Assembly (NCBI RefSeq): GCF_020177595.1
Contig: NZ_JAHTBL010000005.1
Span: 124,001-188,000 of the forward strand
Reading direction: 5' to 3'
Length of the DNA: 64,000 nucleotides
Source: Cognatishimia sp. MH4019
GTDB taxonomy: Bacteria > Pseudomonadota > Alphaproteobacteria > Rhodobacterales > Rhodobacteraceae
Part shown: piece after piece, positions 1 through 64,000 of the stretch
Layout of the letters: the number at the start of each line of letters is the position of its first letter
Numbering within the stretch: the first letter of the stretch is position 1
Translations under genes and position numbers: made by a program
Notes under the pieces: model-generated
The model's input: only the letters and a program-made list of their open reading frames with translations
Told to the model about the DNA's origin: nothing
Database searches by the model: none

Positions 1-350
1 CGCATCGACGGCGGGTCGCTGAGCCCCGGCGCGCGGGTCGCAAGGCGCAGCATCGCTGTCATCGGGGTCAACGTGTAATCGGCGGCGCGGCGTAGGAACA
101 ACATCATCTCTTCGCGCATCGGGGCTGCGTCCAAAACGCGGTTCATGGGCCGGATTTTACTGCGGTCATAATCGCCCTTGCCTGCCCCCCAAACCACGCC
201 CAACACTTTGCGCGGGCCCAGCGGAACCTCGACAAACGCGCCGAGAAAGCAGCCGCCTTCCGGCGCTTTGTAATCCAGCAGACGGTCCAGCGGCTGTGTC
301 GTCAGCACCCCCACCAATTCGCCTTCATCAAAGAATGACCGCTCGTCCAC
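1..350 (-). CDS. priA: Primosomal protein N' (replication restart helicase PriA), N-terminal part
   Basis: This is the 5' end of a minus-strand gene that runs off the left edge of the window; about 116 codons are visible. The start is GTG at 348-350, with GGAG six bases upstream. The translation opens [20 protein letters not shown] and continues with the DNA-binding-domain segments [29 protein letters not shown] and ADYTLTPM. These resemble the 3'-DNA-end-binding N-terminus of alphaproteobacterial PriA. The helicase domain and zinc-binding cysteines lie outside the window. PriA reloads the replisome at stalled forks. It is divergent from the fructose-6-phosphate aldolase gene, an arrangement common in Rhodobacterales. 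The family call is by recognition of these segments. Confidence 0.85.
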
Positions 351-436
351 GCGCTTCTCCGCTTTGGGGTTCACCCCCGGCCCTGAATTCGTTAGACGGT
401 AGCGCAAACAACGCGAACCCGATGAGGACCTGCCCG

Positions 437-1090
437 ATGAAGTTCTTTGTAGACACTGCCGAGATTGATGCAATCGCCGAACTCAACGATTTGGGCATGG
501 TGGACGGGGTCACGACGAACCCCTCGCTGATCCTGAAATCGGGGCGCGATATTCTGGAAGTGACGAAAGAGATTTGCGATCTGGTCGACGGTCCGGTCAG
601 CGCCGAAGTGGTCGCAACCAAAGCCGACGAAATGATCGCCGAAGGCCGCAAGCTGGCGGAAATCGCCGAAAACATCACCGTGAAGCTGCCGCTGACCTGG
701 GACGGGCTGAAAGCCTGTAAGGTGCTGTCGGGCGAAGGCAAAATGGTTAATGTCACGCTGTGTTTCTCGGCCAATCAGGCGCTGATTGCCGCGAAAGCGG
801 GCGCGACCTTCATCTCGCCTTTCATCGGGCGTCTGGATGACATCAACATCGACGGCATGGACCTGATCGCGGATATCCGCACGATCTATGACAATTACGG
901 GTTCGAGACGCAAATTCTCGCCGCCTCCATCCGCACCGTGAACCATGTGCTGGAAAGCGCGCGCATCGGCGCCGATGTGATGACCGCGCCGCCGGAAGTG
1001 ATTAAAAAGCTGGCAATGCACCCGCTGACCGATAAGGGTCTGGAAACTTTCCTGGCCGATTGGGCAAAAACAGGGCAGAAAATCCTGTAA
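437..1090 (+). CDS. fsa: Fructose-6-phosphate aldolase (transaldolase-like, FSA family)
   Basis: A 217-aa cytosolic protein of the small transaldolase/fructose-6-phosphate aldolase family, which interconverts fructose 6-phosphate with dihydroxyacetone plus glyceraldehyde 3-phosphate or acts as a transaldolase. It opens [13 protein letters not shown], carries the TTNPSLILK loop (residues 26-34), and has the Schiff-base lysine in ITVKLP at about residue 83. It also has the late motif [12 protein letters not shown]. The ATG at 437 is chosen because GAGGA sits about eight bases upstream and the protein then has the normal family length. An upstream in-frame extension would overlap priA and has no family support. 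The sequence alone does not separate aldolase from transaldolase activity. Confidence 0.9.
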
Positions 1091-1107
1091 GGGTCTGCTA
1101 TAGACCC
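1091..1107 (+). terminator. Short hairpin directly after fsa
   Basis: A perfect six-base stem (GGGTCT/AGACCC) with a five-base loop begins immediately after the fsa stop codon. No T-run follows, so it may only stabilise the 3' end or attenuate transcription into the DUF484 gene. Confidence 0.25.
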
Positions 1108-1132
1108 TGAAAACACCAATCCGAGGCCCGCT

Positions 1133-1840
1133 ATGAGCAGCAGCCCCAAATTCGACGAAACCCTGCGGGACAAGATCATCGCAGCGCCCGAGGTGATCCT
1201 TGAGGACCCCGATCTGATGGCCGCCCTCATCGCCGCAAACGAGCGTGCGATGGGCAGCAATATCGTGGATCTGCGCGGCATCGCGATGGAGCGGCTTGAG
1301 GCGCGTTTGGACCGTCTTGAGGATACGCACCGGTCGGTGATCGCAGCCGCATACGAGAACCTCGCAGGCACCAATCAGGTGCACCGCGCTATTCTGCGTA
1401 TGCTTGATCCGGTGGAGTTTGAGAATTTCCTCAAGGATCTGGGTGGCGAGGTTGCCGATATCCTGCGCGTGGATTGCGTGAAACTGGTGCTGGAAAGCGT
1501 CCAGGATGAAGCCAGCCCCGCCGTTCAACGCTTGGGCGATGTGCTGTCTGTCGCCGAACCCGGCGTGATTGATCAATACATCACCATGGGCCGCAACACG
1601 CCTGTGCGCCCTGTCACCCTGCGCCAAGTGCATCCTGAAGCCGATGATTTGTATGGTGAAACCAGCGGGTGGATCCGCTCTGAAGCCTGCCTCAAACTGG
1701 ATCTTGGCGACGGCCGCCTGCCCGGCATGCTGGCCCTCGGGGCCGAAGACCCCCACCAATTCGCGCCGCAGCAAGGCACCGATCTTTTGGCTTTCTTTGC
1801 CGGCGTCTTTGAACGCGCCATGCGGCGCTGGCTGGCGTGA
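1133..1840 (+). CDS. DUF484 family protein
   Basis: A 235-aa soluble protein of the DUF484 family (GAF-like fold), often encoded next to xerC in Proteobacteria. An N-terminal helical part (residues 1-95) contains IVDLRGIAMERLEARLDRLEDTH, a likely short coiled coil. The C-terminal half (about 95-225) is the GAF-like part and ends LLAFFAGVFERAMRRWL. GAGG precedes the ATG at 1133. The stop overlaps the GTG start of xerC (GTGA), so translation of the two genes is probably coupled. The ligand and role are unknown. The association with XerC suggests something near chromosome-dimer resolution or division, but that is only inference from context. Confidence 0.85.
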   Translation: MSSSPKFDETLRDKIIAAPEVILEDPDLMAALIAANERAMGSNIVDLRGIAMERLEARLDRLEDTHRSVIAAAYENLAGTNQVHRAILRMLDPVEFENFLKDLGGEVADILRVDCVKLVLESVQDEASPAVQRLGDVLSVAEPGVIDQYITMGRNTPVRPVTLRQVHPEADDLYGETSGWIRSEACLKLDLGDGRLPGMLALGAEDPHQFAPQQGTDLLAFFAGVFERAMRRWLA

Positions 1841-2757
1841 GCATGATCTCTCCAGCCGCCCGTGACGCGCTGGAGACATGGTTAACCCATCTGACCTCCC
1901 TTGGCGGCGCTGCCGAGAATACGATCACCGCCTATCGCACGGATGTTTTGGGATTTCTGGCCTTTATGACCCAGCACCATGGGGAGGCGCAGGGCCTTGC
2001 GCCCCTGTCCAAAATCACCATCAGCGACATGCGTAGCTGGATGGCGCATGAGCGCGGGCGCGGCGTTGGGGCGCGGTCTTTGGCGCGGGCGTTGTCGGCG
2101 GTGAAGTCCTTCTACACATGGCTGGCCGAGCGCGAAGGGTTCGAGCCGACCGCCGTGCTCTCCACCCGGTCGCCGAAGTTCACCAAGAAATTGCCCCGCC
2201 CTTTGGCCGAAGATGCCGCGAAAGCAATGATCGATACGGTCGAGTTGCAGTCGATGAAAGACTGGGTCGCCGCGCGAGATCAGGCGGTCGTGACGCTTCT
2301 TTATGGCTGCGGGCTGCGGATTTCCGAAGCGCTGGGCCTGCTGGGCCGCGATGCGCCGCTGCCCGATACGCTGCGGATCAAAGGCAAAGGCGGCAAGGAA
2401 CGGATCGTGCCTGTCCTGCCTGCTGCGCGTCAAGCGGTTGAACGCTACCTGTCGCTGTGCCCTCACCCGATGGAGCCTGACGCTCCGCTCTTCCGCGGAG
2501 TGCGCGGCGGCAAACTGGCCCCCCGCGCAATCCAGCAAGTGATGGCGCAGGCGCGGATGCAGCTGGGCCTGCCCGCCACCGCGACCCCGCACGCCATGCG
2601 CCATTCCTTTGCGACACATCTGCTGTCGGCGGGCGGTGATCTGCGCGCTATTCAGGAGTTACTGGGCCATGCATCGCTCTCGACGACGCAAGCCTATACG
2701 GCCGTGGATACCGCGCGGTTGATGGAGGTTTACGAGAAAACGCATCCAAAGGCGTAA
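1837..2757 (+). CDS. xerC: Tyrosine recombinase XerC
   Basis: A 306-aa site-specific recombinase that, with XerD, resolves chromosome dimers at dif. The N-terminal SAM-like DNA-binding domain spans about residues 10-100 and the catalytic domain 120-300. The catalytic residues are visible: Arg161 in GCGLRISEALGL, Lys in the GKGGKER hairpin (about 184-187), His252/Arg255 in PHAMRHSFATHLL, His278 in LLGHASLSTTQ, and the nucleophile Tyr287. The start is GTG at 1837, overlapping the DUF484 stop; ATG at 1843 is an alternative. It ends three bases before the convergent arsC. It is treated as the housekeeping XerC rather than a phage integrase because of the DUF484 neighbour and the absence of mobile genes. 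Confidence 0.92.
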   Translation: MSMISPAARDALETWLTHLTSLGGAAENTITAYRTDVLGFLAFMTQHHGEAQGLAPLSKITISDMRSWMAHERGRGVGARSLARALSAVKSFYTWLAEREGFEPTAVLSTRSPKFTKKLPRPLAEDAAKAMIDTVELQSMKDWVAARDQAVVTLLYGCGLRISEALGLLGRDAPLPDTLRIKGKGGKERIVPVLPAARQAVERYLSLCPHPMEPDAPLFRGVRGGKLAPRAIQQVMAQARMQLGLPATATPHAMRHSFATHLLSAGGDLRAIQELLGHASLSTTQAYTAVDTARLMEVYEKTHPKA

Positions 2758-2760
2758 GCC

Positions 2761-3273
2761 TTATGTCGCGGCCTCGGCCTTGTCCTTGCCAATCTCATCC
2801 AGCTGCTTTTGCAATGCCAACTCGTCCAGCGATCCCAGCGGCAAGCTCACAAAGATCGAGATTCGACTGCGCAGCATCCGGTATGTCTCTGAAAAAGCCT
2901 GACGTTTTACCGCATCCGGCCCCTCGGCCTTCACTGGGTCCGGGACGCCCCAATGGGCTGTCATCGGCTGACCCGGCCAGAACGGGCACTCCTCTGCCGC
3001 GGCGTTGTCGCAAACCGTAAAGCCGAAATCCATCTCGGGCGCATCCGGCCCCGCGAACTCGTCCCAGCTCTTGGACCGCGCGAAGCTTGTGTCGTGGTTC
3101 AATCCTTTGAGCAGATCAAGCGTGTAAGGATTGGGTGCCGGTCCGGGTTGTGAACCCGCCGAATAGGCTTTGAACCTGCCCATCCCTTCGCGGTTCATGA
3201 TCGCTTCGGCAATCAACGAGCGGGCGGAATTGCCGGTACACAGGAACAAGACGTTATAGATATCCTTGGTCAT
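2761..3273 (-). CDS. arsC: Arsenate reductase, thioredoxin-coupled / LMW phosphatase fold
   Basis: A 170-aa protein of the low-molecular-weight tyrosine phosphatase superfamily. The P-loop Cys-x5-Arg is CTGNSARS, with Cys12 and Arg18. Two further redox cysteines lie in VCDNAAAEECPFWPG (Cys88 and Cys96), and a catalytic Asp-Pro follows in HWGVPDP (Asp112). The three-cysteine pattern is the one used by thioredoxin-dependent ArsC enzymes, which reduce arsenate to arsenite, rather than by plain phosphatases. No arsR, acr3 or arsB is adjacent in the window. A long palindrome 50 bases upstream may be the operator. Substrate assignment rests on the cysteine pattern. Confidence 0.85.
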   Translation of the reverse strand: MTKDIYNVLFLCTGNSARSLIAEAIMNREGMGRFKAYSAGSQPGPAPNPYTLDLLKGLNHDTSFARSKSWDEFAGPDAPEMDFGFTVCDNAAAEECPFWPGQPMTAHWGVPDPVKAEGPDAVKRQAFSETYRMLRSRISIFVSLPLGSLDELALQKQLDEIGKDKAEAAT

Positions 3274-3323
3274 CCAAGCCTCCCTTTAGGCGCAAGCGTG
3301 CAGCATCTGCGATCGCCGCAAAT

Positions 3324-3351
3324 CTATCCATATATCCAGATATATGGATAG
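3324..3351. promoter_or_regulatory. 28-bp perfect palindrome, candidate operator between arsC and pcs
   Basis: Two 13-base arms (CTATCCATATATC and GATATATGGATAG) are exact reverse complements around a central CA. The AT-rich dyad sits 51 bases upstream of the arsC start and 116 bases upstream of pcs, in an otherwise GC-rich segment. Symmetry and position fit an operator for a dimeric repressor such as an ArsR/SmtB-type regulator. The regulator is not in the window, so this is inference. Confidence 0.55.
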
Positions 3352-3467
3352 AATCACATGCCAAGCAAGGATTATTTCAACACCCTGCGCCAGACGCGCA
3401 GCGGCCCGCCCTCCTTGGCCCGCCGCACCCCATTGCCATTCGGCGCGCGTTCCGGCATCACCGCCGG

Positions 3468-4163
3468 ATGCTGTTGCGTTTTCAGGCCCTGTCCGTCCAC
3501 CTTCTCACCGCCTCCGGAGCAGTCTTTGCCATGCTCGCCATGTTGGCAGCGGTTGAAGAAAAATGGAGCCTGATGTTTCTCTGGCTCGTTGTCGCTTTCG
3601 CCGTGGACGGCATCGACGGCCCGCTGGCGCGCAAATACCACGTAAAGGTGAACGCGCCGCAATTTGACGGGGTCCTTCTGGACCTCATCATCGACTACCT
3701 GACCTATGTGTTTATTCCGGCCTACGCGCTCTTTAAATCGGGGCTGTTGCCCGGCTGGACCGGTTGGTTTGCGATCATCGTCATCACTTTTGCCTCGGCC
3801 ATGTATTTCGCCGATACGCGAATGAAAACGAAGGACAATTCATTTTCCGGCTTTCCGGGGTGCTGGAATATGCTGGTTCTCGTCCTCTTCGCGACGCAGC
3901 CGAATTTCTGGGTGACGACGTTTATCGTGGCAGCATTGGCTGTAGCTATGTTCTTGCCGCTGAAGTTTATTCACCCGGTGCGCACCGCCCGTTGGCGCGC
4001 GGTGTCGCTCCCGATGGCGCTGGCCTGGACCGTGTTCGCAGGCTGGGCTGCCTGGGTGGATTTCTATCCCAACAGCTGGGCGCATTGGGGATTGGTGGCG
4101 ACCAGCATCTACCTGATGCTGGCCGGTGTTGCGCAGCAGGTTTTCCCACCGCGCAAGGCTTAG
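3468..4163 (+). CDS. pcs: Phosphatidylcholine synthase
   Basis: A 231-aa integral inner-membrane CDP-alcohol phosphatidyltransferase that condenses choline with CDP-diacylglycerol to phosphatidylcholine. The diagnostic bacterial Pcs motif D-G-x2-A-R-x12-G-x3-D-x3-D is exact: Asp50, Gly51, Ala54, Arg55, Gly68, Asp72 and Asp76. The x12 spacing separates Pcs from other CDP-alcohol transferases, which have x8. About eight hydrophobic segments are visible. The ATG at 3468 gives an N-terminus (FQALSVHLLTASGA) that matches family expectation, although the ribosome-binding site is weak. The 3' end overlaps the convergent ileS by four bases. Phosphatidylcholine made this way is common in host-associated and marine alphaproteobacteria. 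Confidence 0.9.
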   Translation: MLLRFQALSVHLLTASGAVFAMLAMLAAVEEKWSLMFLWLVVAFAVDGIDGPLARKYHVKVNAPQFDGVLLDLIIDYLTYVFIPAYALFKSGLLPGWTGWFAIIVITFASAMYFADTRMKTKDNSFSGFPGCWNMLVLVLFATQPNFWVTTFIVAALAVAMFLPLKFIHPVRTARWRAVSLPMALAWTVFAGWAAWVDFYPNSWAHWGLVATSIYLMLAGVAQQVFPPRKA

Positions 4164-7096
4164 CTGAGCGCGTCGTTACAGCGCCCGCAGACGCCCGGAT
4201 GGGCGAACAGGCCCACATCGGGCAGGATCTTCCAGCAGCGCTGACACTTCTTGCCCTCGGCCTTGGCAAAGACCACCGCGACGCCTTCGCTCCCCTCAAT
4301 GCGGAACGCATCTTCGGGCGCAGGGTCGGTCGAAACCGTAATGTCGGAGGTGATGCAGATATCGTCGAACGGGACGGTGGCCAGCACCTCTGCCGCTACG
4401 GCATCCACATGCACGATGGGAGCCGCTTCCAGCGATGCGCCGATAGTCTTCTCGCGCCGCTCGACCTCCAACGCACCCGTTACCACCCGACGCACTTTAC
4501 GGATCGTGGCCCATTTCGCAGCCAGCGCCTCGTCGCGCCAACCGGCGGGTGTGTCGGGGATATCGGTCAGGTGGACCGAGCTTTCCGCGCCGGGGAACCG
4601 CTCCAACCAGACCTCTTCCATCGTGAAGACCAGAACAGGCGCCAGCCACGTGGTCAGCCGGTGGAACAAGATATCCAGCACGGAGCGGGCGGCGCGCCGC
4701 CGCTCCGTATCGCCATCACAATACAAAGCATCCTTGCGCACGTCGAAGTAAAACGCCGACAGATCAACGGTGGCAAAGGTGAACACCGCCTGAAATACGC
4801 CTTGGAAGTCGTATTTCGCATAGCCCTCGCGGACGACCTGATCCAGCTCTGCCAAACGGTGCAGAACCCAGCGTTCCAACTCGGGCATATCCGCGGGATC
4901 GACTCGATCCGCATCCGTGAAATCGCTGAGCGAGCCCAGCAGGAACCGCATGGTATTGCGCAGGCGGCGATAGCTGTCCGCCGTCCCTTTCAGGATTTCC
5001 GGCCCGATCCGCTGGTCATTGGTATAATCCGTCTGCGCCACCCAAAGCCGCAGGATATCCGCGCCATATTGCTTGACGACCGTTTCCGGCACGATGGTAT
5101 TGCCCAGCGATTTGGACATCTTCATGCCCTTCTCGTCCAGCGTGAAACCGTGGGTCAGCACACCGCGATAAGGCGCGCGCCCCTTGGTGCCGCAAGCCTG
5201 CAGCATCGAGGAATGGAACCACCCGCGATGCTGGTCCGTGCCTTCGAGATAGAGGTCGGCCAGACCGTCGTCGGAGCCGTCCTCGCGGTCGCGCAGCACG
5301 AAGGCATGGGTCGAACCTGAGTCGAACCACACATCAAGAATATCAAAAACCTGCTCCCACTCATCGGCGACATAGTCATTGCCCAGGAACCGCTCTTTCG
5401 CGCCGTCCTGATACCACGCATCCGCGCCTTCAGCCTCGAACGCGTCCAAAATCCGCGCGTTCACAGCCGGATCGCGCAGCAGATAATCGGCATCGTCGGG
5501 CTTCGCACCGACCTTCACGAAACAGGTCAGCGGCACGCCCCAGGCGCGTTGACGCGACAGAACCCAATCGGGCCGCGCTTCGATCATCGAATAGAGCCGG
5601 TTGCGCCCCGTCTGCGGGGTCCATGTGACCAGTTGGTCGATGGAAGTCAGCGCCCGCTCGCGGATCGTCTCGCCATAGGTGTCCTGTCCGTCACCCACCT
5701 TCTGGTCGATGGCCGCAAACCATTGAGGCCGGTTCAAACGAATGACCGGGGCCTTGGAGCGCCAGCTATGCGCGTCCGAAATCGTCAGACGGCGGGTCGC
5801 GATCACCGCGCCCACCTCTTTCAGCTTGTCGATCACAACCCGGTTCGCCTTGCCAGGCTTGCCGTTGGGCTGGATGATCTTCTCGCCCGCGAAGAACGGC
5901 AGATCGGCGCGATAGGAACTGTCATCCAGAATATTGAACGTCATCGGCAACTTGTGCTTCACGCCAATCGCATAGTCATCATCACCGTGACTGGGCGCCG
6001 TGTGCACAAAGCCCGTGCCTGCATCGTCCGTGACGTGATCGCCAGAGAGCAAGGGCACATCAAAGTCCCACTCGCCGTCCGCACCCTCGACCCCGCGCAG
6101 CGGATGCGCGCACGTGATCCCGGCCAGCTCGGCAGGCGAAACACCGTCCAAACGCCGATACATCGACGGCTCCAGGCGCGCGGCACTCAGTGCTTCTTCA
6201 GCCAACTCATCTGCCAGCAAATACCGATCCCCGATAGAGACCCAGCACTCCTCAGGCCGCCCGGTCACCTCATAAAGCCCGTAAGAAATCTCGGGGCCGA
6301 AGCAAATCGCGCGGTTCTGCGGGATCGTCCAAGGGGTCGTCGTCCAGATCACGACCTGTGTCTTCGCCTTTGTAAAAATACTCGCCTCTGACGACACCAC
6401 AGGGAACTTCACCCAGATCGCATCTGTCTGACGGTCGTGGTACTCGACCTCAGCCTCCGCCAGTGCCGTCTTCTCCACCGGAGACCACATCACAGGCTTG
6501 GAGCCCTGATAAAGCACACCGCTCATCAGGAACTTCTGAAACTCTTCGGCGATCACGCGCTCGGCGTGGAAATCCATCGTCAGATAGGGCTTGGACCATT
6601 TACCGGTCACGCCCAGCCGCTTGAATTCATCGCGCTGGATGTCGATCCACCCCGCAGCGAAGTCGCGACATTCCTGACGGAACTCGACCACCGGAACCGC
6701 ATCCTTGTCACGGCCTTTCTGGCGGTATTTCTCTTCGATCTTCCACTCGATGGGCAGACCGTGGCAGTCCCAACCAGGAATATAGCGTGCGTCCTTGCCC
6801 ATCATCTGCTGAGAGCGCGCGACCATATCCTTGAGGATCTTGTTCAGCGCGTGGCCGATATGCAGGTGACCGTTCGCATAGGGCGGGCCGTCATGCAGCG
6901 TGAAGCTCTCCCGCGGAGAGTCATTATTTTTGCCCGTCCGGGCAAGGGAAGCTTTCTCTCGCAGCTTGTCGTAGATGCCGATCTCGGCCCAGCGCGCCAG
7001 CCATTCAGGCTCGCGTTTGGGCAGTCCCGCACGCATCGGGAAATCGGTTTTGGGCAGGTTCAACGTGTCTTTGTAGTCGGGCGTCTCGGCGGCCAT
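4160..7096 (-). CDS. ileS: Isoleucine--tRNA ligase
   Basis: A 978-aa class I aminoacyl-tRNA synthetase that charges tRNA-Ile. The HIGH signature is at residues 79-82 within PYANGHLHIGHALNK, and the KMSKS loop (KGMKMSKSLGN) lies near residue 657. The editing (CP1) domain between them includes VIWTTTPWTIPQNRA and DAGTGFVHTAPSHGDDDY, the latter with the conserved editing Asp. The C-terminal zinc ribbon CQRCWK...CGRC closes the protein, as in bacterial-type IleRS. Length is slightly above the usual 930-940. The 224-base region upstream (7097-7320) shows no gene; only its far end is structured, by the terminator of the next operon. Confidence 0.97.
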   Translation of the reverse strand: MAAETPDYKDTLNLPKTDFPMRAGLPKREPEWLARWAEIGIYDKLREKASLARTGKNNDSPRESFTLHDGPPYANGHLHIGHALNKILKDMVARSQQMMGKDARYIPGWDCHGLPIEWKIEEKYRQKGRDKDAVPVVEFRQECRDFAAGWIDIQRDEFKRLGVTGKWSKPYLTMDFHAERVIAEEFQKFLMSGVLYQGSKPVMWSPVEKTALAEAEVEYHDRQTDAIWVKFPVVSSEASIFTKAKTQVVIWTTTPWTIPQNRAICFGPEISYGLYEVTGRPEECWVSIGDRYLLADELAEEALSAARLEPSMYRRLDGVSPAELAGITCAHPLRGVEGADGEWDFDVPLLSGDHVTDDAGTGFVHTAPSHGDDDYAIGVKHKLPMTFNILDDSSYRADLPFFAGEKIIQPNGKPGKANRVVIDKLKEVGAVIATRRLTISDAHSWRSKAPVIRLNRPQWFAAIDQKVGDGQDTYGETIRERALTSIDQLVTWTPQTGRNRLYSMIEARPDWVLSRQRAWGVPLTCFVKVGAKPDDADYLLRDPAVNARILDAFEAEGADAWYQDGAKERFLGNDYVADEWEQVFDILDVWFDSGSTHAFVLRDREDGSDDGLADLYLEGTDQHRGWFHSSMLQACGTKGRAPYRGVLTHGFTLDEKGMKMSKSLGNTIVPETVVKQYGADILRLWVAQTDYTNDQRIGPEILKGTADSYRRLRNTMRFLLGSLSDFTDADRVDPADMPELERWVLHRLAELDQVVREGYAKYDFQGVFQAVFTFATVDLSAFYFDVRKDALYCDGDTERRRAARSVLDILFHRLTTWLAPVLVFTMEEVWLERFPGAESSVHLTDIPDTPAGWRDEALAAKWATIRKVRRVVTGALEVERREKTIGASLEAAPIVHVDAVAAEVLATVPFDDICITSDITVSTDPAPEDAFRIEGSEGVAVVFAKAEGKKCQRCWKILPDVGLFAHPGVCGRCNDALS

Positions 7097-7275
7097 GTCA
7101 GGCGTCCTTTGAGCGAAAATCTATGTCAGGGAGAGGGGGCGGCGCGAGGTCTCAAACGCCTGAAACCCGGCGGCTCAAGCAATCAGAGCGCCGGGGATAT
7201 AATTCGAATAATGATCGCGAATGTCATCATGACGCTGCTTATAAGAGGCCCCACCGTCCGGCACAAGCGCGACCC

Positions 7276-7322
7276 AAAAGCCTTCACAAGGCTTTTGCCC
7301 AAATTCCTTTCTCAAGGAATTT
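7276..7322 (-). terminator. Tandem double-hairpin terminator of the ycjX operon
   Basis: Two perfect stem-loops lie back to back. AAATTCCTT/AAGGAATTT (7301-7322) overlaps the stop codon of the last gene, and AAAAGCCTT/AAGGCTTTT (7276-7296) follows. On the minus strand both stems end in T-runs, followed by GGG, a layout also seen at 13579 and 43236. The symmetric A/T flanks would also let the second hairpin work on the plus strand. Confidence 0.7.
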
Positions 7323-8940
7323 AATCCGCGTTCACATGATCCCAGACTTTCGAGATCACGACCGACCCTTCGCCCACAGCACTGGCCACCCGTTTGACCG
7401 AGCCTGCGCGCACATCGCCGACGGCAAAAATCCCTGGATGCGAGGTCTCATAGGACGAGGACACGCCGACCGAAGCGCCGGTCTTCACGAAGCCCTTCTC
7501 GTCCAACTCGACCTGACCCGACAGCCAGTCCGTGTTTGGTGCAGCACCGACCATGATGAACGCTGCCCGGCTGTTGATATCCCAATCCTGTCCGCTCGCC
7601 TTATCGCGGATGGTGACGCGTTCCAGATGATCGTCGCCATGCAGCGCTTTCATTTCGGTCTGGTAGTGGATCGTGATATTCGGATCAGCCTCAAGCCGCG
7701 ACAGCAGATAGTCCGACATCGACGCCGCCAAGGACGAGCCGCGCACCAGAACATGCACATGGCGCGCTGTCCGGCTCAGGAACATCGCGGCCTGGCCTGC
7801 AGAATTGCCGCCGCCGATCACCACGACCTCGGTATCGCGGCAATAGCGTGCCTCGATATCGGTAGCCGCATAGTAAACGCCGACCCCTTCCATCGCCTCA
7901 AGGTTCTCCAGCGGAAGCCGCCGATATTGCACACCGGTCGCCACGATCACCGCCTTGGCGCAGATGATATCACCCCGCTCCAGCGTCACGCAGAAGACAC
8001 CGTCCTCGCGCTGTTCCAACTTGGCCGCCCGGCGCGGAACGGCAAAACGCGTGCCGAATTTCATCGCCTGCACTTCGCCGCGCCAGACCAGATCTGCGCC
8101 GCTGATGCCGGTCGGAAAGCCCATGTAATTCTCGATCCGGCTAGAGGTCCCCGCCTGCCCGCCGATCGTCAGATCCTCAATCACCAACGCGTGGAGGCCT
8201 TCCGCCCCCGCATACACCCCCGCCGCAACACCCGCAGGGCCACCGCCCACGATCAGCACGTCGAAAACCTCGTCTTCTGCGATATCCAGATCAAGCCCCA
8301 GCAGCTTGGCGATGCCCGAGGGCGTCGCATCCTTAACCACCTGGGTCTTGCCAAAGATCACAGCAGGTTGCGCCTCGCCAATACTGCATTGATGCGCCAC
8401 CGCCTCGGCCTCATGTTCATCCAGCGACAGCGACCGAAAGGGGATGCGGTTGCGCCCGGCAAAGGCGGCGATCCGGCGGATGTTGCGGTCCACCTCGGCC
8501 CCGATCAGCGTCAGACTGGCATCACCGCTTTCCAGCAGGCGCCGCCTGCGCGCGGCAAAGACCGTGACGATAATATCGCTCATCTCGGGAATGTCCGACA
8601 TCAGCCGCAGCATTTCCTCGCGCGGCACGCATAGCAAGCGGCTGGGCTGCACCACGCGCGCCCCCATCACCGCGTTACCACCGTTGAGAAAGCTGATCTC
8701 GCCAAAAAACTGCGTCGGCCCAAGGGAGCCGTTGCCATAACGCCCGCCGGTGCGCGCATCAATCGCCTCAACCTCGCCTTCGACCACGTAGTAAAACGTT
8801 GTGATCGGCGCGCCCAGTTCCGAGATCAGATCGCCCGGCTCAAACGCTTTCTCCTCGCCCACACGGCGCATGGCGCGCACATGGTCGTCGTGCAGAGGTG
8901 TGCGGATCATCGTCTGCAGATCGGGGGCCATTCGGTCCAT
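7321..8940 (-). CDS. Cyclic-nucleotide-binding domain fused to thioredoxin-reductase-like FAD/NAD(P)H oxidoreductase
   Basis: A 539-aa soluble fusion protein. Residues 1-125 form a CRP-like cyclic-nucleotide-binding domain (GDLISELGAP, QFFGEISFLNGG). Residues 135-220 look like a glutaredoxin/thioredoxin-fold segment without a CxxC. From about 225 a two-Rossmann flavoprotein follows: FAD site VLIVGGGPAGVAAGVYAG, NAD(P)H site VVVIGGGNSAGQAAMFLS, and C-terminal FAD motif GIFAVGDVRAGS. The redox CxxC of true thioredoxin reductase is replaced by GVYYAATDIEARYC, so disulfide reduction by the usual route is unlikely. It is the last gene after ycjX-ycjF, three bases behind ycjF. The nucleotide-binding domain suggests allosteric control; the substrate is unknown. 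Confidence 0.8.
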   Translation of the reverse strand: MDRMAPDLQTMIRTPLHDDHVRAMRRVGEEKAFEPGDLISELGAPITTFYYVVEGEVEAIDARTGGRYGNGSLGPTQFFGEISFLNGGNAVMGARVVQPSRLLCVPREEMLRLMSDIPEMSDIIVTVFAARRRRLLESGDASLTLIGAEVDRNIRRIAAFAGRNRIPFRSLSLDEHEAEAVAHQCSIGEAQPAVIFGKTQVVKDATPSGIAKLLGLDLDIAEDEVFDVLIVGGGPAGVAAGVYAGAEGLHALVIEDLTIGGQAGTSSRIENYMGFPTGISGADLVWRGEVQAMKFGTRFAVPRRAAKLEQREDGVFCVTLERGDIICAKAVIVATGVQYRRLPLENLEAMEGVGVYYAATDIEARYCRDTEVVVIGGGNSAGQAAMFLSRTARHVHVLVRGSSLAASMSDYLLSRLEADPNITIHYQTEMKALHGDDHLERVTIRDKASGQDWDINSRAAFIMVGAAPNTDWLSGQVELDEKGFVKTGASVGVSSSYETSHPGIFAVGDVRAGSVKRVASAVGEGSVVISKVWDHVNAD

Positions 8941-8943
8941 GGG

Positions 8944-9957
8944 CTATCCTTCTTTGTCAGCGCTACCAAATAGGCCGGTCAGCGCCTGTTTCACCAAGTT
9001 CGTCACAGACGGGCGGCGCACCGCACGGAAAGGCAGCGGGCGGCAAACCTCCATCGCCGCCACACCCACACGCGCGGTCAGCGCGCCGTTCACCACGCCT
9101 TCGCCAAACCGGCGGGAAACCTTGGCCAAAACGCCGCCTCCCGCGACCGATCCGATCAGATCGTCGCCCACGGCGACAGCGCCGGTGGCCACAAGATGGG
9201 TCAGCACCGACCGGGTCAGCCGCCAATTGCCCAGCGTGCCCGAGCGCCCGCCATAGATCTCGGCGATCCGGCGGATCATGCGCAGATTGGCTGTCAGTGC
9301 CGCAATCAGATCGGCAAGCGCCAGCGGCACAATCGCCGTAACGGTGGCCACTTGGCGGGCGGCTGCTTCGACCTCGCGACGGGCGGCCTTGTCGAGCGGG
9401 TCGAGCAAATCCGTTTCAACCAGCCCCAACAATCCGTCAGCATCAAACATATCGCCTTGGCGTTCCGCGATCCGCGCGCGGCCCCATTCGGTCTCGGGCC
9501 GCGCTTTGTAAAGCGCCACGATTTCGCCAGTGACCTTGCGCGCGGCTTTCAGATCGTCCGAGGCGATGGCCTCCTGAGCGTCTGCGTGGATCACATCGAG
9601 TTTTTTCAGCCGCCCGAAGGCCGCCAGTTCCTTGACCGCAATCGCCAGCAGGATCACGCAGAAAAAGCCAATCAGGATCAGCGCGGTCAGGCCCAGAACG
9701 GGGTTGCGCTCCAACAAACCCATCACGAAATCATACGCCGTGACCGAGGCCACAAAGCCCACCAGCGCCACCAGAGCCGACCAGAACCACCGCGCCAGCT
9801 TAGAGGGTTTGCGCGCTGCCAGCGCGGCCATGGTTTGCATCGCTTGCCCCGTGGGCGCAGGGGCTGCGAGGTCTGGTACTGGTGGCGCCGCCGCAGGCTC
9901 TGCCGCCTCGGCGTCTTCGAGGTCGATCAGAACTGGTCCGTCCTTGCGTCTGCTCAT
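8944..9957 (-). CDS. ycjF: YcjF/TIGR01620 family membrane protein
   Basis: A 337-aa inner-membrane protein of the YcjF family (DUF697/TIGR01620), the usual partner of the GTPase-like YcjX. After a disordered N-terminus two adjacent transmembrane helices are clear (FWSALVALVGFVASVTAYDF and the LGLTALILIGFFCVILLAIA segment). A long soluble helical region follows, then the C-terminal DUF697-like part with VATVTAIVPLALADLIAALTANL. ATG at 9957 overlaps the ycjX stop (ATGA), a strong sign of coupled translation. The pair is known for stress induction in Enterobacteria, where it belongs to the phage-shock regulon; the molecular role is unsettled. Confidence 0.85.
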   Translation of the reverse strand: MSRRKDGPVLIDLEDAEAAEPAAAPPVPDLAAPAPTGQAMQTMAALAARKPSKLARWFWSALVALVGFVASVTAYDFVMGLLERNPVLGLTALILIGFFCVILLAIAVKELAAFGRLKKLDVIHADAQEAIASDDLKAARKVTGEIVALYKARPETEWGRARIAERQGDMFDADGLLGLVETDLLDPLDKAARREVEAAARQVATVTAIVPLALADLIAALTANLRMIRRIAEIYGGRSGTLGNWRLTRSVLTHLVATGAVAVGDDLIGSVAGGGVLAKVSRRFGEGVVNGALTARVGVAAMEVCRPLPFRAVRRPSVTNLVKQALTGLFGSADKEG

Positions 9958-11375
9958 CTCAACCGATCCCCGATCAGAAATTCCGCCGCCTTGTCCAAGC
10001 GGATATGGGGTGGCCCTTCCCCCGGTTTCAACGTCATCCGTGCAGGCGCAAAGGACATGATCTGGTAATCCTCGTCCAGCCAAGCCTCCGCCCCCTCGCG
10101 CGCAGGTCCCAGCAGATGCGCGGGGTCTTCGGGCAGCTCGCCGGGATAAAACGCGGCCTGTTTGCCGGTGTCCAACAACGTGCCACGCACGCAGTCCAGC
10201 GTGCGACCCTTATGATCCAGCGTTTCCTCAACCGTCGCCCTCAGCGATGCAATCGACATCGCCGCCGTCTGCGCGCCTGCGAAATCAGCGCGGCGGCGCG
10301 CGTCCGAGGCCAACGCCTCCATGATCGCGGTCAGGCGCGGGTGTTGGCTATGGTGCAGGTGGTCCGCTTTGGTCGCCGCAAAAAGGATCTTCTCCACCCG
10401 TCGCCCGCGAAAAAGTTGAGTCAGAAATGCGTTCCGCCCCGGTTTGAAGGCCCCCAGAATGTCAGCCATCGCGCCGCGCATATCCTCGACCGCTTGCGGG
10501 CCTTTGTGGATCGCGCCCAGCGCATCAACCAGAACGACCTGCCGGTCGATCCGCGAGAAATGATCCTGAAAGAAGGGCTTCACGACGCGGGATTTATACG
10601 CCTCAAAGCGGCGCTCCATCTCGCGGTAAAGCGATTTGCGCGGGGCGGTGCCAGAGGGCGCTGGCAGCGGCGCGAAGGTCAGCACTGGCGATCCGGCCAT
10701 CTCTCCGGGCAGCAAAAAGCGCCCCGGCGTGCAGTCGTAAAAGCCCGCCTGACGGGCATCTTGTAAATATTGGGTAAATGTATCGGCCAGTTCCTGAGCC
10801 ACAGGTTCTTGTAGCTTGGCCGAAGAATCTGTGGATTTTACCAATGTTTCAAAGGCTTTATGTTCCCCGCGGGGAACACCACGGGCCAGGGTCTCCTCGG
10901 ACCATTGGGCATAGGATTTCTCAAGCAGCGCCAGATCAAGCAGCCACTCGCCGGGGTAATCCACGATATCCAGATGCACTGTGCGCGGTCCGCTGACCGC
11001 CCCCATGATGCCCGTGGGCTGCACCTTGAGCGACAGTCGCAACTGGCTGACCGCACGGGTGCTGTCGGGCCAGCTTGGCGTGGTGCTGCTGAGCGCCGCT
11101 AGGTGCTTTTCAAACTCAAACCGCGGCACGGTATCGTCGGGTTGGGGCTGCAGATAGGCGCTGCGAATACCGCCATTGGCCGCTGCCAAAAGTTGCGGCA
11201 TCCGCCCGCGATCCAGAAGATTGGCGACAAGCGAGGTGATGAACACCGTCTTGCCCGCACGGCTCAGACCCGTCACGCCCAGCCGGACACGCGGGGTCGA
11301 GAACGGATCGGTCAACGCGCTCGTGACTTGCTCAACACTGCGCGTCAGCCCATCTGCGATGGTGGAAATGACCAA
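9954..11375 (-). CDS. ycjX: YcjX family GTPase-like stress protein
   Basis: A 473-aa P-loop protein of the YcjX (DUF463) family. The Walker A motif GLSRAGKT is at about residues 36-43 in the context RLGVTGLSRAGKTVFITSLV. VHLDIVDYPGEWLLDLALL (about 145) supplies the DxPG G3-type motif, and ILFAATKADHLHH the TKxD specificity motif. The start is taken as TTG at 11375, preceded by a G-run, because the homologous N-terminus begins just before TIADGLTRSVEQV. Longer in-frame extensions run into truA and have no family support. It heads the ycjX-ycjF-oxidoreductase operon and is divergent from truA. The function is probably membrane-stress related, by family. Confidence 0.85.
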   Translation of the reverse strand: MVISTIADGLTRSVEQVTSALTDPFSTPRVRLGVTGLSRAGKTVFITSLVANLLDRGRMPQLLAAANGGIRSAYLQPQPDDTVPRFEFEKHLAALSSTTPSWPDSTRAVSQLRLSLKVQPTGIMGAVSGPRTVHLDIVDYPGEWLLDLALLEKSYAQWSEETLARGVPRGEHKAFETLVKSTDSSAKLQEPVAQELADTFTQYLQDARQAGFYDCTPGRFLLPGEMAGSPVLTFAPLPAPSGTAPRKSLYREMERRFEAYKSRVVKPFFQDHFSRIDRQVVLVDALGAIHKGPQAVEDMRGAMADILGAFKPGRNAFLTQLFRGRRVEKILFAATKADHLHHSQHPRLTAIMEALASDARRRADFAGAQTAAMSIASLRATVEETLDHKGRTLDCVRGTLLDTGKQAAFYPGELPEDPAHLLGPAREGAEAWLDEDYQIMSFAPARMTLKPGEGPPHIRLDKAAEFLIGDRLR

Positions 11376-11477
11376 AACTGCCCCCAAGCCTTCTTTGTTA
11401 CCCGCGTTAACATAAGCGCGGCAGCGCGGCTTCGCTAGGGTATTGTCCCTAGCGGGACAGCGGGTTACGGACAGGTC

Positions 11478-12251
11478 ATGCCCCGCTTTGCGTTTCAGAT
11501 CGAATACCACGGCGCGCCGTTTGCCGGATGGCAGCGGCAGGCCGATCAGCCCTCGGTGCAAGGTGCAATCGAGGCCGCGCTTGCCAAGCTCGAGCCGGGG
11601 CCGCACACGATCGCCGCTGCGGGCCGCACGGATGCGGGCGTGCACGGGTTGGCGCAGGTCGCCCATGCGGATTTGCAGAAGGATTGGGACCCGTTTCGCC
11701 TGTCCGAGGCGTTGAATTTCCACCTTAAGCCGAACCCGGTGTCGATTTTGCAGGTGGCGCAGGTGTCTGAGGATTGGCATGCGCGCTTTTCAGCGGTGGA
11801 GCGGCGATATCTTTTTCGGCTGTTATCGCGGCGCGCGCCTGCGACCCATGACAAAGGGTTGGTCTGGCAGGTGGGGCATACGTTGGACCTCGCCCCGATG
11901 CAGGAGGCCGCGCAGCACTTGCTGGGGCGGCATGACTTCACGACGTTCCGGTCGTCGATCTGTCAGGCTGATAGCCCGGTGCGTACGCTTGATGCGTTGG
12001 AGATCACGCAACATGCAGTTCCCCACGGGGACGAGTTTCGCTTTCATGTCCGTGCGCGGTCATTCCTGCACAATCAAGTACGCAGCTTTGTCGGCACGTT
12101 GGAACGTGTGGGCGCGGGCAGTTGGGAGCCGGGCGATGTGAAAGCAGCGCTTGAGGCGCGGGACCGTGCAGCTTGCGGGCCGGTTTGCCCTCCGGAAGGG
12201 CTTTATTTGGCCGGTGTCGGCTATCCAGACGATCCCTTCACGCCGCGCTGA
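11478..12251 (+). CDS. truA: tRNA pseudouridine(38-40) synthase
   Basis: A 257-aa enzyme that isomerises uridines 38-40 in the tRNA anticodon stem. The catalytic aspartate is Asp52 in [18 protein letters not shown], the signature of the TruA family. Downstream family segments include [29 protein letters not shown] and the C-terminal [21 protein letters not shown]. Length is typical. The ATG at 11478 follows a GGACAGGT ribosome-binding region. The 3' end overlaps the convergent DUF2254 gene by 14 bases. Confidence 0.95.
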
Positions 12252-13491
12252 ACCGCTTGCGCGCCTGACGAAGACGATCCTTGTCAGCCTCGGTGGGCAA
12301 CGCCTGATCACCGTGATCCTCCAAGCGCTTAAGCATATCCGGAACAGCCTCTTTCATCTCGTCAGAGCCGCCTTCGGCCAAAGTCATCAAAGCCGATTGC
12401 AGGCGGAGCAGAACTTCGATTTGCCCGGCCCCGTCGCGCATCAAGCTGTTGAACGCTGTCTCAAGCAACTCTGCAGCACCCAAGGCGCAGCAATAAACGG
12501 CACTGCGCTTGACCGGCTCTTCCGCAGGAGAGGTGTGAGACCACTCCCACAAACGCCGCTCTAGCCGGATGATCACCTCCACCGCGGTGCCCGGATCGTT
12601 GATCCCGGGTGACAGCGCCTTGCTGCCGCTTTCGCTGAGCACGTGAAGCGCGTAGCGCGGGTCCTGTTCGGGGCTGCGGTTGGGAGAGATGGCGAAATGT
12701 TCAGTCAGACTGTCACACAAATCCGCATCGCCTTGGCTGACCTGCGCCATGGCTTGCCCCTCCAGCACCGTGTCGCCGGGCAGACGGGTCAAAAAGACCT
12801 TTGCATCTGCATCTTTCGCGGCTTCTCCCAGCGGTTTGACATCAATCCAGCGAATATAGCCAGAGGTCGAGGCCAGGATGGGTTTCGTCCCTGCGGGGAT
12901 CTCATCAAGATCGACGATAGGTGTCGCACCCAGCGTGGGCAGCTCAGCATGGGTTTTCAGCGTGTCGCTCGCGCGGTCTTCGGCGACAGAAAGCGCATGA
13001 TCAAGGCTGCTGAGCGCGCTGAGATGGTCGATCCAGCGCAGGATCGAGACGACAACGATCGCGACAACCAGAACAGTTGCCGCAAAAACAATCACCGAAG
13101 CGGCAGGGCTGTAATATCCTGCGCGAAACAGGATGATCGCGCTGAGCGCATAGGTAAAAGCGCCTATAAAAGTGGCAAGTACACTCTGTGTGCGGGTGTC
13201 TTCCATTAACAAACGGTGAATGCGCGGCGTCGTTTGATCGCCGATGGCGCGGTGCGATGTGACCATGACACCAACCGAGAAGGTGGTCACAGCAAGCATG
13301 GAATTGGCAAGGATCGTGAGGATGGGCAGCGTGGCGCTGGCCGAAAAGCGGTCCTTGAGCTCCTCGGGGATCAGCGGATCGAAAAGCTCTGCGCTGAGCG
13401 CGGCGATCACCGAGAGAATGAGGATCAACGCGATACGCACCCAAAGGATGCGGCTGATGCGGCGCAATTCAAAGAAGGTCTTGGAGATCAT
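12238..13491 (-). CDS. DUF2254 domain-containing membrane protein
   Basis: A 417-aa predicted inner-membrane protein of the DUF2254 family. Four hydrophobic helices occupy the N-terminal 150 residues (segments starting [52 protein letters not shown] and [19 protein letters not shown]). A long cytoplasmic or periplasmic domain follows with the family motif [22 protein letters not shown] at 13491 gives the expected family start ([20 protein letters not shown]); extending further upstream would read through the duplicated intergenic block. Its function is unknown. It points away from the small secreted-protein locus. Confidence 0.85.
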
Positions 13492-13578
13492 AGGCGGAGA
13501 TTGGGTCCTTCGGGCGCAATGGCGTTGTCGTGAGGAACGTGTGAGGTGGAGGTTGGTTCCTTTGTAATCTGTTGGGCG

Positions 13579-13617
13579 AAAACTCTTTAGGAGAGTTTTT
13601 GGGTAAGTTTGCTGAAA
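13579..13617 (+). terminator. Orphan double-hairpin terminator at the head of copy 1
   Basis: AAAACTCTT pairs with GAGAGTTTT (13579-13599, one G-T wobble), followed by TGGG and a weaker second stem with a bulged G (13605-13617). In copy 2 the equivalent structure directly follows slyX. Here no plus-strand gene ends nearby (truA stops 1.3 kb upstream), so it terminates nothing obvious. Confidence 0.55.
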
Positions 13618-13642
13618 GCTTTTTAGGGTTGGGTGATGTCGT

Positions 13643-13732
13643 GCCCCCGCCCCGGACCTGATCCGGGGCCTCTTGGGTTTGGGGTTGTGTAATAGTGGCA
13701 GCGGGGTCCCGGATCGGGTCCGGGACGGGGGC
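13643..13732. repeat. Nested palindromic intergenic repeat, copy 1
   Basis: Two 28-base arms (13643-13670 and 13705-13732) are near-complementary to each other. Each arm is itself a hairpin: GCCCCGGA/TCCGGGGC and GTCCCGGA/TCCGGGAC. The whole can fold as two small stem-loops or one large cruciform. The core resembles the CCCGGA...TCCGGG intergenic palindromes common in alphaproteobacterial genomes. The same element is in copy 2. Confidence 0.65.
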
Positions 13733-13787
13733 GCTGTGCTCACACCGTCGTTACCAAAATCACGCAATATCCCGTCACGGGCCTGTG

Positions 13788-13924
13788 ATGTGCGTTTGCG
13801 CACATACGCCAAGATCACCGTGCGCGTTTTCAGGTCCACTGTGGAATGCCATTTGTCTGTCATCGGAAGCGCAAACTTCCAAACACACACAACGCAAACA
13901 CAACACACACAAAGGACTAAACAA
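13788..13924 (+). promoter_or_regulatory. Conserved structured leader of small secreted protein gene, copy 1
   Basis: The leader opens with the hairpin ATGTGCG-TTTG-CGCACAT (13788-13805). It continues with the short palindrome TCCACTGTGGA (13835-13845) and the stem-loop GGAAG...CTTCC (13865-13880). A roughly 35-base A/C-rich stretch without G-rich pairing leads to the ribosome-binding site AAAGGA. Bases 13798-13919 are identical to the other copy. The promoter could not be placed with confidence. A structured 5' end plus an unstructured A/C tract fits a stable, efficiently translated mRNA, by inference. Confidence 0.5.
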
Positions 13925-14176
13925 ATGAAATTCGCTCTTATCTCCGCCCTCGTCGTCGCTGCCGCTCCGGCCTTCGCTGACGTCACCTCACCTGCTGAAG
14001 CCAATGCACAGCACGGGTTTGAAACCTCGTTCGTGGCCTCCAACGATCTGGGCAAAACCTCCCCCGCCGAGATCGCTGGTGAAGGCACCGTCGGCAATGA
14101 CGTGATCTCCACGCAAAACGTCGACGTGTCGGCAAAGCTGGGCGTCACATCGGCTGCCGAACTGGCCGCACGCTAA
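13925..14176 (+). CDS. Small secreted/periplasmic protein with TSPAE repeats, copy 1
   Basis: An 83-aa protein of unknown function. Residues 1-18 form a clear Sec signal peptide ending APAFA, leaving a mature chain of about 65 residues without cysteine. The mature part has three copies of a TSPAE-like motif at residues 21-25, 45-49 and 75-79 (the last is TSAAE here). AAAGGA upstream supports the ATG at 13925. It differs from the paralogue at 43580 only at Val20 (Ile) and Ala77 (Pro), with 14 further silent codon changes, so the protein is under selection. I do not recognise the family; a role outside the cytoplasm is inferred from the signal peptide. Confidence 0.8.
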   Translation: MKFALISALVVAAAPAFADVTSPAEANAQHGFETSFVASNDLGKTSPAEIAGEGTVGNDVISTQNVDVSAKLGVTSAAELAAR

Positions 14177-14200
14177 GTCGCTACACCATCCTACCGCTGA

Positions 14201-14237
14201 CGGCTCTCAAGGTTCCTCCCGCCTTGAGGGCCGTTTT
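14201..14237 (+). terminator. Rho-independent terminator after small secreted protein gene, copy 1
   Basis: A 12-bp stem (CGGCTCTCAAGG/CCTTGAGGGCCG, one T-G pair) with a nine-base loop is followed by TTTT. It is identical in copy 2, although the bases between stop codon and stem differ. It lies just beyond the stop of the convergent lectin gene but has no T-run on that strand. Confidence 0.85.
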
Positions 14238-14240
14238 GCC

Positions 14241-14591
14241 TTAGTAGAGCTGCCAGTCGTCGTCGTGGGGAAGCGTGCCGATGGCCGTCCATGTCGCGCG
14301 GATGCGGGCGATGCGGGTGTCGCCCCACGTGCGGAAGACGATCTCGAAGCCCTCGGCCGTGACCTGTTCGGCCTGAATATCGGCGCGCAGGTTGGTGTTG
14401 CGGTCCAGATCCCACAGCGAGATTGCGACCTGCACGGTAGGGACTTCGGAAAACGGCGTATCAAAAGTCACAGGCGTGCGACGTTCGCGCGGGCCGGTGC
14501 CGGTCCACATCTCGCCCCCGTTCTGATAGTCGGAAAAGAGCAGTTCTTCGCCTTGCTGCACCCCGACCGAATGTCCGCTTAACCGCATCAT
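14241..14591 (-). CDS. H-type lectin domain protein
   Basis: A 116-aa protein consisting essentially of one H-type lectin domain, the carbohydrate-binding fold first described in Helix pomatia agglutinin. Visible family segments are PVTFDTPFSEVPTVQVAISL (about 40-60) and IRATWTAIGTLPHDDDW near the C-terminus. There is no obvious signal peptide, so it may be cytoplasmic or exported by another route. AAGGGG precedes the paired ATG codons at 14591 and 14588. It lies downstream of atpC but after that operon's terminator. The ligand is unknown. Confidence 0.75.
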   Translation of the reverse strand: MMRLSGHSVGVQQGEELLFSDYQNGGEMWTGTGPRERRTPVTFDTPFSEVPTVQVAISLWDLDRNTNLRADIQAEQVTAEGFEIVFRTWGDTRIARIRATWTAIGTLPHDDDWQLY

Positions 14592-14650
14592 GTGGACCCC
14601 TTCACTGGGTCATAAATCTTAGAATTCCGACAAAATTTAGGTCTTGAAAT

Positions 14651-14675
14651 GAAAAGCCCCGCACGGCGGCGGGGC
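14651..14675 (-). terminator. Terminator of the atp operon
   Basis: A seven-base GC stem (GCCCCGC/GCGGGGC, 14656-14675) with a six-base loop is followed on the minus strand by TTTTC. It lies 22 bases after the atpC stop and separates the operon from the lectin gene. Confidence 0.8.
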
Positions 14676-14696
14676 AAATCGGGAGTGCATCAAGCC

Positions 14697-15095
14697 TTAA
14701 ACGCCCAATTCGACGCGCAAGGCTTCCATGTCGGCAACCAGTTTGTTGGCCGCGTCGCGGGTGTCGTCCGCCGCGTTGGCCGCGGCTTCGGTCGCGTCCG
14801 AGATAAGCTGGGTGATGACATCGGCGGTCACCTCATCAGCGGGCATGGCGCGTTCGGCCAGCACGGAGGTGCCTTCGGGCGTCACTTCCGCGAACCCACC
14901 TGTGACAGCGTAGCGGGTGGTGCCGTCGGCACCGGTCACGGTCAGAACGCCGGGGCGCAGGGTCGTGATGACCGGCGAGTGATCGGGCATTGCCGTCATA
15001 TCGCCATCTGCGCCCGGAATCTGCACCTCGGTCGCGGTGACCGAGGCGAGCTTGCGTTCCGGTGAGACCAGATCGAATTGCATCGTATCTGCCAT
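14697..15095 (-). CDS. atpC: ATP synthase F1 subunit epsilon
   Basis: A 132-aa epsilon subunit, the regulatory subunit of the F1 rotor stalk. The N-terminal beta-sandwich is visible in [38 protein letters not shown] and [22 protein letters not shown]-terminal alanine-rich helical hairpin follows. It is the last gene of atpHAGDC, three bases behind atpD, and its end is followed by a strong terminator. Confidence 0.95.
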
Positions 15096-15098
15096 GAT

Positions 15099-16544
<1,446 letters not shown>

Positions 16545-17426
16545 TTAGAGCGCCTCGGCGCCCGAGATAATTTCAATAAGTTCGCTGGTGATGACGGCCT
16601 GACGGGAGCGGTTGAACTCAATCGTCAACTTGTCGATCATCTCGCCTGCGTTGCGGGTCGCGTTGTCCATCGCGGACATCCGGGCACCCTGTTCAGAGGC
16701 GCCGTTTTCCAGCAGAGCAGTGAAGATTTGCGTCGCAACGCCGCGCGGCAGCAGGTCGGCCAGAATGGCCTCTTCGCTGGGCTCGTAGTCGTAAAGCGTG
16801 CTTTCACCGGCCTCCCCGTCTTCGCTTTCTTCAAAGCTGGCGGGGATGATCTGCTTGGCGGTGGGCACTTGGGTGACCACGTTCACGAACTCTGCAAAGA
16901 AGATCGTGGCGACGTCGAACTCGCCAGCGTCAAAGCGGGTCAGCACATCTTTCGCGATGCTTTGCGCGTCGGCGTAGCCCACACGTTTCACGTCACTCAG
17001 ATCGACATGGCCGACGAAGTGGTCGCCATAATCGCGCTTGATCGCGTCGCGGCCTTTCTTGCCGACGGTGAGGATTTTCACCGTCTTGCCTTCGGCCACC
17101 AATTTGGCGGCGTGGGTCTTGGCAAGTTTCGCGATATTGCCATTGAAGCCACCGCAGAGGCCACGCTCGGCGGTCATCACGATCAACAATTGTGTCTGGT
17201 CGCTGCCCGTCCCGGCCAGAAGCCGGGGCGCGCTATCAGAGCCACCAACCGATTGCGCCAGCCCGGACATCACGGCGTTGAACCGTTCTGCGTAGGGGCG
17301 TGCGGCCTCGGCACTTTCCTGGGCCCGCCGTAGTTTTGCGGCGGCCACCATTTGCATGGCCTTGGTGATCTTCCGAGTGCTTTTGACACTCTCGATCCTG
17401 TTTTTAAGGTCCTTCAGGCTAGGCAT
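16545..17426 (-). CDS. atpG: ATP synthase F1 subunit gamma
   Basis: The 293-aa gamma subunit, the central rotating shaft. The N-terminal helix [20 protein letters not shown] and the C-terminal helix with [22 protein letters not shown] are the two coiled-coil ends. The middle carries the conserved [14 protein letters not shown]. Length and ends are typical. It starts 12 bases after atpA. An alphaproteobacterial acidic insert region is present around [19 protein letters not shown]. Confidence 0.97.
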
Positions 17427-17438
17427 TGTCTGCCTCCC

Positions 17439-18977
17439 TTACGAAAAATCTGCGGCGAATTCGTCGAGAGCGGCTTTGATCTTGTCTTCCGCATCGCCTT
17501 TGATTTTCGGGTCCTCGTTGGTGATCATGTCGAGCAGCTCTTTGTGCTTGGAACGCAGGTGGTTCAGCAGGCCTTGCTCGAACCGGCCGACCTCTTTGAC
17601 GTCGATCTTGTCGAGGTAGCCTTTGGTGCCTGCGTAGATCACGCACACGATCTCGGCGTTGGTGAGTGGCGAGTATTGCGGCTGCTTCATCAGCTCAGTC
17701 AGGCGTGCACCACGGTTCAGCAGCTGCTGGGTGGCGGCATCCAGGTCGGAGCCAAACTGCGCAAAGGCCGCCATTTCGCGATACTGCGCCAGTTCCAGTT
17801 TCACCGGACCCGCGACAGATTTCATTGCGTTGGTCTGAGCAGACGAGCCCACACGCGACACCGACAGACCGGTGTTCACGGCAGGGCGGATGCCCTGGTA
17901 GAACAGCTCGGTCTCAAGGAAGATCTGGCCGTCGGTGATCGAGATCACGTTGGTCGGAATAAACGCCGACACGTCGCCACCTTGGGTCTCAATAATCGGC
18001 AGAGCCGTCAGCGAGCCCGCGCCATTGTCTTCATTCAGCTTCGCGGAACGCTCAAGCAGGCGGGAGTGGAGGTAGAACACGTCGCCCGGATAGGCTTCAC
18101 GGCCCGGCGGGCGGCGCAGCAGCAGCGACATCTGGCGATAGGACACGGCCTGCTTGGACAGGTCATCATAGACGATCAGCGCGTGGCGACCGTTGTCGCG
18201 GAAATGCTCCGCCATGGCGGTCGCGGCGTAAGGGGCCAGGAACTGCATCGGCGCAGGGTCAGATGCGGTGGCCGCCACGACGATCGAGTATTCAATCGCG
18301 CCGGTCTCTTCGAGCTTCTTCACCAGCTGCGCCACGGTGGAGCGCTTCTGGCCGACAGCCACGTAGACGCAGTAGAGCTTCTTGCTTTCGTCGTCGCCAG
18401 CGGCGTCGTTGTAGGATTTTTGGTTCAGAATGGTGTCGAGCGCGATGGCTGTTTTACCGGTCTGACGGTCGCCAATGATCAGCTCGCGCTGGCCACGGCC
18501 AACGGGGATCATGGCGTCAACGGATTTGAGGCCTGTCGCCATCGGCTCGTGCACCGATTTACGCGGGATGATGCCCGGCGCTTTGACGTCCGCCACAGCG
18601 CGGTTCTTTGTCTTGATCGGGCCCTTGCCGTCCAGCGGGTTGCCCAGACCGTCAACAACGCGGCCCAGCAGTTCGTCACCGGCGGGCACGTCCACGATGG
18701 ACTGGGTGCGCTTGACGGTGTCGCCTTCTTTAATCTCGCGGTCAGAGCCGAAGATCACGACGCCGACATTGTCGCTTTCCAGGTTCAGGGCCATGCCCAT
18801 GATACCGCCCGGAAATTCGACCATCTCACCGGCCTGCACATTGTCCAGACCATAAACGCGCGCGATGCCGTCCCCGACGCTCAGCACACGGCCTACTTCT
18901 GCGACTTCTGCTTCCTGACCAAAGTTCTTGATCTGATCCTTGAGGATCGCAGAGATTTCGGCTGCTTGGATACCCAT
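17439..18977 (-). CDS. atpA: ATP synthase F1 subunit alpha
   Basis: The 512-aa non-catalytic nucleotide-binding alpha subunit of F1. The P-loop GDRQTGKT is at residues 169-176 in the context [40 protein letters not shown] and the signature [17 protein letters not shown] follow. The ATG at 18977 overlaps the atpH stop by one base (TAATG). It follows the usual order atpH-A-G-D-C; the F0 genes are not in the window, as expected for alphaproteobacteria where the F0 operon lies elsewhere. Confidence 0.98.
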
Positions 18978-19537
18978 TATCCGACCTCTTTCATTGTGTT
19001 CTGGAGTGCTGCAAGTTTCGAGCGGATCGACGTGTCGATCATTTTCGAACCCACTTTTACGATAAGACCGCCAATGAGGCTTTCATCGACGGTCGCATTG
19101 ATCTTGACGTCTTTACCGACGCTGGACTTGAGAGACTTCGCAAGAGCGGTTTCTTGCGTCTTGGTCAGCGCCTTGGCGGCCACAACATCGGCCGTCACTT
19201 CGCCTTTATCTTCGGCAATCAGCGCACGCAGGCTGGCAACCAGCTGCGGCAGCACGAACAGGCGACGGTTCTGCGCCATCAGCGCCAGCGTGTTGCCGAG
19301 GACGGGCGAAAGCTTCATCTTCTTGGCAATCGCGGTGATCGCGTCTTCCTGCTGCGAACGGCTGTAGACGGGCGAGTGGATCAGGTCGCGGAAATCCGCA
19401 CTTTCGTCCATCGCGGCGGCCAGCGCGTCGACATCGGTTTCAATGGCTTTGAGTTTCTTGCCCTCTTTGGCAAGTTCAAAAACGGCAGTGGCATAGCGCG
19501 CGGCAATGCCAGTAGAGATCGAAGCTGGTTCGGACAC
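18977..19537 (-). CDS. atpH: ATP synthase F1 subunit delta
   Basis: The 186-aa delta (OSCP-like) stator subunit that joins F1 to the peripheral stalk. The N-terminal helical domain contains [17 protein letters not shown] and the C-terminal part ends [25 protein letters not shown]. The start is GTG at 19537 because GGAAGG lies six bases upstream and the family N-terminus begins there. Another GTG two codons earlier has no spacing to this site. It is the first gene of the operon, with an FNR-type box 82 bases upstream. Confidence 0.93.
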
Positions 19538-19619
19538 GTCCACCCTTCCGACTTTTATTGTGACCCCGCTTTTGCCCGTTATGGGCTGAAAACAGGCTTG
19601 CTTGGCAAGTAGTGAGCCT

Positions 19620-19633
19620 TTGATTTGTATCAA
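19620..19633. promoter_or_regulatory. FNR/FnrL-type binding box upstream of atpHAGDC
   Basis: TTGAT-TTGT-ATCAA is an exact match to the CRP/FNR-type consensus TTGAT-N4-ATCAA used by FnrL-like anaerobic regulators in Rhodobacterales. It is in the 286-base space between ridA and atpH and 82 bases before the atpH start. No convincing -10 element was found at the class II spacing, so activation or repression cannot be told apart. Confidence 0.5.
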
Positions 19634-19774
19634 GGCTGTAAAATCGTCGTGGATGTAGCAGAGCAATTCTGGCCCCGCAACCTCCCAGCGTAAAAAGCGG
19701 TCATGCTCAAAACCCCTTATTTTCAGGGGCTTCCGCGGGCTGCGACCCTATGCACATGCGAATGCCTAATTTTC

Positions 19775-19794
19775 TTGCGCTCATGAGAGCGCAA
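19775..19794 (-). terminator. Hairpin after ridA
   Basis: A perfect eight-base stem (TTGCGCTC/GAGCGCAA) with loop ATGA lies 30 bases after the ridA stop. Only GAAAATT follows on that strand, so it is at best a weak terminator. It could also be a dyad binding site near the atp promoter. Confidence 0.3.
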
Positions 19795-19823
19795 ACAGGC
19801 GATTCCTTCGTGCCGATATGGTG

Positions 19824-20183
19824 TTAGTCCGCGTCAGGCGCGGCTGCGATCACGCAAATCTCGACCAGCAATTCGGGGCGGGCCATCCGCGCCTCAACAC
19901 AAGCGCGGGCGGGTTTGCCTACATCGGCGACCCACGCATTCCAGACCTCGTTCATCGCGGCAAAGTCCTTCATGTCGCGGATGAAAACTGTGCAGGACAG
20001 AAGGCGGCCCTTGTCACTGCCCGCCTCGGCCAGCAGTGCGTCGATCTTGTCGCAACAGCTTTGCGTCTGGCCCTGAATGCCTTCTGAGGTATCGGCGGCG
20101 ACCTGGCCGGACAGATAGATCACGCCGTTATGCTGGACGATCTTGCTGGCGCGTTCGGATTGGGTGGTGCGTGTGATGGTCAT
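19824..20183 (-). CDS. RidA/YjgF family enamine/imine deaminase
   Basis: A 119-aa protein of the RidA family, which hydrolyses reactive enamines and imines released by PLP enzymes. The catalytic arginine context PARACVEARMARPELLVEI matches the Arg105 region of Escherichia coli RidA, and a Glu follows in VEICVIAA. GQVAADTSEGIQGQT is the other family segment. The ATG at 20183 is preceded by GGGAGAGA; a longer in-frame start has no family support. It is divergent from the MFS gene. Exact substrate class within the family is not clear. Confidence 0.85.
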   Translation of the reverse strand: MTITRTTQSERASKIVQHNGVIYLSGQVAADTSEGIQGQTQSCCDKIDALLAEAGSDKGRLLSCTVFIRDMKDFAAMNEVWNAWVADVGKPARACVEARMARPELLVEICVIAAAPDAD

Positions 20184-20262
20184 GTCTCTCTCCCTGTTGG
20201 GACGGGCATACGCGGGCGGCGCAGCCTCGACAAGGCGTGTTGCAGGCACTAGCGATTGAGCC

Positions 20263-21480
20263 ATGACCACCCTGCCCGCCTCCCGTTATCTGGACCGGTT
20301 CAGCCCGCCCCATATCACCACGCTGGTGCTGAGCACCGCTGTGGGATCGGTCACGATCAATATCTTCCTGCCCTCGATGCCCGAGATGGCTACGTTTTTC
20401 GGCAAGCCCTATGCGGTGATCCAGTTGACGCTGACGGTCTATCTGGCGCTGACCGGCGTGGCGATCCTTGTGCTGGGGCCGCTGTCCGATCTTTACGGGC
20501 GGCGCCCGGTGATGTTGTGGAGCTTTGCGTTGTTCATCGCCGCTTCCATCGGGGCGGCCTTCGCGCAGAGCTTTGCGGTCTTCATGCTGTTCCGTGCATT
20601 GCAGGCGGCGGTCGTCTCGAGCTTTGTTGTCGGGCGCGCGGTCGTACGCGATCAGGTCGCGCGTGAGAAAGCGGCGAGCCTGTTGGGTTATGTCACCATG
20701 GGCCAGGCGCTGGCCCCGATGATTGCGCCTGCCATCGGTGGGGCTTTGGGCGATGCGTTCGGCTGGCAGGCCAGCTTCCACGCGCTGACGGTGTTCGGGA
20801 TCGTCGCGCTGGCGTTGATCTATTTCGATCAGGGCGAGACCTTTCATGGCAGCGGCGCGGGGATGCGCGCGCAGATGCGGAATTACCCAGATCTGTTTCG
20901 TTCGCGCCGGTTCTGGGGCTACACGCTGCTATCCACCTTCGCATCGGGCACTTTCTTTGCCTATCTGGGCGGCGCGCCGTATGTCGGCGTCAATGTCTAC
21001 GGGCTAAGCGCCGGAGCCGTCGGCCTTTATATGGCCTTCACACCGACGGGCTATGTGATCGGCAATTTCATCTCGGGCCGGTTTGCGATGCGGATCGGGA
21101 TCTTCCGAATGCTGCTCTTGGGCGCGCTTATCACGCTGAGCTTCATGTCAATGACGCTGGTCGCATGGGGCTTGGGCGTCACCCATCCGCTGGGGTTCTT
21201 CTTTTTCACCTTCTCGATAGGCTTGGGCAACGGGATAATCCTGCCGTCAGCCAGTGCAGGCCTTCTGGACGTACGGCCCGATTTGGCAGGCTCGGCCTCG
21301 GGGTTGTCAGGCTCTATCATGACGTTTGGAGGCGCCGCCTTATCGACGCTGTCGGGGCTGTTGCTGACCGCATATTCCGGGGTTCTGCCGCTGATCCTGT
21401 GCATCCTCGGCGCGTCGCTGTTGTGCTTGAGCTGCGCGCTCTACACGATTTCTGTCGAGAAGCGTCTGCGCGCGCCTTAG
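20263..21480 (+). CDS. Bcr/CflA family multidrug efflux MFS transporter
   Basis: A 405-aa inner-membrane major facilitator with about 12 transmembrane helices. The family hallmarks are [14 protein letters not shown] near the first helix, the loop 2-3 motif [14 protein letters not shown], and the helix-4/5 region [22 protein letters not shown] with the conserved Arg and Asp of drug/proton antiporters. Late helices include [18 protein letters not shown] and [16 protein letters not shown]. It most likely exports drugs or small metabolites by proton antiport; the substrate cannot be predicted. The 3' end overlaps the convergent methyltransferase by four bases. Confidence 0.87.
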
Positions 21481-22229
21481 GCGCGATAGGCGGGCTTCGG
21501 TGTCGGGCGGATCAGGCCGTCCAACGCGCCGAGTGGTTTTTTCACTGCATCCTTTAGGCCCGAGGTCTGTTTGGGATGGCCTTGCTTGACCACCTCGACC
21601 ATCAGCACGCCACCGGCCATCAACGGCCCCCGCCGCCCGACACGCTCAAACAGACCAGCGGTCTTGCGCCAGAACTTGCGGTGCGAGGGCGGCTGATAAA
21701 GTGCGGAGATATGGCGTTCAGGCACGAAGCCATGGCGTTTGAGTTGTGCTTCGAACTGGCCCAGCGAATAGGGGCGGCCGTAGCCGAAAGGCGTGCGGTC
21801 ATTACGCGCCCAGAGGCCCGCGCGGTTCGGCACCACGAAAAGCGCCTTGCCACCGGGGCCCAGGACGCGGGCCGCCTCGTCGAGCAGGGAGGACGGGTTC
21901 TCTGACGTCTCCAGCCCGTGCATCACGACCAGCTTATCGACAAAGCCTGTGGGCAGCGGCCACCACATTTCTTCCGACAGTACCGACACATTGGCCATCC
22001 CCGCAGGCCATGGCATCACCCCTTGCGGCGCGGGCATCAAAGCGATGACCCGGCGCGCGTCGGCCAGATAGGGGCGCAAAAGCGGGGCGGCAAAACCAAA
22101 GCCGACCACGGTCTGAACCTTGGCTTCTGGCCACATCTCGACCAGCCGATCACGGATCACCTTTTGCGCCGCCCGGCCCAGCGGCGAGCGATAATAGAAG
22201 TTGCGCAAGTCGAGCACGTCGAGATGCAT
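21477..22229 (-). CDS. Class I SAM-dependent methyltransferase-like protein
   Basis: A 250-aa protein with a methyltransferase-like core. The motif I position reads [16 protein letters not shown] rather than the canonical LDLGCGTG, and motif II ([12 protein letters not shown]) lacks the usual acidic residue that holds the ribose of SAM. Later elements are normal: [40 protein letters not shown]. It may still bind SAM, or be a degenerate relative. It lies divergent from gloB, a common neighbour in Rhodobacterales. The substrate is unknown. Confidence 0.75.
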
Positions 22230-22303
22230 TGCGCGGGGCTCCTTTTCACGCCAGTTTCACAGCCTACCTTGACCCGACCATAACAAGAGCCAGATCAATT
22301 ACC

Positions 22304-23071
22304 ATGGGCATTGAAATCCTCACCATTCCCTGTCTGCAAGACAATTTCTGCTTTCTCATCCATAATGACGAAAGTGGTGAGACCACATTGATCGACGCCA
22401 GCGAGGCGGCCCCTATTCAGGCGGTGCTGGATGCCAAGCGCTGGGTTCTGACGGATGTGCTGCTGACCCACCACCATTGGGATCATATCGACGAGCTTCC
22501 CGCTTTGCGAAAACGCTATGCCCCGCGCGTTGTCGGTGCGGCAGCGGATGCGCATCGTCTGCCTGCGCTGGATCTGACCGTGGCGGACGGGGATACATTC
22601 ACCACCTGTGGGCAAGAGGCACAGGTCATTGATGTGTCAGGCCATACGATTGGGCATATCGCCTTTTACATGCCCGGCCTCAAAGCCGCGTTCACCGCCG
22701 ACAGCCTGATGGCGCTGGGATGCGGGCGGCTCACCGAAGGCACGCCCGAGATGATGTGGCCCAGCCTGTTGAAGCTGCGCGCGCTGCCAGAAGATACCGC
22801 AATTTACAGCGCGCATGAATATAGTAAGAGCAATGCCGCTTTCGCGATCACCCTTGAACCAGAGAACGACGCGCTTATCTCTCGGATAGACGCCGATGCG
22901 GCCAACCGCGCCGCTGATAAACCCACCGTTCCAAACCCCCTGTCGCTGGAAAAAGCGACCAATCCGTTCCTGCGAGCGGACGATCCCGCCTTTCGTGCCG
23001 CTGTTGGTATGGAAGATCATTCACCCCTAGAGGTCTTTGCCGCGATCCGCGCGCGCAAGGATCGGTTTTAG
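22304..23071 (+). CDS. gloB: Hydroxyacylglutathione hydrolase (glyoxalase II)
   Basis: A 255-aa metallo-beta-lactamase-fold enzyme that hydrolyses S-lactoylglutathione in methylglyoxal detoxification. The metal motif THHHWDH gives His56, His58, Asp60 and His61. His114 (SGHTIGH), Asp133 (FTADSLMALGCGRL) and the late His in SAHEYSKSNAAFA complete the dinuclear site. The C-terminal glutathione-binding domain includes NPFLRADDPAFRAAVG. The ATG at 22304 gives the standard N-terminus GIEILTIPCLQDN. Confidence 0.93.
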   Translation: MGIEILTIPCLQDNFCFLIHNDESGETTLIDASEAAPIQAVLDAKRWVLTDVLLTHHHWDHIDELPALRKRYAPRVVGAAADAHRLPALDLTVADGDTFTTCGQEAQVIDVSGHTIGHIAFYMPGLKAAFTADSLMALGCGRLTEGTPEMMWPSLLKLRALPEDTAIYSAHEYSKSNAAFAITLEPENDALISRIDADAANRAADKPTVPNPLSLEKATNPFLRADDPAFRAAVGMEDHSPLEVFAAIRARKDRF

Positions 23072-23162
23072 GTCAGCAAGCCAGACCTAACTGACTATAT
23101 TTCCAGCGTTTGCCTGTCATTCACGCAAAATGTGACAGTATAGTGAGAAAAAACGCTTGAAG

Positions 23163-23185
23163 GTTCGGAATAAAAACCGAACTTT
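23163..23185 (+). terminator. Hairpin between gloB and clpA
   Basis: GTTCGG and CCGAAC pair around an eight-base A-rich loop, followed by TTTAA. It lies 90 bases after gloB and 70 before clpA. It may end gloB transcripts or form part of the clpA leader; the 184-base gap otherwise holds no gene. Confidence 0.35.
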
Positions 23186-23255
23186 AATACCTAAGAGGCC
23201 ACGGTTACGGCGGGGCTCGATCCCCACCACGACCCCGATCAGAGGAGCACTGCAC

Positions 23256-25580
23256 GTGCCTTCATTCTCGAATACCCTTGAGCAAGCCATTCATTCGGCC
23301 CTGGCGTTGGCGAACAGCCGTCGCCATGAGTTGGCAACGTTGGAGCATCTTTTGCTGGCGCTGGTGGACGAACCTGACGCCGCAAAGGTCATGCAAGCCT
23401 GTAGCGTCGATCTGGAAGCGTTGAAAAAGACGCTTGAAGACTTCATCGACGATGATCTGTCGACGCTGGTGACGGATGTTGACGGATCAGAAGCGGTGCC
23501 AACCGCCGCCTTCCAGCGCGTGATCCAGCGCGCAGCAATCCATGTGCAAAGCTCTGGCCGCACCGAAGTAACCGGGGCCAATGTGCTGGTCGCAATCTTT
23601 GCAGAGCGCGAGTCGAACGCCGCCTACTTCCTGCAAGAACAGGACATGACGCGTTATGATGCGGTGAATTTCATCGCGCACGGCGTGGCAAAGGATCCGT
23701 CCTTTGGCGAACCGCGCCCGGTCTCTGGTGCCTCTGAGTTGGAGGAAGAGACTGTGTCCGGCGTGACTGAGGGCGAGCAGAAGGAATCTGCGCTCGCCAA
23801 ATACTGCGTCGATCTGAACGAGAAATCCCGCAAGGGCGACGTCGACCCGCTGATCGGTCGCGACAGCGAAGTGGAGCGCTGCGTGCAAGTGCTGTGCCGC
23901 CGCCGCAAGAACAACCCGCTGCTGGTGGGCGATCCGGGCGTTGGTAAAACGGCGATTGCCGAAGGTCTGGCGCGCAAGATCGTGCAAGGTGAAACGCCTG
24001 CCGTTCTGGCCTCTGCCACGATTTATTCGCTGGATATGGGCGCGCTGCTGGCTGGCACACGCTATCGCGGCGATTTCGAGGAACGCCTGAAAGCGGTTGT
24101 GACCGAGCTGGAAGATCACCCGGATGCGGTGCTGTTCATCGACGAGATTCACACCGTGATTGGTGCTGGGGCCACGTCGGGTGGCGCGATGGATGCGTCA
24201 AATCTGCTGAAGCCTGCGCTTCAGGGCGGCAAGCTGCGCTGCATGGGCTCGACCACCTACAAGGAATTCCGTCAGCATTTCGAGAAGGACCGCGCGTTGA
24301 GCCGCCGGTTCCAGAAAATCGACGTGGCGGAGCCGTCTGTCGATGATGCCGTGAAAATCCTGAAGGGCCTTAAGCCTTATTTCGAGGATCACCACGCGAT
24401 CAAATATACCTCGGATGCGATCAAGACCGCCGTGGAACTGTCTGCGCGCTATATCAATGACCGCAAGCTGCCCGACAAGGCGATTGACGTGATTGATGAG
24501 GCCGGTGCGGCCCAGCATCTGGTCGCGGAAAGCAAGCGTCGCAAGACGATTGGCGCGAAAGAGATTGAGGCCGTGGTTGCCAAAATCGCGCGTATTCCGC
24601 CGAAGAATGTCAGCAAGGATGATGCCGAGGTTCTGAAGGACCTTGAGACCAGCCTCAAGCGGGTGGTCTTCGGGCAGGATGCGGCGATTGATGCGCTGTC
24701 CTCTGCGATCAAGCTGGCCCGTGCGGGTCTGCGTGAGCCTGAAAAGCCCATCGGCAACTACCTGTTCGCCGGACCGACCGGTGTGGGTAAAACCGAAGTA
24801 GCCAAGCAGCTTGCAGATACTTTGGGTGTTGAGCTGCTGCGTTTCGATATGTCGGAATACATGGAGAAGCACGCGGTCTCGCGTCTGATCGGTGCGCCTC
24901 CGGGTTATGTCGGCTTTGATCAGGGCGGTATGCTGACCGACGGTGTGGACCAGCATCCGCATTGTGTTCTGCTGCTGGACGAGATGGAGAAGGCGCACCC
25001 GGATGTCTACAACATCTTGCTGCAGGTCATGGACCACGGCACGCTGACGGATCACAACGGGCGCACGGTGGATTTCCGCAATGTGATCCTGATCATGACG
25101 TCGAATGCCGGTGCGTCCGAGCAGGCGAAGGCGGCCATCGGCTTTGGCCGCGATCGCCGCGAGGGTGAGGATACGGCAGCGATTGAACGCACCTTCACGC
25201 CGGAATTCCGCAACCGTCTGGATGCCGTGATCTCCTTCGGGGCATTGCCGAAAGAGGTGATCCTGCAAGTGGTCGAGAAGTTCGTGCTGCAACTTGAAGC
25301 CCAACTGATGGATCGCAATGTGACGTTCGAGCTGACGAAAGCTGCCACGGAATGGCTGGCCGACAAAGGCTATGATGACAAGATGGGCGCGCGCCCGTTG
25401 GGTCGCGTCATTCAGGAGCATATCAAGAAACCTCTCGCGGAAGAGTTGCTGTTCGGCAAGCTCGCCAAGGGCGGTGTGGTCAAGGTGGGCGTCAAGGACG
25501 GCAAGATTGACCTGCGGCTTGAAGCCCCCGAAAAAGCCCAGATTTCGGGCGACAAACCACCGCTTCTCACGGCGGAATGA
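23256..25580 (+). CDS. clpA: ATP-dependent Clp protease ATP-binding subunit ClpA
   Basis: A 774-aa AAA+ unfoldase that feeds substrates to ClpP. The N-terminal Clp repeat domain ([31 protein letters not shown]) is followed by D1 with Walker A GDPGVGKT near residue 226 and Walker [16 protein letters not shown]2 has Walker [16 protein letters not shown] near residue 506 and the arginine-finger region [15 protein letters not shown]. The start is GTG at 23256 with AGAGGAG upstream. clpS, often directly before clpA, is not there; gloB is. The stop overlaps the M23 peptidase start (ATGA). Confidence 0.96.
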
Positions 25581-26536
25581 TCAAACGCGCGATTGCGCTG
25601 ATATCGCTCGCAGCCCCCGCGGTTGCGAGCGATTTTTCGTTGCAGCTGCCCATTGACTGCACACTGGGCGAGAATTGCTACATCCAGCAATTCGTGGATC
25701 ACGACCCGAATGCCTCGGCCTCGGATTTCGCGTGCGGGCCGCTGACCTATGACACCCATAAAGGCACCGATTTCGCGCTGGATGACCTGTCGATCATGAA
25801 GGCAGGCGTCGATGTTTTGGCGGCTGCAGCTGGCCGAGTGGTGGCCACGCGCGACGGGATGGAAGACCTGCTTTATACGGCCGAACGTGCCGCAGAAATC
25901 GACGGGCGCGATTGTGGCAACGGGCTGGTGATCGACCATGGCAGCGGATGGCGGACGCAATACTGCCACCTCAAACAAGGCTCTGTCGTCGTCGAGAGAG
26001 GGCAGATTGTCGAAGCGGGTGCCGTATTAGGGGAAGTCGGGCTTTCGGGCCGAACGCAGTTTCCACATCTACATATGACCCTGCGCAAGAACGATCAGGT
26101 CGTGGACCCGTTCGCCCCTGAAGGCAGGCGTATATGTGATCTGCCCAAGGACACGCTTTGGGCTGAAACGCCGGTGTTTCAAAACGGCGGCATCATCCGC
26201 GCCGGATTTGCCGATGCCGCCCCGACCTATGAGGCGATCAAGGCCGGGCAGCCCAGTGTGACCGATTTCACGCCGCAATCGGACATCCTTGCGGTCTGGA
26301 TGCACTCTTTTGGTGCGCAAGAGGGCGACAATTACCGGATGGAAATCACCGGCCCGGATGGCGAGATTGTCCAGGAAGAGGTCACGCAGAAGCGGACCCA
26401 AGCGCAGAGCTTTCGGTTTGTCGGCAAACGCAGACCGCCCGATGGGTGGGCCAGCGGCCTCTATACCGCGACACTGAGCCTGATCCGGGACGGCGTGACA
26501 ATTGATACGACGCAGATCGCAGCGACGGTCGAGTAG
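25577..26536 (+). CDS. Secreted M23 family metallopeptidase (LytM-like)
   Basis: A 319-aa protein with a signal peptide (residues 1-18, ending PAVAS) and a peptidase M23 domain. The zinc ligands are His61 and Asp65 in HKGTDFAL and His166 in PHLHMTL; catalytic histidines are His131 in YCHLKQG and His164. All are present, so it is likely an active endopeptidase on peptidoglycan cross-links, in the periplasm. The C-terminal 120 residues form a separate beta-rich domain of unknown role. It is translationally coupled to clpA and ends flush against the convergent OmpA-like gene, whose product should also bind peptidoglycan. Confidence 0.85.
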   Translation: MIKRAIALISLAAPAVASDFSLQLPIDCTLGENCYIQQFVDHDPNASASDFACGPLTYDTHKGTDFALDDLSIMKAGVDVLAAAAGRVVATRDGMEDLLYTAERAAEIDGRDCGNGLVIDHGSGWRTQYCHLKQGSVVVERGQIVEAGAVLGEVGLSGRTQFPHLHMTLRKNDQVVDPFAPEGRRICDLPKDTLWAETPVFQNGGIIRAGFADAAPTYEAIKAGQPSVTDFTPQSDILAVWMHSFGAQEGDNYRMEITGPDGEIVQEEVTQKRTQAQSFRFVGKRRPPDGWASGLYTATLSLIRDGVTIDTTQIAATVE

Positions 26537-28138
26537 CTACTTTTCCGTCAATTTCAGCTCAATCCGGCGGTTCTGCGCGCGTGCCTCTGCACTGTCGCCC
26601 TGCGCCACGGGTTGGTATTGGCCGAAGCCATTTGCGGCCAACCGGTCGGGCGGCAGGCCCAGAAAATTAACCATATACCGCACAACGGACAAGGCGCGGG
26701 CCTGGCTGAGTTCCCAGTTATCGGCAAACGCGCCAAATCCCGACAACGGCACGTTATCCGTATGGCCATCGACGCGGATCACCCAATCCAGCTGATCGGG
26801 AATGTCAGCAGCCACATCGCGCAAGATGGCGGCAACCTTGGCAATTTCGCCCTGCCCTTCGGAGGACAAGGTGGCGCTGCCGGGGGCAAATAGCACTTCG
26901 GACGAGAATACAAACCGATCGCCTTCGATGCGCACGCCGTCTTGATTGCCCAGCAGATCGCGGAGCGCACCGAAAAACTCGGACCGGTAGCGTTCAAGGT
27001 TCTGGTTTTCGGCCTCAAGGCGGATCCGCTCTGCCTCTTCCAGTTCGCGGCGGCGGCGTTCTTCGGCAGCGACTTGGGCCAGCGCGGTGTTGAGCTGCGT
27101 GCCAAGGGTATCAAGCTGAACTTGCGCGGCCTCATCGCGGGCGCGCGCTTCGTCCAGAAGGCTTTGGAGCGATCCCAACTGCCCGCGCAAAGCCGCAACC
27201 TGTTCGTTCAGCAAGGCCAACCGACGTTGATCTTCAAGCGATTGCGCTTCCTTTTCGGAAAGCTCCGACTCGGCCAATGCCAGCAAGGCCGCTTGTTCTT
27301 CTGCCTCGCTCAGGCGCGTTTCTGAGGTGGCCGCCAGTTCATCGCGGGCGGCGCGGGCTGCGGCCAGCAGGGTCAGCGTCTCCTCGGCCTCGCGGCGCTG
27401 TTCCTCCAAGGCCAGCGTCATTGCGGTCAACTCGGTCTGGGCGTTTTGCAGGCGTTCGCGCAACGCTTCGGCGGCGGCGGCTTCGGCCAGGCGAGCGGTT
27501 TCTTCATCCGACAGCGCCTCCGCTGTGGTCGCATTTTCGGCGCGCAGATCGGCGATCATCGCTTCCAATGCTTCACGTTGCGCGGCAGCAAGGCGGGCGG
27601 CTTCGGTCTGTGCGTCGATCTCGGAGCGGGCTTGGGCGATGGCAAGGTTCAACTGCTCTTGCTGGCTGAGCAATTCCGCCTCGGTCCCTTCGAGTTCGGC
27701 AACGCGACCCAAAGCCTGATCGCGTTCAGCCAACAGGCCCGCGACTTGAGCCTCAAAGCCAGTGATCCGGGTTTCAGCTTCGGCCAGCGCGGTGTCCCGT
27801 TCGGCCAACGTGCCTTGCAGCGCGGCGACGGTCGCGGCGCGGTCGGCGGATTCGGCGCGGGTGTCGGCAAGCGTCGCGGACAGCGCGCCCAGGCGGGATT
27901 GCAGATCGGCGGTGCGGTCGCGTTCAAGGCCCAACTGATCGGCAAGCGAGGCCAGTTCGACTGACAGCGCGTCAAGCTCGCTTTCCTGCCCGGTGATCGT
28001 CTCGCGCAGAATGAATTGCACGACCATAAAGATCGTCAGCACGAACATCAGCACCAGCAAAAGCGCTGTCATCGCGTCGACAAAGCCCGGCCAGATGGAG
28101 GCCTGAAACCGCGCGCCGGTTCTGCGCGACAGGGCCAT
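26537..28138 (-). CDS. MotB/OmpA-like peptidoglycan-binding protein with long coiled coil
   Basis: A 533-aa protein with one N-terminal transmembrane helix (ALLLVLMFVLTIFMVVQF, about residues 25-45). The Asp of VDAMTAL precedes it, at the position where proton-driven stator proteins carry their acidic residue. About 340 residues of Ala/Glu/Leu-rich coiled coil follow (50-390). The C-terminal OmpA domain includes FAPGSATLSSEGQGEIAKVA, VDGHTDNVPLSGFGAFADNW and AANGFGQYQPVAQGDSAEARAQNRRI. It probably spans the periplasm from inner membrane to peptidoglycan. It follows the ExbB-like gene by three bases, and the two very likely form one complex. Confidence 0.85.
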   Translation of the reverse strand: MALSRRTGARFQASIWPGFVDAMTALLLVLMFVLTIFMVVQFILRETITGQESELDALSVELASLADQLGLERDRTADLQSRLGALSATLADTRAESADRAATVAALQGTLAERDTALAEAETRITGFEAQVAGLLAERDQALGRVAELEGTEAELLSQQEQLNLAIAQARSEIDAQTEAARLAAAQREALEAMIADLRAENATTAEALSDEETARLAEAAAAEALRERLQNAQTELTAMTLALEEQRREAEETLTLLAAARAARDELAATSETRLSEAEEQAALLALAESELSEKEAQSLEDQRRLALLNEQVAALRGQLGSLQSLLDEARARDEAAQVQLDTLGTQLNTALAQVAAEERRRRELEEAERIRLEAENQNLERYRSEFFGALRDLLGNQDGVRIEGDRFVFSSEVLFAPGSATLSSEGQGEIAKVAAILRDVAADIPDQLDWVIRVDGHTDNVPLSGFGAFADNWELSQARALSVVRYMVNFLGLPPDRLAANGFGQYQPVAQGDSAEARAQNRRIELKLTEK

Positions 28139-28141
28139 GAT

Positions 28142-29299
28142 CTAGGCCCCGTCTTTCGGGGGTTGCGCGGCAAGCGCGCGGGTCAGCGACCCCAGATCGG
28201 CGCGCAATTCGCTGATCACGTCCTGACGCCCAGCGGCCAATTCTTCTGAGATTTTAAGCAGTTGCACATCAATAGAGCGCAGCCGCATCCGGCTTTCAGC
28301 GTCCAGACCGTCGCCATCCATGCGGTCGATCAGGCGTTCTTGGCCTTCGGCCACGCGGGCCAGCATCGCGTTAGGGCTGTCTTGGCCCGCCAGTTGTTGG
28401 GTCAGCAAGGCCATGGCTTCGGTCATTCGAGTCAGTTTGTCATCAACGGCAGCGCGGCTCGCATCGCTTTGCAGAAAAACCGTGCGCAAGCCATCCATTT
28501 GTTCGGACATATGATCGAGGACACCGGCCATGAAGTTCTGCTCGGCCCCGCTTTCGCCTTCGGCGGCGGTGAACCCGACGCGGGTGATCGTGGAGAGCCA
28601 GTCCTCAAGCTCGCGATAAAAGCGGTTCTGGCCGTGGCCCGCGAACAGCTCCAACAGGCCGACGATCAAAGATCCGGCGAGGCCTAGAAGCGAGGAGGCG
28701 AAGGCGACGCCCATGCCCGACAACTGGCTTTCCAGACCGCCCATCAGGCGACCAAAGATTTCGACCCCGCCTTCGCCTTCTTCAGGATTCAGCGATTGGA
28801 TAGTGTCGACCATCGCGGGCACGGTGGTGGCAAGGCCGTAAAACGTGCCCAAAAGGCCAAGGAAAATCAGAAGGTTGACGATGTAGCGCGTGATTTCTCG
28901 CGCTTCGTCGATGCGGGTTGCCACGGATTCGAGGATCGACCGGGTAGAGGTCGCGTTGAGCTGGCTTCGCGCGCCCTTCGTGCGCAGCATCGCTGCCAAA
29001 GTCGCCAAAAGCGCGGGCGGCTGCGGGATGTCAGAGCCAAGGCGCTGCGAGGCAAACCCTTCGATCCAGCGCACGGATGAGATCAGTTGAAGCACTTGCC
29101 AAAAGCACGCCAGCACGCCCAGCGCGAAGACCAGAACGATGAAACCGTTAAGATACGGGTTGGCGTAGAAAACCGGGCCGATGCGCGGCAAGGCGAGGTA
29201 GACGCCCACGCCCACCAATCCAAGAGAGACCAGCATCAGCATCACCTGACTGCGGGGTCTTGAGAAATACGGCTCGGCCTCGAGGTCGGTGAGGGCCAT
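28142..29299 (-). CDS. MotA/TolQ/ExbB-like proton channel protein
   Basis: A 385-aa inner-membrane protein. It has an N-terminal helix pair (QVMLMLVSLGLVGVGVYLAL and YLNGFIVLVFALGVLACFW) and then the MotA/TolQ/ExbB core with ITRYIVNLLIFLGLLGTFYGLATTVPAMV and the segment starting LSGMGVAFASSLLGLAGSLI. A C-terminal soluble helical tail (about 270-385) is longer than in TolQ. The ATG at 29299 is chosen because AGGAG lies eight bases upstream; a TTG 36 bases earlier lacks a site. With the downstream OmpA-like protein it resembles a proton-motive stator pair, but no flagellar, Ton or Tol genes are adjacent. Energised cell-envelope work is the likely role. Confidence 0.85.
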   Translation of the reverse strand: MALTDLEAEPYFSRPRSQVMLMLVSLGLVGVGVYLALPRIGPVFYANPYLNGFIVLVFALGVLACFWQVLQLISSVRWIEGFASQRLGSDIPQPPALLATLAAMLRTKGARSQLNATSTRSILESVATRIDEAREITRYIVNLLIFLGLLGTFYGLATTVPAMVDTIQSLNPEEGEGGVEIFGRLMGGLESQLSGMGVAFASSLLGLAGSLIVGLLELFAGHGQNRFYRELEDWLSTITRVGFTAAEGESGAEQNFMAGVLDHMSEQMDGLRTVFLQSDASRAAVDDKLTRMTEAMALLTQQLAGQDSPNAMLARVAEGQERLIDRMDGDGLDAESRMRLRSIDVQLLKISEELAAGRQDVISELRADLGSLTRALAAQPPKDGA

Positions 29300-29365
29300 C
29301 TGGTCCGCTCCTGACGCTTTGTTTTGTTGGGCCAAACTTACGTCAGTCTGGGCAATTATCCAAGG

Positions 29366-29896
29366 TTAATCCGCGCGCCCGTTCAGGTGCTTCGACAGCC
29401 AGTCGATATCGGGGTCATGGATGCCGAGTTCCGCCAGATGATCGGCGGTATTATGCAGATATTCGGTGTTCGGACCGCGCCCGCCCACCGCGCGCGAAAT
29501 CACTTCGGCCTGTTTGGAGAGGGGCAGCGCCCCGGTATATTGCGCGTGCTTGGGGTCGATCACATAGGTCACCGCGTTGATATGACGACCGTCGACAAGG
29601 CGCACATCAACCCATTTTTCCAGATAGGCCGACGAGATCAGTTCGCGTTCGCGCAAGGCTTGCAAGGTTGCGTCTTCATGGCCGTCAGCGGCGCGGAACG
29701 CGACGCCTTCACATGTTGCCTCTGCCGCTTCATCCAGCGCCAGCACCAGCCCCGGATCGGCATGGGTGCCGCGGTGATGTACAGACCACATGCAGAAGCT
29801 GCGGTGATAACCCGACAGCGTGGCCAGCGCTTGCTCGCCCACTTCAAAACCGGGGTTCCAGATCAGCGATCCGTAGCCGAAAACCCATAGCGTCAT
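29366..29896 (-). CDS. Gamma-glutamylcyclotransferase, ChaC-like
   Basis: A 176-aa protein of the gamma-glutamylcyclotransferase superfamily, ChaC branch, which cleaves glutathione to 5-oxoproline and Cys-Gly. The nucleotide-free substrate-binding loop YGSLIWNPGF is near the N-terminus (about 6-15). YHRSFCMWSVHHRGT and the later RERELISSAYLEKWV, with the probable catalytic Glu, are characteristic. AGGAGG precedes the ATG at 29896. It is divergent from the DUF2125 gene with 62 bases between. Glutathione specificity is by family. Confidence 0.85.
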   Translation of the reverse strand: MTLWVFGYGSLIWNPGFEVGEQALATLSGYHRSFCMWSVHHRGTHADPGLVLALDEAAEATCEGVAFRAADGHEDATLQALRERELISSAYLEKWVDVRLVDGRHINAVTYVIDPKHAQYTGALPLSKQAEVISRAVGGRGPNTEYLHNTADHLAELGIHDPDIDWLSKHLNGRAD

Positions 29897-29958
29897 CTTG
29901 CTGGTCCTCCTGATATCTGCCCTATAAACGAGGGCAAGCTGATGTGAAAGGAACCTCC

Positions 29959-30960
29959 ATGCGCATCTTGGGGATGATTGTAGTTTTGGCCGTCGCCGGT
30001 TGGGGCGGCTATTGGTACTTGGGCAAATCTGCGTATGAGGCGGGCTTGGAACAGTGGTTCGAGGATCGTCGCACGGAAGGGTGGGTTGCGGACTATGCCG
30101 ATCTCGCGACAGGGGGCTTTCCAAGCCGGTTTGATACTGAAATCACAGCGCTGGAACTGGCCGACCCGGAAACGGGCGTCGCGTGGCAAGCGCCGATGTT
30201 CCGCGTGGAATCGGCCAGCGCCAGCCCGACAGAGATTGACGTGGTCTGGCCAAGCGAGCAGGTGATCGCGTCACCGGAAGAGCGTGTGACGATCCTGTCG
30301 GAGGAGATGCGCGCGGGCGTCCGGTTTGCGCCGAACACATCACTGGCATTGGAGACGATGGACGCGACGCTGGATCAGGTGGTTTTGCAGTCATCGGAAG
30401 GATGGGAAAGCGCCGTGGAAAGCGGGGTTTTCACGACGCGGCTGGACGAAGGCTCGACCACGGCGCATGTTATCAATTTTTCAGCGACAGGTGTGACACC
30501 CGGCACGCAACTTGTTGAGGTTATTGACACATCTGACATCTTGCCAGACGCGTTGGAGACGTTGCAACTGGATATGACGGCGGATTTTGATGCCCCTTGG
30601 GATCGCGCTGCGATTGAAGAGAGGCGGCCTCAACCAACGGCGTTTGATTTGCGGTTGGCCAAAGCACAATGGGGGCCGCTGGAGCTGAGCGCGGTGGGCG
30701 CAGTAACCGTGGATGCCGACGGGCGACCCGAGGGCAGCATCGACATCAAGGCGACCGAGTGGCGGGAAATGCTGAAAATGGCGGTCGCTGGCGGGGTCAT
30801 CCCGGAGGAGATCGCTCCAACGATTGAGCGCGGGTTAGAGCTTGTCGCCGGGTTTTCCGGCAGCAGCACATCGCTGAACACAACCCTCAATTTCCGAGGT
30901 GGCCTGATGAGCGTCGGGCCGATCCCGGTGGGACCAGCACCGGTGCTGCGCTTGCGTTAG
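29959..30960 (+). CDS. DUF2125 domain-containing protein
   Basis: A 333-aa envelope protein of the DUF2125 family, restricted mostly to alphaproteobacteria. Residues 1-22 (MRILGMIVVLAVAGWGGYWYL) form a signal anchor; the rest is predicted beta-rich and periplasmic. A TGGFPSRFDTEITALEL segment near residues 50-68 is typical of the family. ATG at 29959 with AAAGGAA six bases upstream is preferred over an in-frame GTG 15 bases earlier. The 3' end overlaps the convergent extensin-family gene by four bases. Function unknown. Confidence 0.83.
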   Translation: MRILGMIVVLAVAGWGGYWYLGKSAYEAGLEQWFEDRRTEGWVADYADLATGGFPSRFDTEITALELADPETGVAWQAPMFRVESASASPTEIDVVWPSEQVIASPEERVTILSEEMRAGVRFAPNTSLALETMDATLDQVVLQSSEGWESAVESGVFTTRLDEGSTTAHVINFSATGVTPGTQLVEVIDTSDILPDALETLQLDMTADFDAPWDRAAIEERRPQPTAFDLRLAKAQWGPLELSAVGAVTVDADGRPEGSIDIKATEWREMLKMAVAGGVIPEEIAPTIERGLELVAGFSGSSTSLNTTLNFRGGLMSVGPIPVGPAPVLRLR

Positions 30961-31709
30961 CGGCAGAAGGGGCCACTGCGGTAGCGGGCGGTATCAAAGT
31001 GGAAATGGTCGCGGTGAAAGCGATCTGAATTCGGACCAAGCACTGTGCCGAACGGCCCGCAGGCCGCGCGGTGCATGTCCCGTAGCGCACGGCCCTTGCG
31101 GCCCCCACCCCAATCCCGCAGCACCGAGATCTGGCTGCCGTCTTGCAGATTGATCGCCGAGATATCAATCGCACGGCCTTTGCCATGCTCGCTGATCCGC
31201 GCGCCTTTTTGGTTGTTACGCGTCCGGCAGGCGTAATGCGCAGCCACGCGCAAGGACTTGATGCCGCCGCCCTTATTGCCGACGGCGGGCCGTGCGCCCT
31301 TGTCGACCCATTTGCGTAAGGCGATGGCGGTTGGGCAGTCGATGGTCGCCGATTGGGTCAGCGCCACGCCGGACACAGCGCGCACCCGAACAGCGTCGGG
31401 CACGCCACAGCCGCGAATACGGCCTGGAATAGGCGCGATCCTCTCGCCCTGGATCGAGGGATCGTTGCAGATACCGCCGCCTGCGTTGGGAACGCGGCGC
31501 GACATGGCTTTATGAAGGTTTGCGGGGCGATTGTCTGGCCGGATCGAGACAATGGGCCCTGCCCCGCCCCGCGCCAGAATGACGCCTGCGACGATGGTAT
31601 TCATCCTCGCGGCGTCCGCTGAAATCGGGCGAGCTTCGGGCCGAATGGAACGCTCAGGCGCTGCCGTCACAGCAGATGCCGCCAAAAGCAGAGCCAAGGC
31701 CCAACGCAT
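30957..31709 (-). CDS. Extensin-family secreted protein, M15-like fold
   Basis: A 250-aa protein with an N-terminal signal peptide (ALALLLAASAVTAA) and an extensin-like C-terminal domain. Six cysteines are conserved in this family (for example GGGICNDP, RGCGVP, TIDCPTA, YACRTR and RAACGPFG). SEHGKGRAIDI and HRDHFHFD reproduce the metal-ligand pattern of the M15/LAS peptidase fold, so a zinc peptidase acting on cell-wall peptides is possible. Its ATG overlaps the tyrA stop by one base (TAATG), making it the distal gene of hisC-tyrA-extensin. Confidence 0.85.
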   Translation of the reverse strand: MRWALALLLAASAVTAAPERSIRPEARPISADAARMNTIVAGVILARGGAGPIVSIRPDNRPANLHKAMSRRVPNAGGGICNDPSIQGERIAPIPGRIRGCGVPDAVRVRAVSGVALTQSATIDCPTAIALRKWVDKGARPAVGNKGGGIKSLRVAAHYACRTRNNQKGARISEHGKGRAIDISAINLQDGSQISVLRDWGGGRKGRALRDMHRAACGPFGTVLGPNSDRFHRDHFHFDTARYRSGPFCR

Positions 31710-32632
31710 TATGTCTTCACCTTCGAACGGCCGAAGTCAGGCGCGTCGGTGTCCTGACCAGCCTCGATGATCCCGCGCCGAATGGCACGGGTCCGGGTGA
31801 AATAGTCATAAAGGTGATCGCCATCACCGGTGCGGATGGCGCGTTGCAGGGCGAATAGTTCTTCGGTGAAACGGCCCAGAATTTCGAGCGTGGCGTCCTT
31901 GTTGTTCAGGAACACATCACGCCACATGGTCGGATCGCTGGCCGCAATCCGGGTGAAGTCGCGGAAACCGGCGGCGGAGTATTTGATAACCTCGCTATCG
32001 GTCACGCGGCGCAGGTCGTCGGCCACTCCGACCATTGTGTAAGCAATCAGGTGGGGCGCGTGGCTGGTGACGGCAAGGACCAGATCGTGGTGATCGGGGT
32101 CCATTTCCTCGACCTTGGCCCCCATGCCTTCCCAAAGTGCGCGCAAGGTCGCGGTGGCTTTCGGGTCGCTGCCTTCAACTGGAACCAGCAGGGTAAAGCG
32201 GTTGTCGAACAATTCGGCAAAACCGGAGCGTGGGCCGGAATGCTCGGTGCCCGCAAGGGGATGACCGGGGATAAAATGAACGTTTCCCGGTAGATGCGGA
32301 CCAACGGCGTCGATCACCTCGCGTTTGACGGATCCGACATCGGTGATCGTCGCGCCCTCTTTCAGCGCGGGCGCGATTTCGGCGGCGACTGCGCCCATCA
32401 CACCGACGGGCACGCACAGCACCACAAGATCAGCGTCTTTTACGGCCTCGGAAGCTGTATCGTAAATCTCGTCACATAAGCCAATGTCGCGGGCGGTGTT
32501 CCGCGTGTCTTCCGAACGCGCGTAGCCGGTGACAGTGCCCACCAAGCCGCCGCGCTTCATCGCCCAGAACATGGACGACGCAATGAGGCCCAGACCGATC
32601 AGCGCGACGCGATTGTAGATCGGTGTGCTCAT
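31709..32632 (-). CDS. tyrA: Prephenate/arogenate dehydrogenase family protein
   Basis: A 307-aa NAD(P)-dependent dehydrogenase of tyrosine biosynthesis. The Rossmann motif GLGLIASS is at residues 11-18 ([20 protein letters not shown]). The prephenate-binding segments [18 protein letters not shown] and [18 protein letters not shown] follow, each with the histidine expected in TyrA enzymes. Whether it prefers prephenate or arogenate cannot be read from the sequence. Its start overlaps the hisC stop (ATGA), so a promiscuous aromatic aminotransferase role for that HisC is plausible. Confidence 0.9.
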
Positions 32633-33714
32633 GCGGCTTGCTCGCAGAAGGTTTTAATGGCTGCGACAACGCGCTGGCAGGATGGGCCATCGCCTACGGT
32701 GATGCGCAGACAGGTGGGCAGTTTGTACCCCGCCACGCGGCGCACAAGGATGCCTTGCGATTTCAGGTGATCGTCGCAGGCGTTGGCGTCCGCCTCGGAC
32801 GGGAAGCGTGCGAGGATGAAGTTCGCCTCGGACTTGTCCGACGGGATGCCCAGTTTGTCCAACTCGGAGGCGAGCCGTTCGCGCCACTTGGCGTTTTCCG
32901 CAAAGCACATGGCAGCATAGTCAGTGTCCCGCACAGCGGCTTCTGCCGTTTCCAGCGCAGTGGTCGACAGGTTGAACGGGCCGCGGATGCGGTTGAGCAC
33001 GTCAATAATCGCCTTTGGCGCATAGCCCCAGCCGACGCGCAGGCCGCCGAGCCCGTGCATCTTGGAGAACGTGCGTGTCATCACGACATTTTCGCGCGCC
33101 TCGATCAAGGCGGCACCGCCGTCATAGTCGGGGACGTATTCGGCATAGGCCCCATCAAGGATCAGAAGCGCTTGCGGCGGCAAACCGCTGGCCAGACGCG
33201 TGATTTCCTCCAGCCCGATCATCGTGGCCGTCGGGTTGTTGGGATTGGCGATGAAGATAAGCTTGGTGCGGTCATTACAAGCCGCCAAGATCGCGTCCAC
33301 ATCAACGCGGCGTGTGTCCTCGGGGACCTCGACCGGCGTGCCGCCAGCGGCGAGGGTCGAGATGCGATACATCGCAAAACCATGTTCGGTATGGATCACC
33401 TCGTCCCCCTGCCCGACATAGGCCTGACAGAGGAAGTGAATGATCTCGTCCGAGCCGACGCCACAGATAATGCGTTTCATATCAAGGCCGTAGACTTCGG
33501 CAATGGCGCTGCGCAGCGCGCTGTGATCGGTGGAGGGGTAGCGGTGCAGACCCGCAGCGGACGCCTGACAGGCGGCGATCGCCTTGGGCGACGGGCCGAA
33601 CGGGTTCTCGTTCGAGCTGAGCTTGATCACGTCCACCACGCCATCCACATGGCTCGCCCCGCCCTGATAAAGCGCGATGTCCATGATGCCGGGTTGCGGT
33701 GTGATGCGGGTCAT
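32629..33714 (-). CDS. hisC: Histidinol-phosphate aminotransferase
   Basis: A 361-aa PLP-dependent class I/II aminotransferase of histidine biosynthesis. The N-terminal [11 protein letters not shown] motif, [13 protein letters not shown], the Asp-containing [10 protein letters not shown], and the PLP lysine in [17 protein letters not shown] are all present. The ATG at 33714 with GGAG six bases upstream is chosen over longer in-frame starts. Coupling to tyrA suggests it may also transaminate phenylpyruvate or prephenate, as reported for some HisC enzymes. Confidence 0.92.
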
Positions 33715-33767
33715 ATCCGTCTCCGTTTCGGTGTTTGTAGCGGGCTGTTTCACGTCTGGAAAGCAAC

Positions 33768-33802
33768 AAAAAAGGCCGCGAAGGTCTCCCCTCGCGGCCT
33801 TT
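33768..33802 (-). terminator. Rho-independent terminator of rpsD
   Basis: An 11-bp stem (AAAGGCCGCGA/TCGCGGCCTTT) with a ten-base loop is followed on the minus strand by six T. It lies 19 bases after the rpsD stop and shields hisC from read-through. Confidence 0.92.
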
Positions 33803-33821
33803 CGGAAATCTGGGGCTCAGA

Positions 33822-34442
33822 TTAGTTCTGAGCGTAGAATTCGATGACGAGGTTCGGTTCCATCATCACCGGATACGGCACGTCAGACAGGCCGGGCTTC
33901 CGGGTGAAGGTTGCAACCATCTTGGAATGATCCGCGTCGATATAATCAGGCACATCACGCTCGGCCAGTTGAACGGCCTCAAGCACAGCAGCGTTCTGCT
34001 TGGAGCGATCCCGCACCTCGACCACATCGCCTTCTTTGACGCGGTAGGAGGGGATGTTAACCTTTTTGCCGTTCACGCGGACATGGCCGTGATTCACGAA
34101 CTGACGGGCCGCAAACACGGTCGGAACAAACTTGGCGCGGTAGACAACTGCGTCCAGACGGCTTTCCAGCAGGCCGATCAGGTTTTCACCGGTATCGCCT
34201 TTGATACGCTCGGCATCGGCAAAGATGCGGCGGAACTGCTTTTCGGTCAGATCGCCGTAGTAGCCTTTCAGCTTCTGCTTGGCGCGCAGCTGCAGACCGA
34301 AGTCAGACAGCTTGCCCTTGCGGCGCTGACCGTGCTGACCGGGGCCATATTCACGACGATTGACGGGGGATTTCGGACGACCCCAGATGTTTTCACCCAT
34401 CCGGCGATCAAGTTTATGTTTGGCAGACGTGCGTTTGGTCAC
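33822..34442 (-). CDS. rpsD: 30S ribosomal protein S4
   Basis: A 206-aa primary 16S rRNA-binding protein. The N-terminus [20 protein letters not shown] is followed by [29 protein letters not shown] and the S4 RNA-binding domain [42 protein letters not shown]. The start is GTG at 34442 with AAAGGA eight bases upstream. It is a single-gene unit with its own sigma70-like promoter and a strong terminator, as in many alphaproteobacteria. Confidence 0.97.
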
Positions 34443-34486
34443 GATCTGGATCCTTTCAGCTTATGAAAGGTGCTGTCCTTTGCGTT

Positions 34487-34530
34487 GCCCCTTGCGGGCG
34501 CTGCCGACAGGCATCCCCTTGCGGGGGCCA
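34487..34530 (-). promoter_or_regulatory. rpsD leader with two CCCGCAAGGG hairpins
   Basis: The minus-strand leader contains CCCC-GCAA-GGGG (34515-34526, extended by GGC/GCC across a bulge) and a shorter CCC-GCAA-GGG (34489-34498). Both are capped by GCAA tetraloops. S4 is known to autoregulate through mRNA structure in other bacteria, so this could be a ribosomal-protein leader; that link is inference. Confidence 0.35.
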
Positions 34531-34551
34531 CCAACACCAAATGAAGCCGCG

Positions 34552-34579
34552 CTTATACAGCGGCCATTTGGGCTGTCAA
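34552..34579 (-). promoter_or_regulatory. Sigma70-type promoter of rpsD
   Basis: On the minus strand TTGACA (34574-34579) and TATAAG (34552-34557) are separated by 16 bases. The -35 is the perfect consensus. Transcription would start near 34545, giving a leader of about 100 bases. Confidence 0.65.
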
Positions 34580-34596
34580 CCACCCGCGAAAGGGCT

Positions 34597-35658
34597 TTAG
34601 GCGGCGACGTCCTGAAGCAAGACGGCTGTTTCCGCTTTGGACAGGTTTCGCCGAGCGTAACTGCCATAAAGATGCGGGTCATGCTCCAACTCTGGCAGTT
34701 GCTCAAAGAGCGCCGCGCGTTGGTCGTCCGGCACAAGGCTGAGCGAGGTGTTTGCGGGGTGAAAGCTCTCTGTTTCGATGCCGTTGGCCCAGACGATCTG
34801 ATGCTGTTCGAGCAGCAGATGCACATAGGTCACCTCGCGCACCGAGCGGTCGCGGATGATTGAGTGACCATTCACCAACTCTTTGGCGGCCACCAGCACT
34901 TCGGACGTGTTGAAAAGCGCACGCGCGGCGTCACCTTTCAGCAGCATTCGATGCTCGGGCGAGACCAGCAACTCGCTGTCCGGAACTGAGCCATCAACGG
35001 ATCCGCGCCGCAAACGGATCGGGCGGAATTCGGGCATGGCGAAAAGCCGTGCGCCTGTCATCCGGCGCGAACCTTTCCACAGGATCGGCTGGGCGCCGTT
35101 ATCCTTGGTGAGGATCTTGTCCTCGGGGCGCAAATCCTCGACCAAACGGGGCCCGTCTTCGGTCGCGATCCGTGTGCCGGGGGTAAAGCAAATCACGCCG
35201 CCGGCGAGTTCAGCCGAGCGTGAGCGCTGCGTTTCGTCAATACTGCGATGCACGATCCAAAGATCGCGCCCCCGCGGTGGAACATGATCAAGGAACATCA
35301 ACAACGGTCTCGCGCCGTCCACCTCGACCACGGTGATTGTGTATGTCTGACGCCCATCGGTGACGACAAATCCGCTATCCATCAGCGGCTCATCGACCTC
35401 GATTTGATCCAATGACACCCCTGTCATTGCTGCGCCTACCAGACGACGCACTGATCGTGCGGCCCGCCTGCGAAGGTTTGCCTCTTCCTTGCCCCTCTCC
35501 AGAAGCATGAGCTCTGCCGGGCCATCGACCCGAACCAACTCACCGGTCCATTGCCACGTCGCACCCACTGCAAGGGTGTCTATTGGTGCAGCTTTGAGAC
35601 CGTCTGTTTCTGTTTGCGACCAGGAGATGACAAACGCGCCCCGAAAGCCCGTTTCCAT
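34597..35658 (-). CDS. Hint (Hedgehog/intein) domain-containing protein
   Basis: A 353-aa protein. Residues 1-150 form a variable N-terminal region without a clear signal peptide. A Hint domain (about 152-305) begins GGVICFTPGTRIATEDGPRL, with Cys156 at the position of the autoprocessing nucleophile, and continues DLRPEDKILTKDNG and the block-F-like VSPEHRMLL. The end reads VHLLLEQHQIVWANGIETESF, without the His-Asn dipeptide needed for intein excision. Such Hint proteins are frequent in Roseobacters and are often linked to secreted or surface proteins. Whether this one cleaves itself is unknown. Confidence 0.8.
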   Translation of the reverse strand: METGFRGAFVISWSQTETDGLKAAPIDTLAVGATWQWTGELVRVDGPAELMLLERGKEEANLRRRAARSVRRLVGAAMTGVSLDQIEVDEPLMDSGFVVTDGRQTYTITVVEVDGARPLLMFLDHVPPRGRDLWIVHRSIDETQRSRSAELAGGVICFTPGTRIATEDGPRLVEDLRPEDKILTKDNGAQPILWKGSRRMTGARLFAMPEFRPIRLRRGSVDGSVPDSELLVSPEHRMLLKGDAARALFNTSEVLVAAKELVNGHSIIRDRSVREVTYVHLLLEQHQIVWANGIETESFHPANTSLSLVPDDQRAALFEQLPELEHDPHLYGSYARRNLSKAETAVLLQDVAA

Positions 35659-35749
35659 TGCCTGATAACCTGCCTTTTGTTTCTTTTTATAGCATCAGCT
35701 TAACAAAAAGCGATTCGTCTGGGAAGAGAAATCTTTCAGAGTCAGACGC

Positions 35750-36676
35750 TTAGAACTTGAAGTTAACGTGGAGCGAACCCGTCAGCTGACCCTCGTCCTG
35801 TTCTTCAAACTCTTCGCCCAGATAGGTCAGCCCATAAAAGACTGACGGGCCAAGCCCCTGAATGCTCATGCCTGCGCGCAAGCGGTGACGGCTGTCCTTC
35901 AACTCGACCGAGCCATCGTCAGGTATATAGGCGCTGTCGCCGACATAGGCCAGATCACCGCCAAGGGTGAGGGCGATGCCAAAGGCATCATCGCTGTTCG
36001 TCGCGCGGTAGCGATGGCCGGTCGTGACGTCACGGGCATAAAGATCGGACTGGCCAATAAGGCCCCAGTGCAGATCGCCGCCCACGCGGACGAGGGTTTC
36101 GACACCTGCTTGCGCCTCGACAAAGGGGCGCACCGTCAGATTGTCTTGCAGGCGGATGGGCTGGCCAATCTCAGCCAGACCGGTGAGGTAGACATTGTCG
36201 TCCAGCTGGTCGTCGAGGATTTCAACCTCGGGCGCGTCCACACGGTCGTGAAAATCTTTCTGGAACTCGCCCAGACCTGTCTGCTCGCCCACGAAAACCA
36301 CGTCCGCACCTAGGGAGAATTCGGTCGCGCCGCGCAGGAAATGGGTATGCATACCCAAGGAGGCCGCACCGACGTAGCGGCGATCATCAGGGACAGTGCG
36401 GTTCAGTTTGTCGGGCGCGATAATTTCGGTCCGGAAGCGGTATTCGATCAGATCGCCGAAGCCTGCAGGCAACTGGCCTTCCCAAGCCGGGCCGCGCATC
36501 CACGAGATCGCATAAGACCCCGTGCGCCAGCGATCTTCGCCATCGCCCAGAAAGTCATTGGTGAACAGGCGGCCAAAGCCCAGCGTCTCGCGCTGGTCAA
36601 AAAAACCCTCGGCCAGAGCCGGTGTTGTGGAAACCAGAATTGCGGTGAGACCACCCAGGAGCGTGCGACGCATCAT
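35750..36676 (-). CDS. LpxR-like outer-membrane lipid A deacylase family protein (DUF2219)
   Basis: A 308-aa outer-membrane protein of the LpxR/DUF2219 family, which in Salmonella removes the 3'-acyloxyacyl chain of lipid A. A signal peptide (residues 1-22, ending TPALA) precedes the mature start EGFFDQRETLGFGRLF. The active-site-like TNDFLGDGEDRWRTGSY (Asn-Asp, then Asp-Arg...Thr-Gly) is close to the N-terminus, and the chain ends GSLHVNFKF with a terminal Phe as in beta-barrels. The ATG at 36676 is used; a longer start would add ten non-hydrophobic residues. Deacylase activity is by homology only. Confidence 0.75.
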   Translation of the reverse strand: MMRRTLLGGLTAILVSTTPALAEGFFDQRETLGFGRLFTNDFLGDGEDRWRTGSYAISWMRGPAWEGQLPAGFGDLIEYRFRTEIIAPDKLNRTVPDDRRYVGAASLGMHTHFLRGATEFSLGADVVFVGEQTGLGEFQKDFHDRVDAPEVEILDDQLDDNVYLTGLAEIGQPIRLQDNLTVRPFVEAQAGVETLVRVGGDLHWGLIGQSDLYARDVTTGHRYRATNSDDAFGIALTLGGDLAYVGDSAYIPDDGSVELKDSRHRLRAGMSIQGLGPSVFYGLTYLGEEFEEQDEGQLTGSLHVNFKF

Positions 36677-36825
36677 AAAAACCCATCCGTTTGCGCCCCC
36701 CGGCAAAGCTCTTCTACCGTGACGCGAATCGGTGCGCTAGTGCCAATCGGCCACAGCGGATATTTTTCAGAGCAGGGAAAATCTTCAGACGAGTATTATT
36801 AGAAATTTTTCAGAAAACTTTTGAC

Positions 36826-39087
36826 TCAGCCGCATTTGGAGTGCCCGCAAGAGCCACATGTCATGCAGCCTTCGACCATGCGCATGTCGTATTGACCACA
36901 GGACGGGCAGGCTTTGCCGCGTCCTTCAGTCAGGTTCACGACAGCGGCTTGCGGGTCGGATTTCAGGCCCATGCCTTCGCCTGCGATAAACCCAATCTCG
37001 ATCATATGACGCTCGATCACGCCGCCGATGGCCGCAAGGATCGACGGGATGTATTTACCCTTCATCCAGGCGCCGCCACGGGGATCGAAGACGGCCTTGA
37101 GCTCTTCGACCACGAAAGACACATCGCCCCCGCGCCGGAACACCGCTGAAATCATGCGGGTCAGCGCGACGGTCCAGGCAAAATGCTCCATGTTCTTGGA
37201 GTTGATGAACACCTCAAACGGGCGGCGATGTCCGCCGATGGTCACATCATTGATCGTGATATAGATCGCATGCTCGCTATCGGGCCATTTCAGCTTATAT
37301 GTATTGCCTTCAAGGGCTTGCGGGCGGTCCAGTGGTTCGGCGATATAGACGACATCGGCGCCGGTATCGGCCTCGGGCGCGTCTTCGGAGGCTTCAGACA
37401 CGCTGAGAACAGAGCCCGTGACATCGTTCGGGCGATAGGTCGTGCAGCCTTTGCAGCCCGTGTCCCACGCCTCCATATAGACCTCTTTAAAGGCCTCAAA
37501 ACTGATGTCTTCGGGGCAATTGATCGTCTTCGAGATGGAGCTGTCGATCCATTTCTGCGCTGCGGCCTGCATCTTGACGTGATCGAGCGGAGCGAGAGTT
37601 TGGGCGTTGACGAAATAGTCGGGCAGCTCGGCATCGCCAAATTTCTCGCGCCAGAGTTGGACGGCGTAATCCACCACCTCTTCTTCGGTGCGGGTGCCGT
37701 CTTTTTGTAGAACCTTGCGGGTGTAGGCGTAAGCAAAGACCGGCTCGATTCCCGAGCTGACATTGCCGGCATAAAGACTGATCGTGCCAGTGGGGGCGAT
37801 GGATGTCAGCAGCGCATTGCGAATACCGTGTTCGGCGATGGCCGCGCGCACATCGTCGTCCATCGCTTGCATCGCACCAGAGGCGAGGAACTTGTCCGCG
37901 TCAAAGAGCGGGAAAGCGCCCTTTTCCTTCGCCAGATCAACTGACGCGAGATAAGACGCGCGGGCAATTTGCTTCATCCATGTGTCAGTTTGGGCTGCGG
38001 CTTCATCAGAGCCGTAGCGCAGGCCAACCATCAGAAGCGCGTCGGCCAGCCCGGTGACGCCAAGGCCGATGCGGCGCTTGGCTGCCGCTTCCTGGGCTTG
38101 CGCCTCCAGCGGGAAGCGGCTGGCATCAACAACATTATCCATCATGCGCACGGCGGTCGCGACCAGATCGGTCAGCGCAGCTTCATCCAACTGCGCACCG
38201 TCCTCGAAGGGGTCGCTGACCAGCTTGGCCATGTTGATTGAGCCAAGCAGGCACGCGCCATAGGGCGGCAGGGGCTGCTCGCCACATGGGTTCGTTGCGG
38301 CGATGGTTTCGCAGTAGTTGAGATTGTTCATCGCGTTGATACGGTCGATGAAAATCACGCCCGGCTCGGCATAATCAAAGGTCGAGCGCATGATCTTGTT
38401 CCAAAGATCGCGCGCTTGAACCGTGTGATAGATGGTGCCATCAAATTTGAGGTCCCACGACGCGTCGGCCTTAACGGCGTCCATGAAATCGTCCGTGACA
38501 AGCACCGAAACGTTGAACATCCTTAGGCGGGCCGCGTCGGATTTTGCGGTGATGAAATCCTCAATATCTGGGTGATCGCACCGCATCGTGGCCATCATCG
38601 CACCGCGGCGGGAACCTGCGGACATGATCGTGCGGCACATGGCGTCCCAGACATCCATGAAGCTGAGCGGACCGGACGCGTCTGCCGCCACGCCTTTGAC
38701 GCCCGCGCCTTTCGGGCGGATCGTGCTGAAATCATAGCCGATGCCGCCACCCTGCTGCATGGTCAGCGCGGCCTCTTTCAACATATCGAAAATGCCGCCC
38801 ATGCTGTCGGGGATCGTGCCCATGACAAAGCAGTTGAACAGCGTCACCGAGCGCTCGGTGCCGGCACCTGCGGTGATGCGGCCTGCGGGGAGGTATTTGA
38901 AATCCTCAAGTGCCGCGTAGAACTTATCTTCCCAAACCTGCGGCTCTGCCTCGACCGACGCAAGCGCGCGCGCAATGCGCCGCCAGCTGTCTTCGACTGT
39001 TTGATCAATAGGCGTGCCGTCCGCTTCTTTGAAGCGGTATTTCATGTCCCAGATTTGCTCGGCAATGGGGGCGGTGAAACGGCTCAT
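36826..39087 (-). CDS. nrdJ: Vitamin B12-dependent ribonucleotide reductase (class II)
   Basis: A 753-aa adenosylcobalamin-dependent enzyme that makes deoxyribonucleotides irrespective of oxygen. Visible are LFNCFVMGTIPDSMGG with an active-site cysteine, QQGGGIGYDFSTIRPKG, the catalytic NPCGEQPL (Asn266, Cys268, Glu270) and APTGTISLYAGNVSSGIEP. A C-terminal zinc/redox region CPSCGQYDM...CMTCGSCGHSKCG ends the protein. The ATG at 39087 is preceded by AAAGG and a good promoter. No cobalamin riboswitch fits in the 115-base upstream region shared with the DUF1489 gene. Confidence 0.95.
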   Translation of the reverse strand: MSRFTAPIAEQIWDMKYRFKEADGTPIDQTVEDSWRRIARALASVEAEPQVWEDKFYAALEDFKYLPAGRITAGAGTERSVTLFNCFVMGTIPDSMGGIFDMLKEAALTMQQGGGIGYDFSTIRPKGAGVKGVAADASGPLSFMDVWDAMCRTIMSAGSRRGAMMATMRCDHPDIEDFITAKSDAARLRMFNVSVLVTDDFMDAVKADASWDLKFDGTIYHTVQARDLWNKIMRSTFDYAEPGVIFIDRINAMNNLNYCETIAATNPCGEQPLPPYGACLLGSINMAKLVSDPFEDGAQLDEAALTDLVATAVRMMDNVVDASRFPLEAQAQEAAAKRRIGLGVTGLADALLMVGLRYGSDEAAAQTDTWMKQIARASYLASVDLAKEKGAFPLFDADKFLASGAMQAMDDDVRAAIAEHGIRNALLTSIAPTGTISLYAGNVSSGIEPVFAYAYTRKVLQKDGTRTEEEVVDYAVQLWREKFGDAELPDYFVNAQTLAPLDHVKMQAAAQKWIDSSISKTINCPEDISFEAFKEVYMEAWDTGCKGCTTYRPNDVTGSVLSVSEASEDAPEADTGADVVYIAEPLDRPQALEGNTYKLKWPDSEHAIYITINDVTIGGHRRPFEVFINSKNMEHFAWTVALTRMISAVFRRGGDVSFVVEELKAVFDPRGGAWMKGKYIPSILAAIGGVIERHMIEIGFIAGEGMGLKSDPQAAVVNLTEGRGKACPSCGQYDMRMVEGCMTCGSCGHSKCG

Positions 39088-39120
39088 GGCAGTGACCTTT
39101 GGCAGCGTGGAAGACTGATG

Positions 39121-39149
39121 AGAATAGCGTGTGACTGGCATTCGGTCAA
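39121..39149 (-). promoter_or_regulatory. Sigma70-type promoter of nrdJ
   Basis: On the minus strand TTGACC (39144-39149) and TATTCT (39121-39126) are spaced by exactly 17 bases. The start site would be near 39114, leaving a short leader of about 27 bases before the nrdJ ATG. Confidence 0.6.
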
Positions 39150-39202
39150 CTTGAACCGAGACGCAAAACTGCTACTCTTATACCATCACTGGGGGTGAAT
39201 CT

Positions 39203-39634
39203 GTGGATAAATCCATAAATCTTGTGAAGCTGTGCGTCGGGGCCGAGAAGGTCGAGGATCTGCTGCATTGGCAAAAACAACCGCGCGCCAAGGGGCCGGA
39301 TGGCAAGCCGCGTCATGTCACACGCATGTGGCCCAAGCGCGAGGCGGAAATCCTGAACGGCGGCTCAATTTACTGGGTTTTCAAAGGCGTGATCCTGTGT
39401 CGTCAGCGCATTTTGCGGCTGGACGAGGTCATCGGGCAGGACGGCATTCGGCGCTGCGGCATCGTGCTGGACAAAGAGGTGCACCGCACCGAACACGCGA
39501 TGCGACGGCCCTTCCAAGGGTGGCGGTATCTGACCAATGAGGACGCGCCGAGCGATCTGACCGGCACCCGCGCACGGGAGGAATCACTGCCCGTTGAGCT
39601 GAGCGCTGCCCTGGCCGAAATCGGGGTTCGTTAA
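39203..39634 (+). CDS. DUF1489 family protein
   Basis: A 143-aa cytosolic protein of the DUF1489 family, found in alphaproteobacteria. Family features are the opening INLVKLCVGAEKVEDLLHWQ, the HVTRMWPKR segment, the GGSIYWVFKGVILCRQRIL core and RPFQGWRYLTNEDAPSDL. The start is GTG at 39203 after GGGGGTG. It is divergent from nrdJ and its stop overlaps the convergent hisG by four bases. The function is unknown. Confidence 0.85.
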   Translation: MDKSINLVKLCVGAEKVEDLLHWQKQPRAKGPDGKPRHVTRMWPKREAEILNGGSIYWVFKGVILCRQRILRLDEVIGQDGIRRCGIVLDKEVHRTEHAMRRPFQGWRYLTNEDAPSDLTGTRAREESLPVELSAALAEIGVR

Positions 39635-40323
39635 AGGGCCAGCTTGGCCTTCAGTGCTGTGAGCGCTGTGCGATCTTCATCTGACCACTCTGCCATCCGC
39701 GATTTGAAAAGCGTTGCTTGCGAGCGCAGGATTGGCCCGTCGCTGAGCACTTTGAGGTGGTTCGCGCGCAGGGTTTCACCGGTCGAGGTTATGTCAGCCA
39801 CCGCCTCTGCCGTCAGATTGGCGACGGTGCCTTCGGTCGCACCTTGGCTGTCGACCAGCTGATAATCGGCGACGCCTGCGTCTTTCAAATGTTCACGCAC
39901 AAGCCGGTGATACTTGGTTGCAATCCGCAAGCGGAACCCGTGATCACGCCGGAACGCGGCAGCGACGGCGTCCAGATCATCAAGCGTATCTACATCAACC
40001 CAAGCGCCAGGCACGGCGATAATCAGATCGGCATGACCGAAACCCATCGTGGTCAGTTCCGTCACACGGTCACTCCAGGAGGCCAGCTTTTCGCGCACCA
40101 TATCCGTCCCGGTCACGCCCAGATGGATGCGCCCAGCGGCCAGTTCGCGCGGCACTTCGCCAGCGGAAAGCAACACCAGTTCGACGCCCTCGACACCTTC
40201 AACCGCGCCGGCATATTCGCGGTCTGATCCGGTGCGGCTGAGCATGATGCCACGCTTGCCAAACCACTCAAACGTTTTGTCCATCAAGCGGCCTTTGGAG
40301 GGTACGCCAAGTTTGATCGTCAT
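39631..40323 (-). CDS. hisG: ATP phosphoribosyltransferase catalytic subunit (short form)
   Basis: A 230-aa HisG that catalyses the first step of histidine synthesis (ATP plus PRPP). The short-form N-terminus KLGVPSKGRLMDKTFEWFGKRGI and the PRPP-binding loop DSQGATEGTVANLTAEAVADI are present, and the regulatory C-terminal domain of long HisG is absent. Short forms need HisZ, which is encoded directly upstream with a four-base overlap. Histidine feedback is expected to act through the HisG-HisZ octamer. Confidence 0.95.
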   Translation of the reverse strand: MTIKLGVPSKGRLMDKTFEWFGKRGIMLSRTGSDREYAGAVEGVEGVELVLLSAGEVPRELAAGRIHLGVTGTDMVREKLASWSDRVTELTTMGFGHADLIIAVPGAWVDVDTLDDLDAVAAAFRRDHGFRLRIATKYHRLVREHLKDAGVADYQLVDSQGATEGTVANLTAEAVADITSTGETLRANHLKVLSDGPILRSQATLFKSRMAEWSDEDRTALTALKAKLAL

Positions 40324-41408
40324 GCTGCGCCCTCTGCGATCTCAGCGGCGATGCCGGGGCGGATTACGCCACCGACAGCAGGAATTTCGCGCCCCTGTCC
40401 CAGCACCTGGGTCAGCGCGTCATAGCGACCGCCCGTCGCGACAGGGGGCAGATCGGGGCGCGTTTCGGCATAAAAACCGAAGACGAAGCCATCGTAATAT
40501 TCCAGCGCCGTGCGGCCATAGCTGGCCTCGAATTCGAGGTGATCGACGTCGATACCTTGCTTGGCAAGCGCCTCCAACCGGCGGGCGAGTTTGTCTGCCG
40601 AAGGGCGCAAAGCAGGCATATCAACGGCGATGTCACGCAAGGCGGTCAGTACATTCGGCGTGGTCTCTCGCAGGCTGAGGATCGTGTCGAGCAGCTCGAC
40701 CTCTTCACCCGAAATAGGCGCCAAGGCGGCGTCTTTTTGCAAGGCGCTGATACGCTCGGCGATCTGCACACGGGTGCGCAAGCCAGTTAGAGGGACATCG
40801 CAGGCCATCGGATCGGCGGCCTCCAGCAACGCCTCGCGGGCGGCAGGTTGCGCGCTGCGCCCCCCGAACCGGTCAAGCAAAGCGCGGAACCGGCGCGGTC
40901 GCCAGATATGCCGCAAGAGTGCCGCTTTGCGCCGATCAGAGGTTTTCAGCCCCGTCACGGCGGCTTTCAGGATCCCGATATCACCAGTTGCGGCGCGTAG
41001 GTTGAGCGGGGCCAAGGCTTTGGCGATTAAGGCAAAAACCTCGGCATCGGCGGCCTCTGGCGCGTCGCGGTCAAAGACCTCGTAGCCGACCTGCAAATAC
41101 TCCGACGGCCGCCCGGTGTCTTCTTCCTGACGGCGAAACACCTCTCCCATGTAGGTATAGCGCGCGGGTTCGGCCCCCTCGGCCATATGCATCTGCACAA
41201 CAGGCACGGTGAAGTCGGGGCGCAACATCTGCTCCCCGCGCAGAGGGTCTTGAGTGACATAGGCGCGCGCGCGAATATCCTCCCCATAGAGATCTAGAAG
41301 CGTGCTGGCAGGCTGCAGAATATCGGCCTCCACAACCTCGGCCCCGGCAGCTTTGAAGCCGTCCAGATAACCTGCTGCCGCGCTGCGTATGCTGGCTTTA
41401 CTGGCCAT
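40320..41408 (-). CDS. hisZ: ATP phosphoribosyltransferase regulatory subunit HisZ
   Basis: A 362-aa paralogue of the histidyl-tRNA synthetase catalytic domain that lacks tRNA charging and instead activates short HisG. Class II synthetase motif 2 remnants are visible ([44 protein letters not shown]), and [20 protein letters not shown] replaces the HisA histidine motif. The ATG at 41408 lies inside the 3' end of hisS (11-base overlap). Order hisS-hisZ-hisG places both synthetase paralogues side by side. Confidence 0.93.
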
Positions 41409-42909
41409 TCGCCTCGCCCTGCTCGTCCAGGATTTCGTGAATTTTCGCAACCAACTGATCGCGCGGCACCTCGAATTGCGAGGGACGCTCCCGCCATTCC
41501 TCAAGCGTTGCATTCTCGGCGATTTGCGCCCCAAGGATCAGGTCTTTGATCTGTACCTTGCCGTTTGCTTTTTCATCGGCCCCTTCGATGACAGCAACGG
41601 GCGATCCACGACGATCCGCATATTTCAGCTGGTTGCCGAAGTTCTTGGGATTGCCCAGATAGACCTCGGCCCGGATGCCGGCCTGACGCAGTTCGGCGAC
41701 CATGCTTTGGTAATCCGCCATGCGGTCGCGATCCATAACGGTGACGACGACGGGGCCTTGGGCGGCTTTCTCAAGACGGCCCTTTGCATCAAGCGCCGCC
41801 AAGAGCCGGTCAACGCCAATCGAGACGCCTGTGGCCGGCACCGTCTGGCCCGTAAAGCGCTTGACCAGATCGTCATAGCGGCCGCCCCCCGCGACGGAGC
41901 CGAACTGCCGTTTGCGGCCCTTCTCGTCGAGGATTTCAAAGGTCAACTCGGCCTCGTAGACGGGACCGGTATAGTAGCCAAGGCCGCGCACGACGGAAGG
42001 ATCAAGCTCAATCCGGTCAGGGCCGTAGCCTTGGGCGTCCAGCAGGGCTGCGATCTCTTCAAGCTCGGCGACGCCTTCGATGCCCATGTCAGAGCCTTGC
42101 ACAAGTTCACGCAGGCGGGCGACGGTTTCGGCCCCGGTCGCACGTTTGGCTTCCATGAAGCCGATCACGACCTCGGCCTGATCGGCATTCAGCCCAGCGC
42201 CTTTGGTGAAATCGCCGCTTTCGTCTTCGCGTCCCTCGCCCAGAAGCGCGCGGACGCCGTCCAGACCCAGACGGTCCAGCTTGTCGATGGCGCGCAGAAC
42301 GATGCCGCGCTCAGCCTCGAACTTGGCGGGATCGGATGGGTCCAGGACACCTGCCACCTCCATCACACCGTTTAGCACTTTGCGGTTGTTGACGCGCACG
42401 ATGTAATCGCCGCGCTCAATGCCGACGGCTTCGAGCGTATCGCTGAGCATCGCGCAGATCTCGGCATCCGAGGCGACAGAGCCGGAGCCAACCGTATCCG
42501 CATCGCATTGATAAAACTGACGAAACCGGCCCGGGCCGGGCTTCTCGTTGCGCCAAACGGGCCCCATTGTGTAGCGGCGATAGGGCGTGGGCAGGTCATT
42601 GCGGTGCTGGGCGAAGACGCGGGCGAGCGGCGCGGTCATGTCATAGCGCAGGGCCAACCAGTCGCCGTCATCTTCTTCCTGCCACGCAAAAACGCCCTCG
42701 TTCGGGCGATCCACGTCGGGCAGAAATTTACCCAGCGCCTCGACCGTCTCAACCGCACTCGTTTCCAGCGCATCAAAGCCATAGCGATGATAGACCTCGG
42801 CAATCTGGATCAGCATTTCGGCGCGCGCTGTGACCTCTGCGCCGAAATAGTCGCGAAAGCCTTTGGGCGTCTGCGCCTTGGGGCGCGGCTGTTTCTTTTG
42901 TTTGGCCAT
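41398..42909 (-). CDS. hisS: Histidine--tRNA ligase
   Basis: A 503-aa class II synthetase. [20 protein letters not shown] is the N-terminus, motif 2 lies in [32 protein letters not shown], the histidine-A motif region reads [15 protein letters not shown], and motif 3 is [17 protein letters not shown]. The anticodon-binding domain covers about 400-490. The protein is longer than the usual 420-450 because of a helical insert after residue 190, typical of alphaproteobacteria. It is divergent from slyX. Confidence 0.95.
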
Positions 42910-43027
42910 CGGTGTCTCTCAAGGGCTGGCGTTTGGCGCGACGCTTACCGCGCCCGCGCGCGCGGGGCAAGTTGAGCCGGGACGCGCGATATGCAATGAG
43001 GACCCCAACGCCACAAAGGACACCGCC

Positions 43028-43225
43028 ATGAGTATCGCGCTGGAAGAAACCGTCGCCCATCTGACCCGTGTGGTCGAAGAGCTGTCTGACGTGGTCGCGC
43101 GACAAGAGACAGAGATCGCTTTGCTGAAACGACGTCTGCAAATGGTAATGGAGCGCGAGGCGGAGCGGGAGTTCAGCGAAGGTGGCACTGTGCCGCTCGC
43201 GGATCAGAAACCACCGCATTACTAG
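43028..43225 (+). CDS. slyX: SlyX family protein
   Basis: A 65-aa, almost wholly coiled-coil protein (residues 5-48, LEETVAHLTRVVEELSDVVA onward) ending with the family signature PPHY. It lies 118 bases from divergent hisS. The stop at 43225 is followed within ten bases by a perfect terminator hairpin. SlyX function is not established in any organism. Confidence 0.85.
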   Translation: MSIALEETVAHLTRVVEELSDVVARQETEIALLKRRLQMVMEREAEREFSEGGTVPLADQKPPHY

Positions 43226-43235
43226 GGGTGGGGCG

Positions 43236-43278
43236 AAAACTCTTTAGAAGAGTTTTTGGGTAAGTTTGCGGAAAACTT
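43236..43278 (+). terminator. Double-hairpin terminator of slyX
   Basis: AAAACTCTT/AAGAGTTTT (43236-43256) is a perfect nine-base stem with loop TAG and a following T. After GGGT a second stem AAGTTT/AAACTT (43262-43278) precedes TT. It matches the layout at 7276-7322 and 13579-13617. Confidence 0.75.
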
Positions 43279-43299
43279 TTCAGCCTTGGGCACTGTCGT

Positions 43300-43386
43300 G
43301 CCCGCCCCGGACCTGATCCGGGGCCTCTCGGGTTGGGGTTGCGCAACAGTGGCAGCGGGGTCCCGGATCAGGTCCGGGACGGGGGG
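43300..43386. repeat. Nested palindromic intergenic repeat, copy 2
   Basis: Two arms, 43300-43325 and 43359-43386, are near-complementary. Each contains its own hairpin (GCCCCGGA/TCCGGGGC and GTCCCGGA/TCCGGGAC). Spacing and order are as in copy 1, with scattered substitutions that largely preserve the stems. Confidence 0.65.
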
Positions 43387-43442
43387 AGCCTTGCTCACAC
43401 CGCCGTTACCAAAATCACGCAATACCCCGTCACGGACCCGTG

Positions 43443-43579
43443 ATGTGCGTTCGCGCACATACGCCAAGATCACCGTGCGCGTTTTCAGGTCCACTGTGGA
43501 ATGCCATTTGTCTGTCATCGGAAGCGCAAACTTCCAAACACACACAACGCAAACACAACACACACAAAGGACTACCAAA
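43443..43579 (+). promoter_or_regulatory. Conserved structured leader of small secreted protein gene, copy 2
   Basis: The first hairpin is ATGTGCG-TTCG-CGCACAT (43443-43460), here with a UUCG tetraloop instead of UUUG. The second stem-loop GGAAG...CTTCC is at 43520-43535, followed by the A/C-rich tract and AAAGGA. Bases 43453-43574 are identical to copy 1. The promoter was not located. Confidence 0.5.
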
Positions 43580-43831
43580 ATGAAATTCGCTCTTATCTCC
43601 GCACTCGTCGTCGCTGCCGCTCCGGCTTTCGCTGACATCACCTCACCTGCTGAAGCCAATGCACAGCACGGGTTTGAGACCAGCTTCGTGGCCTCGAACG
43701 ATCTGGGCAAAACCTCCCCCGCTGAGATCGCCGGTGAAGGTACCGTCGGCAATGACGTGATCTCCACCCAAAACGTCGACGTGTCGGCAAAGCTGGGCGT
43801 CACATCGCCTGCAGAGTTGGCAGCCCGCTAA
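43580..43831 (+). CDS. Small secreted/periplasmic protein with TSPAE repeats, copy 2
   Basis: An 83-aa paralogue of the product at 13925-14176. The signal peptide (1-18) is identical. The mature chain carries three TSPAE motifs (residues 21-25, 45-49, 75-79), all intact here because residue 77 is Pro. Relative to copy 1 it has Ile20 and Pro77 as the only residue changes against 14 silent codon changes. It has its own leader and terminator, so it is transcribed independently of slyX. The family and function are unknown to me. Confidence 0.8.
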   Translation: MKFALISALVVAAAPAFADITSPAEANAQHGFETSFVASNDLGKTSPAEIAGEGTVGNDVISTQNVDVSAKLGVTSPAELAAR

Positions 43832-43860
43832 GACCTAACGCCCGCCTCTCCTGAGCGAAA

Positions 43861-43897
43861 CGGCTCTCAAGGTTCCTCCCGCCTTGAGGGCCGTTTT
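43861..43897 (+). terminator. Rho-independent terminator after small secreted protein gene, copy 2
   Basis: The 12-bp stem CGGCTCTCAAGG/CCTTGAGGGCCG with TTTT is identical to the one at 14201-14237. It stands four bases before the stop of the convergent lipoprotein gene. Confidence 0.85.
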
Positions 43898-43901
43898 CGT
43901 T

Positions 43902-44855
43902 TCAGCGTTCTTTCAAATCCTTGGCCAGCACCTGGCCATCATGAAGCAGCATATCCGCCCAACGTGGATTGCCGAGGAAACGTTCGTATACGCTGACAAA
44001 CACGGTATTTTTGTCCAGCGCAGCACGGCGGCGGTCAGAACAGGGCGTCTCGCGGCCCACGCGACAGACGCGAGATTTCAGCTTTTCATACGCAGTATCG
44101 GTTTCCGTAAAGGCCAGATCACGGTTTGAGCGATCGTAGCGGACGGCCTCATGCGTTTCTGTCTCGCCAAAAATGGCGAGGGCGGCGGTAAACTGGCGCG
44201 CGCAATTGTCCTTGAAGCCAGTCACGAAATGGGTCCGCAACCCGGTGCTTGACGGGTTCGTGTCATAGAGCCGATAGCCGCGACCTCGCTCGGGATAGCG
44301 CGCAACCTCGGTGCCCAGATCAGCGCCGCGCAGCCCGCAGACCCGGGCCAGAGTGCCATAGGGCAACAACGTCCCGCGCGGGACTTCTGGTATCGCATCG
44401 GCAGCCGCAGCATCCGGCGCGGCATTCGGCGTTTGCGGCAGGGCGGCGCGGAACAAACCGCCCAAACCGCGACCGGGCGCGGCCTCTGCCGCAGGTTCTA
44501 CAGCTGCGATTTCGGTGTCTTCGGGATTGGCCGGAGTTGCTTCGACCGTCTGAACGGTTTCGTCTGTCGGTGCCTCCGCCATCTCTGGATCAGACGGACC
44601 GCCCCGCAACCGGCGCAAGAACCCGAACGGACCCTGGGCTGTGGTGGGGGCTGTGGCGACAGCGCTTTCCCCTTCCGCCTCCGGCTCCATGATTGTGCTG
44701 AGCAAACCGCCTTCGGACAAAGGTTCCTCGGTGCTCACGGCTTCGACCGACGCGGTTTCGGGATCAACCTCGACATCATTGATGTTCGGCAAATCCTCAA
44801 GCGCCGGGCCACAGGCCAACAGACCCATGCACAGGATGATCGACAAATAGCGCAA
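43902..44855 (-). CDS. Hypothetical lipoprotein
   Basis: A 317-aa predicted lipoprotein. The N-terminus LRYLSIILCMGLLAC ends in a lipobox (LLAC), so the mature protein would start at Cys. Residues 20-170 are acidic, Glu/Ala/Pro/Thr-rich and probably disordered (for example SVEAVSTEEPLSEGG). Residues 175-317 form a compact C-terminal domain with several cysteines (LARVCGLRG, DNCARQF, SRVCRVGRETPCSD). The start is taken as TTG at 44855 because GGGGGGAG lies seven bases upstream and the lipobox is then in the normal position. I do not recognise a named family. Confidence 0.65.
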   Translation of the reverse strand: MRYLSIILCMGLLACGPALEDLPNINDVEVDPETASVEAVSTEEPLSEGGLLSTIMEPEAEGESAVATAPTTAQGPFGFLRRLRGGPSDPEMAEAPTDETVQTVEATPANPEDTEIAAVEPAAEAAPGRGLGGLFRAALPQTPNAAPDAAAADAIPEVPRGTLLPYGTLARVCGLRGADLGTEVARYPERGRGYRLYDTNPSSTGLRTHFVTGFKDNCARQFTAALAIFGETETHEAVRYDRSNRDLAFTETDTAYEKLKSRVCRVGRETPCSDRRRAALDKNTVFVSVYERFLGNPRWADMLLHDGQVLAKDLKER

Positions 44856-44933
44856 GAAATCTCCCCCCAGAGATGATCCAGCGCTTTTAGCGAGTGCGCG
44901 CGTCTGGATCAAGCACGGGCAGCGCGGGTCCGC

Positions 44934-47900
44934 CTAGACCTCCTCGACGTCCAGCACGCCGGTTAGCGATTTGATCGCGCCTTTGATTTGCGGGGAGACG
45001 GGATAGGTTCCGGGCAAGTCAATCTCGACCTCGCCGGGCAGACCCTCGGTCATCAGACAAAGCTGGATCGGGCCTTTGCCTTGCCCGCCTTTGGGCAAAT
45101 CCTGCAGGACGCGAGCGACGGATTGCACCGCCGTTTCAGCCTCGACGAACACTTTGAGGCCCATGGAACTGGTGTCAATCACGGCGGTATCCAACGGGGT
45201 GACGGAACGCCCGAGCAGCTTGAGTTGATCGCTTTCCATTGTCGCTTCAACCGTCAGCATCACCTTGGCTCCGGTCTCCAGATGATCGCGCGCGGTTTCC
45301 AACGTGTCAGAGAACATCGTGACTTCGTAGGCACCCGTCGTGTCGGACAGTTGCACAAAGGCAAAGCGATTGCCGCGGGCCGATTTACGCTCTTGCCGGC
45401 CTGCAACGGTACCGGCCATCTTGGCAACATGCGCGCCACGCTCGGCCTTTTGCGTCACCTCATGCAGCGTCAACACGCCTTTGCGTTTGAGCGGCCCCAT
45501 GTAGTCATCCAGCGGGTGTCCCGAAAGGTAGAACCCGATCGCGGTAAATTCTTCCGTCAGACGTTCGGCAGGCAACCAATCGTCCACCGGGCTGAGGCGC
45601 GGTTCAGGCAGATCGTCGCCCGCCTCCCCAAACAAAGACACCTGATTGGAGTTGCGCTGGTCGTGAATCGCGGCGGAGTAACCGACGAGACCATCAAGGC
45701 TGTCAAAGACGCGGCGGCGGTTCGAATCAAGCTGATCGAACGCCCCGGAGCGGGCCAGCATTTCCAGCGGACGTTTACCGACGCGTTTCAGATCAACCCG
45801 GCGCGCAAGATCGAAAAGCGTGGTAAACGGTTTGTCACCGCGCGCGTCGGTCACCAGTTTCATCGCCTCGACACCGACGTTTTTCAATGCACCCAATGCG
45901 TAGACGACGCGCCCTTCGGATACGCTGAACGTCGCCTCGGACCGGTTCACACAAGGTGGGATAATCTCGATCCCGAGGCCGCCGCGGTCTGTGGGTTTGC
46001 GCACCTCATCGGCGTAGATCGCGAGCTTGTCGGTCAGATGCAAATCGCAATTCATGACACCGGCCATGAACTCCACCGGGTGGTTCGCCTTTAACCATGC
46101 TGTCTGGTAGCTGACGACCGCATAGGCGGCGGCGTGGGATTTGTTGAAGCCATAGTTCGCGAACTTGTCGAGAAGGTTCCAAACCTCCATCGCCTTGTCT
46201 TTATCGACGCCGTTTTCAGCCGCTCCTTTGAGGAACTTGGGGCGTTCCTCGTCCATGGCTTCCTGAATTTTCTTACCCATGGCGCGGCGCAATAGATCAG
46301 CGCCGCCAAGGGAGTATCCGGCCATTTCCTGCGCGATCTGCATCACCTGTTCTTGGTAAACGATGATGCCCTGCGTCTCGTCCAGAATATGGTCGATGGA
46401 AGGGTGCAACCCCTCGCGTTCCGACAGGCCATTCTTGACCTCGCAATATTTCGGAATGTTCTCCATCGGTCCGGGACGGTAGAGCGCGACGAGCGCGATG
46501 ATGTCCTCGATACAGTTGGGTTTCATGCGCTTGAGCGCATCCATCATGCCGCTGCTTTCCACCTGGAACACGGCGACGGTCTTCGCGGCGGAATAAAGCG
46601 CGTAGGTGGGTTCATCATCCAGCGGGATCGCGTTGATGTCGATCTCGACCCCACGATCTTTCAGCAAATTCAAGGCGTTCTGGATGACCGTCAGGGTCTT
46701 GAGACCCAAAAAGTCGAACTTCACGAGGCCCGCCTGTTCGACCCATTTCATGTTGAACTGGGTGGCGGGCATATCCGAACGCGGGTCTTGATAGAGTGGG
46801 ACAAGAGCGTCCAGCGGGCGGTCGCCGATCACGACACCTGCGGCGTGGGTGGAGGCGTTTCTAAGCAACCCCTCGACCTGTTGACCGTAGTCCAGAAGAC
46901 GCGCGACAACCTCTTCGTTTTTCGCTTCCTCACGCAAGCGCGGCTCATCCGCGAGCGCTTTTTCGATGGAAACAGGCTTAACGCCTTCAACCGGGATCAT
47001 CTTCGACAAGCGATCCACTTGGCCATAAGGCATCTGTAAAACGCGCCCCACATCGCGGACGGCGGCTTTGGACAGAAGCGCGCCGAAGGTGATGATCTGA
47101 CCGACCTTGTCGCGGCCGTATTTTTCCTGAACGTAGCGGATCACTTCCTCGCGGCGGTCCATGCAGAAGTCGATATCGAAGTCAGGCATGGAAACCCGTT
47201 CGGGGTTCAAAAACCGCTCGAACAGGAGCGAATATCGCAAGGGATCCAGATCGGTAATGGTTAACGCATAGGCGACCAGTGAACCTGCGCCAGAACCCCG
47301 CCCTGGCCCCACCGGGATATCGTTGTCCTTCGCCCATTTGATGAAATCGGCAACGATCAGAAAATAGCCCGGAAAGCCCATGCCTTCGATGATGCCCAGC
47401 TCAAATTCGAGCCGCTTTTCGTATTCCTCGACCGAGGCGGCATGAGGGATGACAGCAAGGCGTTCTTTAAGACCCTCCACTGATTGCCGGCGCAACTCGT
47501 CAATCTCGTCATCCGCAAATTTCGGCAGGATAGGGTCGCGCTTATACGCCTTGAACGCGCAACGCTGCGCAATTTCTACCGTATTATCAAGCGCTTCCGG
47601 AAGATCAGCAAACAGAGTCGCCATCTCTTGCGGTGTCTTCAGGTAGTGCTGCGGGGTCAACCGACGGCGCGGTTCCTGCTGATCGACATAAGCTCCTTCG
47701 GCGATGCAAATCAGCGCATCATGGGCCTCATACATCTTTGCTTTCGGGAAGTAGACGTCGTTTGTCGCGACCAATGGCAGATCCATCGCATAGGCCATTT
47801 CGACAAATGGCCGTTCGGTCAAACGCTCGGCTTCGGGCTGGCCCTCCTCGGACGGGTGGCGCTGCAACTCAACGTAAAGCCGGTTGGGAAAGGCAGCGGC

Positions 47901-48389
47901 GAGGCGGGTCATCAACGCCTCGGCCTTCGGGCGTTGACCGGCTTGCAAGAGCTTGCCCAGCGCGCCTTCAGGACCGCCGGTCAGGCAGATCACACCTTCA
48001 GCCCGTGCGGTCAATTCATCGACCGTCACCTGCGGGAGCTGATCGCCTTTGTCCACGTAAAGACAACTGTTCAGCTGCATCAGGTTCTCGTAGCCAAGCT
48101 CGTTCTGAGCCAACAAAACAAGGGGCGCAGGATCTTTTGGGCGGGCTCCGGGTTCTGCCGGATCATATGCCAGATCGACCTGACAGCCCATGATTGGCTG
48201 CACGCCAACCTTCGCGGCGCCTTCCGCGAATTCGAGCGCGCAGAACATGTTGTTGGTGTCGGTCACAGCCACGGCAGGCATGCCCATATCGACGCACAGA
48301 CCGGGGAGTTTCTTGACCGGAATCGCCCCTTCAAGGAGGGAGTATTCCGTGTGAACGCGGAGATGAATGAATCGGGGTTGGCTGCTCAT
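44934..48389 (-). CDS. dnaE: DNA polymerase III subunit alpha
   Basis: The 1151-aa replicative polymerase. The N-terminal PHP domain opens PRFIHLRVHTEYSLLEGAIP. The palm includes VGPGRGSGAGSLVAYALTITDLDPL and the catalytic Asp pair in MPDFDIDFCMDRREEVI near residue 400. A helix-hairpin-helix region and the OB-fold (about 990-1080, ERKSARGNRFAFVQLSDTTG) follow. The ATG at 48389 gives the canonical start; longer in-frame readings enter the divergent oxidoreductase gene. It stands alone between a lipoprotein gene and an oxidoreductase gene. Confidence 0.97.
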   Translation of the reverse strand: MSSQPRFIHLRVHTEYSLLEGAIPVKKLPGLCVDMGMPAVAVTDTNNMFCALEFAEGAAKVGVQPIMGCQVDLAYDPAEPGARPKDPAPLVLLAQNELGYENLMQLNSCLYVDKGDQLPQVTVDELTARAEGVICLTGGPEGALGKLLQAGQRPKAEALMTRLAAAFPNRLYVELQRHPSEEGQPEAERLTERPFVEMAYAMDLPLVATNDVYFPKAKMYEAHDALICIAEGAYVDQQEPRRRLTPQHYLKTPQEMATLFADLPEALDNTVEIAQRCAFKAYKRDPILPKFADDEIDELRRQSVEGLKERLAVIPHAASVEEYEKRLEFELGIIEGMGFPGYFLIVADFIKWAKDNDIPVGPGRGSGAGSLVAYALTITDLDPLRYSLLFERFLNPERVSMPDFDIDFCMDRREEVIRYVQEKYGRDKVGQIITFGALLSKAAVRDVGRVLQMPYGQVDRLSKMIPVEGVKPVSIEKALADEPRLREEAKNEEVVARLLDYGQQVEGLLRNASTHAAGVVIGDRPLDALVPLYQDPRSDMPATQFNMKWVEQAGLVKFDFLGLKTLTVIQNALNLLKDRGVEIDINAIPLDDEPTYALYSAAKTVAVFQVESSGMMDALKRMKPNCIEDIIALVALYRPGPMENIPKYCEVKNGLSEREGLHPSIDHILDETQGIIVYQEQVMQIAQEMAGYSLGGADLLRRAMGKKIQEAMDEERPKFLKGAAENGVDKDKAMEVWNLLDKFANYGFNKSHAAAYAVVSYQTAWLKANHPVEFMAGVMNCDLHLTDKLAIYADEVRKPTDRGGLGIEIIPPCVNRSEATFSVSEGRVVYALGALKNVGVEAMKLVTDARGDKPFTTLFDLARRVDLKRVGKRPLEMLARSGAFDQLDSNRRRVFDSLDGLVGYSAAIHDQRNSNQVSLFGEAGDDLPEPRLSPVDDWLPAERLTEEFTAIGFYLSGHPLDDYMGPLKRKGVLTLHEVTQKAERGAHVAKMAGTVAGRQERKSARGNRFAFVQLSDTTGAYEVTMFSDTLETARDHLETGAKVMLTVEATMESDQLKLLGRSVTPLDTAVIDTSSMGLKVFVEAETAVQSVARVLQDLPKGGQGKGPIQLCLMTEGLPGEVEIDLPGTYPVSPQIKGAIKSLTGVLDVEEV

Positions 48390-48514
48390 TGCTTGACCGT
48401 ATCGCCGTGTCCGGCCCGATGGAAGCGGTCGCGCTGCGAAAAACGACCTTGCAAGATGCAGTGCCCCGAGTAGCGTGCATTCCTGACAAGAGACGCGCCA
48501 GACAGGGGGCAGCA

Positions 48515-49585
48515 TTGACCGATATTATTGTGATTGGCGGCGGGATCGCCGGGGTCTCTGCCGCGGCGGAACTGGCGGTGGGGGCGTCCGTAACCGTGCT
48601 GGAGGCCGAGAACGCGCTGGCCTATCATGCCTCGGGTCGCTCGGCGGCTATGTTTTTGAAAACATATGGCAATCAAACGATCCGCGCGTTGAACGAGGCG
48701 TCGGAAGCCGGCCATTTGGCTGCAGGCGTTTTATCCCAGCGTGGCATGCTGTTGCTAGGCAAACCAGAGGAAGCAGAGGCGTTTGAAGCAGAGCGTTTGA
48801 GCTTTGGGATGGAGCGACTTACGAGTGGCGAGGCACTACAGAAACTGCCCATCATTAACCCGAAAACCTGCGCTTATGCCGGTTATCTGGACACGGCGCA
48901 GGATCTGGATACGGACCTATTGGTGCAAACCTACCGGAAAGCGGCTTTGGCCGCCGGTGCCACGTTTATCACCGGCGTGAAGGTCGATGCGGTCGAGCAG
49001 ACCGGGGGCAAGTGGCATGTACGCGCGGGCGCGCGAAGCTGGACGGCGGATATCGTGGTAAACGCAGCGGGCGCTTGGGCAGACGAAGTAGCGCAGCTTG
49101 CCGGTGTGGCACCTTTGGGCATTCTACCATATCGCCGCTCGATGGCGCGGGTCCCTGCGCCGGGGGGGCATGACACCTCGGACTGGCCCTTCGTCGATGG
49201 GATCAATGAGGCATGGTATGCCAAGCCCGACGCGGGGAAATGGTTAATCTCCCCTGCAGATGAAGACCCGGTCGCGCCGCATGACGCTTGGCCCGACGAT
49301 ATGGTTCTGGCCGAAGGGATCGCACGGTATCAGGAGATGGTCACCGAAGAGGTCACGCGGGTCGAAACCACTTGGGCAGGCTTGCGGAGTTTCGCACCGG
49401 ATCGAGCCTTGGTTATCGGGCGCGACGTCGCAGAGAACAGCTTTTTGTGGTTGGCAGGGCAAGGCGGGTATGGTTTTCAAACCGCCCCAGCGGCCGCGCG
49501 TCTATGCGCGGACATAGCGCTAGGGCGAGCACCTGAATTGAGCGCGGATGTGGTGGCGGCATTGTCGTCGGAAAGGTTCTCATGA
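48515..49585 (+). CDS. FAD-dependent amine/amino-acid oxidoreductase (DAO family)
   Basis: A 356-aa flavoprotein of the D-amino-acid oxidase/glycine oxidase family. The FAD Rossmann motif is at the N-terminus (DIIVIGGGIAGVSAAAELA, residues 3-21), followed by ALAYHASGRSAAMFLKTYGN, the middle VVNAAGAWADEVAQLAGV and the C-terminal GLRSFAPDRALVIG...WLAGQGGYGFQTAP. The start is TTG at 48515 with AGGGGG upstream; an in-frame reading 126 bases longer would abut the dnaE start and has no family match. It is coupled to the DUF938 gene by a four-base overlap. Substrate unknown. Confidence 0.82.
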   Translation: MTDIIVIGGGIAGVSAAAELAVGASVTVLEAENALAYHASGRSAAMFLKTYGNQTIRALNEASEAGHLAAGVLSQRGMLLLGKPEEAEAFEAERLSFGMERLTSGEALQKLPIINPKTCAYAGYLDTAQDLDTDLLVQTYRKAALAAGATFITGVKVDAVEQTGGKWHVRAGARSWTADIVVNAAGAWADEVAQLAGVAPLGILPYRRSMARVPAPGGHDTSDWPFVDGINEAWYAKPDAGKWLISPADEDPVAPHDAWPDDMVLAEGIARYQEMVTEEVTRVETTWAGLRSFAPDRALVIGRDVAENSFLWLAGQGGYGFQTAPAAARLCADIALGRAPELSADVVAALSSERFS

Positions 49586-50178
49586 CACGTCTGGTTTCCC
49601 CTTCGGCGGCACGAAACGCCGGGCCGATCCTCGCAATTCTGGAACGCATCGCACCGCCTAGCGGGCGCGCGTTAGAGATCGCAAGTGGCACAGGCGAACA
49701 TGTGTTGCATTTTGCGCATGCGATGCCTGAGATTGACTGGCAACCCTCCGATGTCGATCCCGAACGACTTGCCTCGATCGAAGACTGGGCGCGCGATCAC
49801 TATGGGAATAATCTGCTGTCCCCGATCGCATTGGACGCAACCGAACCTGGCTGGGCGATGGCGCATGATCCGTTTGATCTGGTCGTTCTGATCAACCTGC
49901 TTCACCTGATCTCGGACACCGCTGCCGAAGCCGTTTTGGATGGCATCGCAGAGGCGCTGGAGGATAATGGCACAGCGTTGATCTACGGTCCGTTTTTGCG
50001 AAACGGTCAAACGACCAGCGATGGCGATGCGACGTTTCACGCGAAAATCCAAGCGGATGATGCGGAAGCCGGATACAAAGATATCGAGATAATTACTGCC
50101 TATCTTCAAGAGCTTGATCTGGCTGTCACATGTCAGAAGATGCCTGCGAACAACATCGCACTCATCGCTCAAAAGTAG
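49582..50178 (+). CDS. DUF938 family SAM-dependent methyltransferase-like protein
   Basis: A 198-aa protein of the DUF938 family. Motif I is ALEIASGTGEHVLHFA (about residues 30-45), motif II ends WQPSDVDPE with the expected acidic residue, and DLVVLINLLHLISDT provides the post-motif. LIYGPFLRNGQTTSDGDATFHA is a family signature. It is translationally coupled to the FAD oxidoreductase, so the two may act on related substrates. The 3' end overlaps the convergent gene by ten bases. Confidence 0.85.
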   Translation: MTRLVSPSAARNAGPILAILERIAPPSGRALEIASGTGEHVLHFAHAMPEIDWQPSDVDPERLASIEDWARDHYGNNLLSPIALDATEPGWAMAHDPFDLVVLINLLHLISDTAAEAVLDGIAEALEDNGTALIYGPFLRNGQTTSDGDATFHAKIQADDAEAGYKDIEIITAYLQELDLAVTCQKMPANNIALIAQK

Positions 50179-50687
50179 CCCAAACCGAAGGGCAGCTCTC
50201 GCCGTTTCAAGACCATTAATCCGTCTGCGCAAGGCGGTGGCGTGGCTGCCTGAAGCGTTGTCAGCTCGGCCTCGATGATCCGCGCCAAGCAGTCGAGTGC
50301 CTGCGGGTCAGGCGCATCTTCTGCCCGCAGGTTCGTCAAAAACTCCGCATTCAGAAGCACCGTCTTCAGGCTGCCTGAAGGGCGCAAAGAGATGACCCTA
50401 ACCAGATCGGGGGCGTCTTCCGACTGACAGGCTGTGCCGCATTGTTCGACCGCTTCGGGGACGAATTTCAGGTTGAACCACTCGGCAAAGGTCACGACCC
50501 GTAAGCGTGCTGCATTGATATCGTCGGTGTAGCTGAGCCCGTCAGGCAATGTGATTTCTGCACGCAAGGCTGCCGCCGCATCCCCGCTCAGATGGACCTG
50601 AACCGGATCGGAGCTGCGGACCATCAGGAGGATAGCGAGGGCGGCCACCAGCAAACCGATGGCGCTAAAGAAAATCACGCGGATCAT
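50169..50687 (-). CDS. Hypothetical single-pass membrane protein
   Basis: A 172-aa protein with one N-terminal membrane helix (MIRVIFFSAIGLLVAALAILLMV) and a periplasmic domain of about 145 residues with four cysteines (EQCGTACQSE, LDCLAR, PPCADG) that could form disulfides. I do not recognise the family. It overlaps the 3' end of the DUF938 gene and lies 37 bases from the stop of no other minus-strand gene upstream, so it is probably transcribed alone. Coding potential is supported by the coherent signal anchor and cysteine pattern. Confidence 0.6.
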   Translation of the reverse strand: MIRVIFFSAIGLLVAALAILLMVRSSDPVQVHLSGDAAAALRAEITLPDGLSYTDDINAARLRVVTFAEWFNLKFVPEAVEQCGTACQSEDAPDLVRVISLRPSGSLKTVLLNAEFLTNLRAEDAPDPQALDCLARIIEAELTTLQAATPPPCADGLMVLKRRELPFGLGYF

Positions 50688-50724
50688 ACTGATCTAAGAA
50701 GGGTTGAAACGCTCTACGTCAAGG

Positions 50725-53220
50725 TTAACCGTCAACGCGGATTGCCGCATTTGTCGGATCGTAGGGGCTATCCTCAACGATTTCCGCATCCCAAAGCTGA
50801 TCGAACATGCGCACCTTCAGCTTGGTTCCCGACACCGCGAGATCGGGCGTGACGTACCCCATCCCGATCGACTTCGAGAAGGCCACGGAATAGCCGCCAG
50901 AGGTCAAGCGTCCCACGCGGGTGTCGCCGTGATAGAGCGCCTCGCGCCCCCATGGATCGGCGTCGTCCGGGCCGTCAATCAACAGCGTTACACATTTGGA
51001 TCGCACGCCGGTTTCGACCATGGCGTCCTTGCCGTGGAAGTCTTTGCTGAGGTCGATAAACCGAGGCAGATCAGCCTCTTGCGGGGTCGCGTCGCGGCCC
51101 AGTTCGGTGCCAAAGGCGCGGTAAGATTTTTCCTGACGGAGCCAGTTCTGCGCGCGCCCGCCAACCAGTTTAAGCCCGTGCTTTTCACCGGCTCTTTCGA
51201 TCAGATCGAAGAGGTAATTCTGCATCTCGATAGGATGATGCAGCTCCCACCCCAACTCACCGGTATAAGCGACGCGGATCGCGCGAACAGGGCACATGCC
51301 CAGTTCGATATCGCGGCACGACAGCCACGGGAACCGCTTGTTGGAGAGCACCGTGGACGGATCAGCATCCTTAACGATCTCATTCAAAACGTCGCGAGAT
51401 TTCGGACCTGCAATCGCAAAGACACCCCATTGGGTCGTGACATTCTGAATTTCGATATAGCCGAATTCGGGCGCTTTATCCTCGGCGGCTTTACGCAAGA
51501 AATCAGCATCGTAATCTGTCCAAGCCCCTGCAGAGACGAGGTAATATTCGTCTTCGGCCAATCGCACGATGGTGTATTCGGTGCGGGTGGTGCCTTTGGC
51601 GGTCAAGGCATATGTCAGATTGATGCGACCCACTTTGGGCAGTTTGTTGCAGGTGAACCAATCCAGGAACTGGGTCGCGCCGGGGCCTTTGACGACATGT
51701 TTGGTAAACGCAGTGGCGTCGACCAGACCGACGCCTTCGCGGATCGCCTTGGCTTCCTCGACGGCATATTGCCACCATCCGCCACGCCGGAACGAGCGCG
51801 CGTCGTGATCGAAATTGTCGTCCGCATTAAGGGGGCCGAAATAGTTGGGCCGCTCAAACCCATTCACACAGCCGAACTGCGCGCCGCGCGCCTTTTGGCG
51901 ATCATAGACAGGGGCCGTGCGCAGGGGACGGCAGGCGGGGCGCTCTTCATCTGGGTGGTGCAGGATGTAGACGTGCTCATAGGCTTCTTCATTCTTGCGC
52001 GCGCTGTATTCGGTGGTCTGCCAGTCGCCGTAGCGCTTGGGATCGAGGGAGGCCATGTCTATCTCGGCCTCGCCTTCGGTCATGAGTTGGGCCAGGTAGT
52101 GACCTGCCCCGCCAGCCGCAGTGATGCCGAAGGAAAAGCCCTCGGCCAGCCACATGTTACGCAAGCCCGGCGCAGGGCCGATCAGCGGATTCCCGTCGGG
52201 TGTGTAGCAAATCGGACCGTTGAAATCATCTTTCAAACCAACCTCTTCCGTGGTCGGGATGCGGTGGATCATCGACATGTATTCTTCTTCGATCCGCTCC
52301 AGATCGAGGGGGAAGAGGTCGGCGCGGAAGCTATCGGGCACGGCGTATTCAAAGCGCGCAGGCGCATTCAACTCATAAGGCCCAAGAATCCAGCCGCCGC
52401 GTTCTTCGCGGACATACCATTTGGCGTCCGCATCGCGCAGCACCGGGTGTTCGGGGTTCGATTTGCGCCATTCCACAAGCGCTGGATCAGGCTCGGTCAC
52501 GATAAACTGATGCTCCACCGGGATGGCGGGGATCTTGATGCCCAGCAGCTTGGCCGTGCGCTGCGCGTGGTTACCTGTGGCGGTCACGACATGTTCCGCC
52601 GTAATCACGCTTTGCTCGTCTGACGGGACCAGATTGCCGCCCTTTTCGACCATCTTAGTGATCGTCACGCGCCATTCCGAGCCGGTCCATTCGTAGCCAT
52701 CGACCTGCCATTTACGCTCAATCGTGACGCCGTGCTGACGCGCACCTTTGGCCATCGCCATCGTAACATCGGCGGGGTTAATATAGCCGTCGGTCGGATG
52801 ATAAATGGCGCCTTTCAGATCTTCGGTGCGCACCAATGGATAACGCTCTTTGATCTGAGCGGGCGAAAGCCATTCATAAGGCACACCGCAGGTTTCCGCC
52901 GTGGACGCATAGAGCATATACTCGTCCATACGCTCGTCGGTTTGCGCCATGCGGAGGTTGCCGACAACATAAAAGCCCGCGTTCAACCCCGTCTCTTCCT
53001 CAAGGGTTTTGTAGAACTTGATGGAGTAGTCGTGGATATGCGTGGTGGCATAGCTCATGTTGAAATAGGGCAGCAGACCAGCGGCATGCCAAGTGGAGCC
53101 TGAGGTCAGCTCGTCCCGCTCCAGCAGCATCGTGTCCCACCCGGCCTTGCCGAGGTGATAGGCAATCGAGGTGCCGACAGCGCCACCACCGACGACCAGG
53201 GCTTTGACATGCGTTTTCAT
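50725..53220 (-). CDS. GcvT family FAD-dependent oxidoreductase (dimethylglycine dehydrogenase-like)
   Basis: An 831-aa two-part protein. Residues 1-400 form a DAO-type FAD domain (ALVVGGGAVGTSIAYHLGKAG) with His45 in GSTWHAAGL, the position where FAD is covalently bound in dimethylglycine and sarcosine dehydrogenases. Residues 430-831 resemble the aminomethyltransferase GcvT folate-binding fold (RAIRVAYTGELGWELHHPIEMQNYLF, RLTSGGYSVAFSKSIGMGYV). Such enzymes demethylate N-methyl amino acids and pass the carbon to tetrahydrofolate. GGAG precedes the ATG. The substrate, within the dimethylglycine/sarcosine/related-betaine group, is inference. Confidence 0.85.
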   Translation of the reverse strand: MKTHVKALVVGGGAVGTSIAYHLGKAGWDTMLLERDELTSGSTWHAAGLLPYFNMSYATTHIHDYSIKFYKTLEEETGLNAGFYVVGNLRMAQTDERMDEYMLYASTAETCGVPYEWLSPAQIKERYPLVRTEDLKGAIYHPTDGYINPADVTMAMAKGARQHGVTIERKWQVDGYEWTGSEWRVTITKMVEKGGNLVPSDEQSVITAEHVVTATGNHAQRTAKLLGIKIPAIPVEHQFIVTEPDPALVEWRKSNPEHPVLRDADAKWYVREERGGWILGPYELNAPARFEYAVPDSFRADLFPLDLERIEEEYMSMIHRIPTTEEVGLKDDFNGPICYTPDGNPLIGPAPGLRNMWLAEGFSFGITAAGGAGHYLAQLMTEGEAEIDMASLDPKRYGDWQTTEYSARKNEEAYEHVYILHHPDEERPACRPLRTAPVYDRQKARGAQFGCVNGFERPNYFGPLNADDNFDHDARSFRRGGWWQYAVEEAKAIREGVGLVDATAFTKHVVKGPGATQFLDWFTCNKLPKVGRINLTYALTAKGTTRTEYTIVRLAEDEYYLVSAGAWTDYDADFLRKAAEDKAPEFGYIEIQNVTTQWGVFAIAGPKSRDVLNEIVKDADPSTVLSNKRFPWLSCRDIELGMCPVRAIRVAYTGELGWELHHPIEMQNYLFDLIERAGEKHGLKLVGGRAQNWLRQEKSYRAFGTELGRDATPQEADLPRFIDLSKDFHGKDAMVETGVRSKCVTLLIDGPDDADPWGREALYHGDTRVGRLTSGGYSVAFSKSIGMGYVTPDLAVSGTKLKVRMFDQLWDAEIVEDSPYDPTNAAIRVDG

Positions 53221-53380
53221 GGGACTCTCCGCGCAATTCTTCGCATTTCTTTTAGCGCGCCAGCGCGCGGGCCGGATCGTTCACCCGACCTAATGCAGCG
53301 AAAATGCGACCTTGGCGCGCTTGGCAAGGGCTTGGGCGGTGGCTAAACCCAAACGCAGCACGTGAAGAGGACTATTGTTG

Positions 53381-54232
53381 ATGAAGACGACAAGCACCGT
53401 GGCCGAGACCCGCGCGCAGGTGGCGACCTACCGCAAGGCGGGCGAGACCGTGGGGTTGGTGACAACAATGGGCGCGCTGCATGAGGGGCATCTGACGCTA
53501 ATGCGCGCGGCGCGGGCGGATCATGACCGGGTCATTGCTACGATCTTTGTGAACCCGACGCAGTTCGGGCAGATGGCCGATCTGGCGACCTATCCATCCG
53601 ATGACAAACGCGACCTGGAGATGCTTGGCGATGAGGGCGTTGATTGTGTCTTCCTGCCGAAAGCGCCCACGATCTATCCCGCCGGGGACGAGACGATTGT
53701 CGAGACGACGCGCATGGCGAATATGCTGCACGGAAAGGTCCGTCCAGGCCATTTTCGCGGGGTGACAACGGTGGTTGCGCGGCTGTTCAACATCGTGCAG
53801 CCAGACGCCGCCTTTTTTGGTGAGAAGGATTACCAGCAGCTTCAGATCATCAAGAAGATGGTGCGCGATCTGCAAATGCCCCTGACGATTGAAGGCGTGC
53901 CGACCGTGCGAGAAAGCGATGGGTTGGCGATGTCTTCGCGTAATGTGCGCCTTGGAGCCGAGGACCGCGCGGCAGCGACGGTTCTGTATCAGTCGTTGAT
54001 GGCAGCGGACGCTGCGGCAGCCAAAGGCACCACAGTCGAAGAGATGTGGTCCGTGATCGCCGACATGATCACCGCCGAGCCGCGCGCGACCTTGAAAGCA
54101 GTCGATATTGTCGAGGCCGAGAGCCTTGATCCCGTATCCGGGCCGTTGAAAGGGCCCACGGCCATTATGATCTCTGCCGAGTTTGGCGGGGTTCTTTTGA
54201 TCGACCAACATGTCGTCACACCTGGAGACTAA
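53381..54232 (+). CDS. panC: Pantoate--beta-alanine ligase (pantothenate synthetase)
   Basis: A 283-aa ATP-dependent ligase that joins pantoate and beta-alanine. The HIGH-type motif TTMGALHEGHLTLM (about 28-41) and the FVNPTQFG, FHGVTTVV-like GHFRGVTTVVARLFN, GEKDYQQLQ and VRESDGLAMSSRNVRL (KMSKS-equivalent) segments are all present. Two TTG codons lie just upstream in frame (53375, 53378); ATG at 53381 is preferred though the GAGG spacing slightly favours the TTGs. It is followed three bases later by panB, the preceding pathway step. Confidence 0.94.
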   Translation: MKTTSTVAETRAQVATYRKAGETVGLVTTMGALHEGHLTLMRAARADHDRVIATIFVNPTQFGQMADLATYPSDDKRDLEMLGDEGVDCVFLPKAPTIYPAGDETIVETTRMANMLHGKVRPGHFRGVTTVVARLFNIVQPDAAFFGEKDYQQLQIIKKMVRDLQMPLTIEGVPTVRESDGLAMSSRNVRLGAEDRAAATVLYQSLMAADAAAAKGTTVEEMWSVIADMITAEPRATLKAVDIVEAESLDPVSGPLKGPTAIMISAEFGGVLLIDQHVVTPGD

Positions 54233-54235
54233 CCC

Positions 54236-55045
54236 ATGAGCACTCAGACCCCGATCCGCCGCAACACCGTCCCGCAGATCGCCGCGCGCAAAGGCGGGGA
54301 GCCGATCGTCTCGCTCACCTCGTATCACGCGCACACGGCGGCGATTGTCGACAAATACGCGGATTTTATTCTGGTGGGCGACAGTCTGGGCATGGTGATG
54401 CACGGCATGGACAGCACAGTCGGCGTATCACTCGACATGATGATCACCCATGGCAAAGCGGTGGTGCGCGGCACGCAAAAGGCGCTGATCGTGGTCGATA
54501 TGCCCTTTGGGACCTATGAGGAATCCCCAGCGATTGCCTTCCGCAACGCGGCCAAGATCATGAAGGAAACCGGCTGCGGCGCGGTCAAGCTGGAAGGCGG
54601 CGCGCGGATTGCCGACACGATCCGCTTTCTGACCGAGCGCGGCATCCCGGTGATGGCCCATATCGGTCTGACGCCGCAATCAAGCCATGTGATGGGCGGT
54701 TTTAAAACCCAGGGGCGGGACGAAGACAGCTGGCCCCTGCATGAAACCGACGCGAAAGCCGTAACCGAAGCAGGCGCATTCGCGATTGTGCTGGAAGGCA
54801 TGGTCGAACCACTTGCTGCCAAGATCACCAAACAAATCCCGATCCCATCCATCGGCATCGGCGCGTCTGTCGAATGCGACGGACAAATCCTTGTGCTGGA
54901 GGATATGCTGGGTCTGAACGCATGGACGCCGAAATTTGTGAAAGTCTACGGCAATCTCGGCCCGCAAATCGAAGAAGCGGTCAGCCAATATGCCGACGAG
55001 GTTAAGTCGCGGGCCTTCCCGACAGAGGCTGAGACCTATTCCTGA
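54236..55045 (+). CDS. panB: 3-methyl-2-oxobutanoate hydroxymethyltransferase
   Basis: A 269-aa TIM-barrel enzyme that transfers a hydroxymethyl group from methylene-tetrahydrofolate to ketoisovalerate, giving ketopantoate. Metal and substrate motifs are [56 protein letters not shown] and [25 protein letters not shown]. It is the second gene of a panCB operon, which together with coaBC at 62178 covers much of the route to coenzyme A. Confidence 0.95.
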
Positions 55046-55141
55046 CCGCAGTGCCCTGCAAAAAAGCTTATTCCCTTAACGTCCTTCACTCTATAAAGCC
55101 ATGTAACAGCTTTATGACGCCTTTGGGTGAGGGACATTACA

Positions 55142-55819
55142 ATGCGCGATTTGACCTATTGGAGCAGCCGTCGGCTGGTCACGACCGTGTTGATCCTGAA
55201 TGCCATCATGATTTTGCTTGGCTATCTGGATGACAATATCTTCAAGCATTACGACGAGCGCAGGGCTGGGACATATATCTCGGTGATTCTGCTGCTTTTG
55301 CTAGGTGTAACGAACTTTCGGATTTTTCTGCAACGGCGCAGCCACCTGATTTGGTTGCTTATGGCCGTTGGTTTTGTCTTTTTGGCCTATGACGACCAGT
55401 TCAAGTTCCACGAGGGGTTTGATCGAGACATTCACCGGTTCTTTGGCATGACCCAGACCCCGCTAACGGATCGGTTGGATGATTTCATAATCGGCGCTTA
55501 TGCGATTTTTGGAGCAGGCGCGCTGTATCTCGCCCGAGCTGAAATCATGCGGTATAAGATGCTGTTCGGCTACCTTGCCGTCGGGTTTGCCATCGTCGCG
55601 GTCTCTGTCGTTCTGGACGCCGTAACCAACGACAAAGCTGTTCTGGAGTGGATGGGCCTGTCTGACACGATGGTCTCGACCCTGAAAAGGATGCTCGGCA
55701 CATTTGAGGAAGTTTGCAAATTGATGGCCGAAGCGGTGTTTCTGGCCGGGTTCTTTGAAGTGCTGCGCCGCGTGAGACAAGAACAAGACATCACATCGGA
55801 AAATCGTGCCCCGGCCTAA
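55142..55819 (+). CDS. Hypothetical multi-pass membrane protein
   Basis: A 225-aa inner-membrane protein with about five to six hydrophobic segments (for example VTTVLILNAIMILLGYL, GTYISVILLLLLGVTNF, LIWLLMAVGFVFLAY, FGYLAVGFAIVAVSVVLDAV). Acidic and His residues cluster at helix ends: FLAYDDQFKFHE after the third helix and GTFEEVCKLMAEAVF before the last. The DD...HE and EE...K patterns recur in several uncharacterised bacterial membrane proteins and could bind a metal. GAGGGA lies eight bases before the ATG at 55142. It follows panB by 96 bases; the link is not known. Confidence 0.65.
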   Translation: MRDLTYWSSRRLVTTVLILNAIMILLGYLDDNIFKHYDERRAGTYISVILLLLLGVTNFRIFLQRRSHLIWLLMAVGFVFLAYDDQFKFHEGFDRDIHRFFGMTQTPLTDRLDDFIIGAYAIFGAGALYLARAEIMRYKMLFGYLAVGFAIVAVSVVLDAVTNDKAVLEWMGLSDTMVSTLKRMLGTFEEVCKLMAEAVFLAGFFEVLRRVRQEQDITSENRAPA

Positions 55820-55829
55820 AGCATCACTC

Positions 55830-56252
55830 TTAATCGAGACGCTTTTCCAGATAATAAAACGCTTGCGACCCCTTGTAATCGCTCAGCTGCCCAAAGACAC
55901 GGTACCCAACTTTTTGATACAGCGCTCGGGCGACTTCACTGCGGGTTTCGAGATGGATGCGGATGCAATTGCGGGCCAGCGCGTGGGTCTCGGCACGGTG
56001 TAAAAGCTGGCGGCCCAACCCCTGGCCCTGGTAGGTCTCGTCGACCCAAAGCTCTGCTATATGGGCACTGCGAAACGCGATATCGCCCTTACAGCCGCCG
56101 CAAAGCGCCCCTGCCTCGTCTTCAAGCGTGAGCAGGAAGGTCTCAAGATCAGAGGTCCGCAGGGTTTCGCCAGTTTGAACCAATCCGTCATGAAGAGCAC
56201 GCGCCTTGTCTGGATCGGTCGGAGTATGCAAATGAAACGTCAGGCCCGACAT
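55830..56252 (-). CDS. GNAT family N-acetyltransferase
   Basis: A 140-aa acetyl-CoA-dependent acyltransferase. The acetyl-CoA pyrophosphate-binding loop is QGQGLGRQLLHRAE (about residues 76-89), preceded by the strand IAELWVDETY and followed by IRIHLETRSEVARALYQKVGYRVF. The DEAGALCGGCKGDI segment is the beta2-beta3 region. Length is normal for a single-domain GNAT. The substrate cannot be deduced. It lies 14 bases after the stop codon of the hydroxyacid dehydrogenase gene and may be co-transcribed with it. Confidence 0.82.
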   Translation of the reverse strand: MSGLTFHLHTPTDPDKARALHDGLVQTGETLRTSDLETFLLTLEDEAGALCGGCKGDIAFRSAHIAELWVDETYQGQGLGRQLLHRAETHALARNCIRIHLETRSEVARALYQKVGYRVFGQLSDYKGSQAFYYLEKRLD

Positions 56253-56266
56253 CTTGGTGGGCGCAC

Positions 56267-57253
56267 CTAAAGCATCGCCGGGACGACCTGATCGGGCGGG
56301 CGGTGGCCGTCATCGAACGTCTTGATATTGATCAAAACCTTCTCGCCCATCTCCATCCGGCCCTCTTCGGTCGCTGATCCCATATGCGGCAACAGAACGA
56401 CATTCCCAAGCTCACGAAGGCGCGGATTGATGTCCACGCCGTGCTCATAGACGTCGAGGCCAGCACCGGCGATTTCGCCCGCGCGCAGCATCCGTGTCAG
56501 CGCATTCTCGTCGATCACTTCACCGCGCGACGTGTTCACGATCACCGCGGAGGGCTTCATCAGCTTCAAGCGCCGTGCATTCATCAGATGGAAGGTCGAG
56601 GGCGTGTGCGGGCAGTTGACCGACAGAATGTCCATGCGGCTCACCATCTGGTCGAGGCTTTCCCAATAGGTCGCCTCCAGCTCGGTCTCGATCTCGGGGC
56701 GCAGGCGCTTGCGGTTGTGATAGTGGATCTGCATGCCGAACGCCTTGGCGCGGCGCGCTACGGCCTGACCAATACGGCCCATGCCCAGAATGCCCAGACG
56801 GCGCCCGCCAACCCGACCACCGAGCAACGCCGTGGGGGCCCACCCGGTCCACCGACCGGTCTGCATCATCGCAAGCCCTTCGGGGATGCGTCGCGTCACA
56901 CTGAGGATCAGCGCCATCGTCATATCTGCTGTGTCTTCCGTCACCACGCCGGGCGTGTTGGACACCAATATTCCCCGCTGGCGCGCGGTGGAGACGTCGA
57001 TATGGTCTACCCCTGCCCCGTAATTCGCTATCAGCTTGAGCCGCTCACCCGCGCCGGCCAGCATCGCGGCGTCAATCGTATCGGTCACCGTCGGCACCAA
57101 CACATCCGCGCGCTTCATCGCCTCGGCCAATTCGGACTTTGACATCGGCGCATCATCGCCGCGCAAATCGACATCAAACAGCTCTTTCATCCGCGTCTCG
57201 ACAGCCTCTGGCAACCGTCGCGTCACGACAACACTCAGCCTTTTGGTCGGCAT
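56267..57253 (-). CDS. D-2-hydroxyacid dehydrogenase (glyoxylate/hydroxypyruvate reductase-like)
   Basis: A 328-aa NAD(P)-dependent dehydrogenase of the D-glycerate dehydrogenase type. The nucleotide motif GMGRIGQAVARRAKAFG starts near residue 157. The catalytic triad positions are Arg in NTSRGEVIDENAL, Glu in GLDVYEHG and His in LLPHMGSATEEGR. The substrate domain includes ANYGAGVDHIDVSTARQRGILVSNTPGVVTEDTAD. It probably reduces glyoxylate or hydroxypyruvate. An exact TTGAT-N4-ATCAA string at 56322-56335 lies inside its 3' coding part and is taken as chance. Confidence 0.9.
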   Translation of the reverse strand: MPTKRLSVVVTRRLPEAVETRMKELFDVDLRGDDAPMSKSELAEAMKRADVLVPTVTDTIDAAMLAGAGERLKLIANYGAGVDHIDVSTARQRGILVSNTPGVVTEDTADMTMALILSVTRRIPEGLAMMQTGRWTGWAPTALLGGRVGGRRLGILGMGRIGQAVARRAKAFGMQIHYHNRKRLRPEIETELEATYWESLDQMVSRMDILSVNCPHTPSTFHLMNARRLKLMKPSAVIVNTSRGEVIDENALTRMLRAGEIAGAGLDVYEHGVDINPRLRELGNVVLLPHMGSATEEGRMEMGEKVLINIKTFDDGHRPPDQVVPAML

Positions 57254-57359
57254 AGAGCCCCTCCTGATGCTTCCCTTACGTCTTCGTTGCTGTCAAAGTG
57301 GCAGCATTAAACACGCGCCACAAGAGCGCGCGGGAAAAACGGGCAAACGAGCGGTTGGT

Positions 57360-57857
57360 ATGAAAACACTGGGAAAATGTGTGGCATTCGCTGTGCTGTG
57401 CGTGATCGGCGCACAGGCTGTCGCGTCCGAGCGCGGCCCTGTGACGAATCTGCCGATCCCGCGCTATGTGTCGTTGAAAGCCTCGGAAGGGAATGTGCGG
57501 CGCGGCCCATCGCTGACCCACCGTATCGATTGGGTCTTCAAACACCGCGATATGCCGCTGCGCATCACCGCCGAGCATGGCCATTGGCGGCGGGTGCAGG
57601 ACCGTGACGGTGCAGGTGGCTGGGTACATTACTCTCTGCTATCGGGCACGCGCACTGTGATCGTGGATGAGGACTTGCTGCAAATCCGCAGCAAACCTGA
57701 GCCGGAAGCGTCTGTTGTCGCGCAACTGGAGTTGGGCGTCGTGGCGCGGCTGGGCCCGTGTAACGAAACGTGGTGCCGGGTGACCGCAGGCGGCCATCGC
57801 GGCTGGGCCGACAAATCCAAGCTTTGGGGTGTCGCTCAGGACGAGCTGCGCGACTAG
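57360..57857 (+). CDS. Secreted SH3-domain (SH3b) protein
   Basis: A 165-aa protein with a signal peptide (residues 1-23, CVAFAVLCVIGAQAVAS) and two bacterial SH3 repeats. The first includes YVSLKASEGNVRRGPSLTHRIDWVF and ends GWVHYSLLSG. The second, DEDLLQIRSKPEPEASVVAQLE, ends HRGWADKSKLWGV. Such domains often bind peptidoglycan or cell-wall ligands. It is divergent from the hydroxyacid dehydrogenase gene and its 3' end overlaps the convergent ubiG by four bases. Confidence 0.85.
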   Translation: MKTLGKCVAFAVLCVIGAQAVASERGPVTNLPIPRYVSLKASEGNVRRGPSLTHRIDWVFKHRDMPLRITAEHGHWRRVQDRDGAGGWVHYSLLSGTRTVIVDEDLLQIRSKPEPEASVVAQLELGVVARLGPCNETWCRVTAGGHRGWADKSKLWGVAQDELRD

Positions 57858-58558
57858 GCCTTACGCGCCGTGCCCATGTAGATGATCGCTGTACCGGGCA
57901 ACCGCCCGAATGTGAAATCAAGCCGTTTGTTGATGCCGCGCGGGCCAAGCCCGGTCAACGCGCCAACCTCGAAACCGGCCTCGGCAAGGGCCGCTTTCAG
58001 CTCGGACGGCTTGATGAACATCTCCGGATCATGGGTGCCTTTGGGTAGTAGTCCCAGGATGTTCTCAGCCATCGTGATCACCGCAAGCCGCGCAATCGGG
58101 TTGCGATTGATCGTGTCGAACAACAACATTCCGCCCGGTTTCAGCACTCGAGCGGTTTCATGCAGAACCTTTTGCAGATCGCTGACATGCTCCAGCACAT
58201 CGACGCAGACAACCGCGTCGAAGCTGCTGTCTTGGTATGGCAGCGCTTCGCCCACGCCGACATCATACCGGATGTCATGGCCCGACTGCTGCGCATGAAC
58301 TTGCGCTGCGGCAATCGCATCGGCGGCGGGATCAATGCCCGTGACCTGCGCGCCACGCTCGGCCAAAGCCTCCGCCATGAAACCACCTGCACAGCCAAGG
58401 TCTAGGACGGTTTTCCCATCCCAATCCATGAACTTATCGAAATATGACAAGCGACCTGGCACCATGTTCTTGAGGGTGCGCACCCAACGGATTTCGTCCG
58501 ACCACCAGTCAGCGGCCACAGTGTTATAGATCGTCAGATCGTTGCGTTGCATGTTCAT
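57854..58558 (-). CDS. ubiG: Ubiquinone biosynthesis O-methyltransferase
   Basis: A 234-aa SAM-dependent enzyme that carries out both O-methylations of ubiquinone synthesis. Motif I is VLDLGCAGGFMAEALAERGA (about 51-70), with VTGIDPA for motif II. DAVVCVDVLEHVSDLQKVLHE and ARVLKPGGMLLFDTINRN follow, the last being the UbiG signature TxNR. The N-terminus ADWWSDEIRWVRTLKNMVPGRLSY is near-typical. ATG at 58558 or 58552 are both possible starts. Confidence 0.9.
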   Translation of the reverse strand: MNMQRNDLTIYNTVAADWWSDEIRWVRTLKNMVPGRLSYFDKFMDWDGKTVLDLGCAGGFMAEALAERGAQVTGIDPAADAIAAAQVHAQQSGHDIRYDVGVGEALPYQDSSFDAVVCVDVLEHVSDLQKVLHETARVLKPGGMLLFDTINRNPIARLAVITMAENILGLLPKGTHDPEMFIKPSELKAALAEAGFEVGALTGLGPRGINKRLDFTFGRLPGTAIIYMGTARKA

Positions 58559-58576
58559 GCCGCAAGACCTAGCGGC

Positions 58577-60604
58577 CTAGGCCGCCGTGTCGAGGCCACG
58601 CCCTTTCAGCAACGCATCCACCCCCGGCAACCGCCCCCGGAACGCTGTATAAAGCGCCTCTGGGTCCTGGGAGCCGCCTGTCGACAGGATCGTGTCTTCC
58701 AGTTTTTTTGCCATCTGAGCATCAAACGGACCGCCCGCTTCTTCGAACGCGGCGAAGGCGTCGGCATCCATCACCTCAGACCACATGTAGCTGTAATAGG
58801 CGCTCGCATAGCCCCCGCCCGAGAACACATGGGCAAAATGCGGGGTGGCATGGCGCATCCTGATCGCGGGGGGCATTCCGATGCTGTCCAGCACCTCGGC
58901 CTGTTTGGCCATCGTGTCTTGCGGGGCGGGGCCATCGTGAAACTCCAGATCCACGAGGGCGGAGGCAACATATTCCACCGTCTGAAACCCCATGTCGTAA
59001 TTGGCGGCTTTCAGCAGACGCTCCAGCATGTCGCGCGGCATCGGTTCGCCGGTTTCGGCATGGGTCGCGAATTGCGCCAACACCTCTGGCACTTCGAGCC
59101 AGTGCTCGTAAAGCTGGCTGGGCAGTTCGACAAAATCGCGCGGGACGGATGTGCCGCTGACCATCTCGTAAGTGACATCGCTGAGCATCTGGTGCAGCGC
59201 ATGTCCAAACTCGTGAAACAATGTCCTCGCATCATCATACGACAGTAAAGCGGGCTGATCTTTGGGCGGTTTCGCAAAATTACACACATTTACGACGATG
59301 GGGCGGATGTTACCTTCGAGCCTTTGTTGCGCCCGTATCGCGGAACACCACGCACCGGAGCGCTTACCACTACGGGCAAAATAGTCGCCCACGAAAATCG
59401 CGACATGCTCGCCATCGCGGCTGACTTCCCAGGCGCGGCAATCGGCGTTGTAAAGCGGCACATCAACGGATGAAAACTCCAGCCCGAAAAGGCGCGAGGC
59501 GCAATCAAACGCCGCCTCGATCATCCGGTCGAGCTGCAGATAGGGCTTCAAGATCGCCTCATCCAGATCGTGATCCTGCTTGCGCCGTTGTTCGGAGTAA
59601 TAACGCCAATCCCACGGCTCCAGATCGCCGTTCACGCCATCGCTTTGCATCATCTGTTTGAGGACCCATGCATCAGCATCGGCCTGCGCCTTAGCGGGTT
59701 TCCAGACGTTCATCAACAGCTCGCGCACCCGCTCCGGGGTCTTCGCCATCTCGGTTTCAAGGCGATAGGTGGCGTAGTTCTCGTAGCCCAAAAGCTGCGC
59801 CTGCTCGTGACGCAATTCAAGCATCTGACGTGTCAGATCGCGGTTGTCCGTCTCACCGCCCATCGCCCCGCGGGACGTCCAGGCCTCATAGGCTTTTTCC
59901 CGCAGATCGCGACGGGAGGAGAATTGCAGGAACGGCACGATAAGCGACCGCGACAGTGTGATGACATGCCCTTGAACGTCTTTCTCTTCCCCTGCGGATT
60001 TCGCAGCCGAGCGCAAGAAATCGGGCAAACCGTCCAGATCGCCCATCTCAAGCTCCATGAACCAATTGCGCTCATCCGCCAGAAGGTTCTGGGAAAACTG
60101 CGTACCAAGCTGAGACAGCTGGGTGTTAATCTCTTTCAACCGCTCGCGGTCCGCCCCTTGCAGAGCCGCCCCCGCGCGGACAAAATTGCGGTGCTTGAGG
60201 TAAAGAACACGGGCCTGTTCTTCGGTCAGATCAAGGCTATCCTTGCTCTCCCAAAGTGCGTTGATGCGATCAAAAAGCGCGGCATTCAGCGTCACATCCG
60301 TTGAGAACGCAGCCAGTTGCGGCGAGAATGTCCGCATCAATCCTTCGCGCGTTTCGTTGCTGTCGACACCAGCAACCGTGTAGAAAACGGTCAGCACTTG
60401 ATCGAGCTTTCTACCGGCCTTTTCAAGAGCTTCAATCGTGTTGGTGAAGGTCGGAGTTTCGGCCTGATCGGCAATCGCATCAATCTCAACCCGCGCTTCG
60501 GCAAGCGCTTTATCGAAAGCTGGCTCAAAATGAGCGTCTTCGACCTCGGCAAAGGGCGGCATCTGAAACGGGGTGGTCCAGTCGGCGAGCAGCGGGTTGG
60601 TCAT
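58577..60604 (-). CDS. M3 family oligopeptidase (oligopeptidase A/Dcp-like)
   Basis: A 675-aa cytosolic zinc metallopeptidase that degrades short peptides. The zinc motif HEFGH lies in ARTLFHEFGHALHQMLS near residue 465. The third ligand Glu is in GTSVPRDFVELPSQLYEHWL, and the substrate-binding HATPHFAHVFSGGGYASAYYSYMW is near the C-terminus. The N-terminal 240 residues are the helical lid (NPLLADWTTPFQMPPFAEVED at the start). AGGAGA precedes the ATG at 60604. No signal peptide is visible. Confidence 0.92.
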   Translation of the reverse strand: MTNPLLADWTTPFQMPPFAEVEDAHFEPAFDKALAEARVEIDAIADQAETPTFTNTIEALEKAGRKLDQVLTVFYTVAGVDSNETREGLMRTFSPQLAAFSTDVTLNAALFDRINALWESKDSLDLTEEQARVLYLKHRNFVRAGAALQGADRERLKEINTQLSQLGTQFSQNLLADERNWFMELEMGDLDGLPDFLRSAAKSAGEEKDVQGHVITLSRSLIVPFLQFSSRRDLREKAYEAWTSRGAMGGETDNRDLTRQMLELRHEQAQLLGYENYATYRLETEMAKTPERVRELLMNVWKPAKAQADADAWVLKQMMQSDGVNGDLEPWDWRYYSEQRRKQDHDLDEAILKPYLQLDRMIEAAFDCASRLFGLEFSSVDVPLYNADCRAWEVSRDGEHVAIFVGDYFARSGKRSGAWCSAIRAQQRLEGNIRPIVVNVCNFAKPPKDQPALLSYDDARTLFHEFGHALHQMLSDVTYEMVSGTSVPRDFVELPSQLYEHWLEVPEVLAQFATHAETGEPMPRDMLERLLKAANYDMGFQTVEYVASALVDLEFHDGPAPQDTMAKQAEVLDSIGMPPAIRMRHATPHFAHVFSGGGYASAYYSYMWSEVMDADAFAAFEEAGGPFDAQMAKKLEDTILSTGGSQDPEALYTAFRGRLPGVDALLKGRGLDTAA

Positions 60605-60653
60605 GGGCGTCTCCTTTCCCAAATAGGTAGGCGCGCCATGGGGTGTTGTCCAT

Positions 60654-61697
60654 TCAGCCGGTGCCACAAACCGGGCAATCCCGCCTCTTTTTCAGCGCGA
60701 TCTTGCGGGTCTCACCATAGAGCGCATCATAGATCAGCATCTCGCCACGCAAAGGTGCGCCCGCATCGGTGGCCAGCTTGATCGTCTCCATCGCCATCAT
60801 CGCGCCGACCACGCCAGGCAAGGGGCCAATCACGCCAGCTTCGGCGCAGCTTGGGGCCAATCCATCAGCAGGAGCTTGGGGGAAAATGCATTGATAGCAG
60901 GGGCCGGAATGCTGCGGGTCGAAAACGCTCAACTGGCCTTCCCATTGACTTAACGCGCCTGATATCAAAGGCTTACCAAGCGCGGCGCACACCCGATTAA
61001 CCAGATAACGCGTGTCGAAATTGTCCGATCCATCAAGGATGATGTCATAATCCGCGATCAGATCCTTCGCGATCTCTTCGGTCAAACGGCGATGATAAGG
61101 GCGTACGTCGGCAAAGGGGTTTTGCGCTTTGATCTTGGCTTCGGCGCTGAAGACTTTTGGCGTGCCGATATCGGCATCGCGATGGATGACCTGCCGTTGC
61201 AGGTTCGAGTTGTCGACCACATCATCGTCAATCACACCGATTGTACCGATCCCCGCCGCCCCCAGATACATCAACGCCGGAGAGCCCAGCCCCCCGGCTC
61301 CGATCACAAGAACACGGGCCGTTTTCAGACGTTTTTGGCCCGGACCGCCAATTTCGCGCAGAACGATATGGCGGGCGTAACGCTCCAACTCGACCGTGCC
61401 GAAGGTGCCGGGCTTGGTCGGTTCAGGGTCCGCGCTGACCGGATTTGTGCGCGCCCGGATCGCCATGAGGCCACGCTTGTAAAGCAGCGCCACGCCGACA
61501 GCCGCACCGATCAGCAGCCAAAGCTGGGGGCTATATCCTGTCGCTTCGCGCAAAGGGTGTCCGTCGGGCAACGCCACCTGAATGATCATCACGCCAACAT
61601 AAAGCAGGCCGATCATGATCCATCGCGCCTGATGCGGTGCGCGCATGAAATGACCGATCACCCAAAGCGTGATCGCCATGGTGAAAACGACAATCAT
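60654..61697 (-). CDS. HesA/MoeB/ThiF family adenylyltransferase with membrane-anchoring N-terminus
   Basis: A 347-aa E1-like enzyme that adenylates the C-terminus of a ubiquitin-like sulfur carrier such as MoaD or ThiS. From about residue 100 it has the E1 domain: RYARHIVLREIGGPGQKRL, the ATP loop VLVIGAGGLGSPALMYLGAAG, IDDDVVDNSNLQRQVIH, the conserved Asp in ILDGSDNFDTRY, and zinc cysteines CYQC and CPVC. The first 75 residues carry three hydrophobic helices (MIVVFTMAITLWVIGHF, WIMIGLLYVGVMIIQVAL, LWLLIGAAVGVALLY), unusual for MoeB. No rhodanese domain follows. The start is not firm (61697 or 61679). It follows dut by 16 bases. Confidence 0.85.
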   Translation of the reverse strand: MIVVFTMAITLWVIGHFMRAPHQARWIMIGLLYVGVMIIQVALPDGHPLREATGYSPQLWLLIGAAVGVALLYKRGLMAIRARTNPVSADPEPTKPGTFGTVELERYARHIVLREIGGPGQKRLKTARVLVIGAGGLGSPALMYLGAAGIGTIGVIDDDVVDNSNLQRQVIHRDADIGTPKVFSAEAKIKAQNPFADVRPYHRRLTEEIAKDLIADYDIILDGSDNFDTRYLVNRVCAALGKPLISGALSQWEGQLSVFDPQHSGPCYQCIFPQAPADGLAPSCAEAGVIGPLPGVVGAMMAMETIKLATDAGAPLRGEMLIYDALYGETRKIALKKRRDCPVCGTG

Positions 61698-61713
61698 AGG
61701 ACTGAAATCATAG

Positions 61714-62181
61714 TTAATGCGTTCCCGTGGATCCGAACCCCGATGCCCCGCGTTCTGTGCTTTGCAATGCCTCGGCAAGTTCGAACTTAGCTTGCACCAC
61801 CGGGGCGACCACCATTTGTGCAATGCGCATGCCGTGCGTGATCGTGAACGCCTCCTGCCCGGCATTCATCACGATGACGCCAAGGGGGCCACGATAGTCG
61901 CTGTCGATTGTGCCGGGGCTGTTGGGCAAGGTGATCCCGTGCTTCAGCGCAAGGCCCGAGCGCGGGCGAATCTGCACCTCAAACCCAGCCGGGATCGCGA
62001 CACGAAGGCCGGTCTGGATGAGCAGCCGCGCGCCGGGCTGCAGCATATGGCCAGCTGCCCGCGCATCCGCTTCAAGATTGGCGCGCAGGTCGGCACCAGC
62101 GGCACCTGCTGTCTCGTATGAGGGCAAGCCAAGCGTGGTATCCGCCCCCTCAACCCATTGAAATTTCAGAGTTGGCGTCAT
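61714..62181 (-). CDS. dut: Deoxyuridine 5'-triphosphate nucleotidohydrolase
   Basis: A 155-aa trimeric dUTPase that removes dUTP and supplies dUMP. The five motifs are visible: GADLRANLEAD (I), RPRSGLALKHGI (II), NSPGTIDSDYRGPLGVIV (III, with the catalytic Asp), MRIAQMVVAPV (IV), and the C-terminal P-loop-like RGASGFGSTGTH (V). ATG at 62181 overlaps the coaBC stop (ATGA), an old and widespread linkage. Confidence 0.96.
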   Translation of the reverse strand: MTPTLKFQWVEGADTTLGLPSYETAGAAGADLRANLEADARAAGHMLQPGARLLIQTGLRVAIPAGFEVQIRPRSGLALKHGITLPNSPGTIDSDYRGPLGVIVMNAGQEAFTITHGMRIAQMVVAPVVQAKFELAEALQSTERGASGFGSTGTH

Positions 62182-63371
62182 TTTAACGCCTCTGCGATGC
62201 GTGCCGCCAGACGTTGTGCAACTGCGGTTTTGCTCATCCGTGGCCAGTCTTCCGATCCATCCCCATGGATCAGCGTGACGTCATTTTCAGCCCCCCCCAT
62301 GATGCCCGTTTCAGGCGAGACATCATTCGCCACGATCCAGTCGCAGCCCTTTCGCTGACGCTTCGAGGTGGCGTTGGCGATGACATCATCAGTCTCTGCT
62401 GCAAAGCCGACCACCAGCTTGGGCCGCCCTTTCTTCATCTGCGACACACCCGCCAGAATGTCCGGGTTTTCGGCAAATTGGAGCGTCGGCAGACCGTCTT
62501 TGTCTTTCTTGATCTTGCTGTCCGACGCACCTGCCACATGCCAATCGGCCACGGCAGCGGCGAAAATTGCAACCTCGGCTGGCAGTGCAGCGTCCACCGC
62601 ATCTTTCATCTCGCGTGCAGAGTTAACCTTAACGATCTGCGCTCCACGCGGCATCGGCGCGCTGGCAGGGCCAGTGATGAACTGCACCTCTGCACCCAGC
62701 GCGACAAGCGCCTCTGCAATCGCTGTGCCTTGCGCACCAGACGAGCGGTTCGCGATGTAGCGCACCGGATCAATCGGCTCGTGAGTTGGGCCCGACGTGA
62801 CTAGGATGCGGCGACCTTTCAACGGTCCGTCCCCAAGTGCGGCACTGATAGCTTCAACAATTTCAAGTGGTTCGCTCATGCGTCCGGGGCCGAACTCGCC
62901 ACAGGCCATATCGCCATCATTCGGACCGACCGTCAGGATGCCGTCACCTTGCAAGGTCGTCAGATTGCGCTGTGTCGCGGGGTGCTCCCACATGCGGACG
63001 TTCATCGCTGGCGCGATCAGGACACGTTTGTCGGTTGCCAAAAGCAGGGTCGAGGCCAGATCATTCGCCAATCCAGACGCCATTTTGGCCATCAGATCAG
63101 CCGTGGCCGGAGCCACGACGACCAAGTCGGCGGCGCGCGACAGCTCGATATGGCCCATCTCGGCTTCATCGGTCAGATCAAAGAGGTCACGGTAAACCTT
63201 CGTGCCAGCAAGGGCTGAGACGGACAGCGGGGTCACAAATTCTTCTGCCGCGCGGGTCAAGACAGGGGTCACCTGTACAGATCGCTCGCGCAACCGGCGG
63301 ATCAGGTCGAGCGCTTTGAACGCCGCGATCCCGCCGGAGACGATCAAAAGAACATGTTTGCCAGCCAACAT
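62178..63371 (-). CDS. coaBC: Bifunctional phosphopantothenoylcysteine decarboxylase/phosphopantothenate--cysteine ligase
   Basis: A 397-aa bifunctional coenzyme A enzyme. The N-terminal CoaC flavoprotein domain (1-180) has IVSGGIAAFKALDLIRRL, the PASANT-like substitute VVVAPATADLMAKMASGLANDL, the catalytic His in MGHIELSRAADL, and APAMNVRMWEHPATQRNLTTL. The CoaB ligase domain (185-397) shows RRILVTSGPTHEPIDPVRYIANRSSGAQG and the lysine segment LPTLQFAENPDIL. It is followed directly by dut. Together with panC and panB in the same window it supplies CoA. Confidence 0.95.
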   Translation of the reverse strand: MLAGKHVLLIVSGGIAAFKALDLIRRLRERSVQVTPVLTRAAEEFVTPLSVSALAGTKVYRDLFDLTDEAEMGHIELSRAADLVVVAPATADLMAKMASGLANDLASTLLLATDKRVLIAPAMNVRMWEHPATQRNLTTLQGDGILTVGPNDGDMACGEFGPGRMSEPLEIVEAISAALGDGPLKGRRILVTSGPTHEPIDPVRYIANRSSGAQGTAIAEALVALGAEVQFITGPASAPMPRGAQIVKVNSAREMKDAVDAALPAEVAIFAAAVADWHVAGASDSKIKKDKDGLPTLQFAENPDILAGVSQMKKGRPKLVVGFAAETDDVIANATSKRQRKGCDWIVANDVSPETGIMGGAENDVTLIHGDGSEDWPRMSKTAVAQRLAARIAEALK

Positions 63372-63435
63372 CGCCGCGCCTTTCGGTGTTCGAATGCCTA
63401 AGCTCTAGGCAAGAGCAGCGCGCGTGGCAAGGTTC

Positions 63436-64000
63436 TCAGCGAAATGCCGCACAAGGGTCTTCGCGGGGTGCGGGCTCTGTAATTTCAATGAAATCAAACT
63501 GTTCACTACTTGGCGGGGTTGCTTCGAGAAAGCCAACTGACCAGACATCCACCTTTGGATCGGCCAGCGCGATCTTGGCCGGGATGCCCCAATCCTTGCG
63601 CGCGTGACCATGGCCCGTGATGACGACCACCGGCCCGCCTGTGTCACGCAACGCCTGCAATGTGGTCTGCGCAAATGCGGCGTCGCGCAGGCGCTGTGCT
63701 TCTACCATACCGCCCAGCATTTCAGCGGGCATTGCGTTGCAATGAGCGTCGTCCTGTAATTGCTTGCGCGCCTGTAACTGCGCCTCGGGCAGCGGATCCG
63801 ACAGCCCAAATATGGCCGGCTCGCCCGAGAAAACAGCCGCTGCCCCTTCGGTCATGGCGGCGCGCACGCTCTCGCGGGGTAAGGCCGCGCCGTAGATTGC
63901 CTCGTCGCCGAGCGCTTCAAAAATCGGATAATACATCGCGAAATCCGGCCATCCCGTCGCGTTCCAGCCAATGGCGGCCTCCAAGGTGGACAAATCCGTG
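63436..64000 (-). CDS. ChaN family (PUF399/heme-binding uptake) protein, C-terminal part
   Basis: The 3' portion of a minus-strand gene whose beginning lies beyond the right edge; about 188 codons are visible. The recognisable family block is GWNATGWPDFAMYYPIFEALG, AALPRESVRAAMTEGAAAVF, the histidine-containing DDAHCNAMPAEMLGGMVEAQRLRDAAFAQTTLQAL, and GGPVVVITGHGHARKDWGIPAKI. ChaN proteins are heme-binding lipoproteins in some pathogens. Whether a lipobox is present cannot be seen here. It ends 64 bases before coaBC. Confidence 0.78.
   Translation of the reverse strand, partial: TDLSTLEAAIGWNATGWPDFAMYYPIFEALGDEAIYGAALPRESVRAAMTEGAAAVFSGEPAIFGLSDPLPEAQLQARKQLQDDAHCNAMPAEMLGGMVEAQRLRDAAFAQTTLQALRDTGGPVVVITGHGHARKDWGIPAKIALADPKVDVWSVGFLEATPPSSEQFDFIEITEPAPREDPCAAFR

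Follow-up and report, generated by a model that had tools for sequence, protein, structure and literature searches.

Among the operators that resemble the site described here, the CRP consensus reads TGTGA-N6-TCACA, and the inner half-site of the tra box, the operator of TraR, is GTGC/GCAC. Dispersed bacterial paralogues that evolve in concert are also known, the rRNA operons and the tuf genes being familiar examples. According to one account of TraR (PMC3907764), the tra box is an 18-bp inverted repeat whose six central bases are not contacted, and class-I tra boxes are placed at about 65 nt from the transcription start; a further account (PMC7856919) assigns the DNA contacts of the protein to Arg206 and Arg210. 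The locus analysed here resembles both kinds of system. It lies in a stretch of 64,000 nt of Cognatishimia sp. MH4019 (Rhodobacteraceae), which we call the window, and the reading that we favour, with a rough probability of 0.55, is that two nearly identical loci of this window (copies A and B) belong to a co-regulated family, scattered over the genome, whose genes encode small, acidic, exported proteins that each contain three TSxAE motifs.

The first-pass annotation of the window had described two blocks, at 13571-14237 and 43226-43897, with the same parts in the same order, an observation which is real but incomplete. The blocks align colinearly from a double hairpin through to a terminator, and they have in common the double hairpin, a nested inverted repeat, a long leader, an 83-aa open reading frame and the terminator (Table 1). 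As had been stated, the two products differ at exactly two residues (V20I and A77P), with silent changes at 14 codons, and the 38-nt terminator is the same in both copies. The double hairpin (AAAACTCTTTAGnAGAGTTTTT) and the nested inverted repeat (CCCCGGACCTGATCCGGGG...TCCCGGATCnGGTCCGGGA, which folds at about -63 to -64 kcal/mol) are both far above the expectation from shuffles of the window. The terminator is confined to A and B, and two of the further copies described below (C22 and C4) have another 3' flank in common. For copy A we guessed, by eye and from the conserved ATCGG, a transcription start at 13862. Two other readings of the leader were considered and rejected. A structured RNA found no match (zero Rfam families at gathering score in the window), and the arms of the dyad within the leader hardly vary, so that they speak neither for nor against pairing in the leader RNA. 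A coding extension is contradicted by the upstream open frames, which vary in length between copies, the AAAGGA and the ATG being constant.

Table 1. Features of copies A and B, with coordinates in the window.
Feature	Position	Strand	Evidence or remark
Copy A double hairpin, 5' edge of shared block	13576..13625	+	A/B alignment, shuffles
Copy A REP-like nested inverted repeat	13645..13735	.	shuffles; offset constant in 5/5 alike copies
Copy A putative operator GTGATGTGC-N6-GCACA	13785..13804	.	dyad scans
Copy A symmetric 18-mer ATGTGC-N6-GCACAT	13788-13805		within putative operator
Copy A promoter-like block (GATCACCGTGCGCGTTTTC ... CATTTG ... ATCGG)	13813..13866	+	conservation, 19 leaders
Copy A CA-rich 5' leader, mostly unpaired	13867..13924	+	
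Copy A ribosome-binding site AAAGGA	13911-13916		within 5' leader
Copy A 83-aa predicted exported protein (signal peptide, three TSxAE motifs)	13925..14176	+	
Copy A terminator hairpin with T run	14200..14237	+	
H-type lectin domain protein gene adjoining copy A	14241-14591	-	PF09458, E 1.9e-23
Copy B double hairpin	43233..43282	+	A/B alignment, shuffles
Copy B REP-like nested inverted repeat	43300..43390	.	shuffles
Copy B putative operator GTGATGTGC-N6-GCACA	43440..43459	.	dyad scans
Copy B 83-aa predicted exported protein	43580..43831	+	
Copy B terminator	43860..43897	+	same as copy A's

The window protein begins with a segment that resembles a signal peptide and ends in AFA; the part behind AFA, some 65 residues long, is acidic (pI 4.2, charge about -6). 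Each protein contains three TSxAE motifs, the second and third of which are preceded by LG. No match above the curated cut-off was obtained in Pfam, searched with 13 family members, or in NCBIfam, searched with the two window proteins. The two AlphaFold models are of low quality (mean pLDDT 54.5 and 51.3), that of the window protein being unusable. The exported product may release short repeat peptides, have a role at the surface or in a matrix, or act as a public good.

In the genome of the window (G000; 3.63 Mb, 25 contigs) ten stretches match the protein and are read as nine genes: five near-identical copies, two of which are those of the window, and four diverged relatives; the count of copies per genome, which had been recommended, gave more than a pair. 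The five alike copies are 96-100% identical to copy A and lie on contigs C21 (twice, these being A and B), C22, C12 and C4. Three diverged paralogues are found on C20 and on C12, the latter at 7.7 kb and at 126 kb, and the ninth gene follows the C12 copy in tandem and has no leader of its own, which leaves eight leader-bearing genes among the nine. This tandem gene (G000:C12:335595-335841; L007 and L029) is frame-shifted in G000 and intact in its counterpart in G001, the genome of a sister species, and the tenth stretch is its tail. It had been considered that the second copy could be an assembly artefact, or that homologues could be absent everywhere else. Neither holds: A and B lie inside a 302-kb contig, have unique flanks and are syntenic in a second assembly, and homologues exist within the genus. 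A family match was obtained in three of 41 genomes (the own genome and 40 relatives), all three belonging to the genus, and a pattern-based scan of GTDB contigs returned ten loci in two uncultured Rhodobacteraceae assemblies and in no other organism. The search of a plasmid collection gave no match to the window protein, and a limited search of one literature collection found no published description of these genes.

The history of the copies can be followed by comparing G000 with G001. Judged from the flanks outside the block, syntenic counterparts exist in G001 for 8/8 leader-bearing loci of G000: A/272k, B/302k, C22/21k, C12t/190k and C4/157k for the alike copies, and C20/613k, 7k/408k and 126k/527k for the diverged ones, the pairing of C20 resting on the 3' flank only and that of C12t on 377 nt of 5' flank together with the 3' flank. 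In G001 a distance of 29.6 kb separates 272k from 302k, a spacing like that of A and B. Given these syntenic counterparts, the copies had been duplicated before the two species separated. Within the block, the five alike G000 copies are monophyletic (95/99), and keeping the members of an orthologue pair together was rejected in all five AU tests (p 8e-63, 3e-55, 5e-6, 0.0095 and 5e-58); the five copies of G001 form no clade in the best tree, such a clade being nonetheless not rejected (p 0.44). As to synonymous divergence, the ten G000 paralogue pairs all have dS values of 0.12-0.30, the five G001 paralogue pairs computed (of ten possible) have 0.18-0.33, and four of the five orthologue pairs have 0.47-0.58; the fifth, C12t/190k, has a dS of 0.23, no more than the paralogues. 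Five coding columns are fixed within each species yet different between species; in a single column an orthologue pair shares a state with no other copy. As for the three diverged paralogues, each clusters with its orthologue.

The borders of the likeness were profiled in 60-nt windows over five of the ten G000 paralogue pairs, which show no likeness outside the stretch from about -420 to +300 or +360. Outside these borders the orthologues are mostly 70-98% alike, with exceptions in C12t (far 5' flank) and in C22 and C4 (last windows). At -120 to -61, identity is 98-100% in the five G000 paralogue pairs and 75-87% in the five orthologue pairs; the four G001 pairs that include copy 272k reach 78-98%, so that homogenisation is less complete in that species. 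Since the alike paralogues are closer to each other than to their syntenic orthologues, and the borders are sharp, the pattern is one of concerted evolution and not of recent duplication or faulty assembly: judged from these alignments, the leader and the coding sequence of the five alike copies are homogenised within the species by gene conversion, clearly in G000 and partially in G001. It is scarcely credible that no conversion took place and that each species duplicated the gene separately and recently, youth and purifying selection accounting for the likeness. The proteins are indeed under purifying selection (dN well below dS), but the likeness extends to silent sites and to the non-coding leader, and eight places syntenic in both species are not what separate duplications would produce. 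Also very unlikely, if somewhat less so, is the spread of the block as a mobile unit with the REP-like repeats as its ends. Such a repeat does stand at the 5' edge of the five alike G000 copies, with a constant offset in 5/5; against this, the positions are equal in the two species (8/8), a search by pattern found the repeat at just two of the five G001 copies and a fragment of it at a third, and a transposase-like frame was not seen within the blocks.

The leaders of these genes have a dyad in common, TGTGC-N6-GCACA, which is exact in 18 of the 19 leader-bearing copies of three genomes, at 124-145 nt from the ATG (124-136 nt before the start codon in the eight G000 leaders), and which has one mismatch in the nineteenth (in G002). 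The two tandem second genes are without it. The arms are kept among the copies and the six-base centre is variable. In G000 the dyad occurs at 11 places (three for the reversed control), eight of them at family genes; two of the others lie in frames that we read as recR-like and permease-like, and the third lies between genes and has no GTGA extension. The longer form, GTGATGTGC-N6-GCAC, was found eight times in G000 and eight times in G001, always at family genes, with zero control sites in both. We consider two things taken together to be very probable, namely that the five copies undergo gene conversion and that the eight leaders have a common dyad whose longer form is present nowhere else in G000.

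Over 120 genomes, the longer form was found at 35 places in 15 genomes (one for the control). Nineteen of these places, in 13 genomes, are outside the genus, and seven of them precede a small exported repeat protein: three in G053 (near-identical copies), two in G009, one in G069 and one in G099. Two further places in G009 are cut by contig ends, their leaders beginning nearly alike, and the other ten have no small exported repeat protein gene within 420 nt and are taken as chance, one of them having been tested for overlying frames. The G053 trio (L072, L085 and L090) encodes dispersed near-identical exported repeat proteins of 156 aa with a leader in common, and is possibly a second case of homogenised copies. 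In G067 (L082), a long-form dyad stands about 96 nt before a gene read as pirin-like, which is possibly another target or else chance.

From eight small exported repeat proteins behind the dyad we built a profile (A3, the LGVxPGxYS class), which matches in 32 of the 198 genomes of the bacterial family and, across the taxonomic class, in one of 240 genomes, the own genome. It also identifies one further gene outside the window family in each of G000 (L128, G000:C21:228969) and G001 (L127, G001:C2:363675); both encode an exported protein of this class with DVISTQN, as in the window family, and stand without the dyad. The association with the dyad was assessed on 30 loci, namely 26 of the 30 fetched A3 loci, including weak ones and some with a misplaced start, together with L032, L042, L035 and L038; L100-L103 were dropped because their genomes had supplied the operator, and L033, L034, L036, L037 and L039 were left out (L039 has a dyad with one mismatch). 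A dyad with at most one mismatch lies within 400 nt upstream of 15 of the 30 loci, three of these being exact, against 0.48 expected from dinucleotide shuffles and 0/29 downstream; the other half, L127 and L128 included, is without it. In 40 other genomes the unextended TGTGC-N6-GCACA does not separate carriers of the second class from non-carriers, with 49 sites in 20 genomes without the class and 55 in 19 genomes with it (G135 left out). The whole genome of G135 has 47 such sites, against one reversed control, and the excess is probably a dispersed repeat. Plasmid pDSHI06 of Dinoroseobacter shibae carries a relative of the class (L183:5923-6432), which has copper-resistance genes on one side, transposase genes on the other and no dyad upstream.

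Homology between the two protein classes was considered and rejected. A comparison of whole-protein profiles gives 96% probability, a score which rests on the signal peptides: with the mature parts only it falls to 0.2%, within the range of the column-shuffled control. Against solved structures, the best match of the A3 profile (E 0.0017) is a designed protein. With the dyad standing at the family genes and at many genes of the second class, a single regulator seems, as far as the positions of its putative site can tell, to control a regulon made up almost solely of genes for small exported repeat proteins.

As to which regulator reads the dyad, our best guess is a LuxR/TraR-type quorum regulator, since the layout resembles the TraR tra box; it is the most likely candidate, put forward tentatively. 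The window dyad ATGTGC-N6-GCACAT is likewise an 18-bp inverted repeat with a free six-base centre, and this centre would lie 65.5 nt from the transcription start if the guessed 13862 holds. An exact core (GTGC-N6-GCAC) was also found in one of five further plasmids (nine tra-region gaps scanned), on a Phyllobacterium plasmid between traA and traC (GTGCAAATCTGCAC); shuffled sequence gives 0.015 cores per 501 bp, and over the roughly 3.5 kb scanned this single match is not unlikely by chance. The gaps scanned in NGR234 contain no tra-box core. G000 has six matches to the autoinducer-binding domain, and the strongest of them is a LuxR beside LuxI, encoded 28 kb beyond the window on the contig that contains it. 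At the positions of Arg206 and Arg210 of TraR, this protein has, by eye, Arg and Glu. Its operon has no good dyad upstream, and the two sites within two mismatches at the locus are both beyond the end of luxI. As a co-occurring regulator this protein, the only LuxR tested, was rejected: it is present in 22 of the 32 carriers of the second class and in 103 of the 166 non-carriers, which amounts to no association (cross-counted by hand, both draws of 198 taken as one set).

The chief rival keeps the family, the conversion and the dyad and changes the activator to one of the CRP/FNR type, which would read TGTGC-N6-GCACA as a variant of TGTGA-N6-TCACA and make the genes answer a metabolic, not a population, signal. 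The 5-6-5 spacing equals that of CRP sites, class-I CRP sites stand at a similar distance, and the one LuxR tested does not track the genes. Nevertheless, the fifth base stays C among the sites listed, with no TGTGA form seen, and the tra box and the Phyllobacterium plasmid box have the same inner half-site, GTGC/GCAC. On balance we consider a CRP/FNR-type activator rather unlikely, and retain the LuxR/TraR type as our candidate.

In the mechanism that we propose, one signal would activate one DNA-binding protein, which would bind the dyad as a dimer about 65 nt before the transcription start and switch on all eight promoters at once. A leader that is CA-rich and mostly unpaired, with its AAAGGA site, would suit strong translation, after which the product would be exported, and gene conversion would keep five copies interchangeable, the switch included. 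If the copies are interchangeable through conversion, the benefit would be the dosage of one exported product under one signal. We regard it as probable that a dimeric activator co-induces all copies and that conversion keeps them interchangeable for dosage. The first-pass annotation had suggested dosage or differential use as the benefit, and the first of these is the likeliest, in the form of co-induced dosage, five near-identical, separately promoted copies occupying matching positions in the two species. For the five alike copies differential use is disfavoured, because their operator and promoter region is homogenised together with the coding sequence; among the diverged paralogues it is possible.

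On these readings, what began as two similar small genes becomes a defined regulon that can be tested. In the genus, a single short site coincides almost exactly with one class of exported proteins, and across the Rhodobacteraceae it stands at half of the loci tested from a larger class that has no name. Should the regulator be a LuxR protein, the genes would be direct quorum-sensing targets in the Rhodobacteraceae; the binding sites predicted in the Dinoroseobacter studies, as far as these accounts go, are those of CtrA and LexA (PMC6473078, PMC4046655). A wider proposal, which we offer as speculative and doubtful, is a quorum-controlled regulon of the Rhodobacteraceae, with genes for small exported repeat proteins as its chief direct targets, in which unrelated repeat proteins of different lineages stand behind the same tra-box-like switch, some copies being homogenised by conversion with the switch included, and in which the repeats might be released as peptides, as an AHL-triggered signal or public good. 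Additionally, the alike copies are a clean example from nature of short units at scattered sites between which conversion takes in the promoter along with the gene.

Compared with the tra box systems of Agrobacterium-type conjugative plasmids, the targets here are genes on chromosomal contigs that encode small exported proteins, and not conjugation or replication genes, and no luxI target was seen. With the LGVxPGxYS class the window family shares export, small size, repeats, a short STQ motif and, in many members, the upstream dyad, whereas the mature parts have no detectable homology. The paired GC-rich inverted repeats between genes recall REP/BIME-like repeats, which are seen here, however, as a rider of the converted block. 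Finally, like other dispersed bacterial paralogues under concerted evolution, these scattered copies are kept alike within the species by conversion; unlike in the rRNA operons and the tuf genes, the units are short (about 0.6 kb), the operator and promoter are converted too, and five partners take part at once, with three paralogues under the same switch staying out.
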